From NCBI RefSeq assembly GCF_014203095.1, contig NZ_JACHIG010000003.1, forward strand, positions 124,001-188,000: 64,000 nt of DNA, written 5' to 3'. The notes under the pieces are model-generated. The model searched no databases. It had not been told where the DNA came from and saw nothing but the letters and a program-made list of their open reading frames with translations. Below are positions 1 through 64,000 of this stretch, piece by piece; position 1 is the first letter of the stretch; every line of letters starts with the position of its first letter. Position numbers and translations under genes: made by a program. The DNA is from Prosthecobacter vanneervenii. GTDB taxonomy: Bacteria > Verrucomicrobiota > Verrucomicrobiia > Verrucomicrobiales > Verrucomicrobiaceae.

Positions 1-857
1 TCAGGGAACTTGGCCTTGATGGCGGCTTCCACTTCATCCTTGAGAGCGCCGACGGCTTTGCCACGGGCGACTTTGGAGGGGGTGTAGAGAGCGCTTTCGA
101 TGCGGTCGCCAGCGACGGCGTAGGCGATTTCGAGGAGCTCGTCCTTCACCAGCATGAGGGGGACTTCGCGCTTGGTCTTGCCGGCGAGCTTGGTGAGCTC
201 TTCCTGGGCGGCGACGATCTTGGTGACTTCGTTCTGGGCGAAGTGGAGGGCTTTGACGAACTCGGCTTCAGGGAGCTCGTTGGCGGCGCCTTCGATCATG
301 ATGACGTCGGTCTTGTTGCCGACGTAAACGAGGTCGAGGTCGCTATCAAGACGCTGGCTCTGAGTGGGATTGATGACGAACTCGCCATTGATGCGGCCGA
401 TACGGACGGCACCGACGGGGCCCGCGAAGGGAATGTCGGACACGCAAAGAGCGGCGGAAGCGCCGTTCATGGCGCAGATGTCCGGATCGTTCTCACCGTC
501 AGCGCTGAGCAGGATGGCGACGACCTGGGTGTCGTAGTAGTAGCCTTTCGGGAAGAGCGGACGCAGAGGGCGGTCCGTCATACGGCAGGTGAGGATTTCC
601 TTTTCCGTGGGGCGGCCTTCGCGCTTGAAGTAACCGCCGGGGAAACGGCCTGCTGCGGAGGCCTTTTCCTTGTACTCAACGGAGAGGGGGAAGAAGTCCT
701 GGCCGTCTTTGACCTTGGTGGCGGAGACAGCGGTAACGAGGACGATGGTGTCGCCGAGACGGACGGTGACGGCACCGTCAGCGAGCTTGGCAAACTTGCC
801 GGTTTCGATTTCGAGGGTTCCAGCACCGAGCTGGATTTTCTGTGTATGGATGGCCAT
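1..857 (-). CDS. pnp: Polyribonucleotide nucleotidyltransferase (PNPase), N-terminal part, cut by window start
   Basis: Reading the minus strand from the ATG at 857 gives an open frame of 285 codons that runs off the window at base 1. The product begins MAIHTQKIQLGAG and continues with hallmarks of the first RNase PH domain of PNPase: GDTIVLVTAV, FFPLSVEYKEK, GRFPGGYFKREGRP and the segment TDRPLRPLFPKGY. PNPase is a phosphorolytic 3'-5' exoribonuclease, usually about 700 residues, that acts on mRNA in the cytoplasm, often within a degradosome. About 40% of the protein is present; the second RNase PH core and the KH/S1 RNA-binding domains would lie outside. It follows rpsO on the same strand, the classic rpsO-pnp order, with a terminator-like hairpin between. 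No strong Shine-Dalgarno sequence precedes the ATG. Confidence 0.96.
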   Translation of the reverse strand, partial: MAIHTQKIQLGAGTLEIETGKFAKLADGAVTVRLGDTIVLVTAVSATKVKDGQDFFPLSVEYKEKASAAGRFPGGYFKREGRPTEKEILTCRMTDRPLRPLFPKGYYYDTQVVAILLSADGENDPDICAMNGASAALCVSDIPFAGPVGAVRIGRINGEFVINPTQSQRLDSDLDLVYVGNKTDVIMIEGAANELPEAEFVKALHFAQNEVTKIVAAQEELTKLAGKTKREVPLMLVKDELLEIAYAVAGDRIESALYTPSKVARGKAVGALKDEVEAAIKAKFP

Positions 858-989
858 AGGTTGGCTTGTGTTGTGTGTTTGGTTTGGGTGAAAGGCAAAG
901 TACAGGCTTCAGCCTGCTGGGCGGTGTGCTTCAGATGCACAAACATGCACAATGATCATCGGTCATGCCGACATGCATGTGGAAAGCCT

Positions 990-1026
990 GAAAACGGAAA
1001 AAGGGTGATGCTTGCGGCATCACCCT
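990..1026 (-). terminator. Rho-independent terminator-like hairpin between rpsO and pnp
   Basis: A perfect 9-bp stem (1002-1010 with 1018-1026, AGGGTGATG/CATCACCCT) closes a 7-base loop. On the minus strand it is followed by a T-rich run (CTTTTTCCGTTTT, bases 1001 down to 990). It lies just after the rpsO stop codon. In other bacteria the rpsO-pnp junction carries a partial terminator and an RNase III site, so read-through into pnp is likely; that role here is inference. Confidence 0.75.
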
Positions 1027-1039
1027 CATGAAATTCCGA

Positions 1040-1300
1040 TTAGCGGCGGAGGCTGAGGCTCTTGAGCAGCTTCTGGTAGCGCTCGTTGGCAGTCAGCTTG
1101 AGGTAGTCAAGCAGCTTGCGACGACGTGCAACCATCTGGAGGAGGCCGCGACGTGTGGAGTGATCCTTCTCATGCTTGGCAAGGTGCTGCGTGAGTTCGT
1201 TGATCCGCTTCGTCAGGAGAGCCACCTGGACGTCGGCGCTGCCGGTGTCTTTTTCGTGGATCTTGAAGGAGGTGGAATCGATGGTGGTGGCTTCGCTCAT
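1040..1300 (-). CDS. rpsO: 30S ribosomal protein S15
   Basis: This 86-residue protein matches S15 in length (usually 88-89 residues) and sequence. It has the N-terminal [16 protein letters not shown] block, the [15 protein letters not shown] segment that contacts 16S rRNA, and the basic [11 protein letters not shown] helix near the C-terminus. S15 is a primary binder of the central domain of 16S rRNA and nucleates 30S platform assembly. It sits directly upstream of pnp on the same strand, as in most bacteria. The start is the only ATG that gives the normal S15 N-terminus. S15 often represses its own translation through its leader, but no leader structure can be assigned here. Confidence 0.98.
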
Positions 1301-2705
<1,405 letters not shown>

Positions 2706-2727
2706 GCCAAGTCGTTTCACGATTAAC

Positions 2728-2767
2728 AAAAACGCACCGGCCGACATAACGTCGACGGTGCGTTTTT
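2728..2767. terminator. Bidirectional Rho-independent terminator between leuB and the dehydrogenase gene
   Basis: A perfect 12-bp stem (2728-2739 AAAAACGCACCG with 2756-2767 CGGTGCGTTTTT) encloses a 16-base loop that can itself pair weakly (GAC/GTC). The A-run on one side and T-run on the other make it a working U-tract terminator in both directions. It sits between the convergent leuB (ends 2705) and hydroxyacid dehydrogenase (ends 2792) genes. Confidence 0.88.
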
Positions 2768-2791
2768 ATTGAAGAGCGCGCAGAGACAGGT

Positions 2792-3748
2792 TCAGCCGTT
2801 CACTACATTCACAGGACTGCCTGCCAGGAAAGATTTCAGGTTGGCGGCGGTGATGTCGATGAGGCGGGAGCGTGATTCGCGGCTGGCCCAGGCGACGTGG
2901 GGGGTGATGAGGCAGTTTTTGGCGGTGAGGAGCGGATTGTCGGCCTTGGCGGGCTCGACCGAAAGGACATCGAGTCCGGCTCCAGCGATGCGGCCTTCGT
3001 TGAGGGCTTTTGCCAGCGCGGGCTCATCGACGAGGGGACCACGACCGGTATTAATGATCATGGCGGTGGGCTTCATGAGGCCGAGTGTGCGTTCGCCGAC
3101 GAGGTGCTTGGTGGCGTCTGTGAGCGGGCAGTGGAGGGTGATAACATCGGACTGGCGGAAGATGTCGTCGATTTCCGCAGGAGTGACACCCGCAGGGGGA
3201 GGCTCTTTCCAAGTACGCTTGGAGGCGAGGACTTTCATGCCGAAGGCGACGGCGATGCGCGCAACGGCGCTACCGATTTCGCCATAGCCGATGATGCCAA
3301 GGGTGCGGCCAGAGAGTTCGATGATGGGGTGATCCCAGTAAGCAAAATCGGGGCATTTCACCCAGCCGCCGTCTGCGACGCTCTGTGCCGCATGGCCGAC
3401 GTGGTTGGTCATTTCCAACAAGAGCGCGATGACGTGCTGCGCGACAGCGGGCGTGCTGTAGCCAGGCACATTGGTGACGACAATGCCACGTTCTTTTGCG
3501 GCGGCGACATCGACGATATTGAAGCCGGTGGCGGTGACGCCGATGTATTTGAGCTCTGGCAAAGCGGCGATGATTTCGCGAGTGAGCGGGGCTTTGTTGG
3601 TGATGACGATCTCGGCGCCGGCACAGCGGGCAACGGTTTGATCCAAGGGGGTGCGTGGGTGCACGTCGCAAGCGGCGATGGCTTCAAGGGGTTGCCAGGA
3701 GAGGTCGCCAGGATTGGCGGTGTGGGCGTCGAGGAGAACGATTTTCAT
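2792..3748 (-). CDS. NAD-dependent D-2-hydroxyacid dehydrogenase (glycerate dehydrogenase-like)
   Basis: A 318-residue cytoplasmic oxidoreductase of the D-isomer-specific 2-hydroxyacid dehydrogenase family, which interconverts 2-hydroxyacids and 2-oxoacids with NAD(P)H. The Rossmann dinucleotide site is GIIGYGEIG (151-159, GxGxxG). The catalytic triad is visible: Arg236 in INTGRGPLVDE, Glu265 in LSVEP and His284 in TPHVAWAS. The closest named type by eye is glycerate/hydroxypyruvate reductase (HprA-like), but glyoxylate or lactate activity cannot be excluded. The open frame extends 13 codons upstream, but the ATG at 3748 (MKIVLLDAHTANPGDLSW) gives the normal family N-terminus, with an AGGA about 13 bases upstream. 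It is divergent from the ThuA-like gene. Confidence 0.93.
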   Translation of the reverse strand: MKIVLLDAHTANPGDLSWQPLEAIAACDVHPRTPLDQTVARCAGAEIVITNKAPLTREIIAALPELKYIGVTATGFNIVDVAAAKERGIVVTNVPGYSTPAVAQHVIALLLEMTNHVGHAAQSVADGGWVKCPDFAYWDHPIIELSGRTLGIIGYGEIGSAVARIAVAFGMKVLASKRTWKEPPPAGVTPAEIDDIFRQSDVITLHCPLTDATKHLVGERTLGLMKPTAMIINTGRGPLVDEPALAKALNEGRIAGAGLDVLSVEPAKADNPLLTAKNCLITPHVAWASRESRSRLIDITAANLKSFLAGSPVNVVNG

Positions 3749-3889
3749 GAAGAGGCATCCTATGCCGACGATTTGGAGGGGCTCCACTCAAATTCTGCGC
3801 CGATGAGAGTCCCGAAAGCAGGAGAAGAATCATGCAAGACAGGGCTGGTTTTTCACGCATACTGCCCGCCCACAACCCATCCCACCCAC

Positions 3890-4690
3890 ATGCGTCCCCT
3901 GCTCGTTTCCTTGCTTTCCCTCGCCTGCCTGTTTGCTGTCGCGGCCACCAATGAACCGGCGAAGCCGATCAAGGTGCTCATGATCACCGGCGGGTGCTGC
4001 CATGACTATGAAAACCAGAAGCTGATTCTGAGCGAGGGGCTGAGCGCACGGGCGAATGTGGAATTTACGATCGTGCATGAGGAAGGGCCAGAGGGAAAGA
4101 AGGACAAGACGCACAAGATCTCAATCTATGAGAAGGAAAACTGGGCAGACGGGTATGATGTGATCCTGCACAACGAATGCTTTGGAGCGGTGGAGGATGT
4201 GGCGTTTGTGGAGAGGATCGCCAAGGCGCACTACAATGGAGTGCCGGCAGTGATGCTGCACTGCTCCACGCACAGCTACCGTGCCGCCAAGACGGATGAA
4301 TGGCGCAAATGCCTGGGCCAGACCTCGATGAGCCACGAGAAGAACCGTGACCTGCTGGTGAAGAACATCGCGGCCGAGCACCCGGTGATGAAGGGATTCC
4401 CCGCAGAGTGGCTGGACGCCAAGGATGAGCTCTACAAGAACGAAAAGCTGTGGGAGCACTTTGTCCCGCTGGCGAAGGCCTACGGTGAGGACACCAAGAA
4501 AGACCACAATGTGATCTGGGTGAACGAGTATGGCAAGGCCAAGGTCTTTGGCACCACGCTGGGCCACGGGAATGAAACCATGCAGGCCCCAGTTTATCTC
4601 GACCTGGTGGCGCGCGGGCTGCTGTGGGCCTGCGGCAAGCTGGGCGAGGACGGCAAGCCTCTGCCGGGATATGAAGCCAAGCAGAAGTAA
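3890..4690 (+). CDS. Secreted ThuA-like domain protein
   Basis: A 266-residue protein with a Sec signal peptide (residues 1-19, cleavage near AVA-ATN) followed by one ThuA-like domain, a class I glutamine-amidotransferase-like fold. Visible blocks are KVLMITGGCCHDYENQ (28-43), the VMLHCSTHSYR segment near 121-131, KDELYKNE near 178, and TTLGHGNETMQ near 222. ThuA was named from rhizobial trehalose utilisation, and secreted ThuA proteins are abundant in PVC bacteria, where the substrate is generally unknown. The open frame extends 331 codons upstream, but that part is only antisense to the dehydrogenase gene. The ATG at 3890 gives the signal peptide. The gene converges on the large kinase gene with 5 bases between stop codons. 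Confidence 0.88.
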   Translation: MRPLLVSLLSLACLFAVAATNEPAKPIKVLMITGGCCHDYENQKLILSEGLSARANVEFTIVHEEGPEGKKDKTHKISIYEKENWADGYDVILHNECFGAVEDVAFVERIAKAHYNGVPAVMLHCSTHSYRAAKTDEWRKCLGQTSMSHEKNRDLLVKNIAAEHPVMKGFPAEWLDAKDELYKNEKLWEHFVPLAKAYGEDTKKDHNVIWVNEYGKAKVFGTTLGHGNETMQAPVYLDLVARGLLWACGKLGEDGKPLPGYEAKQK

Positions 4691-4695
4691 GCCGG

Positions 4696-7600
4696 CTAGG
4701 ACTTCAGCACCCGAGCAAGGGTTTTGAGCAGGGTTTCGCCAGAGTAGGGCTTGGGGATAAACTCCTTCACGCCCAATTCGGCGGCTTTTGCCAGCATTTC
4801 CTTACTGCCCAGGCCGCTAGCCGCGATGATGCGCACTGCAGGGTTCACACGCTTGAGCACCTGAATGGTGGCCAGGCCATCCATGACAGGCATCATCATG
4901 TCTGTAAGCACCACGGCTATCTCTGCCTGATGCACATTGAAGATGGTGGATGCCTCGACGCCGTCTGCAGCCTGGAGAACGCGGTAACCAAACGCCTCCA
5001 AAGTCTGCAGCAGGATCTCACGGACGGAATCCTCGTCGTCAACGACCAGAACGAGCTCGCCATTTCCTTGTGGTATTTCCACCTCAGCAGGGGCAGCGTC
5101 ATGGGCGGCTGCATCGTTGTTTGCGGGAAGGTAAATCTGGAATTTGGTGCCTTTACCGACCTGGCTCTGCACGCGCAAAAAGCCCTGGTGCCCTTTGATG
5201 ATAGCCAGTGAGGTGGAAAGCCCCAGGCCAGTGCCTTTTCCGAGTTCCTTGGTGGTGAAGAAGGGCTCAAAAATGCGCTCAAGCACATCGGGGGACATGC
5301 CTGCCCCGCTGTCTTCAACCTCGATCATAACGTGCGGACCGAGCCTGGCCTCGGTGTCTGAGAGCCGGACCTGATCATCGAGCATGATATTGCTGGCGGA
5401 CAGCCTGAGCCAACCGCCGCCGGGCATGGCATCACGGGCATTGACGCAGAGATTGAGCAGGACCTGATGCAACTGGGTAGGATCTCCCTGAACGGCCCAG
5501 AGATCCTGCGGAATGCGGCTCTGCACCTGGATATTTTTGAGGAAGGTCTCGTTTGCGATTTTCTCAATTTCCCTGAGAAGGCGCGCCACTTTCACCTCGA
5601 TCTGGCGGCCCTCCACGCCACGGGCGAATGACAACACCTGCTGCACCATGTCGGCGCCGCGCCTGGCGCTGCCTTCGATGGAGGAGAGAATCTCCAGACG
5701 TTTTGCATTGGTCTCCTGCAATTTCAGGATCTCAATCGACATCATGATTGGAGTGAGCACGTTGTTCAGATCGTGCGCGATGCCGCCAGCAAGAGTGCCG
5801 ATGCTCTCCATGCGCTGGGAACGCAGAAGCTGTGCCTCCACCTGCTTGCTCTCTGTGATGTCTTCTGCCGTTCCGACGATGCGCAGTACGTTTCCATGGG
5901 AGTCGCGCACAGGAAATGCACGATCATGGATCCAGCGGAGGCTGCCGTCCGGACGCAGGATGCGGAAGCGCTCATCGTATTCGCCACGGGTGCGCTTAAG
6001 AGAAGCGGCGCGGGCAACTCGCTCGCGATCATCTGGGTGAACCGCCTCCTGCCAGCTATGGGGATCGGCATAGAGACTGGCGCAAGTGCGGTGCCAGATG
6101 GTTTCATAAGCCGGGCTGACGTAGATCATTTCGCCACCCTCGGGGTCAGTCATCCAGAAGACCTCCTCAATCGTTTCCGCAAACTGGCGAAAACGTTTTT
6201 CACTTTCACGCAAGGACGTCTCAGCCTGCCTGCGTTCAACGCTTTCCAGAGCGAGGGAGACGAGATTTGACATCGCCAGCGCGAAGGTTTTTTCATCCGC
6301 AGTCCATTCCCGCGGCGTGCGAACGTGCTCCATGCACAGCACGCCGGTGCGAACACCACCGACCACAATCGGCACATCAAGCATGGAGCGAATACCATGG
6401 GGAGTGAGATAGCCGTCAGCAAAGCAGCGTGTGCTCGGGTCCGTGAGGACGTCGTCGGCAATGATCATCTCGGTGTCCGCCAGCGCACTGAAGTATGCCG
6501 GATAGTCTTTGGAGGAAAGCTCATCTCCGGAGGAATGACGCCCCTCCTCCCACTCAAAGAGATCGACACAGCGAAGGGAGGAGCGGTCACCGTTATAGCG
6601 CCAGATGCTCACCCGTGAAACACTCAATGTGAGAGCAGCCCCCTCGGCGATTTTGCGCAAGAGCAGGAGGGCGTCTTCCGCCTCTCTGCCGAGATGGCGG
6701 GTGAGCTCAATGAGAGTCTTGCGCTGCCTGATGAAACGTTTGTCCGCCTCCCGCAGCTCCGCCTCCCGTCGACTGACTCCAAGGGCAAAGCCAATATCTG
6801 CCGCAAGGTCGTTGAGCAGGGACATTTCATCCGCGTCAAAGAACTCGGCGGTGGAGGCATAGAGATTGAAGACACCGACGATTTTGTCTCCAATCTTCAG
6901 CGGCAGCGCGGCCATGGAAAGATAGTTGTGACGCAGAGCATCCTTTCGCCAGCTGATGGTCAACTCATCATGCGCAATGTCGTTGCAGATCGAGGTTTCG
7001 CCCACCTGCAGAGCATGCTGCGTAAAAGCACAGGCAGGACAAGAAGCGTCCGATGAGCTGATCATGGACTCAAGCCGGTGGAGGATTTCGTCAGAAGCAC
7101 CGAAGTGGGCAGCTATCTGCAACCGGCCAGTCTCAGCATCGACCAGTCCGATCCAGGCCATGCCAAAGAAGCCTTTTTCGACGGCGATCGTGCATGAAGC
7201 CGTGAGCAGGGTCTCGGCGCTTTTCTCCCGAACAATGGTCTCATTGATGCCGCTGAGGACGGCATAAAGACGATTGAGCTGCTGAATGCGCAGCTCCGCC
7301 CTCTTGCGTTCAGAGATGTCCTGGATCTGGGAAACGAAGAAGCCCGGAACGCCCTCCTCATCATCCACCATGGCAACACTCAAGTGCACCCATACCACCG
7401 CACCACTTTTGTGGATATAGCGCTTTTCCATCTGGTAGCTCTGGATCTCGTGCCGGGGCATTTTTTGAACATTGGCCACGTCAAGATCGAGATCATCCTG
7501 ATGCGTGATGTCCTGGAATGACAAGGCAAGGAGCTCTGAGTCAGCGTAGCCGACGATCTCGCAGAGACCACGATTTACTCGCAGGAAGCGGCCGTCAGGG

Positions 7601-9705
7601 GCGACGATAGCCTTGCCGATGGGAGCGTTTTCAAATGCAGCGGCAAAGGTGGCCTCGCTTTCTCTCAAAGCTTCGTCGGCACGCTTGCGCTCCGTGATAT
7701 CCTGGACGGTGCCAAAACAGCGTACTGACCTGTCTTTTTCGTCGTATTGTATCTCCACTTTGACCATCACATGAGCGATCTGGCCGTCAGCGCGAAGAGC
7801 GCGATACTCAAAGGGTGCGATGACCACGCCGGGGCGAGCATTCATCAACTGAGCGAGGTAGGCGTCATGCCCTGCACGATCATCCGGATGAACCATGGCC
7901 AGCAGCTTTTCATAACTGAGGACCACTGACTGCGGCGGCAGGCCAAAGATCCGATAGAGCTCGTCAGACCATTTAATACTACCATCAGAGGTCCAATACT
8001 CCCAACTGCCAATGTGACTGATGCTCTGAGCACGGCCAAGATCTGCGCTGACCTTGGCCAGTTCGGCCTCCGTGCGTTTGCGCTCAGTGATGTCCACAAA
8101 TGTGATGACGGCATGGGGCTCGCCCTGAAATTCAATCGTCTCCAGGCTCGCCATGACTTGAGCCCCCCCCCCATGGCGATTGCGCAAAACGAGTTCCATG
8201 TCACGCACAGAGCGACTTTTCTCCGAGGCCAGACTTAGAGCCGAGGCGGCAACGTCATCAAGAACGGACAATTCAACCAGCGTGTGGCCGAGGGCCTCAT
8301 CGCGCGCCCATCCCAGCAGTGCGGCAAATGCCTCATTGACCTCCACGAGCAGCTGATCGCGCATGCGTGCAATGATCAGCGCCACAGGCGTGCTTCGAAA
8401 AGCCTGAATGAGGCGGGTCTCCCCCTCGCGCAGAAGCTCCTGAGCCAGTTTGCGTGCAGTAATGTCCTCTGTGAAAAAGATGAGACCACCGATGGAGCCA
8501 TCCGCCTGGCGCCAAGGTTGAATCTCCCAGCGGATCCAGTCTATTCTGCCATCACTCCGAGTGAATGCCTCTTCGTCACATTTCATGACCTCTCCAGACA
8601 GGCAGCGCTGATGAATGGTCTTCCAATGCGGGGGGACTTCAGGGAAAACATTGTAATGCCTGCGCCCCACCACAGACTCCTCGCCCAAGCGGTAGTCCTG
8701 AATCCAGCGGCGACTGACGACAAGATACCGCAGATCACAATCCAGCATGGCGATGGCTGCAGGGCTGTGTTCCGCATACAGACGCAACTGCTCCTCACTC
8801 ACCCTCAAAGCATGAGTGCGCTTTTGGACCTGGCCGCGCAGGACCCAGCTCCAGCCGATGAGCAAAACAACGAGAGCGCCCGCGATCATGGCCCAATAGC
8901 CGAGACGGCGAAGCTGCCTGCTGCTGACCAGAGTCTGGCCAAACCAGTGGCGCTCGATACGAGATATCTCGGTTTTTTGCAGCTCCGCAAAACCTTTTTC
9001 GACCAGCTGGAGGAGCGCTATGTTTCCCTTGCGAACCGCACGGTGGAACTGCCCCTGGCTGATGGGCTGAGACATCCTAAAATCGGACTCCAGCCCATAT
9101 TTGTGCAGGAAGTAAAGCACGGGAGGGGCATCGGCGACAAAGACATTCACCTTGCGCTCCTGGGCGGCGGTGATGACAGCCTCGTAATTGTTGTACAACT
9201 GCAGAGGAGCGATCCCTGCTTTTTGAAGCAGCTGAACATCTGCATCTCCCTTCTTGGCAGCGACGGGGAAGCCTTTCAGGGAGGCCAGATCATTAATGCC
9301 CGAGATGGTCGTGCGAAAAAAGATGGGGACTTTGATCGTGGCGTATGGCTTTGAGAAATCCAGCCAGGCAGCACGATCTGGCGTCGAAAAAACAGTGTCC
9401 AGCACATCGAATTCACCGGCTTTCATCCGCTCCTGGGCCATTCCCCAGTCCATGCCGTGAATCTCGGCCTGAATGCCAGTCTTCTTTTCCCATGCCCGCC
9501 ACAGATCCACGGTGATTCCCTGCAAATTTCCTGCAGCATCACGAAAAATGTACGGGGGATAGTTATCGTCTGAAGCGATGGTGATTTTTTGCCGTGACGA
9601 AGGCTGCTGACCCAGAGCCGTAGAGCGGAAAGCCCCACTAAGCAGAACCATGGCGGTCAAACAAACGGAGAAGCCTGAGGCGCAGCGAATCCACTCACGT
9701 GACAT
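4696..9705 (-). CDS. Giant hybrid sensor histidine kinase with periplasmic SBP_bac_3 sensor, five PAS and two GAF domains
   Basis: This protein of about 1669 residues has, in order: a signal-type N-terminus; a periplasmic solute-binding SBP_bac_3 domain (about 41-259, with the EFDVLDTVFSTPDRAAWLDFS hallmark in part); one transmembrane helix (about 268-288); PAS domains near 304-419, 429-542, 559-674 and 682-799; GAF domains near 819-979 and 1004-1159; a fifth PAS near 1167-1286; HisKA with phospho-acceptor His1311 in GGIAHDLNNVLTP; HATPase_c (1409-1529, GKGTGLGLS); and a C-terminal receiver (Asp1602 in LTDMMMPVMDG, Lys1652 in PKPY). It probably senses an amino-acid-like periplasmic ligand and cytoplasmic cues. 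No DNA-binding output domain is present. The ATG at 9705 gives a signal-peptide-like start; an in-frame ATG at 9783 is the alternative. Confidence 0.9.
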   Translation of the reverse strand: MSREWIRCASGFSVCLTAMVLLSGAFRSTALGQQPSSRQKITIASDDNYPPYIFRDAAGNLQGITVDLWRAWEKKTGIQAEIHGMDWGMAQERMKAGEFDVLDTVFSTPDRAAWLDFSKPYATIKVPIFFRTTISGINDLASLKGFPVAAKKGDADVQLLQKAGIAPLQLYNNYEAVITAAQERKVNVFVADAPPVLYFLHKYGLESDFRMSQPISQGQFHRAVRKGNIALLQLVEKGFAELQKTEISRIERHWFGQTLVSSRQLRRLGYWAMIAGALVVLLIGWSWVLRGQVQKRTHALRVSEEQLRLYAEHSPAAIAMLDCDLRYLVVSRRWIQDYRLGEESVVGRRHYNVFPEVPPHWKTIHQRCLSGEVMKCDEEAFTRSDGRIDWIRWEIQPWRQADGSIGGLIFFTEDITARKLAQELLREGETRLIQAFRSTPVALIIARMRDQLLVEVNEAFAALLGWARDEALGHTLVELSVLDDVAASALSLASEKSRSVRDMELVLRNRHGGGAQVMASLETIEFQGEPHAVITFVDITERKRTEAELAKVSADLGRAQSISHIGSWEYWTSDGSIKWSDELYRIFGLPPQSVVLSYEKLLAMVHPDDRAGHDAYLAQLMNARPGVVIAPFEYRALRADGQIAHVMVKVEIQYDEKDRSVRCFGTVQDITERKRADEALRESEATFAAAFENAPIGKAIVAPDGRFLRVNRGLCEIVGYADSELLALSFQDITHQDDLDLDVANVQKMPRHEIQSYQMEKRYIHKSGAVVWVHLSVAMVDDEEGVPGFFVSQIQDISERKRAELRIQQLNRLYAVLSGINETIVREKSAETLLTASCTIAVEKGFFGMAWIGLVDAETGRLQIAAHFGASDEILHRLESMISSSDASCPACAFTQHALQVGETSICNDIAHDELTISWRKDALRHNYLSMAALPLKIGDKIVGVFNLYASTAEFFDADEMSLLNDLAADIGFALGVSRREAELREADKRFIRQRKTLIELTRHLGREAEDALLLLRKIAEGAALTLSVSRVSIWRYNGDRSSLRCVDLFEWEEGRHSSGDELSSKDYPAYFSALADTEMIIADDVLTDPSTRCFADGYLTPHGIRSMLDVPIVVGGVRTGVLCMEHVRTPREWTADEKTFALAMSNLVSLALESVERRQAETSLRESEKRFRQFAETIEEVFWMTDPEGGEMIYVSPAYETIWHRTCASLYADPHSWQEAVHPDDRERVARAASLKRTRGEYDERFRILRPDGSLRWIHDRAFPVRDSHGNVLRIVGTAEDITESKQVEAQLLRSQRMESIGTLAGGIAHDLNNVLTPIMMSIEILKLQETNAKRLEILSSIEGSARRGADMVQQVLSFARGVEGRQIEVKVARLLREIEKIANETFLKNIQVQSRIPQDLWAVQGDPTQLHQVLLNLCVNARDAMPGGGWLRLSASNIMLDDQVRLSDTEARLGPHVMIEVEDSGAGMSPDVLERIFEPFFTTKELGKGTGLGLSTSLAIIKGHQGFLRVQSQVGKGTKFQIYLPANNDAAAHDAAPAEVEIPQGNGELVLVVDDEDSVREILLQTLEAFGYRVLQAADGVEASTIFNVHQAEIAVVLTDMMMPVMDGLATIQVLKRVNPAVRIIAASGLGSKEMLAKAAELGVKEFIPKPYSGETLLKTLARVLKS

Positions 9706-9919
9706 CTTAGAACCGTTCTGCGCGGTCCGCCGGTGTGTGCAAGGAGTATCCAGCATAGCAACATGAGTAATGATCTCTGCCATGTGTCGGCTATTTCATG
9801 GAGTGCAACTTGCGTTCATTTGATTGAGCAGTTTACGCACCTGAATCCAACCTTCTAACGCTTTGATACTGAGAGGCTTTGTCTTTTCCAGCCGTTTAGG
9901 CCGCGATCAAAATAAATGC

Positions 9920-12900
9920 TTAGCACCTGCCAGCGGCATGTAAAATTTCATCTATAGTCTTGAGCAAAGTTTCAGCCGTGTAGGGCTTGGGCAGGAAGTT
10001 TTTCACACCGGCGGATGCCGCTTTTTCCTCCATGCCTTCTGCGTTCATGCCACTGGCGGCTACGATGCAAATCTGCGGGTTCATGCGCATGAGCACCTGG
10101 ATCGTAGCGGGGCCATCCATGACGGGCATCATCATGTCTGTAAGCACCATGGCGATTTCGTCCCGCCGAGATGAATATATAGTCACAGCCTCGGCCCCAT
10201 TTGCGGCAAGCAGAACCCGGTAGCCAAAGGTTTCCAAAGTCTGCTTGGTGATCTGCTGAACAGCCGCCTCATCATCCACCACGAGGATGAGTTCTCCGCT
10301 GCCGCGAGGCAGTTCTGCATGAGCAGTCTGAGCTTCACTCACAGGTGCCGACATATGGGCGGGCAGATAAACGTGGAATCTGGTGCCCTTGCCGACCTCG
10401 CTTTCGACGCGCATGAAGCCATGATGGCTTTTGACAATGGCCAGGACAGACGACAGGCCAAGCCCTGTGCCCTTGCCGATATCCTTGGTGGTGTAAAAAG
10501 GTTCGAAAATGCGCTCCATGACCTCTGGAGGCATTCCGGAGCCATTGTCCTCCACCATGATGTGAATGTATGGTCCGGGGCATGCGCCTGGAGTCATGGC
10601 GGCGCACTGCTCATCCATCATGCTATTCTGGGCAGAGATCAGCAGAGAGCCACCGCCGGGCATGGCATCGCGCGCATTGACGCAGAGATTAAGCAGCACC
10701 TGATGAATTTGCGTGGGATCTCCCTGAACAAGCCAAAGGCCCGATGCAATGTCGCTGCGGACGGAGATGGTTTTGAGGAAAGTCTCATCCGCTATTTTTT
10801 CAATTTCCTTGATGAGGTGCCCCACCTGCACCGCGAGCTGCCGCCCTTCGACGCCCCTGGCAAAAGAAAGCACCTGCTTTACGAGGTCTGCGCCGCGTTG
10901 GGCACTGCTTTCGATGGTTTCCAGAATGCCCTGCTTCTGCTGGCTTTTCTCCTGAAGTTTGAGCAGTTCGATGGACATCACAATAGGAGCCAGCACATTA
11001 TTCAGGTCATGCGCAATGCCGCCCGCCAAAGTGCCGATACTCTCCATGCGCTGCGCACGCAGGAACTGCTGCTCAAGCTGTTTGCGCTCAGTAATATCCG
11101 TATTAATTGAGAGAATGGATTTGGGGCGGCCATTTGTGTCTCTGATGAGGGTCCACCGGGACTCCACCACCACAGCGCGGCCGCTTTTATCATGCTGGAT
11201 GAGTTCGCCAGCCCACTCCCCATGCTCTTCCAGCGCTTTTACGACGATCAAGAACTGCGCGGAGTCACGGTTGAGCAACTCACGCTGTGAATGATTCAGC
11301 GCTTCATTCATCTTCCAGCCATAGAGCCGTTCGGCACTGCGGTTCCAGTACAAGATGCCAAAATTCTCCGGGGCGCAGACGATGATGGCGTCCTGTGCCT
11401 TGTCCAGGAGAGAAGCCTGCTCGCGAATCTTTTCCTCGGCTAATTTTCGCTGCGTGATGTCACGCATGATGCACTGGAGATGGCCGTTTGGAAGAACTGT
11501 GGCGCTGACCTCAGCGAGGAAGTGGGATCCGTCTTTTCGGCGGCAGGTCCACTCGCTGCGCATGACCTCGCCCTCGGAAAGCCGAGAAACCTCGTGGAGA
11601 ATGCGCTGCGTTTCGCCATGGGCCACGACACCAACGAATCCCATCCTCAGGAGTTCTTCACGTGGGAAGCCCAGCAGCTGGCATGCCGCCGCATTCACCT
11701 CCAGAAGTGCGCCTGAGGTGTCTGTCACCAAGATGCCGTCTGAGGCAGACTCTATCAGGGTGCGAAATTTAGCCTCGCTGGCTCGCAGCGTCATTTCAGC
11801 CTGTTTACGCCTGGTGATGTCTTCGGAAAAAATGATGATGCCGCCGATCGCGCCGTCCGCCAGATGCCAGGGCCTGATCTCCCAGCGTATCCAGTCGGTG
11901 CTACCATCCAAGCGAACAAACTTTTCATCGTCACACTTTTCCACGGCTCCGGCCAAACAACGGTGGTGAATTTCCACCCAATGCGGCGGGATCTCAGGAA
12001 ACACATCGTAATGACTGCGGCCAATGATTGGCTCCGTGCCAAGGCGGTAGTCTTCCATCCATCGCAGACTGACCACGAGATACTTCATATCGCGGTCCAG
12101 CATGGCAATTGCCGCAGGGCTGTGCTTGACACTGAGGCGCAGCTGCTCCTCGCGCTCCTGCAACGCCTTTGTGCGGATCCTTACCTGTCCTGCGAGGATC
12201 CAGTTCCAGCTGAGAAGCAGAGTCACGAGAGAGACAAAGGCCAGAGCCGCATAGCCAAGACTGCGCAGGTAGGGGTGCTGATCCAACGTCTGGCCAAACC
12301 ATTTTTTTTCGATTGCCGCCAGTTCTCTGGCTCCCACGTCATCAAATCCCTTTTCAACCAGCTTCAGAAGCTCGGGCCGCCCACGATGGACCGCGCGATG
12401 AAACTCACCAAGGCTTACCGCATCCGTCATTCTAAACTCGGAGCTAATGCCCATTTTTTGGAGAAAATACTGCGCCGGGGTCTTGTCCACGACGAACACA
12501 TTGACCTTGTTTTCGTAGGCGGCGGTGATGAGCGCCTCGTGGTTGTTATACAACATCATTGGAGTGATGTTGTTCTCCTGAAGAAGCTTGACGACAGTGT
12601 CTCCCAGCCGGGCAGCCACAGGGAACCCACGCAGCGAAGGAATATCCTTCACCCCAGAAATCGAAGACCGGAAGAAAATGGGGGTTTCAATGGTGACGTA
12701 TGGCCTGCCAAAATCCAGAAAAGCCGCGCGCTCGCTCGTTTTGACGATGGAGTCAATGACATCAAACTCGCCAGCTTTCATCCGGCGCACTGCTTCATTC
12801 ATGTCCATTCCATGAATTTCAGCGGTGACGCCCGTCCTCTTTTCCCAAACCCTCCACTGATCGATGATGATTCCCTGAAGCGCCCCCTCTTCAGTCCTGA

Positions 12901-13165
12901 AGGCATACGGGGGGAAGTTGTCATCCACGACGATGCTGATTTTGCTCGGGGGAAGAGCGGCCGGCGCGGAAACATGTCCAAAGAGCGAGAGCCACAACAG
13001 GACTAACAGACCTTTGGCAAAAAGGGTCTGAAATCGGCCAAGCACCAAATCAGCCCGGCTTTTTATCGGTTTTACAAAGGATTGCATAGCCGGGAATCCA
13101 GCCGACGGCGAATGATATAACATACGCGAGTCTGCCATCACACGCTGCATTGATTTTGCGCACAT
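9920..13165 (-). CDS. Hybrid sensor histidine kinase with periplasmic SBP_bac_3 sensor and three PAS domains
   Basis: A 1081-residue paralogue of the downstream giant kinase. It has a hydrophobic export segment (about 50-65), an SBP_bac_3 domain (75-290), one transmembrane helix (303-323), PAS domains near 342-455, 463-575 and 582-693, HisKA with His719 in GGIAHDLNN, HATPase_c (about 815-935, GKGTGLGLS) and a receiver (about 958-1075) with Asp1010 in LTDMMMPVMDG and Lys1060 in PKPY. The binding domain and first PAS resemble the downstream gene nearly block for block (GEFDV, YNNHEALITAA, FHRAV, WFGQTL), which indicates tandem duplication followed by PAS/GAF expansion of the other copy. The ATG at 13165 leaves a long n-region; Met27 (13087) is a plausible alternative start. 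Confidence 0.9.
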   Translation of the reverse strand: MCAKSMQRVMADSRMLYHSPSAGFPAMQSFVKPIKSRADLVLGRFQTLFAKGLLVLLWLSLFGHVSAPAALPPSKISIVVDDNFPPYAFRTEEGALQGIIIDQWRVWEKRTGVTAEIHGMDMNEAVRRMKAGEFDVIDSIVKTSERAAFLDFGRPYVTIETPIFFRSSISGVKDIPSLRGFPVAARLGDTVVKLLQENNITPMMLYNNHEALITAAYENKVNVFVVDKTPAQYFLQKMGISSEFRMTDAVSLGEFHRAVHRGRPELLKLVEKGFDDVGARELAAIEKKWFGQTLDQHPYLRSLGYAALAFVSLVTLLLSWNWILAGQVRIRTKALQEREEQLRLSVKHSPAAIAMLDRDMKYLVVSLRWMEDYRLGTEPIIGRSHYDVFPEIPPHWVEIHHRCLAGAVEKCDDEKFVRLDGSTDWIRWEIRPWHLADGAIGGIIIFSEDITRRKQAEMTLRASEAKFRTLIESASDGILVTDTSGALLEVNAAACQLLGFPREELLRMGFVGVVAHGETQRILHEVSRLSEGEVMRSEWTCRRKDGSHFLAEVSATVLPNGHLQCIMRDITQRKLAEEKIREQASLLDKAQDAIIVCAPENFGILYWNRSAERLYGWKMNEALNHSQRELLNRDSAQFLIVVKALEEHGEWAGELIQHDKSGRAVVVESRWTLIRDTNGRPKSILSINTDITERKQLEQQFLRAQRMESIGTLAGGIAHDLNNVLAPIVMSIELLKLQEKSQQKQGILETIESSAQRGADLVKQVLSFARGVEGRQLAVQVGHLIKEIEKIADETFLKTISVRSDIASGLWLVQGDPTQIHQVLLNLCVNARDAMPGGGSLLISAQNSMMDEQCAAMTPGACPGPYIHIMVEDNGSGMPPEVMERIFEPFYTTKDIGKGTGLGLSSVLAIVKSHHGFMRVESEVGKGTRFHVYLPAHMSAPVSEAQTAHAELPRGSGELILVVDDEAAVQQITKQTLETFGYRVLLAANGAEAVTIYSSRRDEIAMVLTDMMMPVMDGPATIQVLMRMNPQICIVAASGMNAEGMEEKAASAGVKNFLPKPYTAETLLKTIDEILHAAGRC

Positions 13166-13213
13166 GGAGGATGAACAGGTGGTTTGGCTGCCTGGTAAGC
13201 GAAATTCATGTTT

Positions 13214-15301
13214 TTAGAAAGCAGCCGTGACCTGCGAGCAAAGCACAGAATTCAGCTTCTGGAGCAAAGTCTCGGCAGTGTAAGGTTTGGGGATGAAGTG
13301 CTTCACGCCGGCACTGGTGGCCTTGGCCACCATGTCCTTCACACTCAAGCCGCTGGCCGCGATGATACGCACCTGTGGATTCATACGCATGAGCACCTGG
13401 ATCGTAGCCGGGCCATCCATGACAGGCATCATCATATCGGTAAGCACCACCGAGATCTGGTCCTTGTACTCAGCATACAAGGTGGAAGCCTCCACTCCGT
13501 CTGCTGCGGGAAGAACCCGATAACCGAAAGACTCCAAAGTCTGACCGGTGATCTTCCGCACGGCGTCTTCATCATCAATGAGCAGCACCAACTCGCCGTG
13601 GCCGCGAGTCATGACTGGCTGATCCGCAGGCTGCTGGCCAGCCGCCGCCGTCATCTCCATCTGCGCGGGGAGATAAACCTGGAACTTTGATCCTTTGTCG
13701 GGCTCGCTGGATACACGGATAAAACCCTGATGGCTTTTGATGATGGCGAGCGCGGAGGACAGCCCGAGCCCTGTCCCCCTACCCTGCTCTTTCGTGGTAA
13801 AGAAGGGTTCGAAAATACGATCCACCACTTCCGGAGGCATGCCTGTGCCGGTATCCTCAATCTCGACGAGCAGAAACGGACCCGGCTTGGCTCCAGCGAT
13901 CATGGAAGCACACTGGGCGTCCAATTGGAGATTGCTGGCCCGAATGTTGATAAAACCGCCCGAAGGCATGGCATCACGTGCGTTCACACAGAGATTGAGA
14001 AGCATTTGATGAATCTGCGTGGGGTCCCCCTGAACCACCCAGAGGTCTGCTGGTATCTGAGTGCTGACCCGGATGTTCTTATCAAAGGTTTCACTGGCGA
14101 TTTTTTCCACGCCTTTGAGCAGATGCCCGGCCTGGACTTCCACCCGCTGCCCCTCGACACCACGCGAGAAAGACAGCACCTGCCGCACCATTTCAGCGCC
14201 GCGCCGGGCGCTATTTTCAATAGTAGCCAGCACACCCATGCGCACAGGGTCCTGCTCATGGAGCTTCAGAAGCTCGATGGACATCATGATAGGTGTCAGG
14301 GCGTTGTTGAGATCATGGGCGATGCCACCAGCCAGCGTGCCAAGGCTCTCCATGCGTTGGGCACGCAGCAGCTGTCCCTCCACCTTTTTTCGTTCGGTAA
14401 TGTCTGTGTTGATGACCAGAATGCTACGAGGCTGGCCAGTTGTGTCTCGAAGAAGAGTCCAGCGAGCCTCCACCACAAGCTTGCGACCATCCTTGGTCAC
14501 CTGTTGAAGCTCCCCATCCCATTCTCCAGTCTGGAGGACTTTTTCGCAGGCCTGTTGAAACAAGTCCGAATTCACCTCCTTGAGCTCTGTGCGCAGATGT
14601 CCGACTGCTTCTGCCGCAGTCCAGCCGTAAAGGAGTTCGGCGCTTTTATTCCAGTAAGTGACTCTGTTATCGAGTCCGCAGACCATGATGGCGTCCCGCG
14701 AGAGGTCGAGAAGCGATGCTTTTTCAAAAGCCATCTGCTGAGAGATCTGCAGCTCATGGGTGCGCTGCCTGACACGCTGCTCCAGTTCCAGCATGTGCCG
14801 CTTGGATTCCTGGAGGAGGCGCGACTTTTCAGTCAGCGAGATGGCCAGCTGGAGCACCTCGATGATGTCGAACGGCTTCTTCAAAATGAGCATGCGGTCT
14901 CCCGGCATGATCTGCTCCCGCACTTCATTCCAGGAGCAATCTGCGTAGGCGGTGCAGATGACAATCTGCATATCCGGACAGACCTGCCAGATCTGCCGTG
15001 TGGTTTCGATGCCGTCCCAGCCTGGAGGCATGCGCACATCCACAAATGCCATGGCGTAGGGCTGTCCTTCGGCCATTGCCTGCTTGACCATCTGAAGCCC
15101 TTCTTCTCCCTGGCTAGCGGCATCGACGACGAAAGTCTGGACCTGCCGGGTGGTGCCAAATAGTGCAGCCTCAACCGCATCCAGATCGTCACCTGCAATG
15201 TCTGCCGGGGCCAGGATTTTACGAAAGTCATCGTGAATGGACCTGTTGTCATCAATGACCAAAATGCGCCTGCTGGCGTCTCTCGTGCTAGTCGTTATCA
15301 T
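13214..15301 (-). CDS. REC-PAS-histidine kinase-REC hybrid signalling protein
   Basis: A 695-residue cytoplasmic protein with no transmembrane segment. It starts with a receiver domain (about 12-155; acidic pair Asp17-Asp18, phospho-acceptor Asp88 in FVDVRMP, Lys141/142 in KKPFD), then a coiled linker (160-195), a PAS domain (195-303), HisKA with His329 in GGIAHDLNNALTP, HATPase_c (about 425-545, GRGTGLGLS) and a second receiver (about 571-688; Asp622 in LTDMMMPVMDG, Lys672 in PKPY). The kinase-receiver half is nearly the same module as in the two SBP kinases downstream. The gene starts 6 bases after the membrane kinase gene ends, so the two are almost certainly co-transcribed. Its N-terminal receiver could accept phosphate from that kinase (inference). 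Confidence 0.92.
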   Translation of the reverse strand: MITTSTRDASRRILVIDDNRSIHDDFRKILAPADIAGDDLDAVEAALFGTTRQVQTFVVDAASQGEEGLQMVKQAMAEGQPYAMAFVDVRMPPGWDGIETTRQIWQVCPDMQIVICTAYADCSWNEVREQIMPGDRMLILKKPFDIIEVLQLAISLTEKSRLLQESKRHMLELEQRVRQRTHELQISQQMAFEKASLLDLSRDAIMVCGLDNRVTYWNKSAELLYGWTAAEAVGHLRTELKEVNSDLFQQACEKVLQTGEWDGELQQVTKDGRKLVVEARWTLLRDTTGQPRSILVINTDITERKKVEGQLLRAQRMESLGTLAGGIAHDLNNALTPIMMSIELLKLHEQDPVRMGVLATIENSARRGAEMVRQVLSFSRGVEGQRVEVQAGHLLKGVEKIASETFDKNIRVSTQIPADLWVVQGDPTQIHQMLLNLCVNARDAMPSGGFINIRASNLQLDAQCASMIAGAKPGPFLLVEIEDTGTGMPPEVVDRIFEPFFTTKEQGRGTGLGLSSALAIIKSHQGFIRVSSEPDKGSKFQVYLPAQMEMTAAAGQQPADQPVMTRGHGELVLLIDDEDAVRKITGQTLESFGYRVLPAADGVEASTLYAEYKDQISVVLTDMMMPVMDGPATIQVLMRMNPQVRIIAASGLSVKDMVAKATSAGVKHFIPKPYTAETLLQKLNSVLCSQVTAAF

Positions 15302-15307
15302 GATTAA

Positions 15308-16951
15308 TCAATGTTCCAGCGGCAGTGTCAGGGTGAAGGCAGCCCCCAGGCCAACGCCGTCGCTGTGAGCGCTCAATGTTCCTCCGAGCTCCCTGGCCGC
15401 CAGCGCACCGCTGTGAAGGCCGAAGCCATGTCCCTGCTTCTTGGTGGTAAAGCCGTGAGAAAAGATTCTCTGGAGGTTTTCCGAGGCAATGCCGACGCCG
15501 TTATCAAGGACGCAGATTTCCAGCATGCCTTCCTGATTGAGAGACGCTTTGACGGTCATGCGGCGGTCGCCATCGCTCTTGTGATCGAGTGCATGCTTGG
15601 CGTTGCTGAGGAGATTGACCAGGATCTGCATGACCTTGTGGCGGTCTGTTTTAAGCGGCGGCACGGGAGCTATTTCCCTGATCACATTGACCTCATGGCG
15701 GCTGAAGCTGGCGGCATTGATGCGGATGCTGTCCTCGATGAGGTCCGCCACTGACAAAATCTCCACCACACCTGTGCCCCGCGCGTAGCGCTGCTGCATG
15801 GCCACGATCTCCTTGATATGATCGATGTTTTTCTGAAGCGTTTCCATTTCCTTGAGGATGGCCTGCTGAGGCTCCGCGAGGTGCGTGGCCAGCTTGAGAA
15901 GATATTCAGGCAGCATCTTGCCACGGGGATCGGTGGCAAGGAAGGCAGGCAGGTCCGCCTGGTGCTGCTGCAGCAGTTCGGCTGCATTTTTCAGGCTTCC
16001 GATTCTAAACTCCCTGACCTTGCCGGCAGCGAGTTCCGCGGAAACCCCGACGCTGTTGAGGACATTGCCCACATTGTGCAGAACACTGGTAGCGACCTCA
16101 GCCATGCCAGCCAGTCGAGAGGTCTCCAGAAGCTCGGCCTGCGTGCTGTTCAGCTCTGCAGTGCGCTCCACGACCTGACGCTCAATTTCCATGTTGCTGC
16201 CTTCCAGAGTGGCACGGCGAAGTGCTATCTCATGCATCTCCTGCCTCATCCTGAGAATGGCAACGAAGAGAATGACGTCTTCAAACAGCACCCATGCTGC
16301 GTGCTCGACCCAGCGCCATGAACTGGCCGTCAGCACACCAAAAACGGACTGCGGCCAGAAGAGCCCGCGGATCAGATGATCGCCCGCCACGACGACGGTG
16401 GCGGTCATGAGCACTTTCCAGTCACGGTAAAAAGCGATGAATGCCAGAGAGCCAAAGACATGGAAATGTGTCTCGATACGTCCCCCGGTGAGATGGATGA
16501 GCAGCGCCGAGGTAAGCATCTGTGCGGCCGCGATGACATGACGAGTCAGTGCCAGCCCGGGCTGCTTGTGAGCAAGCCACACCGGGAAGGCCGTGATAGC
16601 TCCACCCAGCAACAAGGCGGCCCATACGTGCACATGCACCTGGCTGGAGTCACCAATCCAAGTGCGGGGAGAAATCCACAAAGCGGCGGCAATACCCGCC
16701 AGCCACTGCACGATCATGAGCCTGGAGAAGAGCTGGTCTGTATGGCGATGGAGATCAAACTCTGCAGCATGAAACAAAGCCGCCTCGCGCTGTTGCAAAA
16801 CCGTTGGGGGCAGCGTCAAAAGGTGAATGTCGGCATCTGGCTGCGCAGTCCCTTTATGCGAACGTTCCTTTGCTTCGACAGCACGAGGGAGCGAGGCTGC
16901 CTCTTTAGCTTCGTTGCCTACAGGCAGTGTGTTGGCGGCTATGGCTGACAT
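15308..16951 (-). CDS. Membrane histidine kinase with His-rich transmembrane sensor
   Basis: A 547-residue kinase. After a hydrophilic N-terminus come about five transmembrane segments (roughly 78-95, 110-127, 137-155, 165-195, 215-232) containing conserved-looking polar residues (HxH at 162/164, DH at 191-192, EH at 216-217). A coiled linker follows, then a dimerisation region with the H-box VLHNVGNVLNSV (His292), and HATPase_c (about 430-545; N-box NLLSNAKHAL, G-boxes DNGVGI and GHGFGLH). There is no receiver, so a partner is needed; the REC-hybrid gene 6 bases downstream is the obvious candidate. The ATG at 16951 is preferred over 16960 because AAGGA lies 9 bases upstream. The start overlaps the upstream RedB-like gene by 13 bases, which suggests translational coupling. 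Confidence 0.9.
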   Translation of the reverse strand: MSAIAANTLPVGNEAKEAASLPRAVEAKERSHKGTAQPDADIHLLTLPPTVLQQREAALFHAAEFDLHRHTDQLFSRLMIVQWLAGIAAALWISPRTWIGDSSQVHVHVWAALLLGGAITAFPVWLAHKQPGLALTRHVIAAAQMLTSALLIHLTGGRIETHFHVFGSLAFIAFYRDWKVLMTATVVVAGDHLIRGLFWPQSVFGVLTASSWRWVEHAAWVLFEDVILFVAILRMRQEMHEIALRRATLEGSNMEIERQVVERTAELNSTQAELLETSRLAGMAEVATSVLHNVGNVLNSVGVSAELAAGKVREFRIGSLKNAAELLQQHQADLPAFLATDPRGKMLPEYLLKLATHLAEPQQAILKEMETLQKNIDHIKEIVAMQQRYARGTGVVEILSVADLIEDSIRINAASFSRHEVNVIREIAPVPPLKTDRHKVMQILVNLLSNAKHALDHKSDGDRRMTVKASLNQEGMLEICVLDNGVGIASENLQRIFSHGFTTKKQGHGFGLHSGALAARELGGTLSAHSDGVGLGAAFTLTLPLEH

Positions 16952-17637
16952 GTGGTGCATTCCTTGGTTTTCTTTTCGCGACTGAGGGCGCAGCCAAACA
17001 CCGGCGTGCTGGCAAAGCTGAGTGAGCGGTGCTTCACGAGCGCCGCAATGGCATCGCTCCCAGGATTATCTCCTGCATGACCGCGGGCAGGGGTGATCCC
17101 GCCTTGGAAACACAGCCTGCCTTCGGCGTCGTAAAGCAGAGCCTGCCCAGAGGTCCTGGCACTGAAAAGACGAGCTGTCCTCCCCTGATCATCCATGTGA
17201 ACTTCGACGCCAGGAATGGCGGCGGCGGCATGCCAGAGATCCGTTTTAACCCAATCGGCATCGAACCCCTCGGGCTGAATGAACCAAATGTGAGCCGAGA
17301 CCCTGCCGCTGCAAGCAGCCATCAGACGCTCCATCTCCCCCAAAGTGGCGCGTGAGCAAGAGCAACGCGGATGCAGAAACAAGACCAGCCGAGGCAGTGC
17401 CGAATCTCCAGGCATTGCCACGGTATCCGGCCAGCGCGCAGGCGCGGCACCCGCGTCTCCAGCCGTCTGCGAATACTGGGCCATCAAGAGCGTGCCGGTG
17501 AGCACCGCTGACAACCAGATCAGAGCGAAAAGCGAAGTGCTTTTTCCTGTTTTTTGGGGGGCGTCATATTCCGAGCCACGCACTTCGTGAGATGCTGGCG
17601 TTGAATGAGATGAATTGGGCTGGCTGGGTGCAGACAC
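16939..17637 (-). CDS. Membrane-anchored thioredoxin-fold protein, RedB-like
   Basis: A 232-residue protein with a Ser/Pro-rich cytoplasmic N-terminus, one transmembrane helix (about 35-53) and a periplasmic domain. The domain begins LVLFLHPRCSCSRATLGEM, a CxC motif in the position of a thioredoxin active site, and includes HMDDQGRTARLFSARTSGQALLYD and RLCFQGGITPARGHAG, which resemble peroxiredoxin/thioredoxin-like strands. The C-terminal tail is cysteine-rich (FGCALSREKKTKECTTC). The CxCSRA pattern resembles proteins annotated RedB in myxobacteria, whose function I cannot state. Its 3' end overlaps the membrane kinase start, so it may be a redox or metal accessory of that sensor (inference). 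Confidence 0.7.
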   Translation of the reverse strand: MSAPSQPNSSHSTPASHEVRGSEYDAPQKTGKSTSLFALIWLSAVLTGTLLMAQYSQTAGDAGAAPARWPDTVAMPGDSALPRLVLFLHPRCSCSRATLGEMERLMAACSGRVSAHIWFIQPEGFDADWVKTDLWHAAAAIPGVEVHMDDQGRTARLFSARTSGQALLYDAEGRLCFQGGITPARGHAGDNPGSDAIAALVKHRSLSFASTPVFGCALSREKKTKECTTCQP

Positions 17638-17738
17638 CCTAAAAGATAAGGGATCACTTCAAACCACCCCAACTAAGCCATGCCTTATTTCACAGGAACG
17701 AACCGCTTAGACGCGTTGAATTTTGGATTCCAACTTTC

Positions 17739-17969
17739 TTACTGCATTCTAATAGCCATGTCTTCAGTACCAGGAAGAGAGTCGGCAACGGGGCTGCGCA
17801 AAGCCCTGTCCCCATTGAAGCTTTCGCTATGCGCGTGCTTGTAGCCCGCTGGGTCCAAGGTCTGCCACAAACGGTCGCGTCTCTCACTGGAACAGGCAGA
17901 CAAAAGCCCTGAGGAGAGCAACATGAAACAGGACACAGCCAGGGTAGCGAGTGAACAAGGGGACTTCAT
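17739..17969 (-). CDS. Small putative lipoprotein
   Basis: A 76-residue open frame between araD and the RedB-like gene, same strand. It has a convincing lipoprotein signal: charged start, hydrophobic stretch and lipobox LSAC with Cys26. The mature part of about 50 residues is polar and matches no family I recognise. It could be a short envelope protein of the signalling operon. The signal peptide is the main argument that it is real; length and lack of family make the call moderate. Confidence 0.5.
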   Translation of the reverse strand: MKSPCSLATLAVSCFMLLSSGLLSACSSERRDRLWQTLDPAGYKHAHSESFNGDRALRSPVADSLPGTEDMAIRMQ

Positions 17970-17984
17970 GGGTCGGCGGGGGTA

Positions 17985-18683
17985 TTACTTCTGCCCGTAA
18001 TACGCGCCCGGACCGTGTTTGCGCAAATAATGCTTTTCCAAGATGTGTGCAGGTATCTGGCCTATGGCAGGGTTTAAGGCAGAAGCGCCCAAGGCCATGT
18101 TGGCGCACATTTCAAGGGCGATGCTGTTTTTGAGGGAATCCATGGCATTTTTCCCAAAGGTAAACGGCGCGTGGTGAAGCTGGAGGACCGCGGGCATCTC
18201 TAGAGGGGAGAGCTGGAGCTCGCGCAGGCGCTCCACGATGGCGACGCCGGTGAAGTGCTCGTAATCCTCAGCAACCTCGGCAGGAGTGAGGGCGCGCACG
18301 ATGGGAACCGTGCCGTGAAAGTGATCTGCGTGCGTGGTGCCGTAGCAAGGGAGCTCACGTCCGGCCTGTGAAAACATGGTGGCATGCAGGCTGTGGGTGT
18401 GGGTGATGCCGCCGATCTCCGGAAACTCGCGGTAGAGCACCAGGTGGGTCTTGGTGTCTGAGGAGGGGCGCAATTTTCCCTCCACCACCCGGCCTTCGAG
18501 ATCGAGAACGACCATGTCCTCGGGGGTGAGTTCCAGGTAATCCACCCCGCTGGGCTTGATGGCCCAGAGGCCGGAGGCGCGGTCGATGCCGCTGACATTT
18601 CCCCAGGTGAGGCGTACGAGGCCGCTGGGCTCAAGGGCACGGTTGGCTTCACAAACTTGTTCGCGGAGGTCTTGGAGGGTCAT
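17985..18683 (-). CDS. araD: L-ribulose-5-phosphate 4-epimerase
   Basis: AraD interconverts L-ribulose 5-phosphate and D-xylulose 5-phosphate through a Zn2+-dependent retro-aldol/aldol reaction in pentose metabolism. The 232-residue protein from the ATG at 18683 aligns along its whole length with the 231-residue E. coli enzyme. The Zn/catalytic residues Asp76 (PSSDT), His95 and His97 (THTHS) and His171 (QLHHAPF) fall at the same numbers. The LTWGNVSGIDR, KPSGVDY and C-terminal KHYLRKHGPGAYYGQ blocks are also conserved. The frame is open 14 codons further upstream, but the ATG at 18683 restores the family N-terminus. No araA or araB is nearby, so its pathway partner here is unknown. Confidence 0.96.
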   Translation of the reverse strand: MTLQDLREQVCEANRALEPSGLVRLTWGNVSGIDRASGLWAIKPSGVDYLELTPEDMVVLDLEGRVVEGKLRPSSDTKTHLVLYREFPEIGGITHTHSLHATMFSQAGRELPCYGTTHADHFHGTVPIVRALTPAEVAEDYEHFTGVAIVERLRELQLSPLEMPAVLQLHHAPFTFGKNAMDSLKNSIALEMCANMALGASALNPAIGQIPAHILEKHYLRKHGPGAYYGQK

Positions 18684-18765
18684 TAATGGCATGAAAGCCA
18701 GAACATCCTGCAATTCCACTAACATAAAACGTCCCGAGAGGCGTTATAACATTGATCCTTGAGGG

Positions 18766-18791
18766 TTGACGTGGAGAATTCTCCAGTTGAC
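18766..18791. promoter_or_regulatory. Palindrome flanked by direct repeats in the araD/moxR divergent region
   Basis: A perfect 14-base palindrome TGGAGAATTCTCCA (18772-18785) lies between two TTGAC direct repeats (18766-18770 and 18787-18791), 24 bases before the moxR start codon. This looks like a dimeric operator or part of a promoter for moxR, for araD, or for both. No regulator is identified. Confidence 0.4.
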
Positions 18792-18808
18792 CAGTACTGT
18801 TTATTCAC

Positions 18809-19810
<1,002 letters not shown>

Positions 19811-19823
19811 AACCGCCCACACT

Positions 19824-20744
19824 GTGAACCGGGAAACAGCGCAGAACGACAACGACGCCAGGCTCACGCGCATCCTCAAGCGCGTGAGACGGATCGAGCT
19901 GCTGACGCGCGGCATGGTCAAGGAGATGCTGGGCGGGCAATACCACTCCCGCTTCAAAGGGCAGGGCATTGAGTTTGATGATTTCCGTGAGTACCAGCCG
20001 GGGGACGATGTGCGCTTCATCGACTGGAACGTGACGGCGCGCATGAACGACCCGTTTGTGCGCAAGTACGTGGAGGAACGTGAGCTGACGGTGATGCTGT
20101 GCGTGGATGTAAGCAGCTCCGGCGACTATGGCAGCCAGGAGGACACGAAGCGCGAGCGCGCCGCAGAGATCGCGGCGGTGTTTGCCTTCAGCGCCATCCA
20201 GAACCAGGACAAGGTAGGTTTAACGCTTTTCTCCGAAGGGGTGGAGCATTACCTCCCCGCACGCAAAGGCGGGCCGCATGCCATGCGCATCCTGCGTGAC
20301 ATCCTGAACAACGAGCCTGAAAAGCGGGGCACCGACATCAAGGTGGCGTTGGATCTGGCTCTGGAAAGAATTGCCCACCGGGCGCTGATCATCCTGGTGT
20401 CCGACTTCATCACAGCAGACAGCTCCTGGGAGAAAAGCCTGCGCGCAGTCGCCGCCAAACACGACGTAGTGGCGGCACAAATTCTGGACCCCCGAGAGAT
20501 TACCCTGCCGAACGCCGGGAGAGTCTGCCTGGAAGACCCTGAAACGGGAGAGCAGTTTTTGGTCAACACGTCGAACCCGGGTGTTCGTGAACTGTATGAG
20601 CAGCGGGTGAATGAACGGCAGAACGCCCTGGTGCACCTGCTGCGCCGCTGCGGGGTGGAGCGCATCACGGTGAGGACTGACGAAGACTACGTGCCTGCGC
20701 TCAAGGCATACTTTCGTTCTCGTCGAAGGAGGAAACGCGGATGA
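19824..20744 (+). CDS. DUF58 domain protein (vWA-like, MoxR partner)
   Basis: A 306-residue protein of the DUF58 family, starting at a GTG 13 bases after the moxR stop. The hallmark block REYQPGDDVRFIDWNVTARM (55-74) is followed by a von Willebrand A-like fold with an intact MIDAS motif DxSxS (Asp95, Ser97, Ser99) and a later ILVSDFIT strand. DUF58 proteins usually follow moxR and are thought to be ATPase clients or adaptors, with a metal-dependent adhesion site. The GTG start is chosen because the residues after it (KRVRRIELLTRGMVKEMLGG) match the normal family N-terminus. The 3' end overlaps the next gene by ATGA. Confidence 0.92.
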   Translation: MNRETAQNDNDARLTRILKRVRRIELLTRGMVKEMLGGQYHSRFKGQGIEFDDFREYQPGDDVRFIDWNVTARMNDPFVRKYVEERELTVMLCVDVSSSGDYGSQEDTKRERAAEIAAVFAFSAIQNQDKVGLTLFSEGVEHYLPARKGGPHAMRILRDILNNEPEKRGTDIKVALDLALERIAHRALIILVSDFITADSSWEKSLRAVAAKHDVVAAQILDPREITLPNAGRVCLEDPETGEQFLVNTSNPGVRELYEQRVNERQNALVHLLRRCGVERITVRTDEDYVPALKAYFRSRRRRKRG

Positions 20745-21301
20745 ACATCGCCTCCCTCTCCGCATCTTTTTTCCTGGCTCAATTTTCAGGCCCACCGCCG
20801 CTGCCGCACCCGGAGCTGCCTGCGCCCGATGGAGTGAGTCTTCCTCCGCCGTGGTGGTTGCCCTGGCTGGCGGTGCTGGTTCTGGCAATGCTGATTGCGC
20901 TGGTGGTATGGCTGCTGGTGAGGCCAAAGCAGACGCCAGCCCCGCCGCTGCGCCAGCCCTGGACCTCCGCCTTTCGTGCCTTGAGCGATCTCCGGACCCG
21001 AACGCAAACCGTGCCACCGGCGGAAATGAGCCACCGGATCTCACAGATCCTGCGCAGATACCTGCAGGAGCGCTACTCCGTCCCGGCACCAGCCCGTACC
21101 ACACGTGAGATTTTCGATGCCAAAGCAGAGCGCCAGCCCGGCTTGCCGCTGACACGTGCGCAGGGACTATGGATTGAACGATTTGAGCCTGTTGCACGCT
21201 TGTGTGACGACATGTCCTTCATGCCCGCGCCGCGCACTGAAGAGGAGTCTTTAATGCTGATCGACCAAGCTCTCGCACGTTTGCAGGAGGAGAAGCTATG
21301 A
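20741..21301 (+). CDS. DUF4381-like single-pass membrane protein of the Bat operon
   Basis: A 186-residue protein with a short Pro-rich extracytoplasmic N-terminus, one strong transmembrane helix (about 41-62) and a cytoplasmic helical domain containing LRRYLQERY (about 105-113) and an acidic C-terminus. Size, topology and position between the DUF58 and BatA genes fit DUF4381, a family of unknown biochemical role found in MoxR/Bat operons. A good Shine-Dalgarno sequence (AAGGAGGAAA) precedes the ATG, which overlaps the upstream stop codon (ATGA). The next gene overlaps its own stop in the same way, so the four genes are translationally coupled. Confidence 0.8.
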   Translation: MNIASLSASFFLAQFSGPPPLPHPELPAPDGVSLPPPWWLPWLAVLVLAMLIALVVWLLVRPKQTPAPPLRQPWTSAFRALSDLRTRTQTVPPAEMSHRISQILRRYLQERYSVPAPARTTREIFDAKAERQPGLPLTRAQGLWIERFEPVARLCDDMSFMPAPRTEEESLMLIDQALARLQEEKL

Positions 21302-22326
21302 TGATCCCCGGCCTATCTGGATTTCAAATCCTGCACCCCCTGTGGCTGGTGCTGCTGCCCCTGGTGCCGCTGCTGGGAATGCTGCGCGGAGCACGTGGAA
21401 AACGGGCCGCGATCCAATTTCCCACTGCCGCGCTGCTCAAAGACCTGGGCACACCTGCTCGAAGCCGGGTCGGCGGCTTTGTCGTCGGGCTCATTTTGAT
21501 CAGCCTGACGTTTGGCATTCTGGCACTGTCACGACCGCAGAAGGTTCTGTCCTACGATGAAGAAAAGGCGGAAGGCATCTCCATCATGCTGACGGTGGAC
21601 GTGTCTCTCTCGATGCTGATCGAGGATTTCTACATCGGTGGACAGCCGGTGAACCGACTGACCGCCGCGAAGCGCGTGATGGCTGACTTCATCAAAGGCC
21701 GCCGCAGCGACAAGATCGGGATCGTGGCCTTTGCAGGGGAAACCTACCTGCCCTGCCCGCTGACGATGGACCGGGACTGGCTGATCAATAACCTGGACCG
21801 TGTGCAAACCCAGCGCGTGGGGGACGGCACCGCGATCGGCTCCGGCATCGCGTCAGCGGCCAACCGCATGCGACGCGAGAAAACACCCAGCAAGGTGATT
21901 GTGCTGCTGACAGACGGCGCCAACAACTCCGGCCGTCTGAGCCCGCAGGACGCAGCCAAGCTGGCAGCCACACTGGGCATCAAGATCTACACGATAGCGA
22001 TCGGCACACCGGGCATCCATAGCATTCCCGACCCTAAGCGCGGCACATTTACACCAGTGGGGCAGCAGTTGTTTGATGAAGGCACGCTCAAAGAGGTGGC
22101 CGCCATCGGCAGCGGGCAGTTTTACATGGCGCAGAACCTGAGCTCCCTGAGCGATGTGTTTGCCACGATCGACAAACTCGAAAAAACCAAGATTGAACAC
22201 CATAAAATCGTCGAGACTGAAGAGCTGTTTCCCTGGCCGCTGGCGGTATGCGCCACCGCCTTGTTTCTGGCGCTGCTGCTGTCTCTGACCGTGCTGCACT
22301 CGGCCCCGGAACCAGTCGCCACCTGA
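21298..22326 (+). CDS. BatA-like membrane protein with von Willebrand A domain
   Basis: A 342-residue protein with two N-terminal hydrophobic segments (about 12-30 and 59-78), a periplasmic vWA domain (about 94-300) and a C-terminal transmembrane helix (about 315-338). The MIDAS motif DVSLS (Asp101, Ser103, Ser105) is intact, with supporting GIVAFAGETY and VIVLLTDGANNSG strands. This is the BatA architecture, linked to oxygen tolerance in Bacteroides and Leptospira; the molecular role is still unclear. A strong Shine-Dalgarno (GGAGGAGAA) precedes the start, and the ATG overlaps the upstream TGA. An in-frame ATG immediately follows (ATGATG), so either could be used. Confidence 0.92.
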   Translation: MMIPGLSGFQILHPLWLVLLPLVPLLGMLRGARGKRAAIQFPTAALLKDLGTPARSRVGGFVVGLILISLTFGILALSRPQKVLSYDEEKAEGISIMLTVDVSLSMLIEDFYIGGQPVNRLTAAKRVMADFIKGRRSDKIGIVAFAGETYLPCPLTMDRDWLINNLDRVQTQRVGDGTAIGSGIASAANRMRREKTPSKVIVLLTDGANNSGRLSPQDAAKLAATLGIKIYTIAIGTPGIHSIPDPKRGTFTPVGQQLFDEGTLKEVAAIGSGQFYMAQNLSSLSDVFATIDKLEKTKIEHHKIVETEELFPWPLAVCATALFLALLLSLTVLHSAPEPVAT

Positions 22327-22331
22327 TCGTC

Positions 22332-24338
22332 ATGTCCTTTGCCCATCAACATCTGCTGTGGTTTCTGCTGATCGTGCCTGCGCTCGTGGGGCTGAAGCTG
22401 CTGGTGGATGCGCACGGCTCCAAGGCGGAGCGGCTTTTCACCGCAGAGCGCCTCCGTCCGGCACTCGTCGTGGGCCGCTCTCGCTGGCGCTCTTGGCTGG
22501 TTTATGTGCTTTATATTCTGGCCATGGCGTGCCTGATCCTGGCCGTGGCGCAGCCGCGCTGGGGGGATGAGAAGCTGGAGATCCCAGACAAAGGGCGCAA
22601 TGTCTTCATCGCGATCGACACCTCACGCTCGATGCTGGCGCGTGATGTGCCGCCAGACCGGCTCACGCGGGCGCGGCTGGCAGCGCATGACCTGGTCATG
22701 GAGCTGGGAGGAGAGCGCATTGGCCTGCTGGCCTTTGCCGGCCGAGCCTACCTTCAGGCACCGCTGACAACGGACCATGACGCCATTATCGAGAGCCTGC
22801 TAGCTTTTGACCATACCATCATTGAATGGGGTGGCAGCAATCTGGCCGACCTGCTGGATGTGACGCTGCGAGCAGTCAAAACCCTGCCGAAGAGCAACTA
22901 TGCACTCGTCATTTTCAGCGACGGTGGAGATGCCGACGCGAACCTCGTCCCCTACATCCAGCGGCTCACGGCGGCGGGCGTCATCGTTGTGACTGTGGGG
23001 GTCGGCACTGAGAACGGCACGCTGATCCCAAACCCCGAAGTGGATGGCGACTACATCCGGGATGAGGCAGGAAATGTGGTGCGCTCCCAGCTGCAAAGCG
23101 GAGTGCTGCAGCAGCTGGCCACATCCACCGGTGGACGCTACCTCAAACTGGACACACAGCCGCTGAGCCGCCACTCGATTCAGCCGGTGCTGGACCGCCT
23201 GACCGAGCAGCAGTCCGCGAACCGGCAGACTTCGAGGCCGATTGAGCGCTTTGCCTGGCCCCTGGGACTTGGTATATTCCTGCTTATGCTAGCCTGGATC
23301 ATCAGCGCTCTACCCCGCCCTGCCGCACGTCCGGTCGTGCTGGGCATGGCGATCGTCGCATTGACGTCTCCATCTTCTGTGGAGGCAGCAGGACCATCCG
23401 ATCTGCTGGCTTATTTTTTCCAGTCCAGCGGACCCAGCCCCGAGGAGGCCAAGCTGGCACTGGAAAAAGGCGATCTGAAAAGGGCCCGGGAACTCTACAA
23501 CAGGCTGCTGGAGCGAGAGGACTTTTCCCCGCATGACCGCGAAGAGCTGCTGTATGGGCTGGCTACGACGGAGCACGATCTGACAAACTACGACGGCAGC
23601 GTCAAAAACTTCAGCGAGGTGCTGCATACAGAAGACAAGTCCCTGCGTGCACGTGCCCACCGCGGCCTGGGACACAGCCTTTATGACCAAGGCGTACGCG
23701 GCCTGCAGCAGCAGCCGAAGATCACCGTCCAGCGCTGGACCGATGCCCTGCGGCATCTCGATGCCGCTCTGGAAATAGACCCTGGAAACAAGGAGCTGAA
23801 GGAGAACCGTGACCATGTCAGCAAGATGCTGGCCCAGCTGAAGCAGGTGATGAAGCAGATGGAAGAACAACAGCAGGGCCAGAAGGGCAAAAAAGGCCAG
23901 AAGGGGCAAAAAGGCGAAAAAGGCCAGGGCCAGGAAGGGGATGAAGGAGACGAGGGAGAGTCCGGCGATCAAGGAAGCGACCCCAACGGCCAAAACCAGC
24001 CCAAGGAGCCCAAAGATGGCAAAGGTGAAAAGAAGGAAGCTGACGACGGCATTGGCGGCAAGGATGCCAAAGAACTGCCCGAAGGACGTCTGCAGGCCGC
24101 AGGTGGCAACCAGGAAGAAAAAGAAGTTCAGCAGGGCAAGGACGGCCAGAAGCCTGGCGGTGAAGAGGGTGAACAGAAAAACCCAAAAGACAAAAAGGCC
24201 ACGGACAACCAACGCAATCCGCGCACCGGCTTCACCCCCGGTGAAGCCGAGGGCATCATCCGGCAGTACATGGATGAAATCACCGCTCCGCTGACCAACC
24301 GCTACCACACTCCTCCCGCGAACAAAAAAGACTGGTAA
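22332..24338 (+). CDS. BatB-BatC fusion: vWA domain, TPR repeats and low-complexity tail
   Basis: A 668-residue protein. Residues 1-326 are BatB-like: two N-terminal transmembrane helices (about 8-24 and 56-74), a vWA domain with MIDAS DTSRS (Asp96, Ser98, Ser100) and LLAFAGRAYLQAPLT, and a third helix at 304-326. A second hydrophobic stretch (about 330-350, ending SVEAAG) looks like a former signal peptide. BatC-like TPR repeats follow (about 355-505), then a Gly/Lys/Gln/Glu-rich region (512-630) and a conserved end NPRTGFTPGEAEGIIRQYMD. BatB and BatC are usually separate genes. The frame is open 28 codons upstream, but the ATG at 22332, 5 bases after batA, is the natural start. Confidence 0.9.
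   Translation: MSFAHQHLLWFLLIVPALVGLKLLVDAHGSKAERLFTAERLRPALVVGRSRWRSWLVYVLYILAMACLILAVAQPRWGDEKLEIPDKGRNVFIAIDTSRSMLARDVPPDRLTRARLAAHDLVMELGGERIGLLAFAGRAYLQAPLTTDHDAIIESLLAFDHTIIEWGGSNLADLLDVTLRAVKTLPKSNYALVIFSDGGDADANLVPYIQRLTAAGVIVVTVGVGTENGTLIPNPEVDGDYIRDEAGNVVRSQLQSGVLQQLATSTGGRYLKLDTQPLSRHSIQPVLDRLTEQQSANRQTSRPIERFAWPLGLGIFLLMLAWIISALPRPAARPVVLGMAIVALTSPSSVEAAGPSDLLAYFFQSSGPSPEEAKLALEKGDLKRARELYNRLLEREDFSPHDREELLYGLATTEHDLTNYDGSVKNFSEVLHTEDKSLRARAHRGLGHSLYDQGVRGLQQQPKITVQRWTDALRHLDAALEIDPGNKELKENRDHVSKMLAQLKQVMKQMEEQQQGQKGKKGQKGQKGEKGQGQEGDEGDEGESGDQGSDPNGQNQPKEPKDGKGEKKEADDGIGGKDAKELPEGRLQAAGGNQEEKEVQQGKDGQKPGGEEGEQKNPKDKKATDNQRNPRTGFTPGEAEGIIRQYMDEITAPLTNRYHTPPANKKDW
23871..23985 (+). 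repeat. Collagen-like Gly-X-Y stretch in the BatBC protein
   Basis: The codons here place glycine at every third residue for about a dozen triplets (GQK, GKK, GQK, GEK, then after a one-residue slip GDE, GDE, GES, GDQ). The region is highly charged, lysine-rich at first and acidic later. It may be a flexible or collagen-like spacer after the TPR domain. Tandem codon similarity suggests growth by slippage. Confidence 0.6.
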
Positions 24339-24379
24339 GCCGCACAAGCCGGCAGTGACGAACGAAATCCCACGACTGA

Positions 24380-26995
24380 ATGATTCACAGCCCACATCTT
24401 CCGCCAGCATCCGAACGCTCCGCTCTCAAGGCCGGCATCGTGAAACCCAGCCTCTGGAGATGCATTCGTCATTCCAGCCGCCTGACTGTGCTGCTGCTTC
24501 TGCCTTTCATCACTTCCCAAGCTGCAGCGGCAACAGTGCGCGCCTATCTGCAGCCCGACCATGCGCAGACCGGCCAAGTGGTGAACTATGTCGTCACCGT
24601 TCAAAACGGCACGGTGCAAAGCGTGCCACAGCTGCGCCTGCCGGTGCAGATCGGCATGACCTCCGCCGTCTCGACTGCGCAAAACATCGAGATCCGCGGT
24701 GCGCAGCAGATCATCTCCACCCAGCTCTCCTGGGGAGTGGCGGCGAATGAGCCCGGAGAATTTGTCATCCCGCCGCAGGAAATTCAGGTGAACGGAGAGA
24801 TCCTCAAGACCAATGAAGTGCGCCTGATTGTCAGCGAGTCGCCCACTGCAGGACCTGCGGCAGGTGAGGACACCAGCGTGCCGCTGCTTCAAATCGAGGT
24901 GGGTAAAACCGAGGTGTACCAGGGCGAGGTGGTGCCGATCACCGCGAGTCTTTTTGTGCCCCGCAATCGAGTGATGCTTAGGCGGGTGGGGCTGATCGAA
25001 GTGGCCAAGAATGACTTTGCCGTGGCCCGCTTCCCCCAGCAGGCGGATCAGACGATGCAGCGGGTCAACGACATCGACTACATGGTGGTCACCTACCGGA
25101 GCACCCTTTCCGCCCTGCATGCAGGAGACTTCAAAGTGGGACCGGCCTCATGCGAGTTGCTTTTCGAGGTCTATGATGAAAGCGCGCAGCGGCAGATGCG
25201 CGGCGGCCTGCCCTTTGGCCTCATCATGGGGGGTGCTGAAACACGCAAGCAGGTGGTCAAGAGCCAGGATGTCAAAATCAAGGTGCTGCCGCTGCCCACA
25301 GATGGGAAGCCTGCCAACTACAGCGGCGCCGTAGGAGACTTCAGCATCAGCGCCACCGCCACGCCGAACGAGCTAAGTGTCGGTGATCCGCTGGCGGTGG
25401 ACATCACGATTGATGGGGCTGGCAACTTTGACGCGCTGAATCCGCCTAGCCTGACGCCACCTGACGGCTGGAAAGCCTACCCGCCGAGACGTTACAACGT
25501 GGACGGCCCGATCGACCCGAATCTGGCGCCCTCAGCCCAGCGCCGGATCGGCTACTCCATGGTGTTTGTGCCTGAGAAAGTGCATGCGGAACTGCCACCT
25601 TTTGAGCTCAGCTACTTCAGTCCGACGCAGAAAAAATACATCTCGGCGCGCACGTCGCCGATCGCCTTGCGTATCAAGCCTGGCGCGGTGGCGGCCACAA
25701 CGAACGCAGCAGCGGATGGAGGCCCCGCTACAGCCCCCAAACCGCCGGCGGTGCTGCAGCCCAAGCCACAGATCAGCGACATCCTCATGAGTGTACCGGC
25801 CAAGTCACGCTGGCTTAGCCCTGCGGTGAATGCCAACGCGGCTCTGACCGGCAGCACACGCTTCTGGGCCATTCAATCCATCCCAGCCGCCATCATCCTA
25901 TTGGCATCCTTGGTGACCTGGATGCGCCGTCGGAGCGCGCAATCGACGAAAGGACAGCGCGGAGAGCTGCAACTGCTATGGCGAGGCTTGGAAGAGCGTG
26001 AGATTTCCGACCGTGAATTCCTGCACCGTGCGGCTCATTTCATCCACCGCAGCCAGCCGGGCGAGGTCAAAGATGAAGCACTGCGCCAGATCGTTCAGCA
26101 GTATGAGACTCTGAGCTTTACCGCAGCCCCGTCATCTGAAGTGCAGCTTGGCAGTGCAGAACGCAGCCGCATTCTGTCTCTTTTGTCTCCGCTGCTAAAG
26201 CGCGCCTCTCTCATCATCATGGCGCTTGCCACTCTATCCCTCAACGCAGTTGCGGCAGACGCCTCCCCGGACGCGGTGTACCAGCAGGCCCGCGAAGCTC
26301 TGGAGAAGGGCAAATACACCCAGGCTCAATACCTTGCGGAATCCCTCACCAAACAGAATCCGCCCGCCCTGAGCGCCGAGGTTTTCACCATCATAGGCCA
26401 TGCGCGCTATCGGCAGGAAGATCTGGGCAGAGCAGCACTCTGGTACCAACGAGCGCAGCTTCTGGAGCCCTTGAACCCTGAGCTGCTGCAAAACCTACTG
26501 CATCTGGATGAAAAGCTGCGTTTCTTCCGCTTTGGAGAAAACTCGGTGCTGACTTTCATCAGCCTGCTGCTGAGTCAAAACACCTGGATCATCATCGCGT
26601 CCGCCTGCGCGTGGCTTGTTGTTCTGGCCCTTATAAGCTGGATCCTGTCTCCCACGCGGAAGACCAGTCATGGAGTGCTGGTGCTGATTTTCACCGTGCT
26701 TGGACTGCTTATTGCCGCTCCAGCAGCCGGTCTTGCCGCCATCCGGCCTGCACCGAGTGAACGTGTGAAGGACATCATGGTCGTGACCGCGCGCGAGGTG
26801 AATGCCTACACGGCTGCAACCGTCACTTCAGGCAATGTCATCTCCCTGCCCCCCGGCAGCCAGATCCGGCTGCTGGAGAAGCGTGGAGCCTGGAGCTATG
26901 TGGAGATCCCCAGCAGCCCGCAGTCTGTGCGAGGCTGGGTGGAATCTGCCACCTACACCCCTTTGTGGCCCTGGGATCAGAGGCTCGTGCCGTAG
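24380..26995 (+). CDS. BatD-BatE fusion: oxygen-tolerance domain, TPR and SH3-like domain
   Basis: An 871-residue exported membrane protein. After a signal peptide (about 30-51) come BatD-type beta domains (52-485), including YQGEVVPITASLFV and the VGDPLAVDITIDGAGN block. A transmembrane helix lies at about 494-515 and a cytoplasmic helical segment follows. A second hydrophobic segment at about 608-622 (ending AVAADASPD) reads like an internal signal peptide. TPR repeats (625-715), two more helices (734-755, 762-790) and a bacterial SH3-like domain (795-871, with VSLPPGSQ-type strand and GAWSYVEIP) complete it; TPR plus SH3 is the BatE layout. It closes the moxR-bat operon. A GTG at 24440 would give a shorter, more typical signal peptide. 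Confidence 0.86.
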   Translation: MIHSPHLPPASERSALKAGIVKPSLWRCIRHSSRLTVLLLLPFITSQAAAATVRAYLQPDHAQTGQVVNYVVTVQNGTVQSVPQLRLPVQIGMTSAVSTAQNIEIRGAQQIISTQLSWGVAANEPGEFVIPPQEIQVNGEILKTNEVRLIVSESPTAGPAAGEDTSVPLLQIEVGKTEVYQGEVVPITASLFVPRNRVMLRRVGLIEVAKNDFAVARFPQQADQTMQRVNDIDYMVVTYRSTLSALHAGDFKVGPASCELLFEVYDESAQRQMRGGLPFGLIMGGAETRKQVVKSQDVKIKVLPLPTDGKPANYSGAVGDFSISATATPNELSVGDPLAVDITIDGAGNFDALNPPSLTPPDGWKAYPPRRYNVDGPIDPNLAPSAQRRIGYSMVFVPEKVHAELPPFELSYFSPTQKKYISARTSPIALRIKPGAVAATTNAAADGGPATAPKPPAVLQPKPQISDILMSVPAKSRWLSPAVNANAALTGSTRFWAIQSIPAAIILLASLVTWMRRRSAQSTKGQRGELQLLWRGLEEREISDREFLHRAAHFIHRSQPGEVKDEALRQIVQQYETLSFTAAPSSEVQLGSAERSRILSLLSPLLKRASLIIMALATLSLNAVAADASPDAVYQQAREALEKGKYTQAQYLAESLTKQNPPALSAEVFTIIGHARYRQEDLGRAALWYQRAQLLEPLNPELLQNLLHLDEKLRFFRFGENSVLTFISLLLSQNTWIIIASACAWLVVLALISWILSPTRKTSHGVLVLIFTVLGLLIAAPAAGLAAIRPAPSERVKDIMVVTAREVNAYTAATVTSGNVISLPPGSQIRLLEKRGAWSYVEIPSSPQSVRGWVESATYTPLWPWDQRLVP

Positions 26996-27020
26996 ACACC
27001 CGCATCAAGCACCGGGTGTC
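26995..27020. terminator. Hairpin between convergent batDE and ferritin genes
   Basis: A perfect 8-bp stem (26995-27002 GACACCCG with 27013-27020 CGGGTGTC) with a 10-base loop sits on the two convergent stop codons. It begins at the last base of the batDE stop and covers the last codons of the ferritin gene. There is no U-tract, so it may slow or shield 3' ends rather than terminate by itself. Confidence 0.4.
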
Positions 27021-27532
27021 ACATCCGGAGCACCACCAGCGCTTGGGCGGCTGCCGGCCTCGCGATCCAGAACGAGCAGGCTGGCAGTGTCATTGCCAGC
27101 GAGCTTGAGACGGTTGAGCATGTCTCCGACAGTCTTCTCCTCCTCCATTTGTTCATTGAGGAACCAGAGCAGGAGGTTCTTTGAGGCGTGGTCTTTGACC
27201 TGCTCGGCGACTTCGAAGAGGTCATTGATCTGCTGGGTGACACGCTGCTCCTGCTTGAGGCTGTGCTGGAAGACATCCAGCGGAGATTTGAAGTCCATCT
27301 TGGGCTTGGCAATGGGCTGCAATTCAACTTTGGCATCCCGGTCCACTAGATACTGGTAGAATTTCAGCGCGTGCATGGTCTCCTCGCGGCTCTGGGTAAA
27401 CATCCACTTGGCAAAGCCGGAGTAGGGGGTTTGCTCAAACCACGCCGCCATGGCGAGGTACACATAGCTGGAGGACATTTCGTTATTGATCTGCTCATTG
27501 AGCAGCTTGGTGAGTTTGGGGTTGAGTGTCAT
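27005..27532 (-). CDS. ftnA: Ferritin (bacterial non-haem, FtnA type)
   Basis: A 175-residue four-helix ferritin that oxidises Fe2+ at a ferroxidase centre and stores iron inside a 24-mer cage in the cytoplasm. The centre is intact when aligned with E. coli FtnA (offset one residue): Glu18 (NNEMSSSYVYL), Tyr25, Glu51 and His54 (SREETMHALKF), Glu95 (LKQEQRVTQQI), Gln128 and Glu131 (LNEQMEEEK). The C-terminal 20 residues after the last helix are Pro/Gly/Ala-rich and probably disordered. The open frame extends 19 codons upstream, but the ATG at 27532 (MTLNPKLTKLL) gives the family N-terminus. It stands alone, divergent from the MFS gene. Confidence 0.95.
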   Translation of the reverse strand: MTLNPKLTKLLNEQINNEMSSSYVYLAMAAWFEQTPYSGFAKWMFTQSREETMHALKFYQYLVDRDAKVELQPIAKPKMDFKSPLDVFQHSLKQEQRVTQQINDLFEVAEQVKDHASKNLLLWFLNEQMEEEKTVGDMLNRLKLAGNDTASLLVLDREAGSRPSAGGAPDVTPGA

Positions 27533-27696
27533 GGCAGGTAATGGGTTTGGGATTACGGAAATTGAAACAGCTGGGGCCAGCCAGCGCAAGACCGCTGCAA
27601 GGGTTTTTTTAAGAGTGGGGAAAAAGCCACAACAGGGTAAAAGGATGAATCACTTTCCTTTGCGTGAGGATACGCCACGATGAGAGGCCTCCCGCG

Positions 27697-28965
27697 ATGC
27701 CCACTGACGCCGCCGCTTCACCACACCAGCATCATCCGCATGTCGTGCGGCGGAATTTCATCTGCCACTGCCTGGAAGGAGGCCTGTACATGGGCGGAGT
27801 GGCGTTTCTCCAACCGGAGACAGTGATGCCAAAGATGGTGGAGCAGCTAGGAGGTGCCTCGGCCGTCATTGCCATCATGCCGGTGATCATTCCTGCGGCA
27901 TTTGCCCTGGCAGGTTTGTTTGTGTCCCCGCTGGTGGAGCGTCTCACGAAATTCAAACCCTGGGTCATGGGCTTTGGCATCCTGCAACGCCTGCCCTATC
28001 TCATTACTGGACTGCTGCTGTGGTTCTGGCAGGATGCGGGGCCGTGGCTGCTGCCTGTGGTGGTGCTGACGCCGGTTTTTTCTGGCTTGGTTGGCGGCGT
28101 GGGTGTGGTGGCGTGGATGGAAATGGTCACCCGCATGGTGCCGGAACGTGTGAGAGCGGCCGGCTGGGCGGCCCGCTACATCACACAAGCATGCATTGGC
28201 ATGGTGGCGGGAGGAGTGATCCAGCAAGTGCTAACGCACACCCCGGGGCAGCGGGGCTATGCAGTGCTGCATCTGACCACTTTTGTGTTTCTGCTGCTGT
28301 CATGGATAGCGCAGTCTTTTATGCGTGAACTGCCGGCCGCGCATCATTACCACCCCCATGAAGGCAGCTACTGGAGCTACCTGCGCAGCCTGCCGGGTCT
28401 GCTGAAGGGCCAGCCACATCTTCTCAAACTGATAGCGGCACGGTTTACCGGCACAGGATATCTGATCGTCGTCTCGTTTCTGACGCTGCACGCGCTGCAT
28501 ACCACGGGCAGACCCGAGGCGGATGAGGGGAGCTTTGTTTCTTTCCAAAACATCGGCACCATTCTGGGCAGCCTGCTGGCCGCGTGGCTGGGCTATCATA
28601 TGGGCGGGCGAGTGCTGCTGATCCTTTCCCGCATCGTCTGCATGGGGTTGTGTCTATGGGCCGGCACCACACATACCTTTGGAGGTTTTATGGCCGCCTA
28701 TTTTGTGCTGGGGTTTGGTCTGTTCCTAGACCGGGTGGGAGACCTGACTCTCACAGCGGAACTCTGCACACCCGAGAGGCGATCCACGCTGCAGGCGGTG
28801 CTCGGTTTTTGCAATGTGTGGTCTCTGATGCTGGCGACGAGCCTAGGCGGGCTTATCTATTCTTGGACAGGATCTTTCCACCTGGTGGCCAGTCTGGCGG
28901 CGGTGATGTCTGCACTTTCCATTCTCATCCTAAGCGGTATTCCAGAGCCACGAAAGAGCCGCTGA
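27697..28965 (+). CDS. MFS-type transporter
   Basis: A 422-residue integral membrane protein with about 12 hydrophobic segments. These include GLYMGGVAFLQPETVMPKMV in the first helix, a helix at about 50-72 (AVIAIMPVIIPAAFALAGLF), and LLLWFW, GLVGGVGVVAWMEM and LLAAWLGYHMGGRVLLIL segments. A hydrophilic His-rich loop lies between helices 6 and 7 (HHYHPHEGSY). The layout is that of a major facilitator superfamily permease; the substrate is unknown. A longer frame starts with GTG at 27664, but the ATG at 27697 is preferred. The His-rich N-terminus (HQHHPHVV) and central loop could bind metal, but they may be coincidental. It converges with the clpS-like gene, 10 bases apart. Confidence 0.82.
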   Translation: MPTDAAASPHQHHPHVVRRNFICHCLEGGLYMGGVAFLQPETVMPKMVEQLGGASAVIAIMPVIIPAAFALAGLFVSPLVERLTKFKPWVMGFGILQRLPYLITGLLLWFWQDAGPWLLPVVVLTPVFSGLVGGVGVVAWMEMVTRMVPERVRAAGWAARYITQACIGMVAGGVIQQVLTHTPGQRGYAVLHLTTFVFLLLSWIAQSFMRELPAAHHYHPHEGSYWSYLRSLPGLLKGQPHLLKLIAARFTGTGYLIVVSFLTLHALHTTGRPEADEGSFVSFQNIGTILGSLLAAWLGYHMGGRVLLILSRIVCMGLCLWAGTTHTFGGFMAAYFVLGFGLFLDRVGDLTLTAELCTPERRSTLQAVLGFCNVWSLMLATSLGGLIYSWTGSFHLVASLAAVMSALSILILSGIPEPRKSR

Positions 28966-28975
28966 AGCGACCTGG

Positions 28976-29353
28976 TCAGTCAGCGCACTCGATTGTAGCA
29001 CGCATGGATACCTTGCATGCAGGGATGCGGGGATCGGGGCCATATTCCTGGATCTGCTCCTGCCTGAGCTCTGCCAGCTCCTTGTGGACGGTGGCCACGA
29101 TCGCACGCCCCTTTTCATTCACCTCGTCAGCCATGCGCTTTCCGAGCTCTTTGGAATGCCCGAAGATGACAAAGAGCATTTCGATGACGTATTCGAATGT
29201 ATGGCAGTCGTCGTCCAAGAGGATGACATGCCAAGGCGGCTCCAAAGCCGGAGGAGCAGTCTGCGGCTTTCCCTGCGGCCGGTGTGGAGCCACACGCGGC
29301 TGCCGGGGCGTCACCGGAGCGGTCGCAGAGCGGGTGGCGTCGGAAAGTCTCAT
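28976..29353 (-). CDS. clpS: ClpS-like ATP-dependent Clp protease adaptor
   Basis: A 125-residue protein with a Pro-rich unstructured N-terminal extension (1-40) and a ClpS core (41-125): WHVILLDDDCHTFEYVIEML, then a helix, then NEKGRAIVATVHKELAELRQEQI and a final strand. ClpS delivers N-degron substrates to ClpAP and modulates ClpA. Compared with E. coli, the pocket motif NDD is DDD here and the pocket His66 position appears to be Asn, so substrate choice may differ. The extended N-terminus suits the ClpS mode of inserting into the ClpA pore. It is convergent with the MFS gene; clpA is not in the window. Confidence 0.87.
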   Translation of the reverse strand: MRLSDATRSATAPVTPRQPRVAPHRPQGKPQTAPPALEPPWHVILLDDDCHTFEYVIEMLFVIFGHSKELGKRMADEVNEKGRAIVATVHKELAELRQEQIQEYGPDPRIPACKVSMRATIECAD

Positions 29354-29494
29354 TTATAATATTATGCCCCAGCCCGGCTGTCTCTCAAGTCCACAGACCA
29401 TGCGCCTGCTGATGCGCAGCACTCCCCAGAGATTGCGACGAGAAAACTGATTTCTTGCCGAAAGACCTGGGTTCATGCCAAACTTTACTAAAAT

Positions 29495-29746
29495 ATGAAT
29501 TCCTCCATCTGCCGCACTCTCAGCACCATCTGTTTTCAGGCAGGCATGCTCTCGATCGTGCTTTCCATCTGGATCTGGTGGTTCGTCAACGGAGACTCTC
29601 CGGAAGAGCAGGCACACGCGGAGCGCTTTGGCATCTTCGTCGGACTCTGGGCTCCGACGCTTCTGATTCTCTCCAACCGTTTTGACCGCTTTGCCGACAA
29701 AGCCAAGTGCCTGCCAGGACTGAGCGAAAGCAGCGACAAAAGCTGA
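29495..29746 (+). CDS. Small two-helix membrane protein
   Basis: An 83-residue protein with two predicted transmembrane helices (about 14-33 and 45-62) joined by an acidic loop (DSPEEQAHAERFG) and a short charged tail. I do not recognise a characterised family, though short proteins with the pattern FGIFVGLWAPT are common as conserved hypotheticals. It is divergent from clpS across 141 bases and ends 10 bases from the convergent GYF-like gene. Clean topology and lack of overlap with other genes support it as real. Confidence 0.68.
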   Translation: MNSSICRTLSTICFQAGMLSIVLSIWIWWFVNGDSPEEQAHAERFGIFVGLWAPTLLILSNRFDRFADKAKCLPGLSESSDKS

Positions 29747-29756
29747 GCGGAGAGAC

Positions 29757-30299
29757 TCAAAGGGGTTCGCGGCCCGTGGCTTCAATGTACTGCTGGCGCA
29801 GACTGCTGAAAGCCTGCTGCCATTCATCCACCACCTTCTGCAGCTCCATGACCTGCTTTTCCAAGGTGGAGATACGCGACTGCTGCATGGCATCTCCGCC
29901 CCCGATTTTTTCATCCCTGCCGGTGCCGATGAAAGTGGTGGCGGCGCTGCGTACATGGTGCGGACTGGCCTGGAACCAGGAAAGATCCGCCAGACGGGCC
30001 TCGGTGTTGTCGAGGCAGTTGATGATGGTCACGTTTTCATCGATCTCCCCGGTAGCGAGGAATTCCTGGATCGTGGCCACATTGGTAGGGCCGTAGAGAT
30101 AATTGTCCGGCATTTGGACCAGGAGATCCATCTGCAGCTCGGCAATCATGGGGGCACGCTGCCAGCTCATGCGGTTGTCGCTGGAGATTTTGTCCAACGG
30201 CGAGATTTTGGCATCGGCAGCCCAGCCGCGCAGGGTTTCGAGGTCTTTGGCCTCATAAATTTCCTTGTCTGACGCTTTGAGCAGATACCAAGTTTGCAT
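29757..30299 (-). CDS. GYF_2-like domain protein with C-terminal coiled coil
   Basis: A 180-residue cytoplasmic protein. Residues 1-55 (start MQTWYLLKASDK, then LETLRGWAADAKISPLDKIS and SWQRAPMI) resemble the GYF_2/DUF4339 pattern, in which a small domain ends with a Trp. The middle (60-110) has no clear family. Residues 130-175 form a heptad-rich coiled coil (ISTLEKQVMELQKVVDEW). The frame is open 146 codons further upstream, but that region is antisense to the cupredoxin gene; the ATG at 30299 fits the domain start. GYF_2 proteins are thought to mediate protein contacts; the partner is unknown. Confidence 0.75.
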   Translation of the reverse strand: MQTWYLLKASDKEIYEAKDLETLRGWAADAKISPLDKISSDNRMSWQRAPMIAELQMDLLVQMPDNYLYGPTNVATIQEFLATGEIDENVTIINCLDNTEARLADLSWFQASPHHVRSAATTFIGTGRDEKIGGGDAMQQSRISTLEKQVMELQKVVDEWQQAFSSLRQQYIEATGREPL

Positions 30300-30362
30300 G
30301 GCGCAGAGATAATCAAATTTCGCAGCCTGAGCCAAGCCCAAAGTACGCATGAAATAAAACTC

Positions 30363-30382
30363 GCGGCGTTGACGCCGCCTTT
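30363..30382 (+). promoter_or_regulatory. GC-rich hairpin in the 5' region of the cupredoxin gene
   Basis: A perfect 6-bp stem GCGGCG/CGCCGC (30363-30368 with 30373-30378) with loop TTGA is followed by CTTTT, 45 bases before the start codon of the cupredoxin-PA14 gene. It may be a leader structure or a weak terminator. It is too short for a firm call. Confidence 0.3.
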
Positions 30383-30426
30383 TCGCAAGGCACTCTCCGC
30401 CTCCTTCGTTTAACCGCGCACTCCTT

Positions 30427-31986
30427 ATGTCCCGCCTGCTTATCGCCCTGTTTCTTGCCTCCGCCTGCGCCCGGGCCGTGGAACCCGCCGCTTTTTCCAT
30501 CAAAACGATGACAGCGCAGATGAAGTACGACGTGACCGAACTGCTGGCAGAGCCCGGACAGCCGGTGAAGGTCACGTTTGAAAATGGCGATGATCTGCCG
30601 CACAACCTCGTCTTCTGCCAGCCGGGGACCGACACCGCCGCCATGGCGCTGAAGCAGATGGAGAAACCCGAGGAGGCCCTGAAACGCAACTGGCTGCCGG
30701 ATGATCCGCGCATCTGGGCACACTCAAAAATGCTCAACCCGCATGAAAAGGAGGTGATCAGCTTTTCGGCGCCTCAGAAGCCCGGAAGCTACCCGTATGT
30801 ATGCACCTTTCCCGGACATGCGCTGACGATGAGCGGAGTGCTGAAAGTGGCCCCGATGGGGGACCGGCTGCATGACCTGAAATTTGCCCTTTATCTGGGC
30901 AACTGGAAAGAGCTGCCCGACTTTTCCAAACTGACGCCGCACCGCGAGGGCGTCATCGAGGATAATTTGCTGCAGGTGAAACTGGACGACTACAAGAACG
31001 AGTTTGGCGTGGTCTTCACGGGCAAGCTGACCGCACCAAGGAAGGGCTCCTACCGCTTCTACCTCTCAAGTGATGACGGATCGCGCATCCTGATCGATGG
31101 CAAGGAGATCGTGTCCTACGATGGCATTCACCCTTCGGGCGACATCAAGGAGCAAGGCGTCACGCTCGAAAAAGGAGAACACGAATTTCGTCTGGAATAC
31201 TTCCAGGCACGCAGCCAAGTCGAGCTGTATGCCGCGTGGAAAGGTGCCGACACTCAGATCACGCCGCTGTCCAAGTGGCTGCACCCGAGATGGAAGGGCG
31301 GAGCTAAAAATCAGAAAGAGTATGAGCCCATACCACTCCTAGTGAAGGATGAGGCAGTGATCTACCGCAACTTCATCCAAGGCGCAGGCAACCGAGGGAT
31401 CGGCGTCGGCTATCCTGGTGGAGTGAACATTGCCTGGAGCGCGGAGAGCATGAATCTGGCGCTGATCTGGCGCGGAGCCTTCATGGATGCCGCCCGCCAC
31501 TGGAACTCGCGTGGGGGCGGCCACGAGAAACCGCTGGGCTATGACGTGCTCCAGCCCACGGGCGAAGCTACACCGGCTTTTTTTGTGACTGAAAAGCCAG
31601 AGGCCGAATGGCCCAAGTGGGACAAGACCAAACGCTATGAGGGTTTTCACTGGGGTGGCTATTCTCTGGATGCCAAGCGCAGACCCACTTTCCGCTACAC
31701 CTGGCAGGGGGTGGAAGTGGAGGAGTCTTTCAGCACGGAGGGAGATGGCAACAAACCTGACGGCAAGGCCAAGCTGATCCGCACAGTCAAGGTCGCTGGC
31801 AAACTGCCTGCGCATGCCTGGTATCGCATCGGCAACGGGGCGTTTGAAAACAAAGACGGGGGCTTTTTCAGCAAAGGCATGCCCGGATATCGTATTTCCG
31901 CCGCAGGCGCACAAATCGCCGGTCAGAATCTCGTTATTCCCGCGCAAACCGGCACGATGACCATCACCTACCAGTGGGCCCAGTAA
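30427..31986 (+). CDS. Secreted cupredoxin-PA14 protein
   Basis: A 519-residue exported protein. A signal peptide (1-17) precedes a plastocyanin/azurin-type domain (about 20-143) with a complete type 1 copper set: His59 (DLPHNLVF), Cys126, His131 and Met135 (VCTFPGHALTM). A PA14-like domain follows (about 150-275; FTGKLTAPRKGSYRFYLSSDDGSRILIDG). The C-terminal 240 residues form an all-beta region of unknown family that recurs with secreted PVC proteins. Cupredoxins shuttle electrons; here one may serve a periplasmic oxidoreductase, while PA14 often binds carbohydrate. The propeller protein starts 25 bases downstream and is probably its functional partner. The start has a normal Sec signal. 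Confidence 0.85.
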   Translation: MSRLLIALFLASACARAVEPAAFSIKTMTAQMKYDVTELLAEPGQPVKVTFENGDDLPHNLVFCQPGTDTAAMALKQMEKPEEALKRNWLPDDPRIWAHSKMLNPHEKEVISFSAPQKPGSYPYVCTFPGHALTMSGVLKVAPMGDRLHDLKFALYLGNWKELPDFSKLTPHREGVIEDNLLQVKLDDYKNEFGVVFTGKLTAPRKGSYRFYLSSDDGSRILIDGKEIVSYDGIHPSGDIKEQGVTLEKGEHEFRLEYFQARSQVELYAAWKGADTQITPLSKWLHPRWKGGAKNQKEYEPIPLLVKDEAVIYRNFIQGAGNRGIGVGYPGGVNIAWSAESMNLALIWRGAFMDAARHWNSRGGGHEKPLGYDVLQPTGEATPAFFVTEKPEAEWPKWDKTKRYEGFHWGGYSLDAKRRPTFRYTWQGVEVEESFSTEGDGNKPDGKAKLIRTVKVAGKLPAHAWYRIGNGAFENKDGGFFSKGMPGYRISAAGAQIAGQNLVIPAQTGTMTITYQWAQ

Positions 31987-32011
31987 AGCCACAGCCACGT
32001 ACTGCACTGCC

Positions 32012-33520
32012 ATGAAACGTCTTTTCATTCTTTCCCTGCTCTGCTCCCCCCTGCTGGCCGCTGACCCGGTCGAGGCCGACTATTACAAAATCACCACCTT
32101 TACCACGCCGAAGGAAACGGCCATGGAGGTGGGTTCGATCGATCTCATGCCAGACGGCAAGCTGGCGATGGGGACCCGCCGTGGTGAAATCTGGATCGTA
32201 AGCGGGGCTGGCAGCAGTGATCCCTCTCAGGTGAGCTACCAGCTCTATGCCTCCGGGCTGCATGAGGTGCTGGGAATCGCGTACAATCCCAAGGACAAAA
32301 ACCTTTATGCAACCACGCGCTATGAGATCACACGCCTGAAGGACACCGATCACGACGGCCGAGCTGATGTGTTTGAAAATGTGAATGACAGCTGGGGGGT
32401 GTCCGGCGACTACCACGAGTATGCGATTGGCAGCCGTTTTGACAAAGCAGGCGATCTTTGGGTGACGCTGTGCCTGACGGGATCCTTCAGCAGCGCGGTG
32501 CCATTTCGCGGATGGGCGCTGCGGATCAAGCCTGACGGCACGATGGTGCCCACGTGCTCCGGCATTCGCAGCCCGGGCGGCATCGGATTTGATGCGGATG
32601 GCGAGGTGTACTACTGCGACAATCAGGGGCCGTGGCATGGCTCATGCACGCTACAGCATCTGGTGCCCGGCTCTTTCCAAGGCCACCCCGGCGGCAACCT
32701 CTGGTATGATCTGGCTCCCAACATGGGGCCGCGCCCGATCGATCCGATCCCTGAAGCTTTTCAAGGAGAGCGCAGCCGCAAGGAAGACCGCCAAGGCGGA
32801 GACCCTGACCGCATGGTGATAGAGCGCACGCGCATCAAGCAACTGCTGCCGCCCGCTGTTTACCTGGTGCATGGCAAAATAGGCAACTCCGCCAGTGCCA
32901 TCATCTGTGATCTGAGCGCAGGCAAATTTGGCCCTTTCAGCAAGCAGCTTTTCATAGCCGACCAGAGCCACAGCAACCTCAGCCGTGTGTATCTTGAAAC
33001 CATCAACGGCATCAAACAAGGCGTGGTGATCCCCTTCCGCAGCGGTTTTACCAGCGGCCTGATCGGCGGGAGAATGGACGAGGAGGGACGTGTCTTTGTG
33101 GGCGGCAGCGACCGCGGCTGGGGAGCGCGCGGAGGAAAGCCCTTCTGCTTTGAGAAATGTGAGTGGACCGGCAAGACGCCTTTTGAAATACATGAAATGC
33201 ATGCAAAGCCGGATGGCTTTGAGGTCACGTTTACGCATCCCGTGGATGCAGCCACTGCCGGTGACGTGAAGAGCTACCGCATGCGTGAGTTCACCTATGC
33301 GTATCGTGAGCAGTATGGCGGTGATGAGATCGACGAAATCCTGCCCAAGATCACCGCTGCAAAGGTGGCACCAGACGGAAAATCCGTGCGCCTGACGGTC
33401 GAACCACTGACCAAAGGGCACATCCATGAGCTGCATCTCGATGGCGTGCGAAGCGCCGAGAAACTACCGCTGCTGCACCAGGTAGGTTATTACACGCTGA
33501 ATGAGATCCCAGCGAAGTGA
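32012..33520 (+). CDS. Secreted PVC-type beta-propeller protein (sugar dehydrogenase-like)
   Basis: A 502-residue exported protein with signal peptide (1-16). Its repeats include LMPDGKLAMGTRRGEIWIV, HEVLGIAYNPKDKNLYATTRYEI, TDHDGRADVFENV (a Ca-binding-like loop), IRSPGGIGFDADGEVYYCDNQG and GFTSGLIGGRMDEEGRVFVGG. This is the blade pattern of heme- or PQQ-associated propellers widespread in Planctomycetes and Verrucomicrobia. The CxxCH cytochrome motif is absent. It lies 25 bases after the cupredoxin-PA14 gene, so copper-protein electron transfer from a propeller oxidase is plausible (inference). The substrate is unknown. The C-terminal 110 residues contain an Ig-like strand pattern. Confidence 0.82.
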   Translation: MKRLFILSLLCSPLLAADPVEADYYKITTFTTPKETAMEVGSIDLMPDGKLAMGTRRGEIWIVSGAGSSDPSQVSYQLYASGLHEVLGIAYNPKDKNLYATTRYEITRLKDTDHDGRADVFENVNDSWGVSGDYHEYAIGSRFDKAGDLWVTLCLTGSFSSAVPFRGWALRIKPDGTMVPTCSGIRSPGGIGFDADGEVYYCDNQGPWHGSCTLQHLVPGSFQGHPGGNLWYDLAPNMGPRPIDPIPEAFQGERSRKEDRQGGDPDRMVIERTRIKQLLPPAVYLVHGKIGNSASAIICDLSAGKFGPFSKQLFIADQSHSNLSRVYLETINGIKQGVVIPFRSGFTSGLIGGRMDEEGRVFVGGSDRGWGARGGKPFCFEKCEWTGKTPFEIHEMHAKPDGFEVTFTHPVDAATAGDVKSYRMREFTYAYREQYGGDEIDEILPKITAAKVAPDGKSVRLTVEPLTKGHIHELHLDGVRSAEKLPLLHQVGYYTLNEIPAK

Positions 33521-33553
33521 TGCAGAAGGCAGGAGCCGACTGAATCAGATGAG

Positions 33554-34126
33554 TCACTTTGCCGCCTGAGCTTTGGGCACATTAGGCAGCTCAGGCTCCA
33601 TGACCAAAACCCTGCTGGCCACAGGGGCGGCGGGTTCGGCGCGACGGACTTCAACAATCGGGATGCTGCGGGTCTGCAGGGGCAGTTCCGCACGTTTGAC
33701 CACCTCCCCAGACCTGGGCTTGGGAGGCTCCACGTCAGGCACAACGGCCCGACGCACCTCGACCGGCTCCTCGGCTGCAGATACGACCACCGGGGCGGAA
33801 TAGTGCTTAACAGCAGCCGTGATGACCGCCGAGCGGGCTGGTGCCAGCTCCATGGCTGTCTCGACAATTTTACGCACCCTGCCAGGTTCAGCATTCACGG
33901 CATCGATGGCCGCCGTGACGATTTCTCCCGCGCAGGATTCGTGGATCACGAGAGCCTCCTCCAGGCGCATCACGAGCTTGTCCGGGTCTGCACGGATGGC
34001 ATTGAACAGCTCTCCGCAAAGAGACTCGCAATTGATTTCAGACGTCGTCAGTTTCACTGGCTGCGCCTGCCCTGGCAAAGAAGCCAGGAATGCAACGAGG
34101 AGGCTGATTGCAAAGGTGAAACGCAT
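33554..34126 (-). CDS. Secreted protein of unknown function with Pro-rich tail
   Basis: A 190-residue exported protein with a good signal peptide (1-21, LPGQAQ). The mature part has two Cys near the start (INCESLCGELF) and a helical region (about 30-105) in which ADPDKLVMRLEEAL and AEPGRVRKIVETAM look like two related helical repeats. The last 80 residues are Pro/Val/Arg-rich and probably disordered. I recognise no family. It converges with the propeller gene (33 bases between) and is followed upstream by the M23 peptidase gene on the same strand. Confidence 0.7.
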   Translation of the reverse strand: MRFTFAISLLVAFLASLPGQAQPVKLTTSEINCESLCGELFNAIRADPDKLVMRLEEALVIHESCAGEIVTAAIDAVNAEPGRVRKIVETAMELAPARSAVITAAVKHYSAPVVVSAAEEPVEVRRAVVPDVEPPKPRSGEVVKRAELPLQTRSIPIVEVRRAEPAAPVASRVLVMEPELPNVPKAQAAK

Positions 34127-34193
34127 GAACTGTGAGTGACTGAAAGAATGACGGGGGCAAAGCTGCAGACTTCAAATTATCTTTTCGTGAATA

Positions 34194-34868
34194 TTATGGT
34201 TTTTCAGGAGGTGTGTTTATTAATACATCCGTAACACCTTGATGCCATTGGACGAACTTTTCGGGAGAGACGCGGTTGAGAGGGGCATCTGCATATCCCT
34301 GGCCAGGGTTCACATAGGGACCACGACGAACCTCAAAATGCAGATGCGCCAAGTAAGCCCCCTCAGCTGCGCCCACCGTGCCGATCTGCTGTCCTCGGTA
34401 AACTTCCCGGCCAACAGACACGCGAAATGAGTCCAGATGCGCATAAATTGTCTGAACTAAAGGCCCCAGCTCATCCCCTTCCGGCAAACGATGTGCAACG
34501 ATGATCATTTTTCCCCATCCCGGCCCCGGGCAGCCCGCATACACCACCCTGCCGGCACCGGCCGCATAAACGGCGTCGCCCAAATCTGAATTTTCTCCAC
34601 CGATGCCGTTCAGGTCATCTCCGAGATGACGCTGGATACGAAACGGCTGTGCATTGTAGGTGAGCGCGCCATGAGCAGACCCCATGGGCAGGTCAAATCG
34701 AGTCGCAAGAGGAAGAACCGAAACCTCCAGAGGAGTGAGTCTTACAAATGCAGGATCGAGGGGACACGAAGCGCCTGCCTGTTTTAGACGAGGCCAGATC
34801 ACTCGTGCGATCATGACTGCAAGGACGAGCAGCAGGATCAAACGCGTGACAGGCGAAGAGAGCTTCAT
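34194..34868 (-). CDS. M23 family metallopeptidase (LytM-like)
   Basis: A 224-residue membrane-anchored peptidase. An N-terminal transmembrane/signal-anchor helix (about 9-25) is followed by a LytM/peptidase M23 domain with Zn ligands His81 and Asp85 (HLGDD), the catalytic His144 (YAHLDS) and His175-x-His177 (HLHFEV). The GxGxVVYAG segment near 104-112 is typical. M23 peptidases cut peptidoglycan cross-links (glycyl or D,D bonds) or act as non-enzymatic EnvC-like regulators; intact ligands suggest an active enzyme here. The frame is open upstream, but the ATG at 34868 (MKLSSPVTRL) sits just before the anchor helix. It is divergent from the DUF362 gene across 67 bases. Confidence 0.9.
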   Translation of the reverse strand: MKLSSPVTRLILLLVLAVMIARVIWPRLKQAGASCPLDPAFVRLTPLEVSVLPLATRFDLPMGSAHGALTYNAQPFRIQRHLGDDLNGIGGENSDLGDAVYAAGAGRVVYAGCPGPGWGKMIIVAHRLPEGDELGPLVQTIYAHLDSFRVSVGREVYRGQQIGTVGAAEGAYLAHLHFEVRRGPYVNPGQGYADAPLNRVSPEKFVQWHQGVTDVLINTPPEKP

Positions 34869-34935
34869 ACCCGATGCTGCAACGGCGCAGGCGGCGTTGC
34901 AAAAAGAACCTGCCGCACTTAAATAACCCATTCCA

Positions 34936-36339
34936 GTGAACACACTCTCCCCCTCAGCGTTTGGTGCTCCGAAGGTTTCCGTTTTTAGCGGCAAAGCCTG
35001 CTACGACGATACCGATGCACTCCGCCGGCAGATTGAGGCCGCCATCGCTGCGCTGGAGCTTTCCGCAGACTTTATCACTCCCGGGGACAGGGTGGTCATC
35101 AAGCCAAACTGGGTCAAGGAACACAACGCCAGCAAACCGGAGGATGAAGGCGGCTGGCTCACCATCATCACCCATCCAGCAGTCGTTCGAGAAGTGGCCC
35201 GCTGGGCTGCGCGCAAACTGCAAGGGCGCGGCTCAGTAACGCTGTGTGATGCACCGCAGAGTGACTCCTCCTTTGATGCCATACGACGACTGCATAAGCT
35301 GGACGCCTTGATCACCGATCTCACAGTGGAGTTTCCCGGAGTGGCATTTCTGCTCTTTGACATGCGCTGCGAGGAATGGACGATTGATGATGGCGTCACG
35401 ATCGCCAAAAGAGAACTGCCCAGCGATCCCTGCGGTGCGGTGGACATTCATCTGGATGAGGACAGCGAGTTTGTAGGCCATCCGGGCCTGGGGAGGCTGT
35501 ATGGCGCCTCGTATGATTTTGCCACAACGAACCGGCAGCACACCGACCCAAATCACGAGTACCGCATCTGCCGAACTCCGATGAATGCGGATGTGCTGAT
35601 CAATGTGCCGAAGCTCAAGACCCACAAGAAAGTGGGGCTGACGGTGGCACTGAAAAACCTGGTGGGCACCACACCGAGAACCAACTGGCTGCCGCGCCAC
35701 ACGGAAGGCACTCCTGCAGAAGGTGGGGACCAATTTGCCGAATCCAGCACGAAGCGTGCATTGGAGGGAACCCTGATGCGCAACGCGAAGAAAGTCCTGT
35801 TTGGCAGACATTTCCTTTCCAAGCTATTTGTGCCACTCAAGAAGCTGGGCCGTCTGGTGTTTGGCGACACCAAGCATGTCGTGCGGTCCGGCAACTGGCA
35901 TGGCAACAACACGGCGTGGCGGATGATCCTGGATCTGCACAAATGCTTTTTCTATTTTGATGGACGAGGAGTCAAAAGAGACAAACCTCTGCGCTATCTG
36001 ACCATTGTGGACGGCATCATCGGCGGCGACGGCGACGGTCCCATGTCATGCGATCCCGTGCCGAGCGGGGTGATCCTGGCGGGAACACATCCCGTAGCGG
36101 TGGATTGCGTCAGCGCCCAGCTCATGGGCTTTAACTGGAAGAAGACGCGACTGCTGAACGACGCCTTTGTCATCGAGCGCCTACCGATCACGGGGTTTGC
36201 CCCTTCAGACATCGTGGTGACCTCCAACAAAGCTGAGTGGTCAGGACCGTTTGAGCAGATGAAAGACTGTTTTGAGTTTCGCTGCCACTTTGGCTGGGCG
36301 GGACACCTGGAAAGTGATGCGAGACTGGCCAAGATGTGA
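34936..36339 (+). CDS. DUF362 domain protein
   Basis: A 467-residue protein from a GTG start. DUF362 hallmarks are VVIKPNWVKEHN near 53-64, ITHPAVVREVARW, NVPKLKTHKKVGLTVALKNLVGTT in part near 223-246, and TIVDGIIGGDGDGP with GTHPVAVDCVSAQLMG toward the C-terminus. It lacks the ferredoxin-type cysteines that some DUF362 proteins carry. The family is often found in polysaccharide or cofactor gene clusters, but no such genes are adjacent. The GTG is used because no ATG lies nearby in frame and the residues after it lead straight into the domain. A terminator-like hairpin follows. Confidence 0.88.
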   Translation: MNTLSPSAFGAPKVSVFSGKACYDDTDALRRQIEAAIAALELSADFITPGDRVVIKPNWVKEHNASKPEDEGGWLTIITHPAVVREVARWAARKLQGRGSVTLCDAPQSDSSFDAIRRLHKLDALITDLTVEFPGVAFLLFDMRCEEWTIDDGVTIAKRELPSDPCGAVDIHLDEDSEFVGHPGLGRLYGASYDFATTNRQHTDPNHEYRICRTPMNADVLINVPKLKTHKKVGLTVALKNLVGTTPRTNWLPRHTEGTPAEGGDQFAESSTKRALEGTLMRNAKKVLFGRHFLSKLFVPLKKLGRLVFGDTKHVVRSGNWHGNNTAWRMILDLHKCFFYFDGRGVKRDKPLRYLTIVDGIIGGDGDGPMSCDPVPSGVILAGTHPVAVDCVSAQLMGFNWKKTRLLNDAFVIERLPITGFAPSDIVVTSNKAEWSGPFEQMKDCFEFRCHFGWAGHLESDARLAKM

Positions 36340-36402
36340 ACAAGGCCTGAGGTGCGCCGCAGTGCTGGCGCCGACTTGAGATAACCACTTCACTGTTCAC
36401 GA

Positions 36403-36430
36403 GATAGGTCGGCGATTGACCTATTCTTTT
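36403..36430 (+). terminator. Terminator-like hairpin after the DUF362 gene
   Basis: Perfect arms ATAGGTC (36404-36410) and GACCTAT (36418-36424), extended by one G-T pair, enclose a 7-base loop and are followed by TCTTTT. It starts 64 bases after the DUF362 stop codon and looks like an intrinsic terminator with a short U-tract. Confidence 0.55.
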
Positions 36431-36740
36431 AATCGAGCAGGCGGCCTCATCCCGCAAGCCATACAGACACAAACGGACTCGTCCGTCCCAAAAATGCCGG
36501 GTACATTCCGGAGAGTCCCTCAGCACAGAAATAGCTTACGATAACAAAAATACTTATCGAATCCGATAACTTCCAGAGCTGTCTCAGGTGATGAAAAGTT
36601 GCCGCAAAATATAGTCTCGACTTTCGACGGCATTTTTGATCTCATTTTTAGAAGAAGGCTTCACCAAGCTGTAGCACCAACCTCCGCAGTCCGTCGGGAC
36701 TACGTGCCATGGCCACTGAGAACCATACCTTTTTACAACC
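36431..36740. other. Upstream region of the large DUF1800 operon
   Basis: No gene is visible. The region is AT-richer than its surroundings and holds an inverted repeat TTATCG-AATC-CGATAA (36554-36569) whose right arm echoes an earlier CGATAAC (around 36539-36545). This may be a regulator site for the operon that starts at 36741. No convincing -35/-10 pair was found. Confidence 0.3.
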
Positions 36741-39700
36741 ATGTCGTTCCTTGCTCCTCGTCACATTCGTCGTGGTCAATGGCTTGCCCTAATCTTGATC
36801 GCAGGCCTTTTCCACGGAACCCGAAAGCTGTCCTGGGGAGCCCCGGACATGAACATTACCAAGGCCGTCTGGAAATCTCTGTATGGAGTCACTGACGCGC
36901 AGATCAATGATTCCGCCTGGCTGGCAAAAGACGATGACGGCGACGGCATGAGCAACAGCGCCGAAATCACTGCGGGCACCAATCCCTTTCAAGCAGGATC
37001 CATTCTCAAGATCAGCTCGATGACGATGCCAAACCCGACAACGGTCAGCATGACGATCCCTACTCAAACGGGAAAGCTCTACGTGCTGCAGTCTTCAAAC
37101 ACGCTGGCGAGCACCAACTGGTCTGCGATCACGCCGAATGTGCAGGTGATTGGCAATGGCGCAACGCAGACGCTGACTGCTCCAGCCTCCGGGACGAGCA
37201 CCTTCTACCGCGTGCTGGTGCAGGATGTCGACTCTTCAGGGGATCAGGTGGGTGACTGGGCCAAAAATCTGCTGGGCTACTCGGCTGGTGCGCCTATCGG
37301 ATCTCAATCCAGCTATGACCACACGACGCTGGCCACAAGCCTGCTGACGCAAAATGTGGTCAGCCTTAAAGCCACCGACTCGTCCACCACGCAGCCCTCA
37401 GATGCGACCACACCGGCAGGAGACGTAGGCATCATCACCATTACCCGCTCAGGCTACAATCTTCTGGCGCCGATCACGGTGCCCCTTAGCAAATCGGGCT
37501 CAGCCGTTGAAGGGGTGGATTATGCCACAGTTCCCTCTACCGTGACTTTCCCAGCCGGAGTCAACTCCGTGGACATCAAAATCACGCCAGTGTACAACGC
37601 CAACCGCCTGACTAGCTGCGCGATGACACTGACCGCAGGCCCCCCAGGGTCTGCCGGAGCTTCGGGAAATTACACCCTCAGCTCGCTCTCCATCAGCGCC
37701 GGGGTGACCATCAATCCTTCCGGCAATCCCACCGGCACGGGGCTTACTGGAAACTATTTCGTCGGAGCCAGCTCCACTTACAGCAGCAATGTGAATTTTG
37801 GCGGCAACACGGCGAGCTACACCTTCACCAAGCTGACAAGCACGACCGGAACGGCTGTCATCACCTATACCGGCACGACTGGATTTTCGACAACCTCACC
37901 CAACAACCGCGTCAACCTGACCTTCACCGCTGGTGCCCTCAGCGGAGGAACCTATGACGGCATCAAGACTATCACGGCCACATCCGGGCAGACGATCACA
38001 GTGTCTATTACCGGAGCGGCGGTCCCAAATTCCCAAGGCAGCAGCACCGCATGCGTGCTGAACCCTCCAGTGGTGACACGGCTGGATCCGACAGTTGCGT
38101 TCAGCTGGCTCTACGGCTCGCCAAACGGCACCAACCTGGTAGCGCAGGATAATTACTCCGTGGCGTGGGACGGCTACCTGGCACCTTCGACCGCCGGAAC
38201 GTATGTGTTTCAGCTGGATGCAGATGACAAAGCGCGTGTGCTTCTGGACACTGGCAGCGGACTGACTCAGATCCTGGAAAATGGCTGGGACACTGCGGCA
38301 ACAGGAACCTTCAAACAAAGCGGATCGTTCTCCCTGTCCATACCCGCAGCGCCCGCAAACCGCTACCATATCCGGGTGGAGTTTGTGGAAACCACCGGCA
38401 ATGCGAAGTGTAAATTTCAGTGGCAGATCAATGGTGGGACCTTTGCCAACATTCCAAGCACCAACATTTATACCAACAACACCGCCAGCACGGCGGGCTG
38501 GGCTGCCAGCTACTATGCCAACACCACTTTCACCGCGCCTGCGGCTGGAACACAGACGGACAGCGCCATTACAAACGGCAACAACGGCGACTGGGGAGCG
38601 GGCTCTCCTGATCCGCTTATTTTCCACAACTACTTCTGCTGCCGCTGGACAGGCCAGATACTACCACAGTACAGCGAGACCTACACAATCGTGGTGAATG
38701 CTGATGACACGGCCAAGCTGTGGATCAGCGGCCAACCAATGACGCTCAGGCGCCTGACAAACGACAGCCCAAGTGTCACTTATACCTATACGCAGAATTC
38801 ATCGACCAACGGCACTATTGTGCTGCCGTACACCAGCGCCGCCATCAACGTGGGGGATGTCATTCCGCTGAAATTCACAAGCGGTAATCTTAGCACGAGC
38901 TACAACATCTCCCTGCCTTACACGGTAACTGCGGTAACAGCGGGCACCAACTTTACCGTGGCTTTGACCGGCACGAGCCTGCCAGCCTCGGGCACAGGAA
39001 GTTGCTCCATCGACAGCAGCAACCTGCCGGTTGACTGGTCCGTTTACACAGGGGCAGACCGTTACGTTACCATCCCCCTTCAAGCAGGAGTTCTTTATGA
39101 CATCAAGCTGGAGACATGCGAGTTCACAAGCGCAGCCGGGGCAACGCTCTCATGGTACAGCCCGAGCCAGTCCAAGCAGGCCATTCCTACCGCCCGCCTT
39201 TTCCCAACGATGACCGGACAGACACCGCGCGCTGGTGATCCGCCAGCCGGGCCGCCAGCGATCACCAGCCCGACCAATCTGGTGACGATGCTTAACTCCG
39301 GTTCCCCCTTCAACCTGACACTCACCGCGAGCAACGGCGCAGGAAGCTTTACCGCAAGCGGCCTGCCGTCTTGGCTGACTCTTAGCAATGGCGTGCTTAG
39401 CGGCACCCCAACGCAAGCGGGCATTTATCAGTTTACGGTCACCGCCTCAAACGGAGCTGGCAGCACCAGCGCGGTGATCACCGTGCAGGTGGAGGACAGC
39501 GGCGGCCAGTTTACGCGTGAGCTCTGGACCACCGGGGTCGCCGGAGCCTCTCTGAATGACGTGCCATGGAGCACTGCTGCAACCACGACAAACACCATCA
39601 CGAGCGCCGAAGATAACACGACGAGCTATGGTGCGAACACAGGAGAAAGGCTGCGCGGATATTTCACCCCGACTGTGACCGGTAACTACTACTTCTGGCT

Positions 39701-42700
39701 CTCCGCCGCGAATGTAGCCGAATTGTGGATCTCCAATGATGAAGAGCCGGTGAACAAAGTGCGCCGAGCCTATGTGACAGGGCCTACCGGCACCTCCACC
39801 AGGACTTGGAATACAGCCACGAGTCAGAAATCCGGCTGGCTGTCGCTGATTGCAGGGCAGCCCTATTACATCGAGGTGCTGCACAACACCGGCGCCAGCG
39901 GCGCATCCAACAACCTCTCCGTAGGCTGGTATCTGGACCCGACAGGAAACTCCGCAGCGATCGCCAATGGCAGCGGACCAGCAGCAGCCACCACCGGCGG
40001 GGTAATGCCAGGCTATGTGCTTTCGCCATGGGATAATCCTCCGACCACCACCACACCGGGCACACTCTACATTACCAACCTGCAGGGGGCCGCCGGCCTC
40101 TCTGGCATCACGGGCAGTGGTGGAGCATTTATCCGAGTCAGCGGCTCCACAGGGGTGGTGCATGTGAACTATGCTGGTCTGACCTCAGGAAGCACCTCGC
40201 GCAAAATCTATGCAGCTCAGACTGGAGGAAACCCACCCGTAGTGCTGTTTGATTTCGACGCCCAGGACCGCAACTATCCCACGCAACGCACCTCGGACGG
40301 CGGATACACCTGGAACATGCAGGCCTCTGATCTCACTGCGCTGGCCAACGGCACCGTGTTTGTGAGCATTGCCACCGTGAACAATACTGGGGGCGAACTC
40401 ACGGGCACCTTCGGGCTTGTGCCAGGCTCCCAGACAGCACCGGCGCTGCCCAGCTACCCGTCATGGACTGATGACCATGCCACTGACGCAGGTGCCGTGC
40501 GCTTTCTGACCCAAGCCACCTTTGGGCCCAGCCCGAGTGACATCACTTATGTGGAGGCCAACGGCTACCGGAACTGGATTGAAAATCAGTTTGGCCTGAC
40601 CGCCACGCGCAATGTGCCCTACATCCTGGCTAATCTGAGCAACGACCCTCAGAATCCCTACCCGAGCTCGCTGTTTTTCAACTCGTGGTGGAAAAACTCG
40701 GTCACAGCATCAGATCAGCTGCGTCAGCGAGTCGCCTTTGCGCTCAGCGAGATTCTGGTGGTGTCAGATGTAGGGCCGCTGAACAACAACGGACGCATCC
40801 TGGCCGATTACTATGACAACCTTGTGGACTCCTGCTTTGGCAACTACCGGGATATTTTAAAGCAAGTGACGCTGACGCCGGCCATGGGGCTGTACCTGGA
40901 CATGCTCCAAAACGACATTGGAAACGACTCCACAGGCATTCATCCCAATGAGAACTATGCGCGTGAAATCATGCAGCTCTTTTCCATCGGCCTGTACCGC
41001 CTGTGGCCAGATGGCTCTCTCATCCTGGACTCGAGCGGCAATGCGGTGCCCACCTATGACCAGTCCGTGATCACCGGCATGGCGCGTGTGTTTACAGGAT
41101 GGACCTGGGGACAGGCCATGAGCGGAGGCAGGCTGCCGACCAACTTTTACCCCAGCAGCAACTACCTTGATCCGATGGTGCTCGTGCCTTCGCATCATGA
41201 GCCGGGTAAAAAGATCCTGCTCGACAATGTGGTGATCCCGCCTGTGACCGTCTCGTTTGTGAACGACTACTCCCGCGATCCTAATCCCAACCCGATCACG
41301 ATCCAGTCCACGGACCCAGTGCTAGGAGCCGGAAACCTTGTATCCACCTCGATCACCAATTCCTATGATCTGAACGGCCTGCGTGACCTGGAGTCGGCAC
41401 TGGACAGCATCATCAACAACTCAGCGATTGGCCCTTACATCTGCCGCCAGCTCATCCAGCGGCTCGTCACCAGCAATCCGAAACCAGAATACGTTCATCG
41501 AGTGGTGCGTGCGTTCAATGGCGAGCGCAACGTGGACGGCGTGGCAACTGGTGTGCGTGGAGACATGAAGGAAGTCATCCGGGCCATCCTGCTGGACTAT
41601 GAAGCGCGGAGCACCACGGCGGCAGCTAACGTGGGCTTTGGCAAACAGCGCGAGCCGCTGCTGCGCCTGACCGGACCTGCGCGTACTTTCCCGGCCACTG
41701 GGTTTGCCGGATCCACCTACCGCCAGCTCGGCTACCAGCAGATCCTGATCACCACGCCTACAGCACACAAGCTGACCAACGGAGACACCATTTTGCTCGA
41801 CACCTTTGTGGATGGCGGGGCATCCACCACGAATCTGCCCAGCGTGGGCGGGTACACAGTGGCCAATACAACGCCGAGCTACAGCACTGTGAGCTCCAGC
41901 GGGGTGGTCACGATCAACTCTCCAGGCTTCCAGGCGGGAGATACAGTAACGATGCAGTTCACCTCAGGCACTCTTGGCACCACTTCTCCCTACAATACTG
42001 TGCGCACTTATTCGGTGGTTACCGCCACAACGACCAGTTTCACAGTCAACATTGGGGCCAACAGTGTCAGCGGCAATCCTTCCGGGAACGCCTTCCTGCC
42101 GAACAATTTCACCGTCAACACCACCGGCATCAGCACGCCGAACTATAATGGGGTAACCAACACCGTTACCATCACCGCCTCAGGCTATATTGCCGGACAT
42201 CAGCTATATGTGAAATTTTTCAACGGCAGCCTGGCAGGAGCGGGCTACGACGGTGTTTACACAATCACCTCGGCGACATCCAGCAATTTCACCATCACTC
42301 TGCCGGGGAGCCCGCCAGCGACGAGCAGTGGCACGGCCTACATCCCGCGGTTTACTGGCGGCTACAACATCACCACAGCCAGCAACGTCTCGACCATCAG
42401 TCTTCAGACCAACGGCAATCATAATCTCAATGTCGGCGATTCTGTGTGGATCGACATTCTGGTGGCCAACAGCCCCACAGCCGCACCAAGCCAGGTGTAC
42501 ACCGTTGCCAGCGTGCCACGTCCCAACCAGTTCACTGTGACCACAACGCCGGCGGTGACGAATGGCTCTCAGAGCACTTCGGGCCAGGCCGTCTATCCGT
42601 TGTCCATCGCCCAGTGGACGCGCTCAGGAAACTGCACCGTGCAGCTGGGCACGTGGAACATGGGCTACAGTCAGAATGACCTGACGCAAACCCCGCTGGC

Positions 42701-43157
42701 CTCCACAACTGTCTTCAACTTCTTCTATCCTGACTATCATTACCCGGGAGCCATGGCCAGCGCAGGCATGACGGTGCCGGAATTCCAACTGACGAACGAC
42801 TCCAATACAATGAATCTGACCAACACGGTAACGGGTGGATTCCTGAGCGGCGGCAACACCTACGGTTTCCAGAGCTTCCGTAGTGGCGGCGGCTCCATCC
42901 CGATGGATATCAGCCCCTATATGACGGCGGGACAGACGAGTGACGCCGCCATTCCCACGCTGGTGGACACCCTGGCCACACGACTGATCGGAGGAGCACT
43001 GAACTCAACGGCACGCACGGCCATCATCAACTATGTGGCCAACACCACCAACTTCCCCTACACCACAGGCAGCCCAACCACGACGCAGATGCGTGATCGT
43101 GTGCGCGCGATCATTCATCTCATCGTCACATCCGCCGAATACGCGATCCAGAAGTAA
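36741..43157 (+). CDS. Giant secreted multi-domain DUF1800 protein with nested beta modules
   Basis: A 2138-residue secreted protein. After a signal peptide (about 1-34) it has a Ca-binding thrombospondin-3-like loop (DDDGDGMSNSAE, about 64-75), a Calx-beta-like domain (207-310), a first PA14 (about 333-590), a second PA14 (592-830), an Ig-like/cadherin-type domain (835-925; SGLPSWLTLSNGVLSGTP), a third PA14-like domain (925-1080), a linker beta domain, and DUF1800 (about 1265-2130; RFLTQATFGPS, NENYAREIMQLFSIGLY, TTVFNFFYPDYHYPG). Similar beta modules appear to be inserted in both PA14 domains and in DUF1800. DUF1800 proteins are paired with DUF1501 proteins, here 6 bases downstream; the activity is unknown. 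It is probably surface or extracellular. Confidence 0.9.
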   Translation: MSFLAPRHIRRGQWLALILIAGLFHGTRKLSWGAPDMNITKAVWKSLYGVTDAQINDSAWLAKDDDGDGMSNSAEITAGTNPFQAGSILKISSMTMPNPTTVSMTIPTQTGKLYVLQSSNTLASTNWSAITPNVQVIGNGATQTLTAPASGTSTFYRVLVQDVDSSGDQVGDWAKNLLGYSAGAPIGSQSSYDHTTLATSLLTQNVVSLKATDSSTTQPSDATTPAGDVGIITITRSGYNLLAPITVPLSKSGSAVEGVDYATVPSTVTFPAGVNSVDIKITPVYNANRLTSCAMTLTAGPPGSAGASGNYTLSSLSISAGVTINPSGNPTGTGLTGNYFVGASSTYSSNVNFGGNTASYTFTKLTSTTGTAVITYTGTTGFSTTSPNNRVNLTFTAGALSGGTYDGIKTITATSGQTITVSITGAAVPNSQGSSTACVLNPPVVTRLDPTVAFSWLYGSPNGTNLVAQDNYSVAWDGYLAPSTAGTYVFQLDADDKARVLLDTGSGLTQILENGWDTAATGTFKQSGSFSLSIPAAPANRYHIRVEFVETTGNAKCKFQWQINGGTFANIPSTNIYTNNTASTAGWAASYYANTTFTAPAAGTQTDSAITNGNNGDWGAGSPDPLIFHNYFCCRWTGQILPQYSETYTIVVNADDTAKLWISGQPMTLRRLTNDSPSVTYTYTQNSSTNGTIVLPYTSAAINVGDVIPLKFTSGNLSTSYNISLPYTVTAVTAGTNFTVALTGTSLPASGTGSCSIDSSNLPVDWSVYTGADRYVTIPLQAGVLYDIKLETCEFTSAAGATLSWYSPSQSKQAIPTARLFPTMTGQTPRAGDPPAGPPAITSPTNLVTMLNSGSPFNLTLTASNGAGSFTASGLPSWLTLSNGVLSGTPTQAGIYQFTVTASNGAGSTSAVITVQVEDSGGQFTRELWTTGVAGASLNDVPWSTAATTTNTITSAEDNTTSYGANTGERLRGYFTPTVTGNYYFWLSAANVAELWISNDEEPVNKVRRAYVTGPTGTSTRTWNTATSQKSGWLSLIAGQPYYIEVLHNTGASGASNNLSVGWYLDPTGNSAAIANGSGPAAATTGGVMPGYVLSPWDNPPTTTTPGTLYITNLQGAAGLSGITGSGGAFIRVSGSTGVVHVNYAGLTSGSTSRKIYAAQTGGNPPVVLFDFDAQDRNYPTQRTSDGGYTWNMQASDLTALANGTVFVSIATVNNTGGELTGTFGLVPGSQTAPALPSYPSWTDDHATDAGAVRFLTQATFGPSPSDITYVEANGYRNWIENQFGLTATRNVPYILANLSNDPQNPYPSSLFFNSWWKNSVTASDQLRQRVAFALSEILVVSDVGPLNNNGRILADYYDNLVDSCFGNYRDILKQVTLTPAMGLYLDMLQNDIGNDSTGIHPNENYAREIMQLFSIGLYRLWPDGSLILDSSGNAVPTYDQSVITGMARVFTGWTWGQAMSGGRLPTNFYPSSNYLDPMVLVPSHHEPGKKILLDNVVIPPVTVSFVNDYSRDPNPNPITIQSTDPVLGAGNLVSTSITNSYDLNGLRDLESALDSIINNSAIGPYICRQLIQRLVTSNPKPEYVHRVVRAFNGERNVDGVATGVRGDMKEVIRAILLDYEARSTTAAANVGFGKQREPLLRLTGPARTFPATGFAGSTYRQLGYQQILITTPTAHKLTNGDTILLDTFVDGGASTTNLPSVGGYTVANTTPSYSTVSSSGVVTINSPGFQAGDTVTMQFTSGTLGTTSPYNTVRTYSVVTATTTSFTVNIGANSVSGNPSGNAFLPNNFTVNTTGISTPNYNGVTNTVTITASGYIAGHQLYVKFFNGSLAGAGYDGVYTITSATSSNFTITLPGSPPATSSGTAYIPRFTGGYNITTASNVSTISLQTNGNHNLNVGDSVWIDILVANSPTAAPSQVYTVASVPRPNQFTVTTTPAVTNGSQSTSGQAVYPLSIAQWTRSGNCTVQLGTWNMGYSQNDLTQTPLASTTVFNFFYPDYHYPGAMASAGMTVPEFQLTNDSNTMNLTNTVTGGFLSGGNTYGFQSFRSGGGSIPMDISPYMTAGQTSDAAIPTLVDTLATRLIGGALNSTARTAIINYVANTTNFPYTTGSPTTTQMRDRVRAIIHLIVTSAEYAIQK
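37805..38060 (+). repeat. Nested beta module A, inside the first PA14 domain
   Basis: Residues about 355-440 interrupt the PA14 fold between its first strand (GLTGNYFVG) and the usual continuation (VVTRLDPTVAFSW). The inserted part carries VNLTFTAGALSGGTYDGIK and TITVSITGAAV, the same strand pattern as the other modules in this protein. Confidence 0.6.
38750..39030 (+). repeat. Nested beta module B, inside the second PA14 domain
   Basis: Residues about 670-764 interrupt the second PA14 between DDTAKLWISGQP and PVDWSVYTGADRYVTIPL, which would otherwise be adjacent. The insert has NVGDVIPLKFTSGNL and YTVTAVTAGTNFTVALTG, matching modules A, D and E. Confidence 0.6.
41733..42597 (+). repeat. Four tandem beta modules (C-F) inside the DUF1800 domain
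   Basis: Residues about 1665-1953 separate two normally close DUF1800 parts (REPLLRLTGPART and the TTVFNFFYPDY region). Four units can be read: C from 41733, D from about 41901, E from about 42152 and F from about 42383. Shared pattern: a strand ending in HxL or GF/GY, then xxGD/GHxVxxxF, then a Tyr-containing TVxxV strand and a FTV strand. Confidence 0.6.
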
Positions 43158-43163
43158 CTCCGT

Positions 43164-44717
43164 ATGAACAAGCCACTTCACGCCCCATTCATTCCGCGTC
43201 GCAGATTCCTGCAGCGCTACATTCCGGCAGCCATTGGCCTCGGCGCTCTTGGAAATTCGCTCCGCGATCTCAAGCTCATGGGTTCAGCCATGGCGGCCGG
43301 TTCATTCTCCGACTACAAGGCGCTCATCTGCGTCTTCCTGAATGGCGGGAATGACTCGAACAACCTGATCATTCCGACGCAGGCTGCCGACTGGGCCAAC
43401 TACAGCGCCGGACGTGGCGCACCGCTGGCCATCCCCAACACGGATGGAAGCGGAGCGACAGCGCTGGCGCTCAACTCACGAAACGGCACAAACGGATATC
43501 CAGCCAGCGACGGCCGCACTTATGGATTCCATCCAGCCATGGCGGAACTGGCCACCCACTTTAACAACGGCATCGTGGCACCCGTGTTCAATCTAGGCAC
43601 GCTGAGCTTTCCACTGACCAAAGCGCAATACTCCGGCAAATCAGTGCCCAAACCGCCGCAACTTTTCTCCCACAGCGATCAGCAAACTCAGTGGCAGACC
43701 TCGCTGCCTGACCAGCCGTCTGTCAGCGGATGGGCCGGAAGACTGGCGGACTTGTTCTCTTCTCCTCCGGACGTGAACTCAGGGGGACAGGTTTCCATGG
43801 CAGTGACAGTGGCCGGCTCCAACATTTTTGAAGTGGGAACGCAGAATTATGCGCCGCAATATGCCATCACCACCAGCGGCGCAGTGCAGCTGAGCAGCGT
43901 CAGTGGCAACAGGCAGAGTGCCATGCAGTCCATCCTGAATGCTGACAAGCTCTCCGCCGATCTGCAGACCAAAGCTTATGCAGGCGTGCTGGACCACGCC
44001 ATCGCCGAGGCCAACATTCTAAGCACGGCGCTCACGGCTCAGGGAACCCCCACCTGGTTCAGCCGTTTCCCAACGTCGATCACCACTCCGAACGGCGGTT
44101 CCACCTTCACCTCCTCCCTCATGTCACAGATGAAAATGGTGGTGCGCCTCATCGAACTGGGGAGCAAGTCCGTGGCCAGTGGAGGTCTGGGCATGAAGCG
44201 GCAGGTTTTCTTCATCCAGGTGGGAGGCTATGACACGCACACCAACCAAACCAACAATGCCGGCCAGAGCACCACGAACAACGCCAACGTCATCATCGGT
44301 GGCCAGGCCAACCTGCTGGCGGAGCTGAGCAAGACTCTGAATGCGCTCATTCTCTCACTTCAGGATATTGATACTCTCCGTGGCGCCGGATCGAGCCTGG
44401 TGAATTCTGTCACTGCTTTTACTGCGAGCGACTTTGCCCGCACCTTCCCCACCAATGGATCGGGCAGCGATCACGGCTGGGGCGGACACCACCTTGTCAT
44501 TGGCGGGGCGGTCAAAGGTGGGGCCACGTATGGCAAGTTTCCCACCCTGGCGGTGAACGGTCCGGATGACACTGGCATCGGGCGCTGGATTCCCACCACC
44601 TCTGTGGATCAATACTCCGCCACGCTGGCATCCTGGTTTGGGGTGGACTCCTCAAACATCAACACCATTTTCCCCAACCTAGGCCGCTTCTCCTCCTCCA
44701 ACCTTGGCTTCATCTGA
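43164..44717 (+). CDS. DUF1501 domain protein
   Basis: A 517-residue exported protein with a Tat-like start (RRRFLQR at 12-18 and a hydrophobic run after it), followed by a DUF1501 domain, an alkaline-phosphatase-superfamily-like fold. Visible blocks are LICVFLNGGNDSNNLIIP (about 54-71), GFHPAMAELATHFNNG, QVFFIQVGGYDTHTNQ and the metal-site-like FARTFPTNGSGSDHGWGGHH near the C-terminus. DUF1501 and DUF1800 genes occur together in many PVC bacteria and their combined role is unknown. The 6-base gap after the DUF1800 gene indicates co-transcription. The ATG at 43164 gives the twin-arginine start. Confidence 0.93.
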   Translation: MNKPLHAPFIPRRRFLQRYIPAAIGLGALGNSLRDLKLMGSAMAAGSFSDYKALICVFLNGGNDSNNLIIPTQAADWANYSAGRGAPLAIPNTDGSGATALALNSRNGTNGYPASDGRTYGFHPAMAELATHFNNGIVAPVFNLGTLSFPLTKAQYSGKSVPKPPQLFSHSDQQTQWQTSLPDQPSVSGWAGRLADLFSSPPDVNSGGQVSMAVTVAGSNIFEVGTQNYAPQYAITTSGAVQLSSVSGNRQSAMQSILNADKLSADLQTKAYAGVLDHAIAEANILSTALTAQGTPTWFSRFPTSITTPNGGSTFTSSLMSQMKMVVRLIELGSKSVASGGLGMKRQVFFIQVGGYDTHTNQTNNAGQSTTNNANVIIGGQANLLAELSKTLNALILSLQDIDTLRGAGSSLVNSVTAFTASDFARTFPTNGSGSDHGWGGHHLVIGGAVKGGATYGKFPTLAVNGPDDTGIGRWIPTTSVDQYSATLASWFGVDSSNINTIFPNLGRFSSSNLGFI

Positions 44718-44745
44718 GTCGGAACCGGACGAGCAACCTGCACAC

Positions 44746-45228
44746 ATGATGAGACGCCCAAAAGTGCTTTGGATCTCCGGATTGCTGCTGCTGGTGGCCA
44801 CTGCCTGCTGGCTGCTGATGCACTTCAGCAAGAGACCTGATAGCAAGCCTGCAACGATAACGCCTGCGCCCGTGGTGACCAATCCACAGCCACAGCCCGC
44901 AGTCGCCCCCCAGCAGGTAGACACCGGGCTCGAAAACGAGGCGGCATCGGATGTCCAACGAATCACGCGCGTGCTGCGAGATTACCGTACGATTGCGGGA
45001 GACAACCCGATCGGCTCCAATGCCGAGATTGTGCAGGCACTCTCAGGTGACAACATCAAGCAGGCCAAGATTCTGCCTCCGGACATGCCCCTGAATGGGA
45101 ACGGCGAACTGGTGGACCGCTGGGGAACACCCTACTTTTTTCATCAACTCTCCCGCACCAGCATGGAGATCCGCTCCGCAGGCTCCGACCGGCGCATGTG
45201 GACGAGCGACGATGTTTTCACCCGTTAA
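44746..45228 (+). CDS. Single-pass membrane protein with GspG-like C-terminal domain
   Basis: A 160-residue protein with an N-terminal transmembrane helix (about 8-25), a Pro-rich linker and a C-terminal region ending GELVDRWGTPYFFHQLS then GSDRRMWTSDDVF. The end resembles the C-terminal beta strands of type II secretion major pseudopilins (GspG: WG-PY, SxGxDG-xGTxDDI). The prepilin cleavage motif is absent, so it is probably not a pilin itself. A longer frame starts at a TTG inside the DUF1501 gene (44704); the ATG at 44746 (followed by another ATG) is more credible. Its last 11 bases overlap the convergent DNRLRE gene. Confidence 0.72.
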   Translation: MMRRPKVLWISGLLLLVATACWLLMHFSKRPDSKPATITPAPVVTNPQPQPAVAPQQVDTGLENEAASDVQRITRVLRDYRTIAGDNPIGSNAEIVQALSGDNIKQAKILPPDMPLNGNGELVDRWGTPYFFHQLSRTSMEIRSAGSDRRMWTSDDVFTR

Positions 45229-46018
45229 ACACCGCGCGATCTTTGCGACGACATGCGCATGCCGCCACGCACCCGATAAGGATGAAGAGTAGTTTACCCG
45301 GCTCAGGTGCAGACTGAAACGTCACCGTCAAGGTTGGGGCGGGAATACTGCCTCCAGGCTGCTCACTGGAGGCAAAACGCCGGGCGGTACCAGCCACGTT
45401 TTCACTCTCGCTGATGAGCGCAAAGCCATAATTGGACGACGGAGAATTCAGCCATGACTGCACATCACTGACCAAGTCTGGAGATGACCCCCAAAGATAA
45501 AGCCCGACGTCTCCAACAGAGGTTGTAGCACTGGGAGCACTGGCAAAGTCCGCACCAATCTGCCCTCCTGGTGTGGCCCAATTGGCACCCGTCGTATTGA
45601 AATGCAGTTCTCCCCATGTAGTGTCTCCAGTGGCTGCCGGAGAGCCTGTCACAGCGCCACCAGAGCCTTCAGTCCAGTTTTGCAGGACGCGGTAGAGGCT
45701 GAAGTCAGAATTCACCGGGCCACCGTGCTGATCAGGATCTGGACGACGTGTGACGTAAAGCGCCACCTGCACGGAGGTGACGATGGCATCTGCCGGAATG
45801 CCGCTGAGATCAAAACTGAAAAGCGCCCGTGAATTGGAAAACTGCTGATTGGTGCCTGAAACAAGTGTGGTGCCACCCAGATTGTAGTCGGGATGATTTT
45901 GGTAAATGGAGGTGTCTGACACCGCCGTGGTGACAAAAGTAGCGCAGAACGCCGGCACGGCATGCAGCACGAGCATCAGCAGGCTCGGGATGGCAAAACG
46001 TGTTATCAAGGCATTCAT
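45218..46018 (-). CDS. Secreted DNRLRE-domain protein with PEP-CTERM-like anchor
   Basis: A 266-residue protein with a signal peptide (1-25) and a DNRLRE domain (about 28-235) recognised by DTSIYQNHPDYNLGGTTLVSG in part, RALFSFDLSGIPADA, WTEGSGG, TWGELHF, VQSWLNSPSSNYGFALIS and ARRFASSE. DNRLRE domains are beta-sandwich modules thought to bind carbohydrate. The end SAPEPGKLLFILIGCVAACACRRKD has the PEP motif, hydrophobic helix and Arg cluster of a PEP-CTERM exosortase signal. It is a stand-alone version of the DNRLRE domain in the next gene upstream, and is probably co-expressed with it. Confidence 0.83.
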   Translation of the reverse strand: MNALITRFAIPSLLMLVLHAVPAFCATFVTTAVSDTSIYQNHPDYNLGGTTLVSGTNQQFSNSRALFSFDLSGIPADAIVTSVQVALYVTRRPDPDQHGGPVNSDFSLYRVLQNWTEGSGGAVTGSPAATGDTTWGELHFNTTGANWATPGGQIGADFASAPSATTSVGDVGLYLWGSSPDLVSDVQSWLNSPSSNYGFALISESENVAGTARRFASSEQPGGSIPAPTLTVTFQSAPEPGKLLFILIGCVAACACRRKDRAVFNG

Positions 46019-46087
46019 GTGGCAGGCGGCATCATTGCAATAGAATAAGGTAGTGCGTGCCCACTTGCTATCAATGCAGAATCAAGG

Positions 46088-48592
46088 TCATTGGGCCACG
46101 CGGATGATCCGAAGTCTGGCGAAGCGTCGTGGGTTGACGCTCAGGGTTTCGGCAGCAGTGACGTTTTTCACAGGAGATTCTCCAGGGGCATCGGTCTCAG
46201 TGACGAAGCCAGTGCCGGAAGGAGCGCCCCCAGCCGAGCTTTGTGTGATGGTGCTCCATGTCACCAAATCATCGCTGGTCTGCATTTGATAGGTAAGGTC
46301 TGTGGCACGGGGGTCGCGGCGGAAGACCAGAGTGAACGTGGTATTTCCAGCGGCAGCGCTCACTCCTGCCTGCAGCCCCGCACTCGCGCTGTTGGCACTA
46401 AGTGGGGAGAAGGCAAAGGCGTATTCCACCAGATTGGCCACACCATCATTGTCCGGATCTGCATTGTCGTCCACATAGGTGCCGGGCGTCGGATAGTACT
46501 GCCTGAGCCAGGAGTCGCGCCGACTCAGAGGAGGAGCCACCGGATTATAGCTGACGACCAGCTTTGGCTGCAGAGAGGCACTGCCTTCGCGACTGGTGAA
46601 GACGCGAGCGGTGGCGCTGGCGCTTTCGTCCCCAACCAAGATCCAGCCAAAGTTGCTGGCTGGAGTGGTGAGCCAGCCTTGCACATCTGCGCCCATCTGC
46701 TGCGAGCTCCAGACATAAGATCCCAGAGCCGTGCCGACAGTGTTGGTGGCGGAGGAGGTGGAACTGAAAACACCGCCAGGTGTGACCCAGCGGATAGGGC
46801 TGGTGGCATCGTAGAGGCTTGCGATCCATGTTGCATCCCCAGTCGTCGCTGCTGTTCCAGAACCACCGCCACCGCTAGCCAGGGAGGTTCCCTCCCCCCA
46901 GCCTGCTTTGAGTGAATAGAGCGCCATTGTTGCCATGGGGTGGTTGAGATTACTCGCTGCGTTTTTCAGATTGAGCGTCAGCGAAGCCGAGGTGACCTGA
47001 GCGCCACCGGGCAGCCCGGAGGTAACATCAAATGAGAACAGTGCGCGACGCGGTGCCGAGTTGGCGTTGTTGCCAGAATAGAGATCTCCCAGAGCATTGC
47101 TGTTGTTCACAAAGTCAGAGTAGATCGAGTTATCATGCGCCGGCGTCAGCGTTGCGGTGGAAACCTGGGCCTGAACGATTTTGTATATGGCTCCGGTCGG
47201 CTTGCCATTGGCATCGAGCTCAAAGGGACCGCGAGAGACCTTGGTGGCTACATAGATTTCTCCTGCCTCATCGCGTCCGAATGCATAAACACGAGTCGTG
47301 AGCGGGTTGCCGCCAGCAATGACGAGTTTGCTGAAATTCCAAGTGCCTGAGCCTGGCGATGTTTCTTCAATACCAAGCAGGGTACCATTGGCCGAGGCGA
47401 TCGACTGACTGTAGTCGCCAAACACGTACCTGCCCTGCAGCGCAGGGATAGCCGAGCCACGGTATACAAAACCGCCGATGATCGAGGCACCGATCTGGGG
47501 CAATGCCGGAGTGCCTGTGGTGACGCCTATGTGGGCATACTGTGCGATGGGGGAGATCAAAGGCAGGCCGCTGTTTGGCGCCGTGCCGTCGTGAGTCAGG
47601 GTTCCCTCCATAACGCGCCAGCCATAGTTGCCGCCAGAGGTGATGATGTTCACCTCCTCCACTTTGTCCTGCCCTACATCGGCCTCGAACATGGTGCCGT
47701 TACCGCCAGGGCCGTCATCAAAGGAAAAGCGCCAGGGATTGCGCAGGCCGAAGGCGTAGATCTCCTCTCGCACACCGCCGCCTGCGCCTACGAAGGGGTT
47801 GGTCGCAGGAATGCCGTACTGTCCGCCGGGGCCACTGCTGCCGAGGGGATCGATGCGCAAAATTTTGCCCAGCAGGCGCGTCTTGTCTTGCGCATTGCCC
47901 AGGCCACCTGAAGGCCCGGGAGAACTCGTGCCGCTGCCTCCGGCGTGACCATCTTGATTGTCATGCTGGCCACCGCCATCGCCGGCACTGATGTAGAGAA
48001 GACCATCCGGACCAAAACGCAGCTGACCGCCGTTGTGATTTGCCTGCGGCTTGTCATAGGACAGCACTACGCGCTCGGAGTTGATGTCTGCCGTATTGGG
48101 ATCTGTCGTGGAGACGCTGAATTCGGAGATCGTGCTGCGGCAGTTCACCGGGCTGCTGCCGCTGGCCACATTGGGGGAGGGGGCGCTGTAAAAGATGTAG
48201 AATTTGCCGAAGCCCGGTTTTGGCTGACCGAGGCCGTCCCGCTGATTGTAGTTCGGATGAAAAGCGATGCTGAGCAGTCCACGCTCCTCGTAGCTGGAGC
48301 TCAACGGGAAGAGGTAAGTGGTGGGGGCTCGTGGCACGAGCTTGGAGCGAGCATCCAAGAAAGGCTGCGGCAGCAGCATGCCATCGCGAATGATGTAAAC
48401 AATGCCTGACTGGTCACAGACAAACAACCGCCCAGATCCATCACCTGCATTGGCGATGTCAGTGGGCGAAACGATCTGCTGCTGGCTGACTGCTTTGAGC
48501 GCGAGTGGTGGAAAGTCCGCCCGCCCTTGGGTGGCCAGCAAACACAGGGTCAGCCAGCAGACCAAAGAACGGGCAGATTTTCCTGAATTCAT
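46088..48592 (-). CDS. Secreted PQQ-type sugar dehydrogenase with DNRLRE domain
   Basis: An 834-residue exported protein. A signal peptide (1-25) precedes a soluble glucose/sorbosone dehydrogenase-like six-bladed propeller (about 40-475): GLLSIAFHPNYN, ANHNGGQLRFGPDGLLYISAG, AFGLRNPWRFSFD, EADVGQDKVEEVNI and GGNYGWRVMEG are the PQQ-dehydrogenase/HHIP hallmarks, including the His and Arg positions that contact PQQ and Ca2+ in the family. A DNRLRE domain (about 480-690) and a Ca-binding thrombospondin-3-like segment (DDNADPDNDGVANLVEYAF, about 706-724) follow. It probably oxidises sugars outside the cytoplasm. Its ATG overlaps the purD stop codon (ATGA). Confidence 0.9.
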   Translation of the reverse strand: MNSGKSARSLVCWLTLCLLATQGRADFPPLALKAVSQQQIVSPTDIANAGDGSGRLFVCDQSGIVYIIRDGMLLPQPFLDARSKLVPRAPTTYLFPLSSSYEERGLLSIAFHPNYNQRDGLGQPKPGFGKFYIFYSAPSPNVASGSSPVNCRSTISEFSVSTTDPNTADINSERVVLSYDKPQANHNGGQLRFGPDGLLYISAGDGGGQHDNQDGHAGGSGTSSPGPSGGLGNAQDKTRLLGKILRIDPLGSSGPGGQYGIPATNPFVGAGGGVREEIYAFGLRNPWRFSFDDGPGGNGTMFEADVGQDKVEEVNIITSGGNYGWRVMEGTLTHDGTAPNSGLPLISPIAQYAHIGVTTGTPALPQIGASIIGGFVYRGSAIPALQGRYVFGDYSQSIASANGTLLGIEETSPGSGTWNFSKLVIAGGNPLTTRVYAFGRDEAGEIYVATKVSRGPFELDANGKPTGAIYKIVQAQVSTATLTPAHDNSIYSDFVNNSNALGDLYSGNNANSAPRRALFSFDVTSGLPGGAQVTSASLTLNLKNAASNLNHPMATMALYSLKAGWGEGTSLASGGGGSGTAATTGDATWIASLYDATSPIRWVTPGGVFSSTSSATNTVGTALGSYVWSSQQMGADVQGWLTTPASNFGWILVGDESASATARVFTSREGSASLQPKLVVSYNPVAPPLSRRDSWLRQYYPTPGTYVDDNADPDNDGVANLVEYAFAFSPLSANSASAGLQAGVSAAAGNTTFTLVFRRDPRATDLTYQMQTSDDLVTWSTITQSSAGGAPSGTGFVTETDAPGESPVKNVTAAETLSVNPRRFARLRIIRVAQ

Positions 48593-49839
48593 TCAAAGTG
48601 CATTTTCCCAATATCGGAGCGCCGTTGCAAGCCATCAAAAGTGACCTTGGCGCTCTGAGCATAGGCTTTCTCCCGGGCTTCGACGCGAGTCGCTCCCTGT
48701 GCGACGATCGCGAGAACACGACCGCCGTTGGTTTCGAACTGCCCCATGGCATTCTTTTTGGTGCCGCAGTGATACACACGAGCGCCACTGACGGATTCCA
48801 AGCCTGAGATGACATCGCCACTATGGGATGAGGCGGGGTAACCGGCGCTGGCGCTGATGAGGCAGATGCTCCAGCCGGGTTCGAAGCTAATGAGATCGGG
48901 CTGCAGGTTTCCTTTGGCGGCTTCGAAGGCGTAGGTGGCGAAGTCTCCGCGCACCATGGGGAGGACTGCCTCGGCTTCGGGGTCACCAAAGCGGCAATTG
49001 TACTCGATGACCTGAGGGCCGGTGGGGGTGAGCATGAGGCCGAAGTAGAGGAAGCCGCGGTAGGTGAGGCCGTCTTTCAGGATGCCCTGCACGGTGGGCT
49101 GGACGATCTCGCGCTCAATGCGCTGCATGAGGTCGGGGGCTGCGAGTTCCAAAGAGGCGACGGCGCCCATGCCGCCAGTGTTGGGGCCCTGATCGTTATC
49201 GCGAATGCGCTTGTAGTCGCGCGCGGGCATGAGGATCTGATATTTGTCGTCGCAAACGGAGGCGAAGACGGAGATCTCGGGGCCGGTGAGGCATTTCTCG
49301 ACGAGGAGATCGCCGGGGCCGAAGCAGCGCTTTTCCATGACATCATCGACGAAGGCTTCGGCCTCGTCTTTGGCGGTGCAAACCGCAACGCCTTTGCCGG
49401 CGGCGAGGCCATCGAACTTGAGCACTATGGGCAACTCAGTCAGCGCTGCCTTGGCCTCGGCGACATTGGTGCAGATGGTGAAGTCGGCGGTGGGGATGCC
49501 GTGGCGCTTGAGGAATTTTTTGGCGTAGGTCTTGGAGGCTTCGAGCTGGGCGATTTCCTTGCGGGGGCCCCAGCAGGGGATGCCGGCCTCGGCGCAGAGA
49601 TTGGAAAGACCACTGTCTTTGACGAGAAGAGCCTCTTCACCAGCCATGCAGAGGTCGATGCTGTTGTTCTTCATCCAGGTGATCAGCTCGGGCAGGCTGG
49701 CGGCTTCCACGCGGGTGGCGAGAGTGGCGATGGCGTCGCTGCCAGGGTGCGCAAAGAGTTCGTGCTTCTGCGGGGATTCGCTGAGCGCGGTGATGAGGGC
49801 GTGTTCGCGTCCGCCTTTGCCTGTGACGAGGATTTTCAT
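48589..49839 (-). CDS. purD: Phosphoribosylamine-glycine ligase
   Basis: PurD (GAR synthetase) joins phosphoribosylamine and glycine with ATP in purine synthesis. The 416-residue protein has the expected length and an ATP-grasp fold. The N-terminus MKILVTGKGGREHAL, the ATP-binding LPIVLKFDGLAAGKGVAVC (about 137-155), the metal/substrate region YRGFLYFGLMLTP and the signature EYNCRFGDPEAEAVLP (about 276-291) are all conserved, as is RDYKRIRDNDQGPNTGGMGA upstream of it. It is the only purine gene in the window, and its stop overlaps the start of a secreted dehydrogenase gene, an unusual operon partner. Confidence 0.97.
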   Translation of the reverse strand: MKILVTGKGGREHALITALSESPQKHELFAHPGSDAIATLATRVEAASLPELITWMKNNSIDLCMAGEEALLVKDSGLSNLCAEAGIPCWGPRKEIAQLEASKTYAKKFLKRHGIPTADFTICTNVAEAKAALTELPIVLKFDGLAAGKGVAVCTAKDEAEAFVDDVMEKRCFGPGDLLVEKCLTGPEISVFASVCDDKYQILMPARDYKRIRDNDQGPNTGGMGAVASLELAAPDLMQRIEREIVQPTVQGILKDGLTYRGFLYFGLMLTPTGPQVIEYNCRFGDPEAEAVLPMVRGDFATYAFEAAKGNLQPDLISFEPGWSICLISASAGYPASSHSGDVISGLESVSGARVYHCGTKKNAMGQFETNGGRVLAIVAQGATRVEAREKAYAQSAKVTFDGLQRRSDIGKMHFE

Positions 49840-49930
49840 GGGGGTTGTTTCTTAGCGCGCCCCGTGGTCTGCGCAAGCCTGCACGAAAGGCAGGTTCTAA
49901 GAACTTGGGGGACCAGCCGTTGCAGCCAGC

Positions 49931-51475
49931 ATGAAAAGCTGCCTTGCCATCTGCACCCTGCTGGTTTCCTGCGTGCCTGAGAAAGCAGGCAGCCAGGCTG
50001 ATTCGTTTCCAGGCAAACAAGACAGGATCCAGCACGCGGCCGACCAGTTGGATGCGGCACTGATGCATGATTACATGCTCATGTTTGAAAAGCGGTTGAA
50101 GAGTTCTTATTCATCCGCCACGCCGATGCTGCCGGAGATGGCGGATGACGCGTCGTTTCTGAGACGGGCGTGCATTGATCTGGCAGGAAGGCTGCCGCGA
50201 GTGGAAGAGGTGCGAGCCTTTATGGCTGACAGATCGACGGACAAACACGCGAGGCTGACGGATGCGCTAACGCGTGAACCGGGCGCAGCGGAGGTACGTT
50301 TTCGAATGCTGGCGGAGGCGTTTCGGGTAAAGGACCATGAATACAAAACCATCGCGTGGCTGAGACAGGCAGCAGTGGAAGACCGACCGTATGCGGAGAT
50401 TGTGGCACACATGATCGGCGGCTGGCATGTGGCTGAAAGTGGGGGGAGCAACCCGAGGCGCACATGCGCGGAGGCAGCGTATACGGTGCTAGGTGTGGAC
50501 CTGTACTGCGCGATGTGCCATGACCATCCGTTCACCGGGACGACGCAGCACGAGTTCTATGCCTTTGCAGCGTGCTTCACCGGGCAGAAGGAGATGAGGC
50601 TGCCGCTGCGTTACCTGTACCCTGATGGCAAGCCAGGAGATGTGGTCCCACCCGGCACGCTGCGACTGGGGTGGTGGAGGGACCTACGAAGTGATCAAGA
50701 CAAACTGGTGCAGGTGGTCAAATGGATGACGGAGGAGGAGCCGAGCGAGCGCTACGCGATGGTGGCGTCTCTGCGGGTGTGGAGCGGGCTGTTTGGCATG
50801 CCCGGACAGGAGGTGGACGTAACAGTCGGCGGAGTGGATGATGCACCGCCGTGGCATGGCTTTCATGGAGAAAACATGCCTTATCATTATCACCGAAGCT
50901 GCTTTGATGGATCACCGCGCGGAGCAGCCTCGTGGCTGGGAATGCAGCTCAATTCCTCCAGCGATTTCACCCAGGCGACCAAGCTGCTCACGGAGGAGTT
51001 CCTCAGGTGCAGTGGACGACTGGCAGAATTTCAGCGCATACTGGCACGCACGGAGGCGTACAAGCGTTCCGGCATCGACTTCAACTGGAACTGGAGAGAA
51101 TGCTATCTGGCACCGGCGCCGCAGATTCGACGTCTGCCTTCCGAAGTGATCTGGAAAACATTGACGGCTGAAGATGATCGCGGGGTGCCGCAAGTGCCAG
51201 CCCCAGGGCACCCGCTGCGGATGCTGGGGCGTGGCATCCGTGAGTACACGGATGAAAGCCGTACGCCGCTCTCCCATGAACTGGTGCGATTCATGATGAA
51301 TGACAGGCTCATTGATCAAGCGACGGCGAAGGCCGGCGAAGCGGAGAAGATGTTTCTGGAACTGCTGGGAAGAAAGCCGACCGAAAGAGAACAGGCGGCG
51401 ATTCAGCGCAGTGAAGCGACGAACAGGGACATTGCCTGGGCGCTGCTGAACACGAAGGAGTTCATGTTCAGGTAG
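49931..51475 (+). CDS. Short DUF1549/DUF1553-type lipoprotein with CxxCH motif
   Basis: A 514-residue protein with a lipoprotein signal (lipobox LVSC, Cys14). A DUF1549-like part (about 70-220) includes FLRRACIDLAGRLPRVEEVRAF and LYCAMCHDHPF; the Cys193-x-x-Cys196-His197 motif could bind c-type haem. The C-terminal 150 residues have DUF1553 features (LSHELVRFMMNDRLI, ELLGRKPTEREQ, AWALLNTKEFMFR). The usual proteins of this kind in PVC bacteria reach 800-1100 residues and often carry an extra cytochrome domain; here the middle is shortened but both ends are present. It is probably envelope-attached; function unknown. It is divergent from purD and converges with the M28 gene 3 bases away. Confidence 0.83.
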   Translation: MKSCLAICTLLVSCVPEKAGSQADSFPGKQDRIQHAADQLDAALMHDYMLMFEKRLKSSYSSATPMLPEMADDASFLRRACIDLAGRLPRVEEVRAFMADRSTDKHARLTDALTREPGAAEVRFRMLAEAFRVKDHEYKTIAWLRQAAVEDRPYAEIVAHMIGGWHVAESGGSNPRRTCAEAAYTVLGVDLYCAMCHDHPFTGTTQHEFYAFAACFTGQKEMRLPLRYLYPDGKPGDVVPPGTLRLGWWRDLRSDQDKLVQVVKWMTEEEPSERYAMVASLRVWSGLFGMPGQEVDVTVGGVDDAPPWHGFHGENMPYHYHRSCFDGSPRGAASWLGMQLNSSSDFTQATKLLTEEFLRCSGRLAEFQRILARTEAYKRSGIDFNWNWRECYLAPAPQIRRLPSEVIWKTLTAEDDRGVPQVPAPGHPLRMLGRGIREYTDESRTPLSHELVRFMMNDRLIDQATAKAGEAEKMFLELLGRKPTEREQAAIQRSEATNRDIAWALLNTKEFMFR

Positions 51476-51478
51476 GGA

Positions 51479-54397
51479 TCAATCCCGCGACCCAGGGGTG
51501 ATCTTCATTTCGACTTCCTTGCCTTCGCGCTGGACGGAGATGGTGGTTTCCTTGCCGATCTTGAGATCTCCCATGACGTAGGTGTAGTCGTAAATGTTGG
51601 CGATGTCTTTGCCACCGAGCTTGATGATGATGTCTCCGGCTTTGACCCCAGCCTTGGCTGCGGGGCCGATGGGAGAGACGCCGCTGAGCTTGACTCCTTT
51701 GATGTCTACCTGCGCGTAGTCCGGGATGGTGCCGAGGTAGGCGCGGAGGCCGGTGCGAACGCCCTGGTTCTTTGGGGCCTCCATGGCGATGTAATCAGGG
51801 GCTGCATCCGCCGTGGCGATGCCCCGGGCGATAAGGCCCATGAGCTTGGCGATCTGGGCGGCGTGGCCGTAGTCGATCTTGTCCGCGGTGTCGCTGGGCA
51901 TGTGGTAGTCTTCGTGGGAGCCGGTGAAGGCATTGAGCGTGGGGATTCCACGCAGGTAGAAGGAGGTGCTGTCGGTGGGGAGGTGGGCGTCGTTCTGAGT
52001 GGTGATGGGCAAGCCGATGGGGGCGTTGCGCTTTTCGATCTCCTTGGCCCACAGGGAGCTGCTGCCGAGGCCCTGCATGACCACGGACTTCTGGAAGCGA
52101 CCGATCATGTCCATGTTCAGGCAGGCGGCAAACATGCCGGTGAGCTTGGCATTGGGGTCTCCCTTGATCATCTTGGCATAGACCTCGACAAAGTGATTGC
52201 TACCGAGGAGGCCGAGCTCCTCGCCGCTCCAGGCGGCGAAGATGATGTCGCGCTTCAGCTTGAGCTTGCCCTGTTTCTTTAGGTCGGCGAGCCACTGGGC
52301 GATTTCCATGACGGCGGAGGTGCCGGAGGCATTGTCGTCGGCACCGTGGTGGATCTTGTTCACCTCATCGCCCTTGGCGCGGGAGTTGGAACCGCCGCCG
52401 CTGCCGAGGTGGTCCACATGCGCGCAGACGATGAGCGGCGCGACGTGGGGATCTGGCTTGTCTCCATAAGGCAGGACGCCGAGCACATTGCGGCCTTTTT
52501 TCTTTTCCTGCTGGATGACGATATTGGCGGCCAGAGCGCCCTTGCAGTTGATGCCGCCGAGGAGGTCGCCCGTGTCGAGCTTGTCCTGCAGTTCCTTCAG
52601 TGTCTTGCCTGCGCCAGAGAGCAGCTTGTCGCCGACGGCATCGGTGATGCTGATGGCGGCGATGCCGCTGGTGGCGAGGGAGGCGTCAAAGGTGAGAGGC
52701 GCGAGCTGCTGCACGACTTTGGAGTTTGGGCCGCTGACGACGATGAGGCCGCGAGCGCCTTTCTGCCGTGCGGTGAGGGCTTTGTAGCGCAGGCTGCCGT
52801 AGCGGCTGAGCTCGTTGCGGCGCTCCTGGCTGATGCCTTCGGGCAGGTAGCGGAAGACGAGGACCCATTTGTCTTTTACGTCAAGGTGGGCGTAGCTGCT
52901 GTAGGTTTCGAGCTTCTTGCCATCGCTGCCGGTGGCGTCGTCGGGAGTCTCGATGCCGTAACCGGCGAAGACGATACCGGCGGCTTTGACCTCGCCGTTT
53001 TGGGAGAAGGAGAGAGGTTTCCAGTCCACATCAACCTTCAAATCCTCACTGTTGAGCTTTAAGGCATTGCCTTCGCCAAGGGCGACGCCGGCGGTGAAGT
53101 CGAAGTTGTCGTAGTAGGTGTCGTCATCGCCCATGGGGGCGAGGCCGATTTTCTGGAAGACATCGGCCACATACTGGGTGGCGAGCTTTTCGCCTTCAGT
53201 GCCTGTGAGTCGGCCGCCAAGGGCATCGCAGGCGAGGTAGGTGACCTGCTGCTTCATGTCCTCGGGACGGATTTCAGCGGCCGTGGCGGAGAAATCGGGC
53301 TCGGGAGATTTGGAGACCACTGCCTGAGGGTCGGTCTTGAGGCCCAAGGCGGTGAGGGCGTGGTCGTGGTCCCAGTCGGCGATGTAAATCTGGGAGGCTC
53401 CCCCTGCCCCGCGGCCGCTGGTCCAGGAGAGTTTTTTGCCATCGGGCGTGAAAACAGGGAGGCCATCGAAGCCGTCGGTGGTGGTGACGCGGACGGGGGC
53501 GTGCTTGCCTGCGGCATCGACGATGTAGAGTTCGAAATTGGCGAAGCCGTTGAGGTTGGTGGTGAAGATGAGGTATTCGCCGCTGGGATGGAAATAGGGG
53601 GCCCAGCTCATGGCGCCGAGCTTGGTGATGGCTTTCTGATCACTGCCGTCGGCATTCATGGTCCAGACCTCGGCCACATCGCCCTTCGGAGTGAAGCGAC
53701 GCCAGCAGATGCGCTTGCCATCGGCGCTGAAAAAGGGGCCGCCGTCGTAACCGGGGGCGGTGGTGAGACGCTTCACATTGGAGCCATCGGCATCCATGGT
53801 GTAGATCTCCATGAAATACTGTTTGTCGATCTTGAGGCGCTCTTCGTCCTCCTTGCTGAGCTGGGTTTCGTAGGCCTGGCGGTTGCTGGCGAAGACGATT
53901 TTTTTGCCGTCCGGTGAGTAATCCCCCTCGGCATCGTAGCCGCGGGTGTGGGTGAGGTTTTTAAGGGACTTGTCCGCCAGCGTGTATTCCCAGATGTCAT
54001 AGTGCTCGTCGTAGTCCCAGGAATAGCGGCGGACTTTGGCGTTCTTGCGCTCCTCATACTCAGCGGCTTGGAGCTTTTTGGAGTCGGGATCGGTGTGGGT
54101 GGAGGCGAAGAGGACACGCTTGCCGTCAGGGTGAATCCAGGCGCAGGTGGTCTTACCCATGCCAGGGGAGATGCGCTCCTGGTCGCCGGTTTCGAGATCC
54201 ATGAGGTAGATCTGGTAGAAGGGGTTCCCTTCCTCGCGCTCGGACTGGAAGATCATCTTTTTGCCATCGGCGGAGAAGTAGCCCTCGCCGGATCGTTTGC
54301 CTTCAAAGGTGAGCTGGCGGGTGTTTGTCATGAAATCCGCTTCAGTCTGGGCAAAGACGGCGGTGGACAAAAGGCAAAGGAAGGCGAGCAGGCGCAT
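51479..54397 (-). CDS. Secreted PD40 propeller-M28 peptidase-PDZ protein
   Basis: A 972-residue exported protein. After a signal peptide (1-16), TolB/PD40-type propeller repeats (about 25-390; FSADGKKMIFQSER, SPDGKKIVFASNR, HPSGEYLIFTTN) are followed by a PA-type insert region and a peptidase M28 domain. M28 Zn ligands are readable: His in CAHVDHLG (about 660), Asp in HHGADDNASGTS (about 685), the Glu pair in SGEELGLLGS (about 727), Asp in NMDMIGR (about 763) and His in GSHEDYHMPSD (about 830). A PDZ domain ends the protein (about 880-972; SPIGPAAKAGVKAGDIIIKLGG in part). It is probably a secreted aminopeptidase. The longer frame upstream overlaps the next gene; the ATG at 54397 gives the signal peptide. 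Confidence 0.92.
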   Translation of the reverse strand: MRLLAFLCLLSTAVFAQTEADFMTNTRQLTFEGKRSGEGYFSADGKKMIFQSEREEGNPFYQIYLMDLETGDQERISPGMGKTTCAWIHPDGKRVLFASTHTDPDSKKLQAAEYEERKNAKVRRYSWDYDEHYDIWEYTLADKSLKNLTHTRGYDAEGDYSPDGKKIVFASNRQAYETQLSKEDEERLKIDKQYFMEIYTMDADGSNVKRLTTAPGYDGGPFFSADGKRICWRRFTPKGDVAEVWTMNADGSDQKAITKLGAMSWAPYFHPSGEYLIFTTNLNGFANFELYIVDAAGKHAPVRVTTTDGFDGLPVFTPDGKKLSWTSGRGAGGASQIYIADWDHDHALTALGLKTDPQAVVSKSPEPDFSATAAEIRPEDMKQQVTYLACDALGGRLTGTEGEKLATQYVADVFQKIGLAPMGDDDTYYDNFDFTAGVALGEGNALKLNSEDLKVDVDWKPLSFSQNGEVKAAGIVFAGYGIETPDDATGSDGKKLETYSSYAHLDVKDKWVLVFRYLPEGISQERRNELSRYGSLRYKALTARQKGARGLIVVSGPNSKVVQQLAPLTFDASLATSGIAAISITDAVGDKLLSGAGKTLKELQDKLDTGDLLGGINCKGALAANIVIQQEKKKGRNVLGVLPYGDKPDPHVAPLIVCAHVDHLGSGGGSNSRAKGDEVNKIHHGADDNASGTSAVMEIAQWLADLKKQGKLKLKRDIIFAAWSGEELGLLGSNHFVEVYAKMIKGDPNAKLTGMFAACLNMDMIGRFQKSVVMQGLGSSSLWAKEIEKRNAPIGLPITTQNDAHLPTDSTSFYLRGIPTLNAFTGSHEDYHMPSDTADKIDYGHAAQIAKLMGLIARGIATADAAPDYIAMEAPKNQGVRTGLRAYLGTIPDYAQVDIKGVKLSGVSPIGPAAKAGVKAGDIIIKLGGKDIANIYDYTYVMGDLKIGKETTISVQREGKEVEMKITPGSRD

Positions 54398-54498
54398 GAT
54401 GATGTGAATACGAAGGCAACGGATGATTATAGTCAACTGAACAACAGGTACATGATTCAAGCTTGAAAAGAGCACCTCTTTTAGCGCATGATCAAAGA

Positions 54499-55719
54499 AT
54501 GACGCTGCGACCACGAGCTCACACAAGTAGGCCCCTCCTGCTCGCAACGCTCCTAGCCGTCTTGTCACAGCTTTGCACTAATGGTCAAACACCCGAGGCG
54601 TTTTTGCAAACCCAGGTCACTGCGACATTGGATCCGGGTGAGAAAATTCAAAAGGGCCTGAGCCTGCTGTGGAGTCCTTGCGGACAGGCCGCGTGGGACA
54701 AAATGAGAGAATTCCACAAGGTGAAAGTCATCGATCTTGAGCCGCCGACGCACCTTGCTGATGTGCTTAACAATTTCCAATGGGACGCTGCAAAAACACT
54801 GCCGGACGGCACTGTCGTCTATGGCGGTGAGGATTCCGAAGCCCGGCGGGCTGAAATCCGCGAGACGCTCAGGAAGAAGGTGGGAGCCAATGCGGCGGCG
54901 ATGATCGGCCCGTACCTCCCGCCTGGGAGAGTGGATGCGAACACGGTTCGTCTAGGTTCCGCCATTTTTGTGAGCTGCATCTCTCATTCGCCGCGTTTCC
55001 CCGTCGGGTTTGCCCTGAAAAAGAGCGTCTTCTCTTTTTCCAACGGCCAAGGAACACCGGTGCAAGGATTTGGAAGTGAAGGACCGCATGCGGCAAATCT
55101 GGGTGATGCGCTTGAAATCATCGCCGATGATTTCAAGGGATCTGTAATTCTCAGGCTACCCTTTTTCGTAGAGGCCAAATCCACACCCTGCTTTCTCACA
55201 CTGGCCAAGATCCCCGGACTGACATGCCTTGAAGACGGGATTCAACGTGTGCGTCAGGCCCTCAAATCCCCCCTGCCAGCCGACCAGGCCATCAAACAAA
55301 ATGACAAGTGGTGGCGATACCACAACCAGCTCAGTGCGGTGGACAGGTTTTGGATGCCCAAACTTAAAACGACCCTCTCCTGCGATTATGGAGAACTGAT
55401 TGGCAAAGAGTATTTGCATCAGCTTGGCGGGCTCGGCATCACCTACTGGAAGATTCGTGAGGCCCAGCAGTTGCTGAGCTTCCGTCTGGATGAGCAAGGG
55501 GCCATGACACAGGCTGTTTTTAAAATCGTGCCGGATTTTCTTTCATCTAGTGGAGGCGGGGTGGCTTCGTTGGAAGCGCCAAAAGTTGAAACGCTACCAT
55601 TCCTGCCGAGAGTGTTCTCATTCGACGGTCCGTTTCTGGTGGCGTTATGGATGAAAGGAGCGGAGTGGCCCTACCTTGCGTGCTGGGTGGATAGTGAAGA
55701 GGTATTGATCAAAAAGTAA
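54499..55719 (+). CDS. Secreted protein, possibly serpin-like
   Basis: A 406-residue exported protein with a signal sequence (about 10-30, before NGQTPEA). I do not firmly recognise the family. Two features recall serpins: a C-terminal FSFDGPFLVALW close to the serpin signature (F-x-F-[DN]-x-P-F-L, with Gly where Arg/Lys is usual), and an upstream LSFRLDEQGAMTQAVF resembling a serpin hinge/reactive-loop segment (about 35 residues before). The N-terminal part (LSLLWSPCGQAAWDKM, then ALEIIADDFKGSVILRLPF) could fit a serpin core but is divergent. A longer frame starts at a TTG (54463); the ATG at 54499 is preferred. It is divergent from the M28 peptidase gene, which could make it a protease inhibitor (inference). 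Confidence 0.55.
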   Translation: MTLRPRAHTSRPLLLATLLAVLSQLCTNGQTPEAFLQTQVTATLDPGEKIQKGLSLLWSPCGQAAWDKMREFHKVKVIDLEPPTHLADVLNNFQWDAAKTLPDGTVVYGGEDSEARRAEIRETLRKKVGANAAAMIGPYLPPGRVDANTVRLGSAIFVSCISHSPRFPVGFALKKSVFSFSNGQGTPVQGFGSEGPHAANLGDALEIIADDFKGSVILRLPFFVEAKSTPCFLTLAKIPGLTCLEDGIQRVRQALKSPLPADQAIKQNDKWWRYHNQLSAVDRFWMPKLKTTLSCDYGELIGKEYLHQLGGLGITYWKIREAQQLLSFRLDEQGAMTQAVFKIVPDFLSSSGGGVASLEAPKVETLPFLPRVFSFDGPFLVALWMKGAEWPYLACWVDSEEVLIKK

Positions 55720-55791
55720 GAGAAGGGTTTAAACTTTGCGCATGCATCCGGCTCGAATCCGCGTTTGATCCGGCCCGAACTTTTTCCGACT

Positions 55792-58700
55792 ATGCGCCAC
55801 CTCCCCCTGCTTGCGTTTGTTTCACTGCTGGCCTCCGCCTCTGCGGAGCCTGTGTCCCTGTTTGATGGCAAGACACTCAACGGCTGGGATGGAGAAAAGA
55901 CCAAGGTCTGGCGGGTGCAAGACGGGGTGATCGTGGGCGGCTCGCTGGAGGGGAATCCGCAGAATGAGTTTCTGACCGCGAAGAAGGTGTACCGGAATTT
56001 CATCCTGCGGCTGGAATACAAGCTGGAAGGGACCGAGGGTTTTGTGAACGGTGGCGTGCAGTTCCGCAGCGTGCGAATCCCGCAGCCCCCCAATGAGATG
56101 AGCGGCTACCAGGCGGACATCGGGGCGGGTTACTCAGGCTGCCTGTACGACGAATCCCGGCGGAAGAAGATGCTGATGCAGCCTGCCAAAGAGCTGATCG
56201 AGAAAGCGGAGAAGCCGGGTGAGTGGAATACGTATGAGATACGCGCCGAGGAGCAGCGCGTGCAGTTGTTTGTGAACAAGGTGCGCACGGTGGACTACAC
56301 CGAGCGTGAGCCAGGGATTGACCTGAAGGGACTGATCGCGCTGCAGATTCATGGCAAGTGCAAGGCCCAGATCTCGTTCCGCAACATCACGATTGAGGCG
56401 CTGCCGGATGCGCTGGTGCCCGAAGAGAAAGATGTGCTCAACCGCTTTGGGAATCCTGGCGCGACGGTGGCCAAGCATGGCCCGTTCAAGGATGGCAAAT
56501 TTACCCTGGAGAAGGACGAGGTGATCGTGATGGTGGGTCAGGAGAACCTGGTGCGCGAGCAGAAGGTGGGAGAGTTTGAGGCGATTTTCAGCTCGTCGTA
56601 TTCCAGTAAGCAGCCGCGTTTTCGCTCGATGGCCTGGGAGGGTGACACGGTCTATGAGCAGTGGCGGGATCTGAACTTTGGCGACTGGAAAGCGCAGCTG
56701 GACTCCGCTGGAGCGGGCATTGTGATTGCGCAGTTTGGCCAGACGGAGTCGTTTGACGGGGTGAAGAGGCTGTCGGAATTCAAGGCGGCCTACCATCGGC
56801 TGCTGGACCAGTTTTCCGCCCAGACGCCGCGCCTGGTGCTGGTGTCTCCCATGCCGTTTGAAAAGCCGGAGGCGTCGCATGCGCCGGATCTGACAAAGCG
56901 AAATGAGGATGTGAAGGCCTATGCCGAGGCGGTGCGCGAGATCGCCAAGCAACGGGGCGCTGTTTTTGTGGATCTCTTTACACCACTGTCCATACCTGCC
57001 GCGAAGGCACGCATCACTGACGACGGGCTGCATCTGAATGCCTGGGGCCTGCGTGTGGTGGCTCACGAGATCGCGCGACAACTCGGTGCATCATCCAGCG
57101 ATGCCGATGAACTCGCCGGGCTGAAATCGGCGATCGTGGAAAAGAACCGCCTGTGGTTCGACTGCTGGCGCCCGGCCAACTGGTCCTTTGTCTATGGCGA
57201 CCGTGTGACGCAGATGTTTGGCAAACCTGCACAAGATGCTCCTTCGCTGAGGGAGAGCTTTGAAGCCCGCAAGCCGCTGGTGGCCAAGCTGGACGCGCGC
57301 ATTCACTCCCTGGCCAAGGGCGACAAAGTGAAGGACGAGCCGAAACCGGCGACGAATGTAGTGACGGAGAAGGTGCTCACCGCCGAGGAGCAGATGGCCA
57401 CATTCACCGTGGCAGAGGGGTATGAGATGAATCTTTTTGCCTCGGAAACTGAAGGCGTGGCCAAGCCGACGCAGTTTTCCTGGGACGAGCGTGGCCGCCT
57501 GTATGTGGCCTGCTCTCCCACCTACCCTCAGACTGTGCCTGGCATCAAGCCCTCTGACTTCATTCTCGTGCTGGAGGACACCAATGGCGATGGCAAGGCG
57601 GACAAGTCCACACGCTTTGCCGAAGGCCTGACGATGGTGCAGGGTGTAGAGCCGGGCGCTGGCGGCGTCTATGTGTGTGACTTTGACCAGATTATCCATC
57701 TCAAGGACACGAACGGCGACGGCAAGGCAGACAAAAAGACTGTGCTCTTCTCCGGCTTTGGCATTGGCGACACGCACCAGTTGGCGAACTCCATCTGCCA
57801 CGGCCCCGATGGCGCTCTGTGGTTCACGCAGGGCCTGCATGCCTTCTCCCGCGTGGAAACAGCCTGGGGGCTGGCACGACTGGAAAAAGCAGGCGTGTGG
57901 AAGCTGAACCCTCGCACCCAGAAAATGGACGCCTATTTCAATGGCGGCAAAGCTGGACACAACTGCTGGGGAGTGGCCTTTGATGATTACCTGCAGATCT
58001 TCCACAAAAGCGGCGACCGCCCGGTGGGGTACTACAGCGTGCCCGGCCTGGTGTCCCTGCCTGATCCGGATGAGTATCATCCCACGGGCGCGCTGTTTGA
58101 CACCAGCCCCAAGACCAACAGCCTGGAATTCATCGGCACCAAGGCGCTGCCGGACGAAATCCAGGGCTGTGCGCTGATCGGCGGCTACTTTGGCAATGTG
58201 GTGGAGCTGCATCGCCTCTCGGATGACGGCTCCGGTTTCAAGAGCATGCAACTGCCCAAGCTGGTGAAATCCAGCGATGCCTCATTCCGCCCGGTGGATG
58301 TGAGCGTGGGCCCTGATGGCGCGATGTATCTGTGTGACTGGTTTAATCCTGTGATCGGCCACTACCAGGCCAGCTACGCCGACCCACGCCGCGACCGCAA
58401 ACATGGACGCATCTGGCGTATCACCGCCAAAGGCCACGCGCCTGTGAAGCAGCCCAAGCTGGCCGGCATGAAGCCCGCAGAGCTGCTGGAGCAGCTGAAG
58501 TCCCCCGAACGCTGGACACGCTACCAAGCCAAGCGCCTGCTGTTTGACGCCCCGACGGCTGCCGTCCTGAAAGCGGCGGATGAGTTCATCTCCAAAAACG
58601 AGGACGAGCACCTGCTGATGGAAGTCTGTGGTGTGTATGAATCCCACGAGTCGCCCAATGCGGAGCTGGTGAAGCGCCTGCTCAAGGCCAAGGACGCCCG

Positions 58701-59382
58701 TGTGCGTGCCTGCGGCGCACGGTCCGCAAGATCGCTGGATCTGCTGAGCCAGGCCGTGCGGGACGAACATCCACGTGTGCGCCTGGAGGCCGTGGTGGCC
58801 TGCGCCCATGTGGCCCAGCCCGAGACGGTGGAGGTGGCGGTGCAGGCACTCGACCAGCCCATGGACAAATTCCTCAACTATGCACTGAAGCAGGTGGTGA
58901 AGAGCCTCAAGCCTCAGTTTGTACCGGTCTTGGCCAAGCTCTCCTTTGGCGGCAATGCCAAGCACGCCGAATATGTGAAGCAGATCGCCAGCGCGGCGAC
59001 TGCCGTCGATCATCCGGGCAAACTGGTGTATGATGCGCTCTGCCTGAACTGCCACCAGCCCGAGGGCAAGGGGCTGCCGGGTGTGTATCCGTCCATCGCA
59101 GGCAGCGACTGGGTGGCTGGCGCCCCTGACCGCCTGATCAAAATGCTGACCCACGGACTCAGCGGCCCGATCCGCGTGAACGGGCAGGATTTCAAGCAGG
59201 TGGCCCCCCTGCCCATGCCACCCATGGGCCTGAATGACCAGCAGGTGGCAGATGTTCTGAGCTACGTGCGGGCCAATTTTGACAACAAGTCCCCCGCTAT
59301 CACGCCCGAGCAGGTGAAAACCATCCGCGCAGCCATTCAGGAACGCGCCACGCCCTGGACTGCGGAGGACCTGGCCAAATAA
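55792..59382 (+). CDS. DUF1080-SGNH-propeller-cytochrome c multidomain protein
   Basis: A 1196-residue exported protein. After a signal peptide (1-18) it has: DUF1080, a 3-keto-disaccharide hydrolase/lectin-type sandwich (about 20-205; LFDGKTLNGWDG); an SGNH/GDSL-like domain (about 240-430) whose DxxH block is DDGLHLNAWG (about 410); a PVC-type membrane-bound dehydrogenase propeller (about 526-920; EDTNGDGKADKSTRFAEGL repeated); a HEAT-like region (about 930-1065); and a cytochrome c domain with haem motif CLNCH (Cys1084) and a later PLPMPPMG that can supply the axial Met. It probably oxidises or cleaves a sugar polymer and passes electrons to the haem. The ATG at 55792 is preferred over the upstream in-frame ATG (55765). 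Confidence 0.9.
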   Translation: MRHLPLLAFVSLLASASAEPVSLFDGKTLNGWDGEKTKVWRVQDGVIVGGSLEGNPQNEFLTAKKVYRNFILRLEYKLEGTEGFVNGGVQFRSVRIPQPPNEMSGYQADIGAGYSGCLYDESRRKKMLMQPAKELIEKAEKPGEWNTYEIRAEEQRVQLFVNKVRTVDYTEREPGIDLKGLIALQIHGKCKAQISFRNITIEALPDALVPEEKDVLNRFGNPGATVAKHGPFKDGKFTLEKDEVIVMVGQENLVREQKVGEFEAIFSSSYSSKQPRFRSMAWEGDTVYEQWRDLNFGDWKAQLDSAGAGIVIAQFGQTESFDGVKRLSEFKAAYHRLLDQFSAQTPRLVLVSPMPFEKPEASHAPDLTKRNEDVKAYAEAVREIAKQRGAVFVDLFTPLSIPAAKARITDDGLHLNAWGLRVVAHEIARQLGASSSDADELAGLKSAIVEKNRLWFDCWRPANWSFVYGDRVTQMFGKPAQDAPSLRESFEARKPLVAKLDARIHSLAKGDKVKDEPKPATNVVTEKVLTAEEQMATFTVAEGYEMNLFASETEGVAKPTQFSWDERGRLYVACSPTYPQTVPGIKPSDFILVLEDTNGDGKADKSTRFAEGLTMVQGVEPGAGGVYVCDFDQIIHLKDTNGDGKADKKTVLFSGFGIGDTHQLANSICHGPDGALWFTQGLHAFSRVETAWGLARLEKAGVWKLNPRTQKMDAYFNGGKAGHNCWGVAFDDYLQIFHKSGDRPVGYYSVPGLVSLPDPDEYHPTGALFDTSPKTNSLEFIGTKALPDEIQGCALIGGYFGNVVELHRLSDDGSGFKSMQLPKLVKSSDASFRPVDVSVGPDGAMYLCDWFNPVIGHYQASYADPRRDRKHGRIWRITAKGHAPVKQPKLAGMKPAELLEQLKSPERWTRYQAKRLLFDAPTAAVLKAADEFISKNEDEHLLMEVCGVYESHESPNAELVKRLLKAKDARVRACGARSARSLDLLSQAVRDEHPRVRLEAVVACAHVAQPETVEVAVQALDQPMDKFLNYALKQVVKSLKPQFVPVLAKLSFGGNAKHAEYVKQIASAATAVDHPGKLVYDALCLNCHQPEGKGLPGVYPSIAGSDWVAGAPDRLIKMLTHGLSGPIRVNGQDFKQVAPLPMPPMGLNDQQVADVLSYVRANFDNKSPAITPEQVKTIRAAIQERATPWTAEDLAK

Positions 59383-59445
59383 GTGAGGCGCGGGGCAAAA
59401 GGATTTCTCAGCTAGCATTGAACTTGCTGCAATCTGGGGCATCCA

Positions 59446-62400
59446 ATGAGCGTGCCCTCTGACGCCCCCCGAAAGCCCCGCCCCTGGTGGAGATGGATCA
59501 AGCGACTGCTGCTGGCCGGCATCGCTCTGGTGGTGCTGGCTGTGATCTTCCATGCGCCGCTGCTGCGCTGGGGCATCCGCTATGGAGGCACCAAGGGGGC
59601 CGAGATGGCGGGGATCAAGCTCAAGTGGCAGGTGGGCGGCTCGATACTGGAGGATCTAGACTTCAAAGACATAGTGGCCAGCGGCTCGCTGGTGGAACGA
59701 GCGCAAATCGGCGAAATCTCCGCGGCTTACGACACATGGACTCTGGCGCAGACGGGCAGCATCGACATCGTCAGGCGGGTGGTGCTGAAAGACGCCGATG
59801 TGGTGCTGGACCTGCGTAAACTGCCCAAGACTGAGGCCAAGCCAGAGCCGCCACCAACGCCCAAGTCTAACAAACCACCGCCTCTGGTATGGCCCAAGGT
59901 CATCGACATCCAGAACATCAATGCCGAAGTGACACTGGCAGATGGCAGCAAGATCACGGTCAAAGGCCTGACCCTGCGCATCGGAGCAGGCATGCCGGGG
60001 ATTTTTGAACTGGCGGAGTTCAAGGTACAGCCCGGTGATGTACGGGTGGCCAATGTCAAAGCGCAGGTGCAGTGGGGGGAGCGCACGCTGGCCATTTCGG
60101 GACTGGATCTGCCCTATGGAGCCAGACTCAAATCGCTGGCCGTGAATCTGAGCGAGTGGAAAAAAGACGCTGCAAATGTGAAACTGGACGCCTCCATGGG
60201 CAAGGCAGCCGTGGCCATCGAGGCCATGGCGCGTGGCATTTTCGGCGGCGCGATGCAGACCAAGGCGGATGTGAAAGTGAGCGGACTGGCATCGAGCGAG
60301 CTGCAGGCACTGAAGCTGCCAGAGGGAATCTCCTTTGGCCCGGTGAGCGTAGATTTGCATGCCGAGGGAGATCCACTGAAGCCAATGACGCTGGCGGTGG
60401 ATGGCAAGGTCAGCATTCCCGATGTGCGAGCGGCAGGTGCCATGCTGGACTCGGTCACGACGACGCTGACGGTCAAGGATGGTGTGGCCCGAGTGCAGGA
60501 GCTGAAGGTGCTGCGCGGCGTGAATGAAGTGACGGCGGAGCTAGAGGCGAAGCTGGCGGCTGATGCGATGAAGTCCCCATGGACGGCCAAGGCGAAGGTG
60601 AAAATCGCCGATGTGACCCAGATGCTGGCGAAGCCGCCACCCGCACGTGGTTTGATCGAACTGACAGCGGATGCCAGCGGTATAGGCGCCACTCCCACCA
60701 AGGTGGCGGCACAGGTGAACGGATCAGAGCTGGGCTTTGAGACCTACAAGCTGCCGAAGCTAGGCGTGGTGGTGAGCATGGACGGCAAAGAAGCGAAGGT
60801 GAGCGTGCCTGCACTGATGCTGGGTACCGGGAACCGAGTGGACGTGAACGCGACGATGACCATGGATGACGCCATGCCCGTGAATGCAGACTGGCAGATC
60901 CAGATCGACGATCCGGTCGCGCTTATGCAAACCGTGGGCCTGCCACCGCAGGATAAACCGGTCTCGGCAAAGATCGCCACCTCAGGCAAGGCGACCCTCA
61001 AGGTAAATGATCTGATGAAGCTGAGCGCCAACATCGATCTGAGTGTGAGGGACGGACGCTACGGCGATGTTCCCCTGCCCTTGATCGAAATGAAAATGAA
61101 TGCCGCCCAAGGCGAGGCCGTGATCCAGCCATGCCGCATCGTGGTGGATGAGAAGAATCACATTGAGCTGACTGGCAGAGCGAAGCTGAAGGCCCCCTGG
61201 AGCTTTGAACTCAATGGAGACGTCTCGCTTCCCCAGCTCACCAGCCTGAACACGCTGCTCACATCCTTCAAAGCACCGGCGATGGAATCGGGCGGACTTG
61301 CGGTGAAACTGAATGTCGGCGGTGACGCCAGCCCGTGGCGTGGTGAGGGCCGCGTCGAGATGCAGGCGGAAAAGGTCAAGGCAGCCGGCATGCCGGAGGC
61401 TGCGGATGTGAATCTCAAGACCACCTTTGCCGGCACCACAGCCCAGATCGAGACACTGCAGGCGGTGCTGGGCCCGTGGAAATTGCTGGCCAAAGGTGCG
61501 GTGACAGACAAGGACGCCAACCTCAGCGAGCTGAGCTTCTGGCAGAAGGACCGCCAGCTGATGAGCTGCCATGCGCAGGCTCCATTTGATGTGATGAAGA
61601 CCGACGTAGCTGATGGCCGCCCCGTGAATGTGATGCTGAATGCGAAGGAGCTGCCCATCCATGAAATCGCGGCGGCGGCAGGCATAAAGAGCGTGCCACC
61701 CGGACTGCTGAACGTGGATGTGAAGGTGGGCGGCAGGCTGGATACGATGGATGCCTCTGTGAAAGTGGGGCTGAAGGATTTGAAAGCCCCGGGACTTCCC
61801 AAGTCATTTCAACCGGCCGCCGTCGATGTGCTGACCACGTTGAAAGCGGATCAGCTGGCGCTCGATGTGAAGGTGGTGCAGGCACCGCTGCAGCCGCTGA
61901 CATTAAAGGCCACTGTACCAGTGGTGCTGACCAAGCTGATGAAACAGCCAGACAGCACTTCAAATCTGCCTTTGCAGGCCACGCTGGATCTGCCGGAGAG
62001 CGATCTGAATTTTGTGCGCGAGTTTGCACCCGACATGATCAAGGCCATCCCCGCCAAGCTGAAACTGCACGCAAGCGTGGGCGGCACAGTGAAAGCTCCG
62101 CTGATCGATTCCGCGCTCGATCTGAACGCGCCTGAAATCGACTTTGTCAGCGCGGACATGCCCAGCGTGCATGACCTGCGCGTGAAACTGCACACCCATG
62201 ACCGCAAAGCCACGCTGGATGACATCTCCGTCATGCTGGCAGGAGGCAAGGTGAAGCTGGCCGGCATGCTGGACGCGGCGAACACACAGGACCCTCGCTT
62301 TGACCTGAAGGTGGAGGCCCGTGAGGCGCTGGTAATGCGCAATCCCACCTCCAGCGTGCGTGCGAATGCAGACATCTCCTGCGTGGGCAGTCTCAAGGCG

Positions 62401-63252
62401 GCCCGTGTCAGCGGCACTGTGGAGGCGGTGCGCGGCCGAATTTTCCAAGAAGTGAATCTGCTGCCGAACGTGACTGGCATGATCCAGCAGGGCGAAAAGC
62501 TGCCACCACCACCACCATCCACCTCCAGGGTGGATCAAAAGCTGACCCTCCCACCCATGCTCAAGGACTGGACCTTTGATCTGAAGGTGAAGACGCGCGA
62601 TCCCGTGGTGATAGCCGGCAATCTGGTGAACGGAGCGATCTCGGCGGACATCGCCCTCGGCGGCACCGGAGCAGCGCCAAAGCTGACGGGATTTGCCAAC
62701 GTGGATCGCATGGTTCTGAAGCTGCCTTTCAGCCTGCTGAAGATCACCAAAGGTGTGGTGACGATGAATCCGGAACAGCCCTTCACGCCGAAGCTGGATG
62801 TGCGCGGCGAGTCGCGCATCGACAGCAACGACATCACCCTCTACGTCTATGGAGACACGGCCAATCCCAAGACGAGGTTCACCAGCACTCCGCCGCTGTC
62901 CGAAGCGGACATCGTGACGCTGCTGGGCACGGGCATGACGCTGGGAGGCGACAACGCGCAGATGGCCAGCGAAGCCATGACACGTGCGGCCTTCCTCGTG
63001 ATCGCAGAGACCTACCGGAAAATTTTCCACAAGAAGAAAACCGTGAGCTCCGAGCCGCCGCGCCTGCATACCACCTTCAACCCCTCGGGCGCAGACCGTG
63101 CGGGCGACAGCATGCAGGCCATGTATGAGATCACGCCCAAGTTCCGGTTCATCGGCCGCTTCTCGCAGTCAGGCCGTATGAAGGGGCTGCTCGGTTATGT
63201 GCTGCGCTTTGGCAAGGCCGCGAGAGCGGTGGATGAAGACACGCAACGATGA
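59446..63252 (+). CDS. tamB: TamB-type translocation and assembly module protein
   Basis: A 1268-residue inner-membrane-anchored protein with a basic cytoplasmic start, one N-terminal transmembrane helix (about 19-36) and a very long beta-rich periplasmic stretch. The C-terminal DUF490/TamB region has the family features VYGDTANPKTRFTSTPPLSE (about 1135-1154), ADIVTLLGTGM and a final GRFSQSGRMKGLLGYVLRFG segment. TamB proteins span the periplasm as a hydrophobic groove and, with TamA, move outer-membrane proteins or phospholipids. Pro-rich (PPPTPKSNKPPP) and PPPPPS spacers lie within. The next gene, a TamA/BamA-like protein, overlaps it by ATGA, so the two are coupled. Confidence 0.9.
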   Translation: MSVPSDAPRKPRPWWRWIKRLLLAGIALVVLAVIFHAPLLRWGIRYGGTKGAEMAGIKLKWQVGGSILEDLDFKDIVASGSLVERAQIGEISAAYDTWTLAQTGSIDIVRRVVLKDADVVLDLRKLPKTEAKPEPPPTPKSNKPPPLVWPKVIDIQNINAEVTLADGSKITVKGLTLRIGAGMPGIFELAEFKVQPGDVRVANVKAQVQWGERTLAISGLDLPYGARLKSLAVNLSEWKKDAANVKLDASMGKAAVAIEAMARGIFGGAMQTKADVKVSGLASSELQALKLPEGISFGPVSVDLHAEGDPLKPMTLAVDGKVSIPDVRAAGAMLDSVTTTLTVKDGVARVQELKVLRGVNEVTAELEAKLAADAMKSPWTAKAKVKIADVTQMLAKPPPARGLIELTADASGIGATPTKVAAQVNGSELGFETYKLPKLGVVVSMDGKEAKVSVPALMLGTGNRVDVNATMTMDDAMPVNADWQIQIDDPVALMQTVGLPPQDKPVSAKIATSGKATLKVNDLMKLSANIDLSVRDGRYGDVPLPLIEMKMNAAQGEAVIQPCRIVVDEKNHIELTGRAKLKAPWSFELNGDVSLPQLTSLNTLLTSFKAPAMESGGLAVKLNVGGDASPWRGEGRVEMQAEKVKAAGMPEAADVNLKTTFAGTTAQIETLQAVLGPWKLLAKGAVTDKDANLSELSFWQKDRQLMSCHAQAPFDVMKTDVADGRPVNVMLNAKELPIHEIAAAAGIKSVPPGLLNVDVKVGGRLDTMDASVKVGLKDLKAPGLPKSFQPAAVDVLTTLKADQLALDVKVVQAPLQPLTLKATVPVVLTKLMKQPDSTSNLPLQATLDLPESDLNFVREFAPDMIKAIPAKLKLHASVGGTVKAPLIDSALDLNAPEIDFVSADMPSVHDLRVKLHTHDRKATLDDISVMLAGGKVKLAGMLDAANTQDPRFDLKVEAREALVMRNPTSSVRANADISCVGSLKAARVSGTVEAVRGRIFQEVNLLPNVTGMIQQGEKLPPPPPSTSRVDQKLTLPPMLKDWTFDLKVKTRDPVVIAGNLVNGAISADIALGGTGAAPKLTGFANVDRMVLKLPFSLLKITKGVVTMNPEQPFTPKLDVRGESRIDSNDITLYVYGDTANPKTRFTSTPPLSEADIVTLLGTGMTLGGDNAQMASEAMTRAAFLVIAETYRKIFHKKKTVSSEPPRLHTTFNPSGADRAGDSMQAMYEITPKFRFIGRFSQSGRMKGLLGYVLRFGKAARAVDEDTQR

Positions 63253-64000
63253 AACTGACCGCCACCCATCTGCTGAAAAAACACCGCCGGCTCTGCTGCC
63301 TGCTGGCATGCACCTGCCTGCTGGCGGCGGCACAGGCGCATGAGGTTCATTTTGGCCAGACCACCGTTCATGTGCAGGGAGTGGAGGAGGCGCAGTGGGA
63401 CCCGCTACGCGCCATGCTGATGGACCAGCTGACCCTCAACGGCACAGGCCCGGCGGGTGCACCGCTGGCGGATGACCTGGCGTTTTTTGTGCGCCAGCAT
63501 TTCATCCGCGAGGGATGGCCCGAAGCGGAGGTGGCCTGGAAGATGGCCAAGGATGGAATCGAGCTGACGGTGAAGCCGGGCCACGCCGTACGCGTGGGCA
63601 CAGTGACGCTGAAAGGCGAGCTGCCTCTGCCTGAAGACGAGCTGAAAAAATACCTGCTCAAGCCCACGCTGGAGCGCGAAGACGTGGACAAAAAGCTGCC
63701 CCAGTGGGTGGAGGCGGACCTGCAGCAGGGAGCTGGGCTGGTGCAGAGGCGCCTGCGCGCCGAGGGCTTTCTGAATGCAGAGACAGTGCTGCTGCCTGCA
63801 CCGACGGCGGGCCCGGACATGCGGCGGGATCTGTCACTGGAAGTCAAGCCAGGGCCCAAGTTCATCTTCGGCCAGGCCTCCATCACGGGATCGCCTCCGG
63901 AACTGGACAAACGGATGCAGGCGGAGATGACCGAGGCACGAGGCACGCCATTCAATGAAGCCCGCGTGCAGCAGATCCAGCAGCGGCTGGACTCCATCTG
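63249..64000 (+). CDS. tamA: TamA/BamA-like outer-membrane assembly protein, N-terminal part, cut by window end
   Basis: An open frame of 250 codons from the ATG at 63249 runs off the window end. It starts with a signal peptide (about 1-30, LLAAAQAHE) and continues with POTRA-like repeats: FVRQHFIREGWPEAEVAWKM with VRVGTVTLKGELPL, then RRLRAEGFLNAETVL and FIFGQASITG, the pattern of strands and helices found before an Omp85 barrel. The barrel would lie outside the window. Its ATG overlaps the TGA of tamB. The identity as TamA rather than another Omp85 member rests mainly on this coupling. Confidence 0.83.
   Translation, partial: MKLTATHLLKKHRRLCCLLACTCLLAAAQAHEVHFGQTTVHVQGVEEAQWDPLRAMLMDQLTLNGTGPAGAPLADDLAFFVRQHFIREGWPEAEVAWKMAKDGIELTVKPGHAVRVGTVTLKGELPLPEDELKKYLLKPTLEREDVDKKLPQWVEADLQQGAGLVQRRLRAEGFLNAETVLLPAPTAGPDMRRDLSLEVKPGPKFIFGQASITGSPPELDKRMQAEMTEARGTPFNEARVQQIQQRLDSI

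Follow-up and report, generated by a model that had tools for sequence, protein, structure and literature searches.

The nearest described precedent for a small domain lodged within copies of itself is HABAS (Si3) of the bacterial RNA polymerase β′ subunit, a small β domain defined by a four-stranded sheet and a GD-box-like motif that is inserted in its own copies in lineage-dependent number (PMC11515920). Nested insertions are surveyed in PMC13114784, where the cyanobacterial RNA polymerase is given as reaching six levels of nesting. Two further barrels are relevant here: that of the phage endosialidases (PF12195, End_beta_barrel), for which a sialic-acid site is described in the K1F tailspike (PMC12632334), and FCCH (PF16190, E1_FCCH), which in E1 likewise occupies an inserted position, within the inactive adenylation domain (PMC12355090). 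DUF1800 and DUF1501 form an operon pair in which the DUF1501 protein carries a twin-arginine motif (PMC5122149); DUF1501 is also mentioned in PMC4960237, and neither family is named in the main text of PMC5615132.

We analysed a stretch of 64,000 nucleotides from Prosthecobacter vanneervenii, hereafter the window, which contains a long gene for a DUF1800 protein (Table 1). Six segments of this protein, modules A to F, are very probably copies of one six-stranded β-barrel of the endosialidase-barrel/E1-FCCH type placed in loops of PA14 and DUF1800 domains, with one copy apparently in a loop of another. Likened to HABAS by description, the barrel occurs in a different protein, is lodged in host domains of two types, in a linker and in copies of itself, and is found in empty, single and nested states among close relatives. 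As self-nesting is already known from HABAS, the phenomenon is not new in kind; the domain, the hosts and the range of intermediates among close relatives are, as far as our literature searches reach (most subscription journals lie outside them). Module F resembles the phage endosialidase barrel in both profile and fold, but its match lies below the Pfam cut-off, its DUF1800/PA14 host is not a sialidase, and several copies are present, some of them nested. E1_FCCH shares the barrel fold, and its profile is matched by modules at a site that is empty in the window protein (site G) and by the DUF1800 insert of two paralogues in genome G010; by contrast, the window's own modules do not exceed its cut-off, and E1 has one copy where several are found here. 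The known gene pair is recognisable in that a DUF1501 gene follows, but short DUF1800 proteins lack the C–F inserts (7 of 7).

Table 1. Features of the DUF1800-protein gene and its neighbour, with positions in the window.
Feature	Position	Strand	Basis or remark
DUF1800-protein gene bearing all six modules	36741..43157	+	ORF, 2138 aa; Pfam DUF1800, PA14, GLEYA, TSP3_bac, CHRD
Bacterial TSP3 repeat, residues 64-85	36930..36995	+	Pfam PF18884
PA14-1, N-terminal piece ahead of module A	37713..37808	+	Alignment to PA14-bearing relatives
Module A, residues 357-441, six-stranded barrel within PA14-1	37809..38063	+	Profiles; AF2 strands
PA14-1 remainder, residues 441-569	38061..38447	+	Pfam PA14 profile 17-141
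Site AB between PA14 domains, empty here	38478..38480	+	Insert after residue 580 in L079-L083, L103
PA14-2 portion ahead of module B	38496..38738	+	Pfam PA14 profile 4-80
Module B, residues 677-761, within PA14-2	38769..39023	+	Profiles; six AF2 strands
PA14-2 portion past module B	39063..39188	+	Pfam PA14 profile 101-144, 16.2 bits, fragment below cut-off
GLEYA / third PA14-like domain, residues 971-1061	39651..39923	+	Pfam PF10528
CHRD domain, residues 1124-1222	40110..40406	+	Pfam PF07452
DUF1800 portion ahead of inserts	40500..41684	+	Pfam profile 1-310
Module C, first part, residues 1657-1712	41709..41876	+	Clade II C profile
Module D, residues 1713-1787, apparently inside module C	41877..42101	+	Absent in clade II and L139; bit gain; six AF2 strands
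Module C, last strand, residues 1788-1798	42102..42134	+	Strand count and clade II C profile
Module E, residues 1798-1871	42132..42353	+	Profiles; six AF2 strands
Module F, residues 1871-1955, endosialidase-type barrel	42351..42605	+	PF12195 4.6e-5, below cut-off; VIA Z 9.6 to 4hiz
DUF1800 portion past inserts	42669..43145	+	Pfam profile 320-418, 25.5 bits, fragment just under 26.1 cut-off
Site G near DUF1800 end, empty here	43035..43037	+	Insert after residue 2099; E1_FCCH-like module in 17 clade II rows
DUF1501 gene, starting 6 bases 3' of the DUF1800 gene	43164..44717	+	Pfam PF07394, 4.7e-23

In Pfam, the protein belongs to DUF1800 (PF08811; 227.4 bits against a cut-off of 26.1, E 4.8e-67) and to PA14 (PF07691; 127.9 bits over four stretches, E 3.5e-37). 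It is probably secreted, judging from its hydrophobic N-terminus and domain content, and its nearest named relatives are those of Prosthecobacter and other Verrucomicrobia MAGs. The frequency of promoter and terminator patterns did not exceed that in shuffled sequence. The AlphaFold model of residues 325-835 (pLDDT 86.5) matches the PA14 structure 6qe7 with a Z of 20.5 (144 residues); the range given for this alignment takes in both PA14 copies. For the DUF1800 model (mean pLDDT 73.5; 55-66 in its four sister models) no PDB match at E 0.001 or better was found, and its VIA rows are taken up by module F rather than by the DUF1800 fold.

The preliminary description of the window had seen one β module six times, within residues 355-440, 670-764 and 1665-1953, limits that we refined for each module. 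Profiles built from other species recover modules B to F, and A marginally (E 0.03). Their rows were chosen by hand from aligned inserts, with the window rows excluded. A profile of four DUF1800-site modules matched C (i-E 5e-7), D (1e-4), E (2e-5) and F (2e-10), as well as B in PA14-2 (6e-5), but did not find module A. A profile of six B-site units matched B (2.5e-7), D (9e-5) and, weakly, A (0.03). As a control for these two profiles, 198 shuffled copies and one reversed copy were scanned, the best of them reaching a full E of 0.33. When module B alone was the query, its match to A (0.019) was about equal to that of one shuffle (0.026). A profile made from four HGL-type (E1_FCCH-like) modules had no match in the window protein, although one shuffle reached 0.08. 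Comparison of site with site by hhalign, using more rows, joined A to B (3e-14), A to AB (8e-14), E to F (1.5e-11) and B to C/D (8e-9), while site G was joined to C/D (8e-8) and AB (2e-4) and weakly to A or B (0.007-0.009). The six segments are homologous, A less strongly. A module copy was not recognised within the GLEYA/third PA14-like domain.

Structure prediction, which the preliminary description had put forward as a check, gave six strands each for A, B, D, E and F; module C departs from this count, with four strands plus one after D. In a model beginning at residue 325, the strands of module A fall at model positions 32-40, 45-52, 66-71, 83-91, 94-100 and 108-115. Module F superimposes on the phi92 endosialidase (4hiz) with Z 9.6 and an rmsd of 2.0 over 80 residues at 28% identity, and so has the End_beta_barrel fold, with barrels of other families within 1 Z; among these, a domain of NADPH oxidase scores 9.4 and riboflavin synthase 9.1, level with the endosialidase. 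It likewise has the barrel fold of FCCH from UBA1/UBA6 (Z 7.4-8.3), a match that is weak by itself because middling Z values are common. Plain Foldseek reached 4hiz at 0.027 only. The profile of F modules, when searched against the PDB, reached 4hiz with an E of 3.2e-7 and further endosialidases with 4e-4 to 8e-4. Of 24 F modules, 22 matched PF12195 at E up to 0.1 (best 4.7e-8). The window's own module F scored 23.7 bits against PF12195, below the cut-off of 35. The endosialidase barrel therefore appears to be the closest relative of module F, singled out by sequence profile and not by fold. Four of 13 AB modules also matched PF12195 at E up to 0.1. Modules at site G lean the other way, 15 of 16 matching E1_FCCH at E up to 0.1 (best 9.7e-6; one member seen in full lies below the cut-off). 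Inserts at the same DUF1800 loop in the two G010 paralogues scored 39.7 and 30.9 bits, each summed over two stretches, against a cut-off of 29.5; PF16190 had no match at E 0.001 in the window's genome. The earlier suggestion of an FCCH-like barrel of the kind seen in phage tails is supported, an endosialidase being the closest solved chain by profile and the UBA1/UBA6 FCCH matching in fold as well. A mixed module profile matched 8bke (9e-5) and the putative coat protein 6mnt (0.009) in the PDB, and a profile of G modules matched one chain (0.089). An adiponectin chain reached by the F profile at 1.5e-5 consisted of three 15-residue matches and was taken as chance. In PHROGs, 6 of 24 F modules, the window's not among them, matched phrog_10467, for which no function is given.

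Within its own genome, the module profile at E up to 0.001 gave six matches, all in this gene, and a further weak match (0.08) in an ORF of 11,644 aa. Matches at 0.001 were present in 18 of 56 near relatives, 17 of which share one genus code, and these lay in the same gene family apart from a single match in an ORF of 12,739 aa and possibly two on the short contig G023:C444. PF12195 and PF16190 had matches in 5 and 7 of the 56 genomes, respectively; all matches listed were in this gene family, and none singly exceeded the cut-off. Across the phylum, 8 of 288 genomes had matches at 1e-4, several of them located in large proteins of other kinds, among which are an M6 peptidase, a sortilin-like protein and one of 4221 aa with CBM5/12. 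E1_FCCH-like modules are thus found elsewhere in the phylum as well, so that this gene is not the only one with the fold, and the modules could have been imported repeatedly from other genes or from phages instead of being copied within it. Two further observations would suit such import, namely a different repeat, of VGM type, nested within site AB of at least six species, and the resemblance of the DUF1800 model to viral structure predictions, which include many proteins of tail fibres and baseplates, many endosialidases and one DUF1800 protein from a phage (the TM-scores are low and the matched part is not indicated). We nevertheless consider it unlikely, as matches in near relatives are, with the exceptions above, confined to this gene family, and as the inner and outer B modules of one clade are each other's closest kin. 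Phage genomes also yielded no relative by tblastn with one AB module and the window's module F. Searches of viral contigs returned 82 stretches with the family alignment and 3 with the AB-module alignment, with no relative among either, and a plasmid search with the DUF1800 inserts (310 aa) gave no match.

Copying within the gene was followed in an alignment of 29 proteins, the window's included. Loci L088, L097, L100, L102, L104 and L128 (partial, or another gene) had been set aside beforehand, as had L105-L127, which match only near the DUF1800 start or slightly ahead of it; L085 and L086 were left out of the site alignments, and L080 or L079/L080 out of two of those. This alignment and one of 14 rows are not independent, as they share genomes (for example L009/L072, L011/L073 and L040/L084). 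A FastTree host tree from 1439 columns outside the inserts, with 28 of the 29 proteins (L098 was left out here and from the C profile) and the root placed on L086, separated clade I (the window and L072-L077) from clade II (the remaining loci between L079 and L103). L078, which is cut by a contig end, falls outside both clades, yet its A module groups with the window's subclade. In a tree of 181 modules, which is built on few columns and leaves out L086 and low-scoring or short matches, modules group by site and not by species, the site labels needing 13 changes where shuffled labels need 126.7 on average. We infer that filling took place once, or a few times, per site and was followed by inheritance. 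Outer B modules of clade II fall together with the inner ones in a single group of 34 (support 100/97), an argument for local copying. Four B modules of the window's clade stand beside the clade II A modules (95/84), but this strong support is gone without four HGL rows; a single B clade is not rejected by the AU test (p 0.246, or 0.449 without those four rows), and by parsimony at site B two gains cost the same number of steps as one gain and one loss in L075-L077. The proposal that the module had moved within a single gene is well supported only for the nested B copies of other species; the tree favours neither origin for the B module of the window protein.

The preliminary description had also recommended comparison with relatives lacking the inserts, and empty sites indeed exist for A, B and D, as well as for AB and G. 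Among the 29 proteins, site A is filled in 25, empty in 3 (L079, L080 and L086) and cut by a contig end in one (L099). Site B is empty in 5 (L075-L078 and L086) and filled in 24, singly in 8 (the window, L072-L074, L079-L081 and L103) and multiply in 16. Rows with a filled site AB number 20, one being truncated at a contig end, and those with a filled site G 17; all belong to clade II. Module D, conversely, is present in 7/7 proteins of clade I and absent from the 19/19 of clade II that were compared. The more distant orthologue L139 has one PA14 domain without an insert and carries only C, E and F, all in DUF1800 and with C unsplit, so that A, B, D and G are missing. An order in which the DUF1800 modules came first and the PA14 modules later fits this one protein.

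These distributions could in principle arise from an ancestor with modules at every site, followed by losses that left some sites empty, and at two places the data are compatible with it: L079 and L080 lack A although their clade II kin, clade I and L078 have it, so loss is likely there, and for B a single gain with loss in L075-L077 is no costlier than two gains. As a general account, however, ancestral filling is rather improbable, as plain PA14 sequence occupies site B in L075-L078 and in the outgroup L086, and as L139 is without four of the modules altogether.

Modules C to F had been described as a plain tandem array. This reading was dropped, because clade II and L139 carry C without D and because the strand following D fits C. 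With the clade II C profile, C joined across D scored 47.6 bits, against 39.3 when read straight into D, a gain of 8 bits, and D sits where the clade II modules pass from the fourth to the fifth strand. In the AlphaFold model, D is complete with six strands, and the strand next in line is one that C lacks. On this combination of sequence and model, D apparently lies inserted inside module C. The enlarged B sites of other species show such nesting more clearly. Scanned with a profile of eight single-copy B modules, all 16 consist of an outer N-half (profile 1 to about 56), at least one inner copy that is whole or nearly whole (profile about 13-90), and an outer C-half. The outer C-halves scored 6.8-36.6 bits, and only 6.8-13.1 in 7 of 16; a second, general profile found the N-half in 16/16 and the C-half in 4/16 at 6 bits or more. 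By sequence, a copy is contained inside a split copy at these sites, which are self-nested insertions. In L087, L089, L091 and L096 an HGL-type module seemingly lies inside the inner B copy, although the last strand of that copy is short and this level is less sure.

The same order of pieces would result if module halves had been duplicated side by side (N-N-C-C), with nesting only apparent; the N- and C-type pieces are homologous, and domain swapping between halves is possible. We regard this as quite improbable, because the outer halves still have the flanks by which a single copy borders its host, every enlarged site contains a complete or almost complete inner unit, and in the window protein the strand after the complete D barrel is the one that C is short of. 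Insertion of one barrel into another remains our preferred reading of both B and C.

The host domains run on around the inserts, as had been claimed from the translation. In PA14-1 the Pfam profile resumes at position 17 where module A ends, the 33-residue piece ahead of A being too short for a Pfam match on its own. The respective profiles are likewise interrupted between positions 80 and 101 in PA14-2, where module B lies, and between positions 310 and 320 in DUF1800, where C to F lie. In one alignment the C–F region measures 380 residues in the window protein and 67-70 in all seven short DUF1800 proteins compared, which come from the window's genome and related genomes. That the segments simply belong to the normal PA14 and DUF1800 folds, the outcome that would have overturned the preliminary description, is scarcely credible and is ruled out by the empty sites: the segments do fall within the outer limits of those domains, but the Pfam profiles resume across them, the short DUF1800 proteins have a much smaller region there, and PA14 occurs without the insert in L075-L078 (B), L079/L080 (A) and L139 (both).

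With the observation thus found to be real and its reading supported as mostly right, a course of events can be suggested. A barrel that folds by itself and has its two ends close together would be able to enter a loop, one of another barrel included. Copies would have arisen mainly by duplication within this gene, the E1_FCCH-like kind having perhaps been brought in separately, and each added copy would then have been passed on vertically. A bolder version, in which the barrel spread from loop to loop within its own gene to as many as four levels of nesting (in L087, L089, L091 and L096, as PA14 > barrel > barrel > barrel, with short matches behind the innermost level) and in which the window's B arose independently of the sister-clade B, seems to us less likely than not as a whole. 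In a surface lectin-like protein the modules would enlarge loops, as extra glycan-contact or spacer surfaces. Glycan contact is a guess by analogy with the sialic-acid site of the phage endosialidase β-barrel, and plain spacing is a guess too; we hold either one tentatively, a little short of probable.

Domain insertion is usually met as a finished product, whereas here sites are seen empty, singly filled, nested and, once, probably emptied again. Such natural intermediates allow tests of which loops accept the domain, of how nesting relates to the order of insertion, and of whether copies stay local. The modules also tie a barrel of the phage tailspike type to a widespread protein pair, DUF1800/DUF1501, of unknown function. 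They carry a warning as well, in that automatic annotation misses such inserts: modules A to E match no Pfam family above the cut-off and F only below it, so that none of the six is named.

Dating the copies by their nucleotides, as had been proposed, did not succeed. In a self-blastn of 35 genes, that of the window contained no DNA repeat, so its copies are old and dating by this route is not possible; seven of the genes do carry short repeats, at 68-89% identity.

The module in the linker between PA14-1 and PA14-2 (site AB) encloses a different repeat, with the pattern GL-VGM-V-G-GLPAN--ITA, in at least six related loci (L084, L085, L087, L089, L091 and L101). Reading the sequences by eye, we found two copies of this repeat in the AB module of L091 and L101. 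An additional module-like insert is present at residues 1219-1276 of the protein encoded by L086, the outgroup paralogue, at a different DUF1800 position near window residue 1503, and amongst the 29 aligned proteins only this paralogue has it.

In the single-PA14 relatives (L038:11960-12496 and L086), one half of the domain aligns to PA14-1 and the other half to PA14-2, a split that may reflect duplication or fusion of PA14. Genome G010 contains three neighbouring copies of the large DUF1800 gene (C1:238899-263677, comprising L038 and L039), two of which have one PA14 only, with no insert in that domain; in these two, the place within DUF1800 corresponding to modules C-F is 567-590 residues long.

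Upstream of the window gene lies a DUF362 protein gene, followed by a terminator-like hairpin; the frequency of such sites is not above chance.

Features upstream of the DUF1800 gene in the window
Feature	Position	Remark
DUF362 protein gene	34936-36339	same strand as DUF1800 gene
Terminator-like hairpin	36403-36425	after DUF362 gene

Module matches were also identified within very large open frames. Outside the window, in its own genome, a frame of 11,644 residues has one very weak match (C5:475515-475703, E 0.08), and contig C25 of genome G032 has a match (5.8e-4) in one of 12,739 residues.
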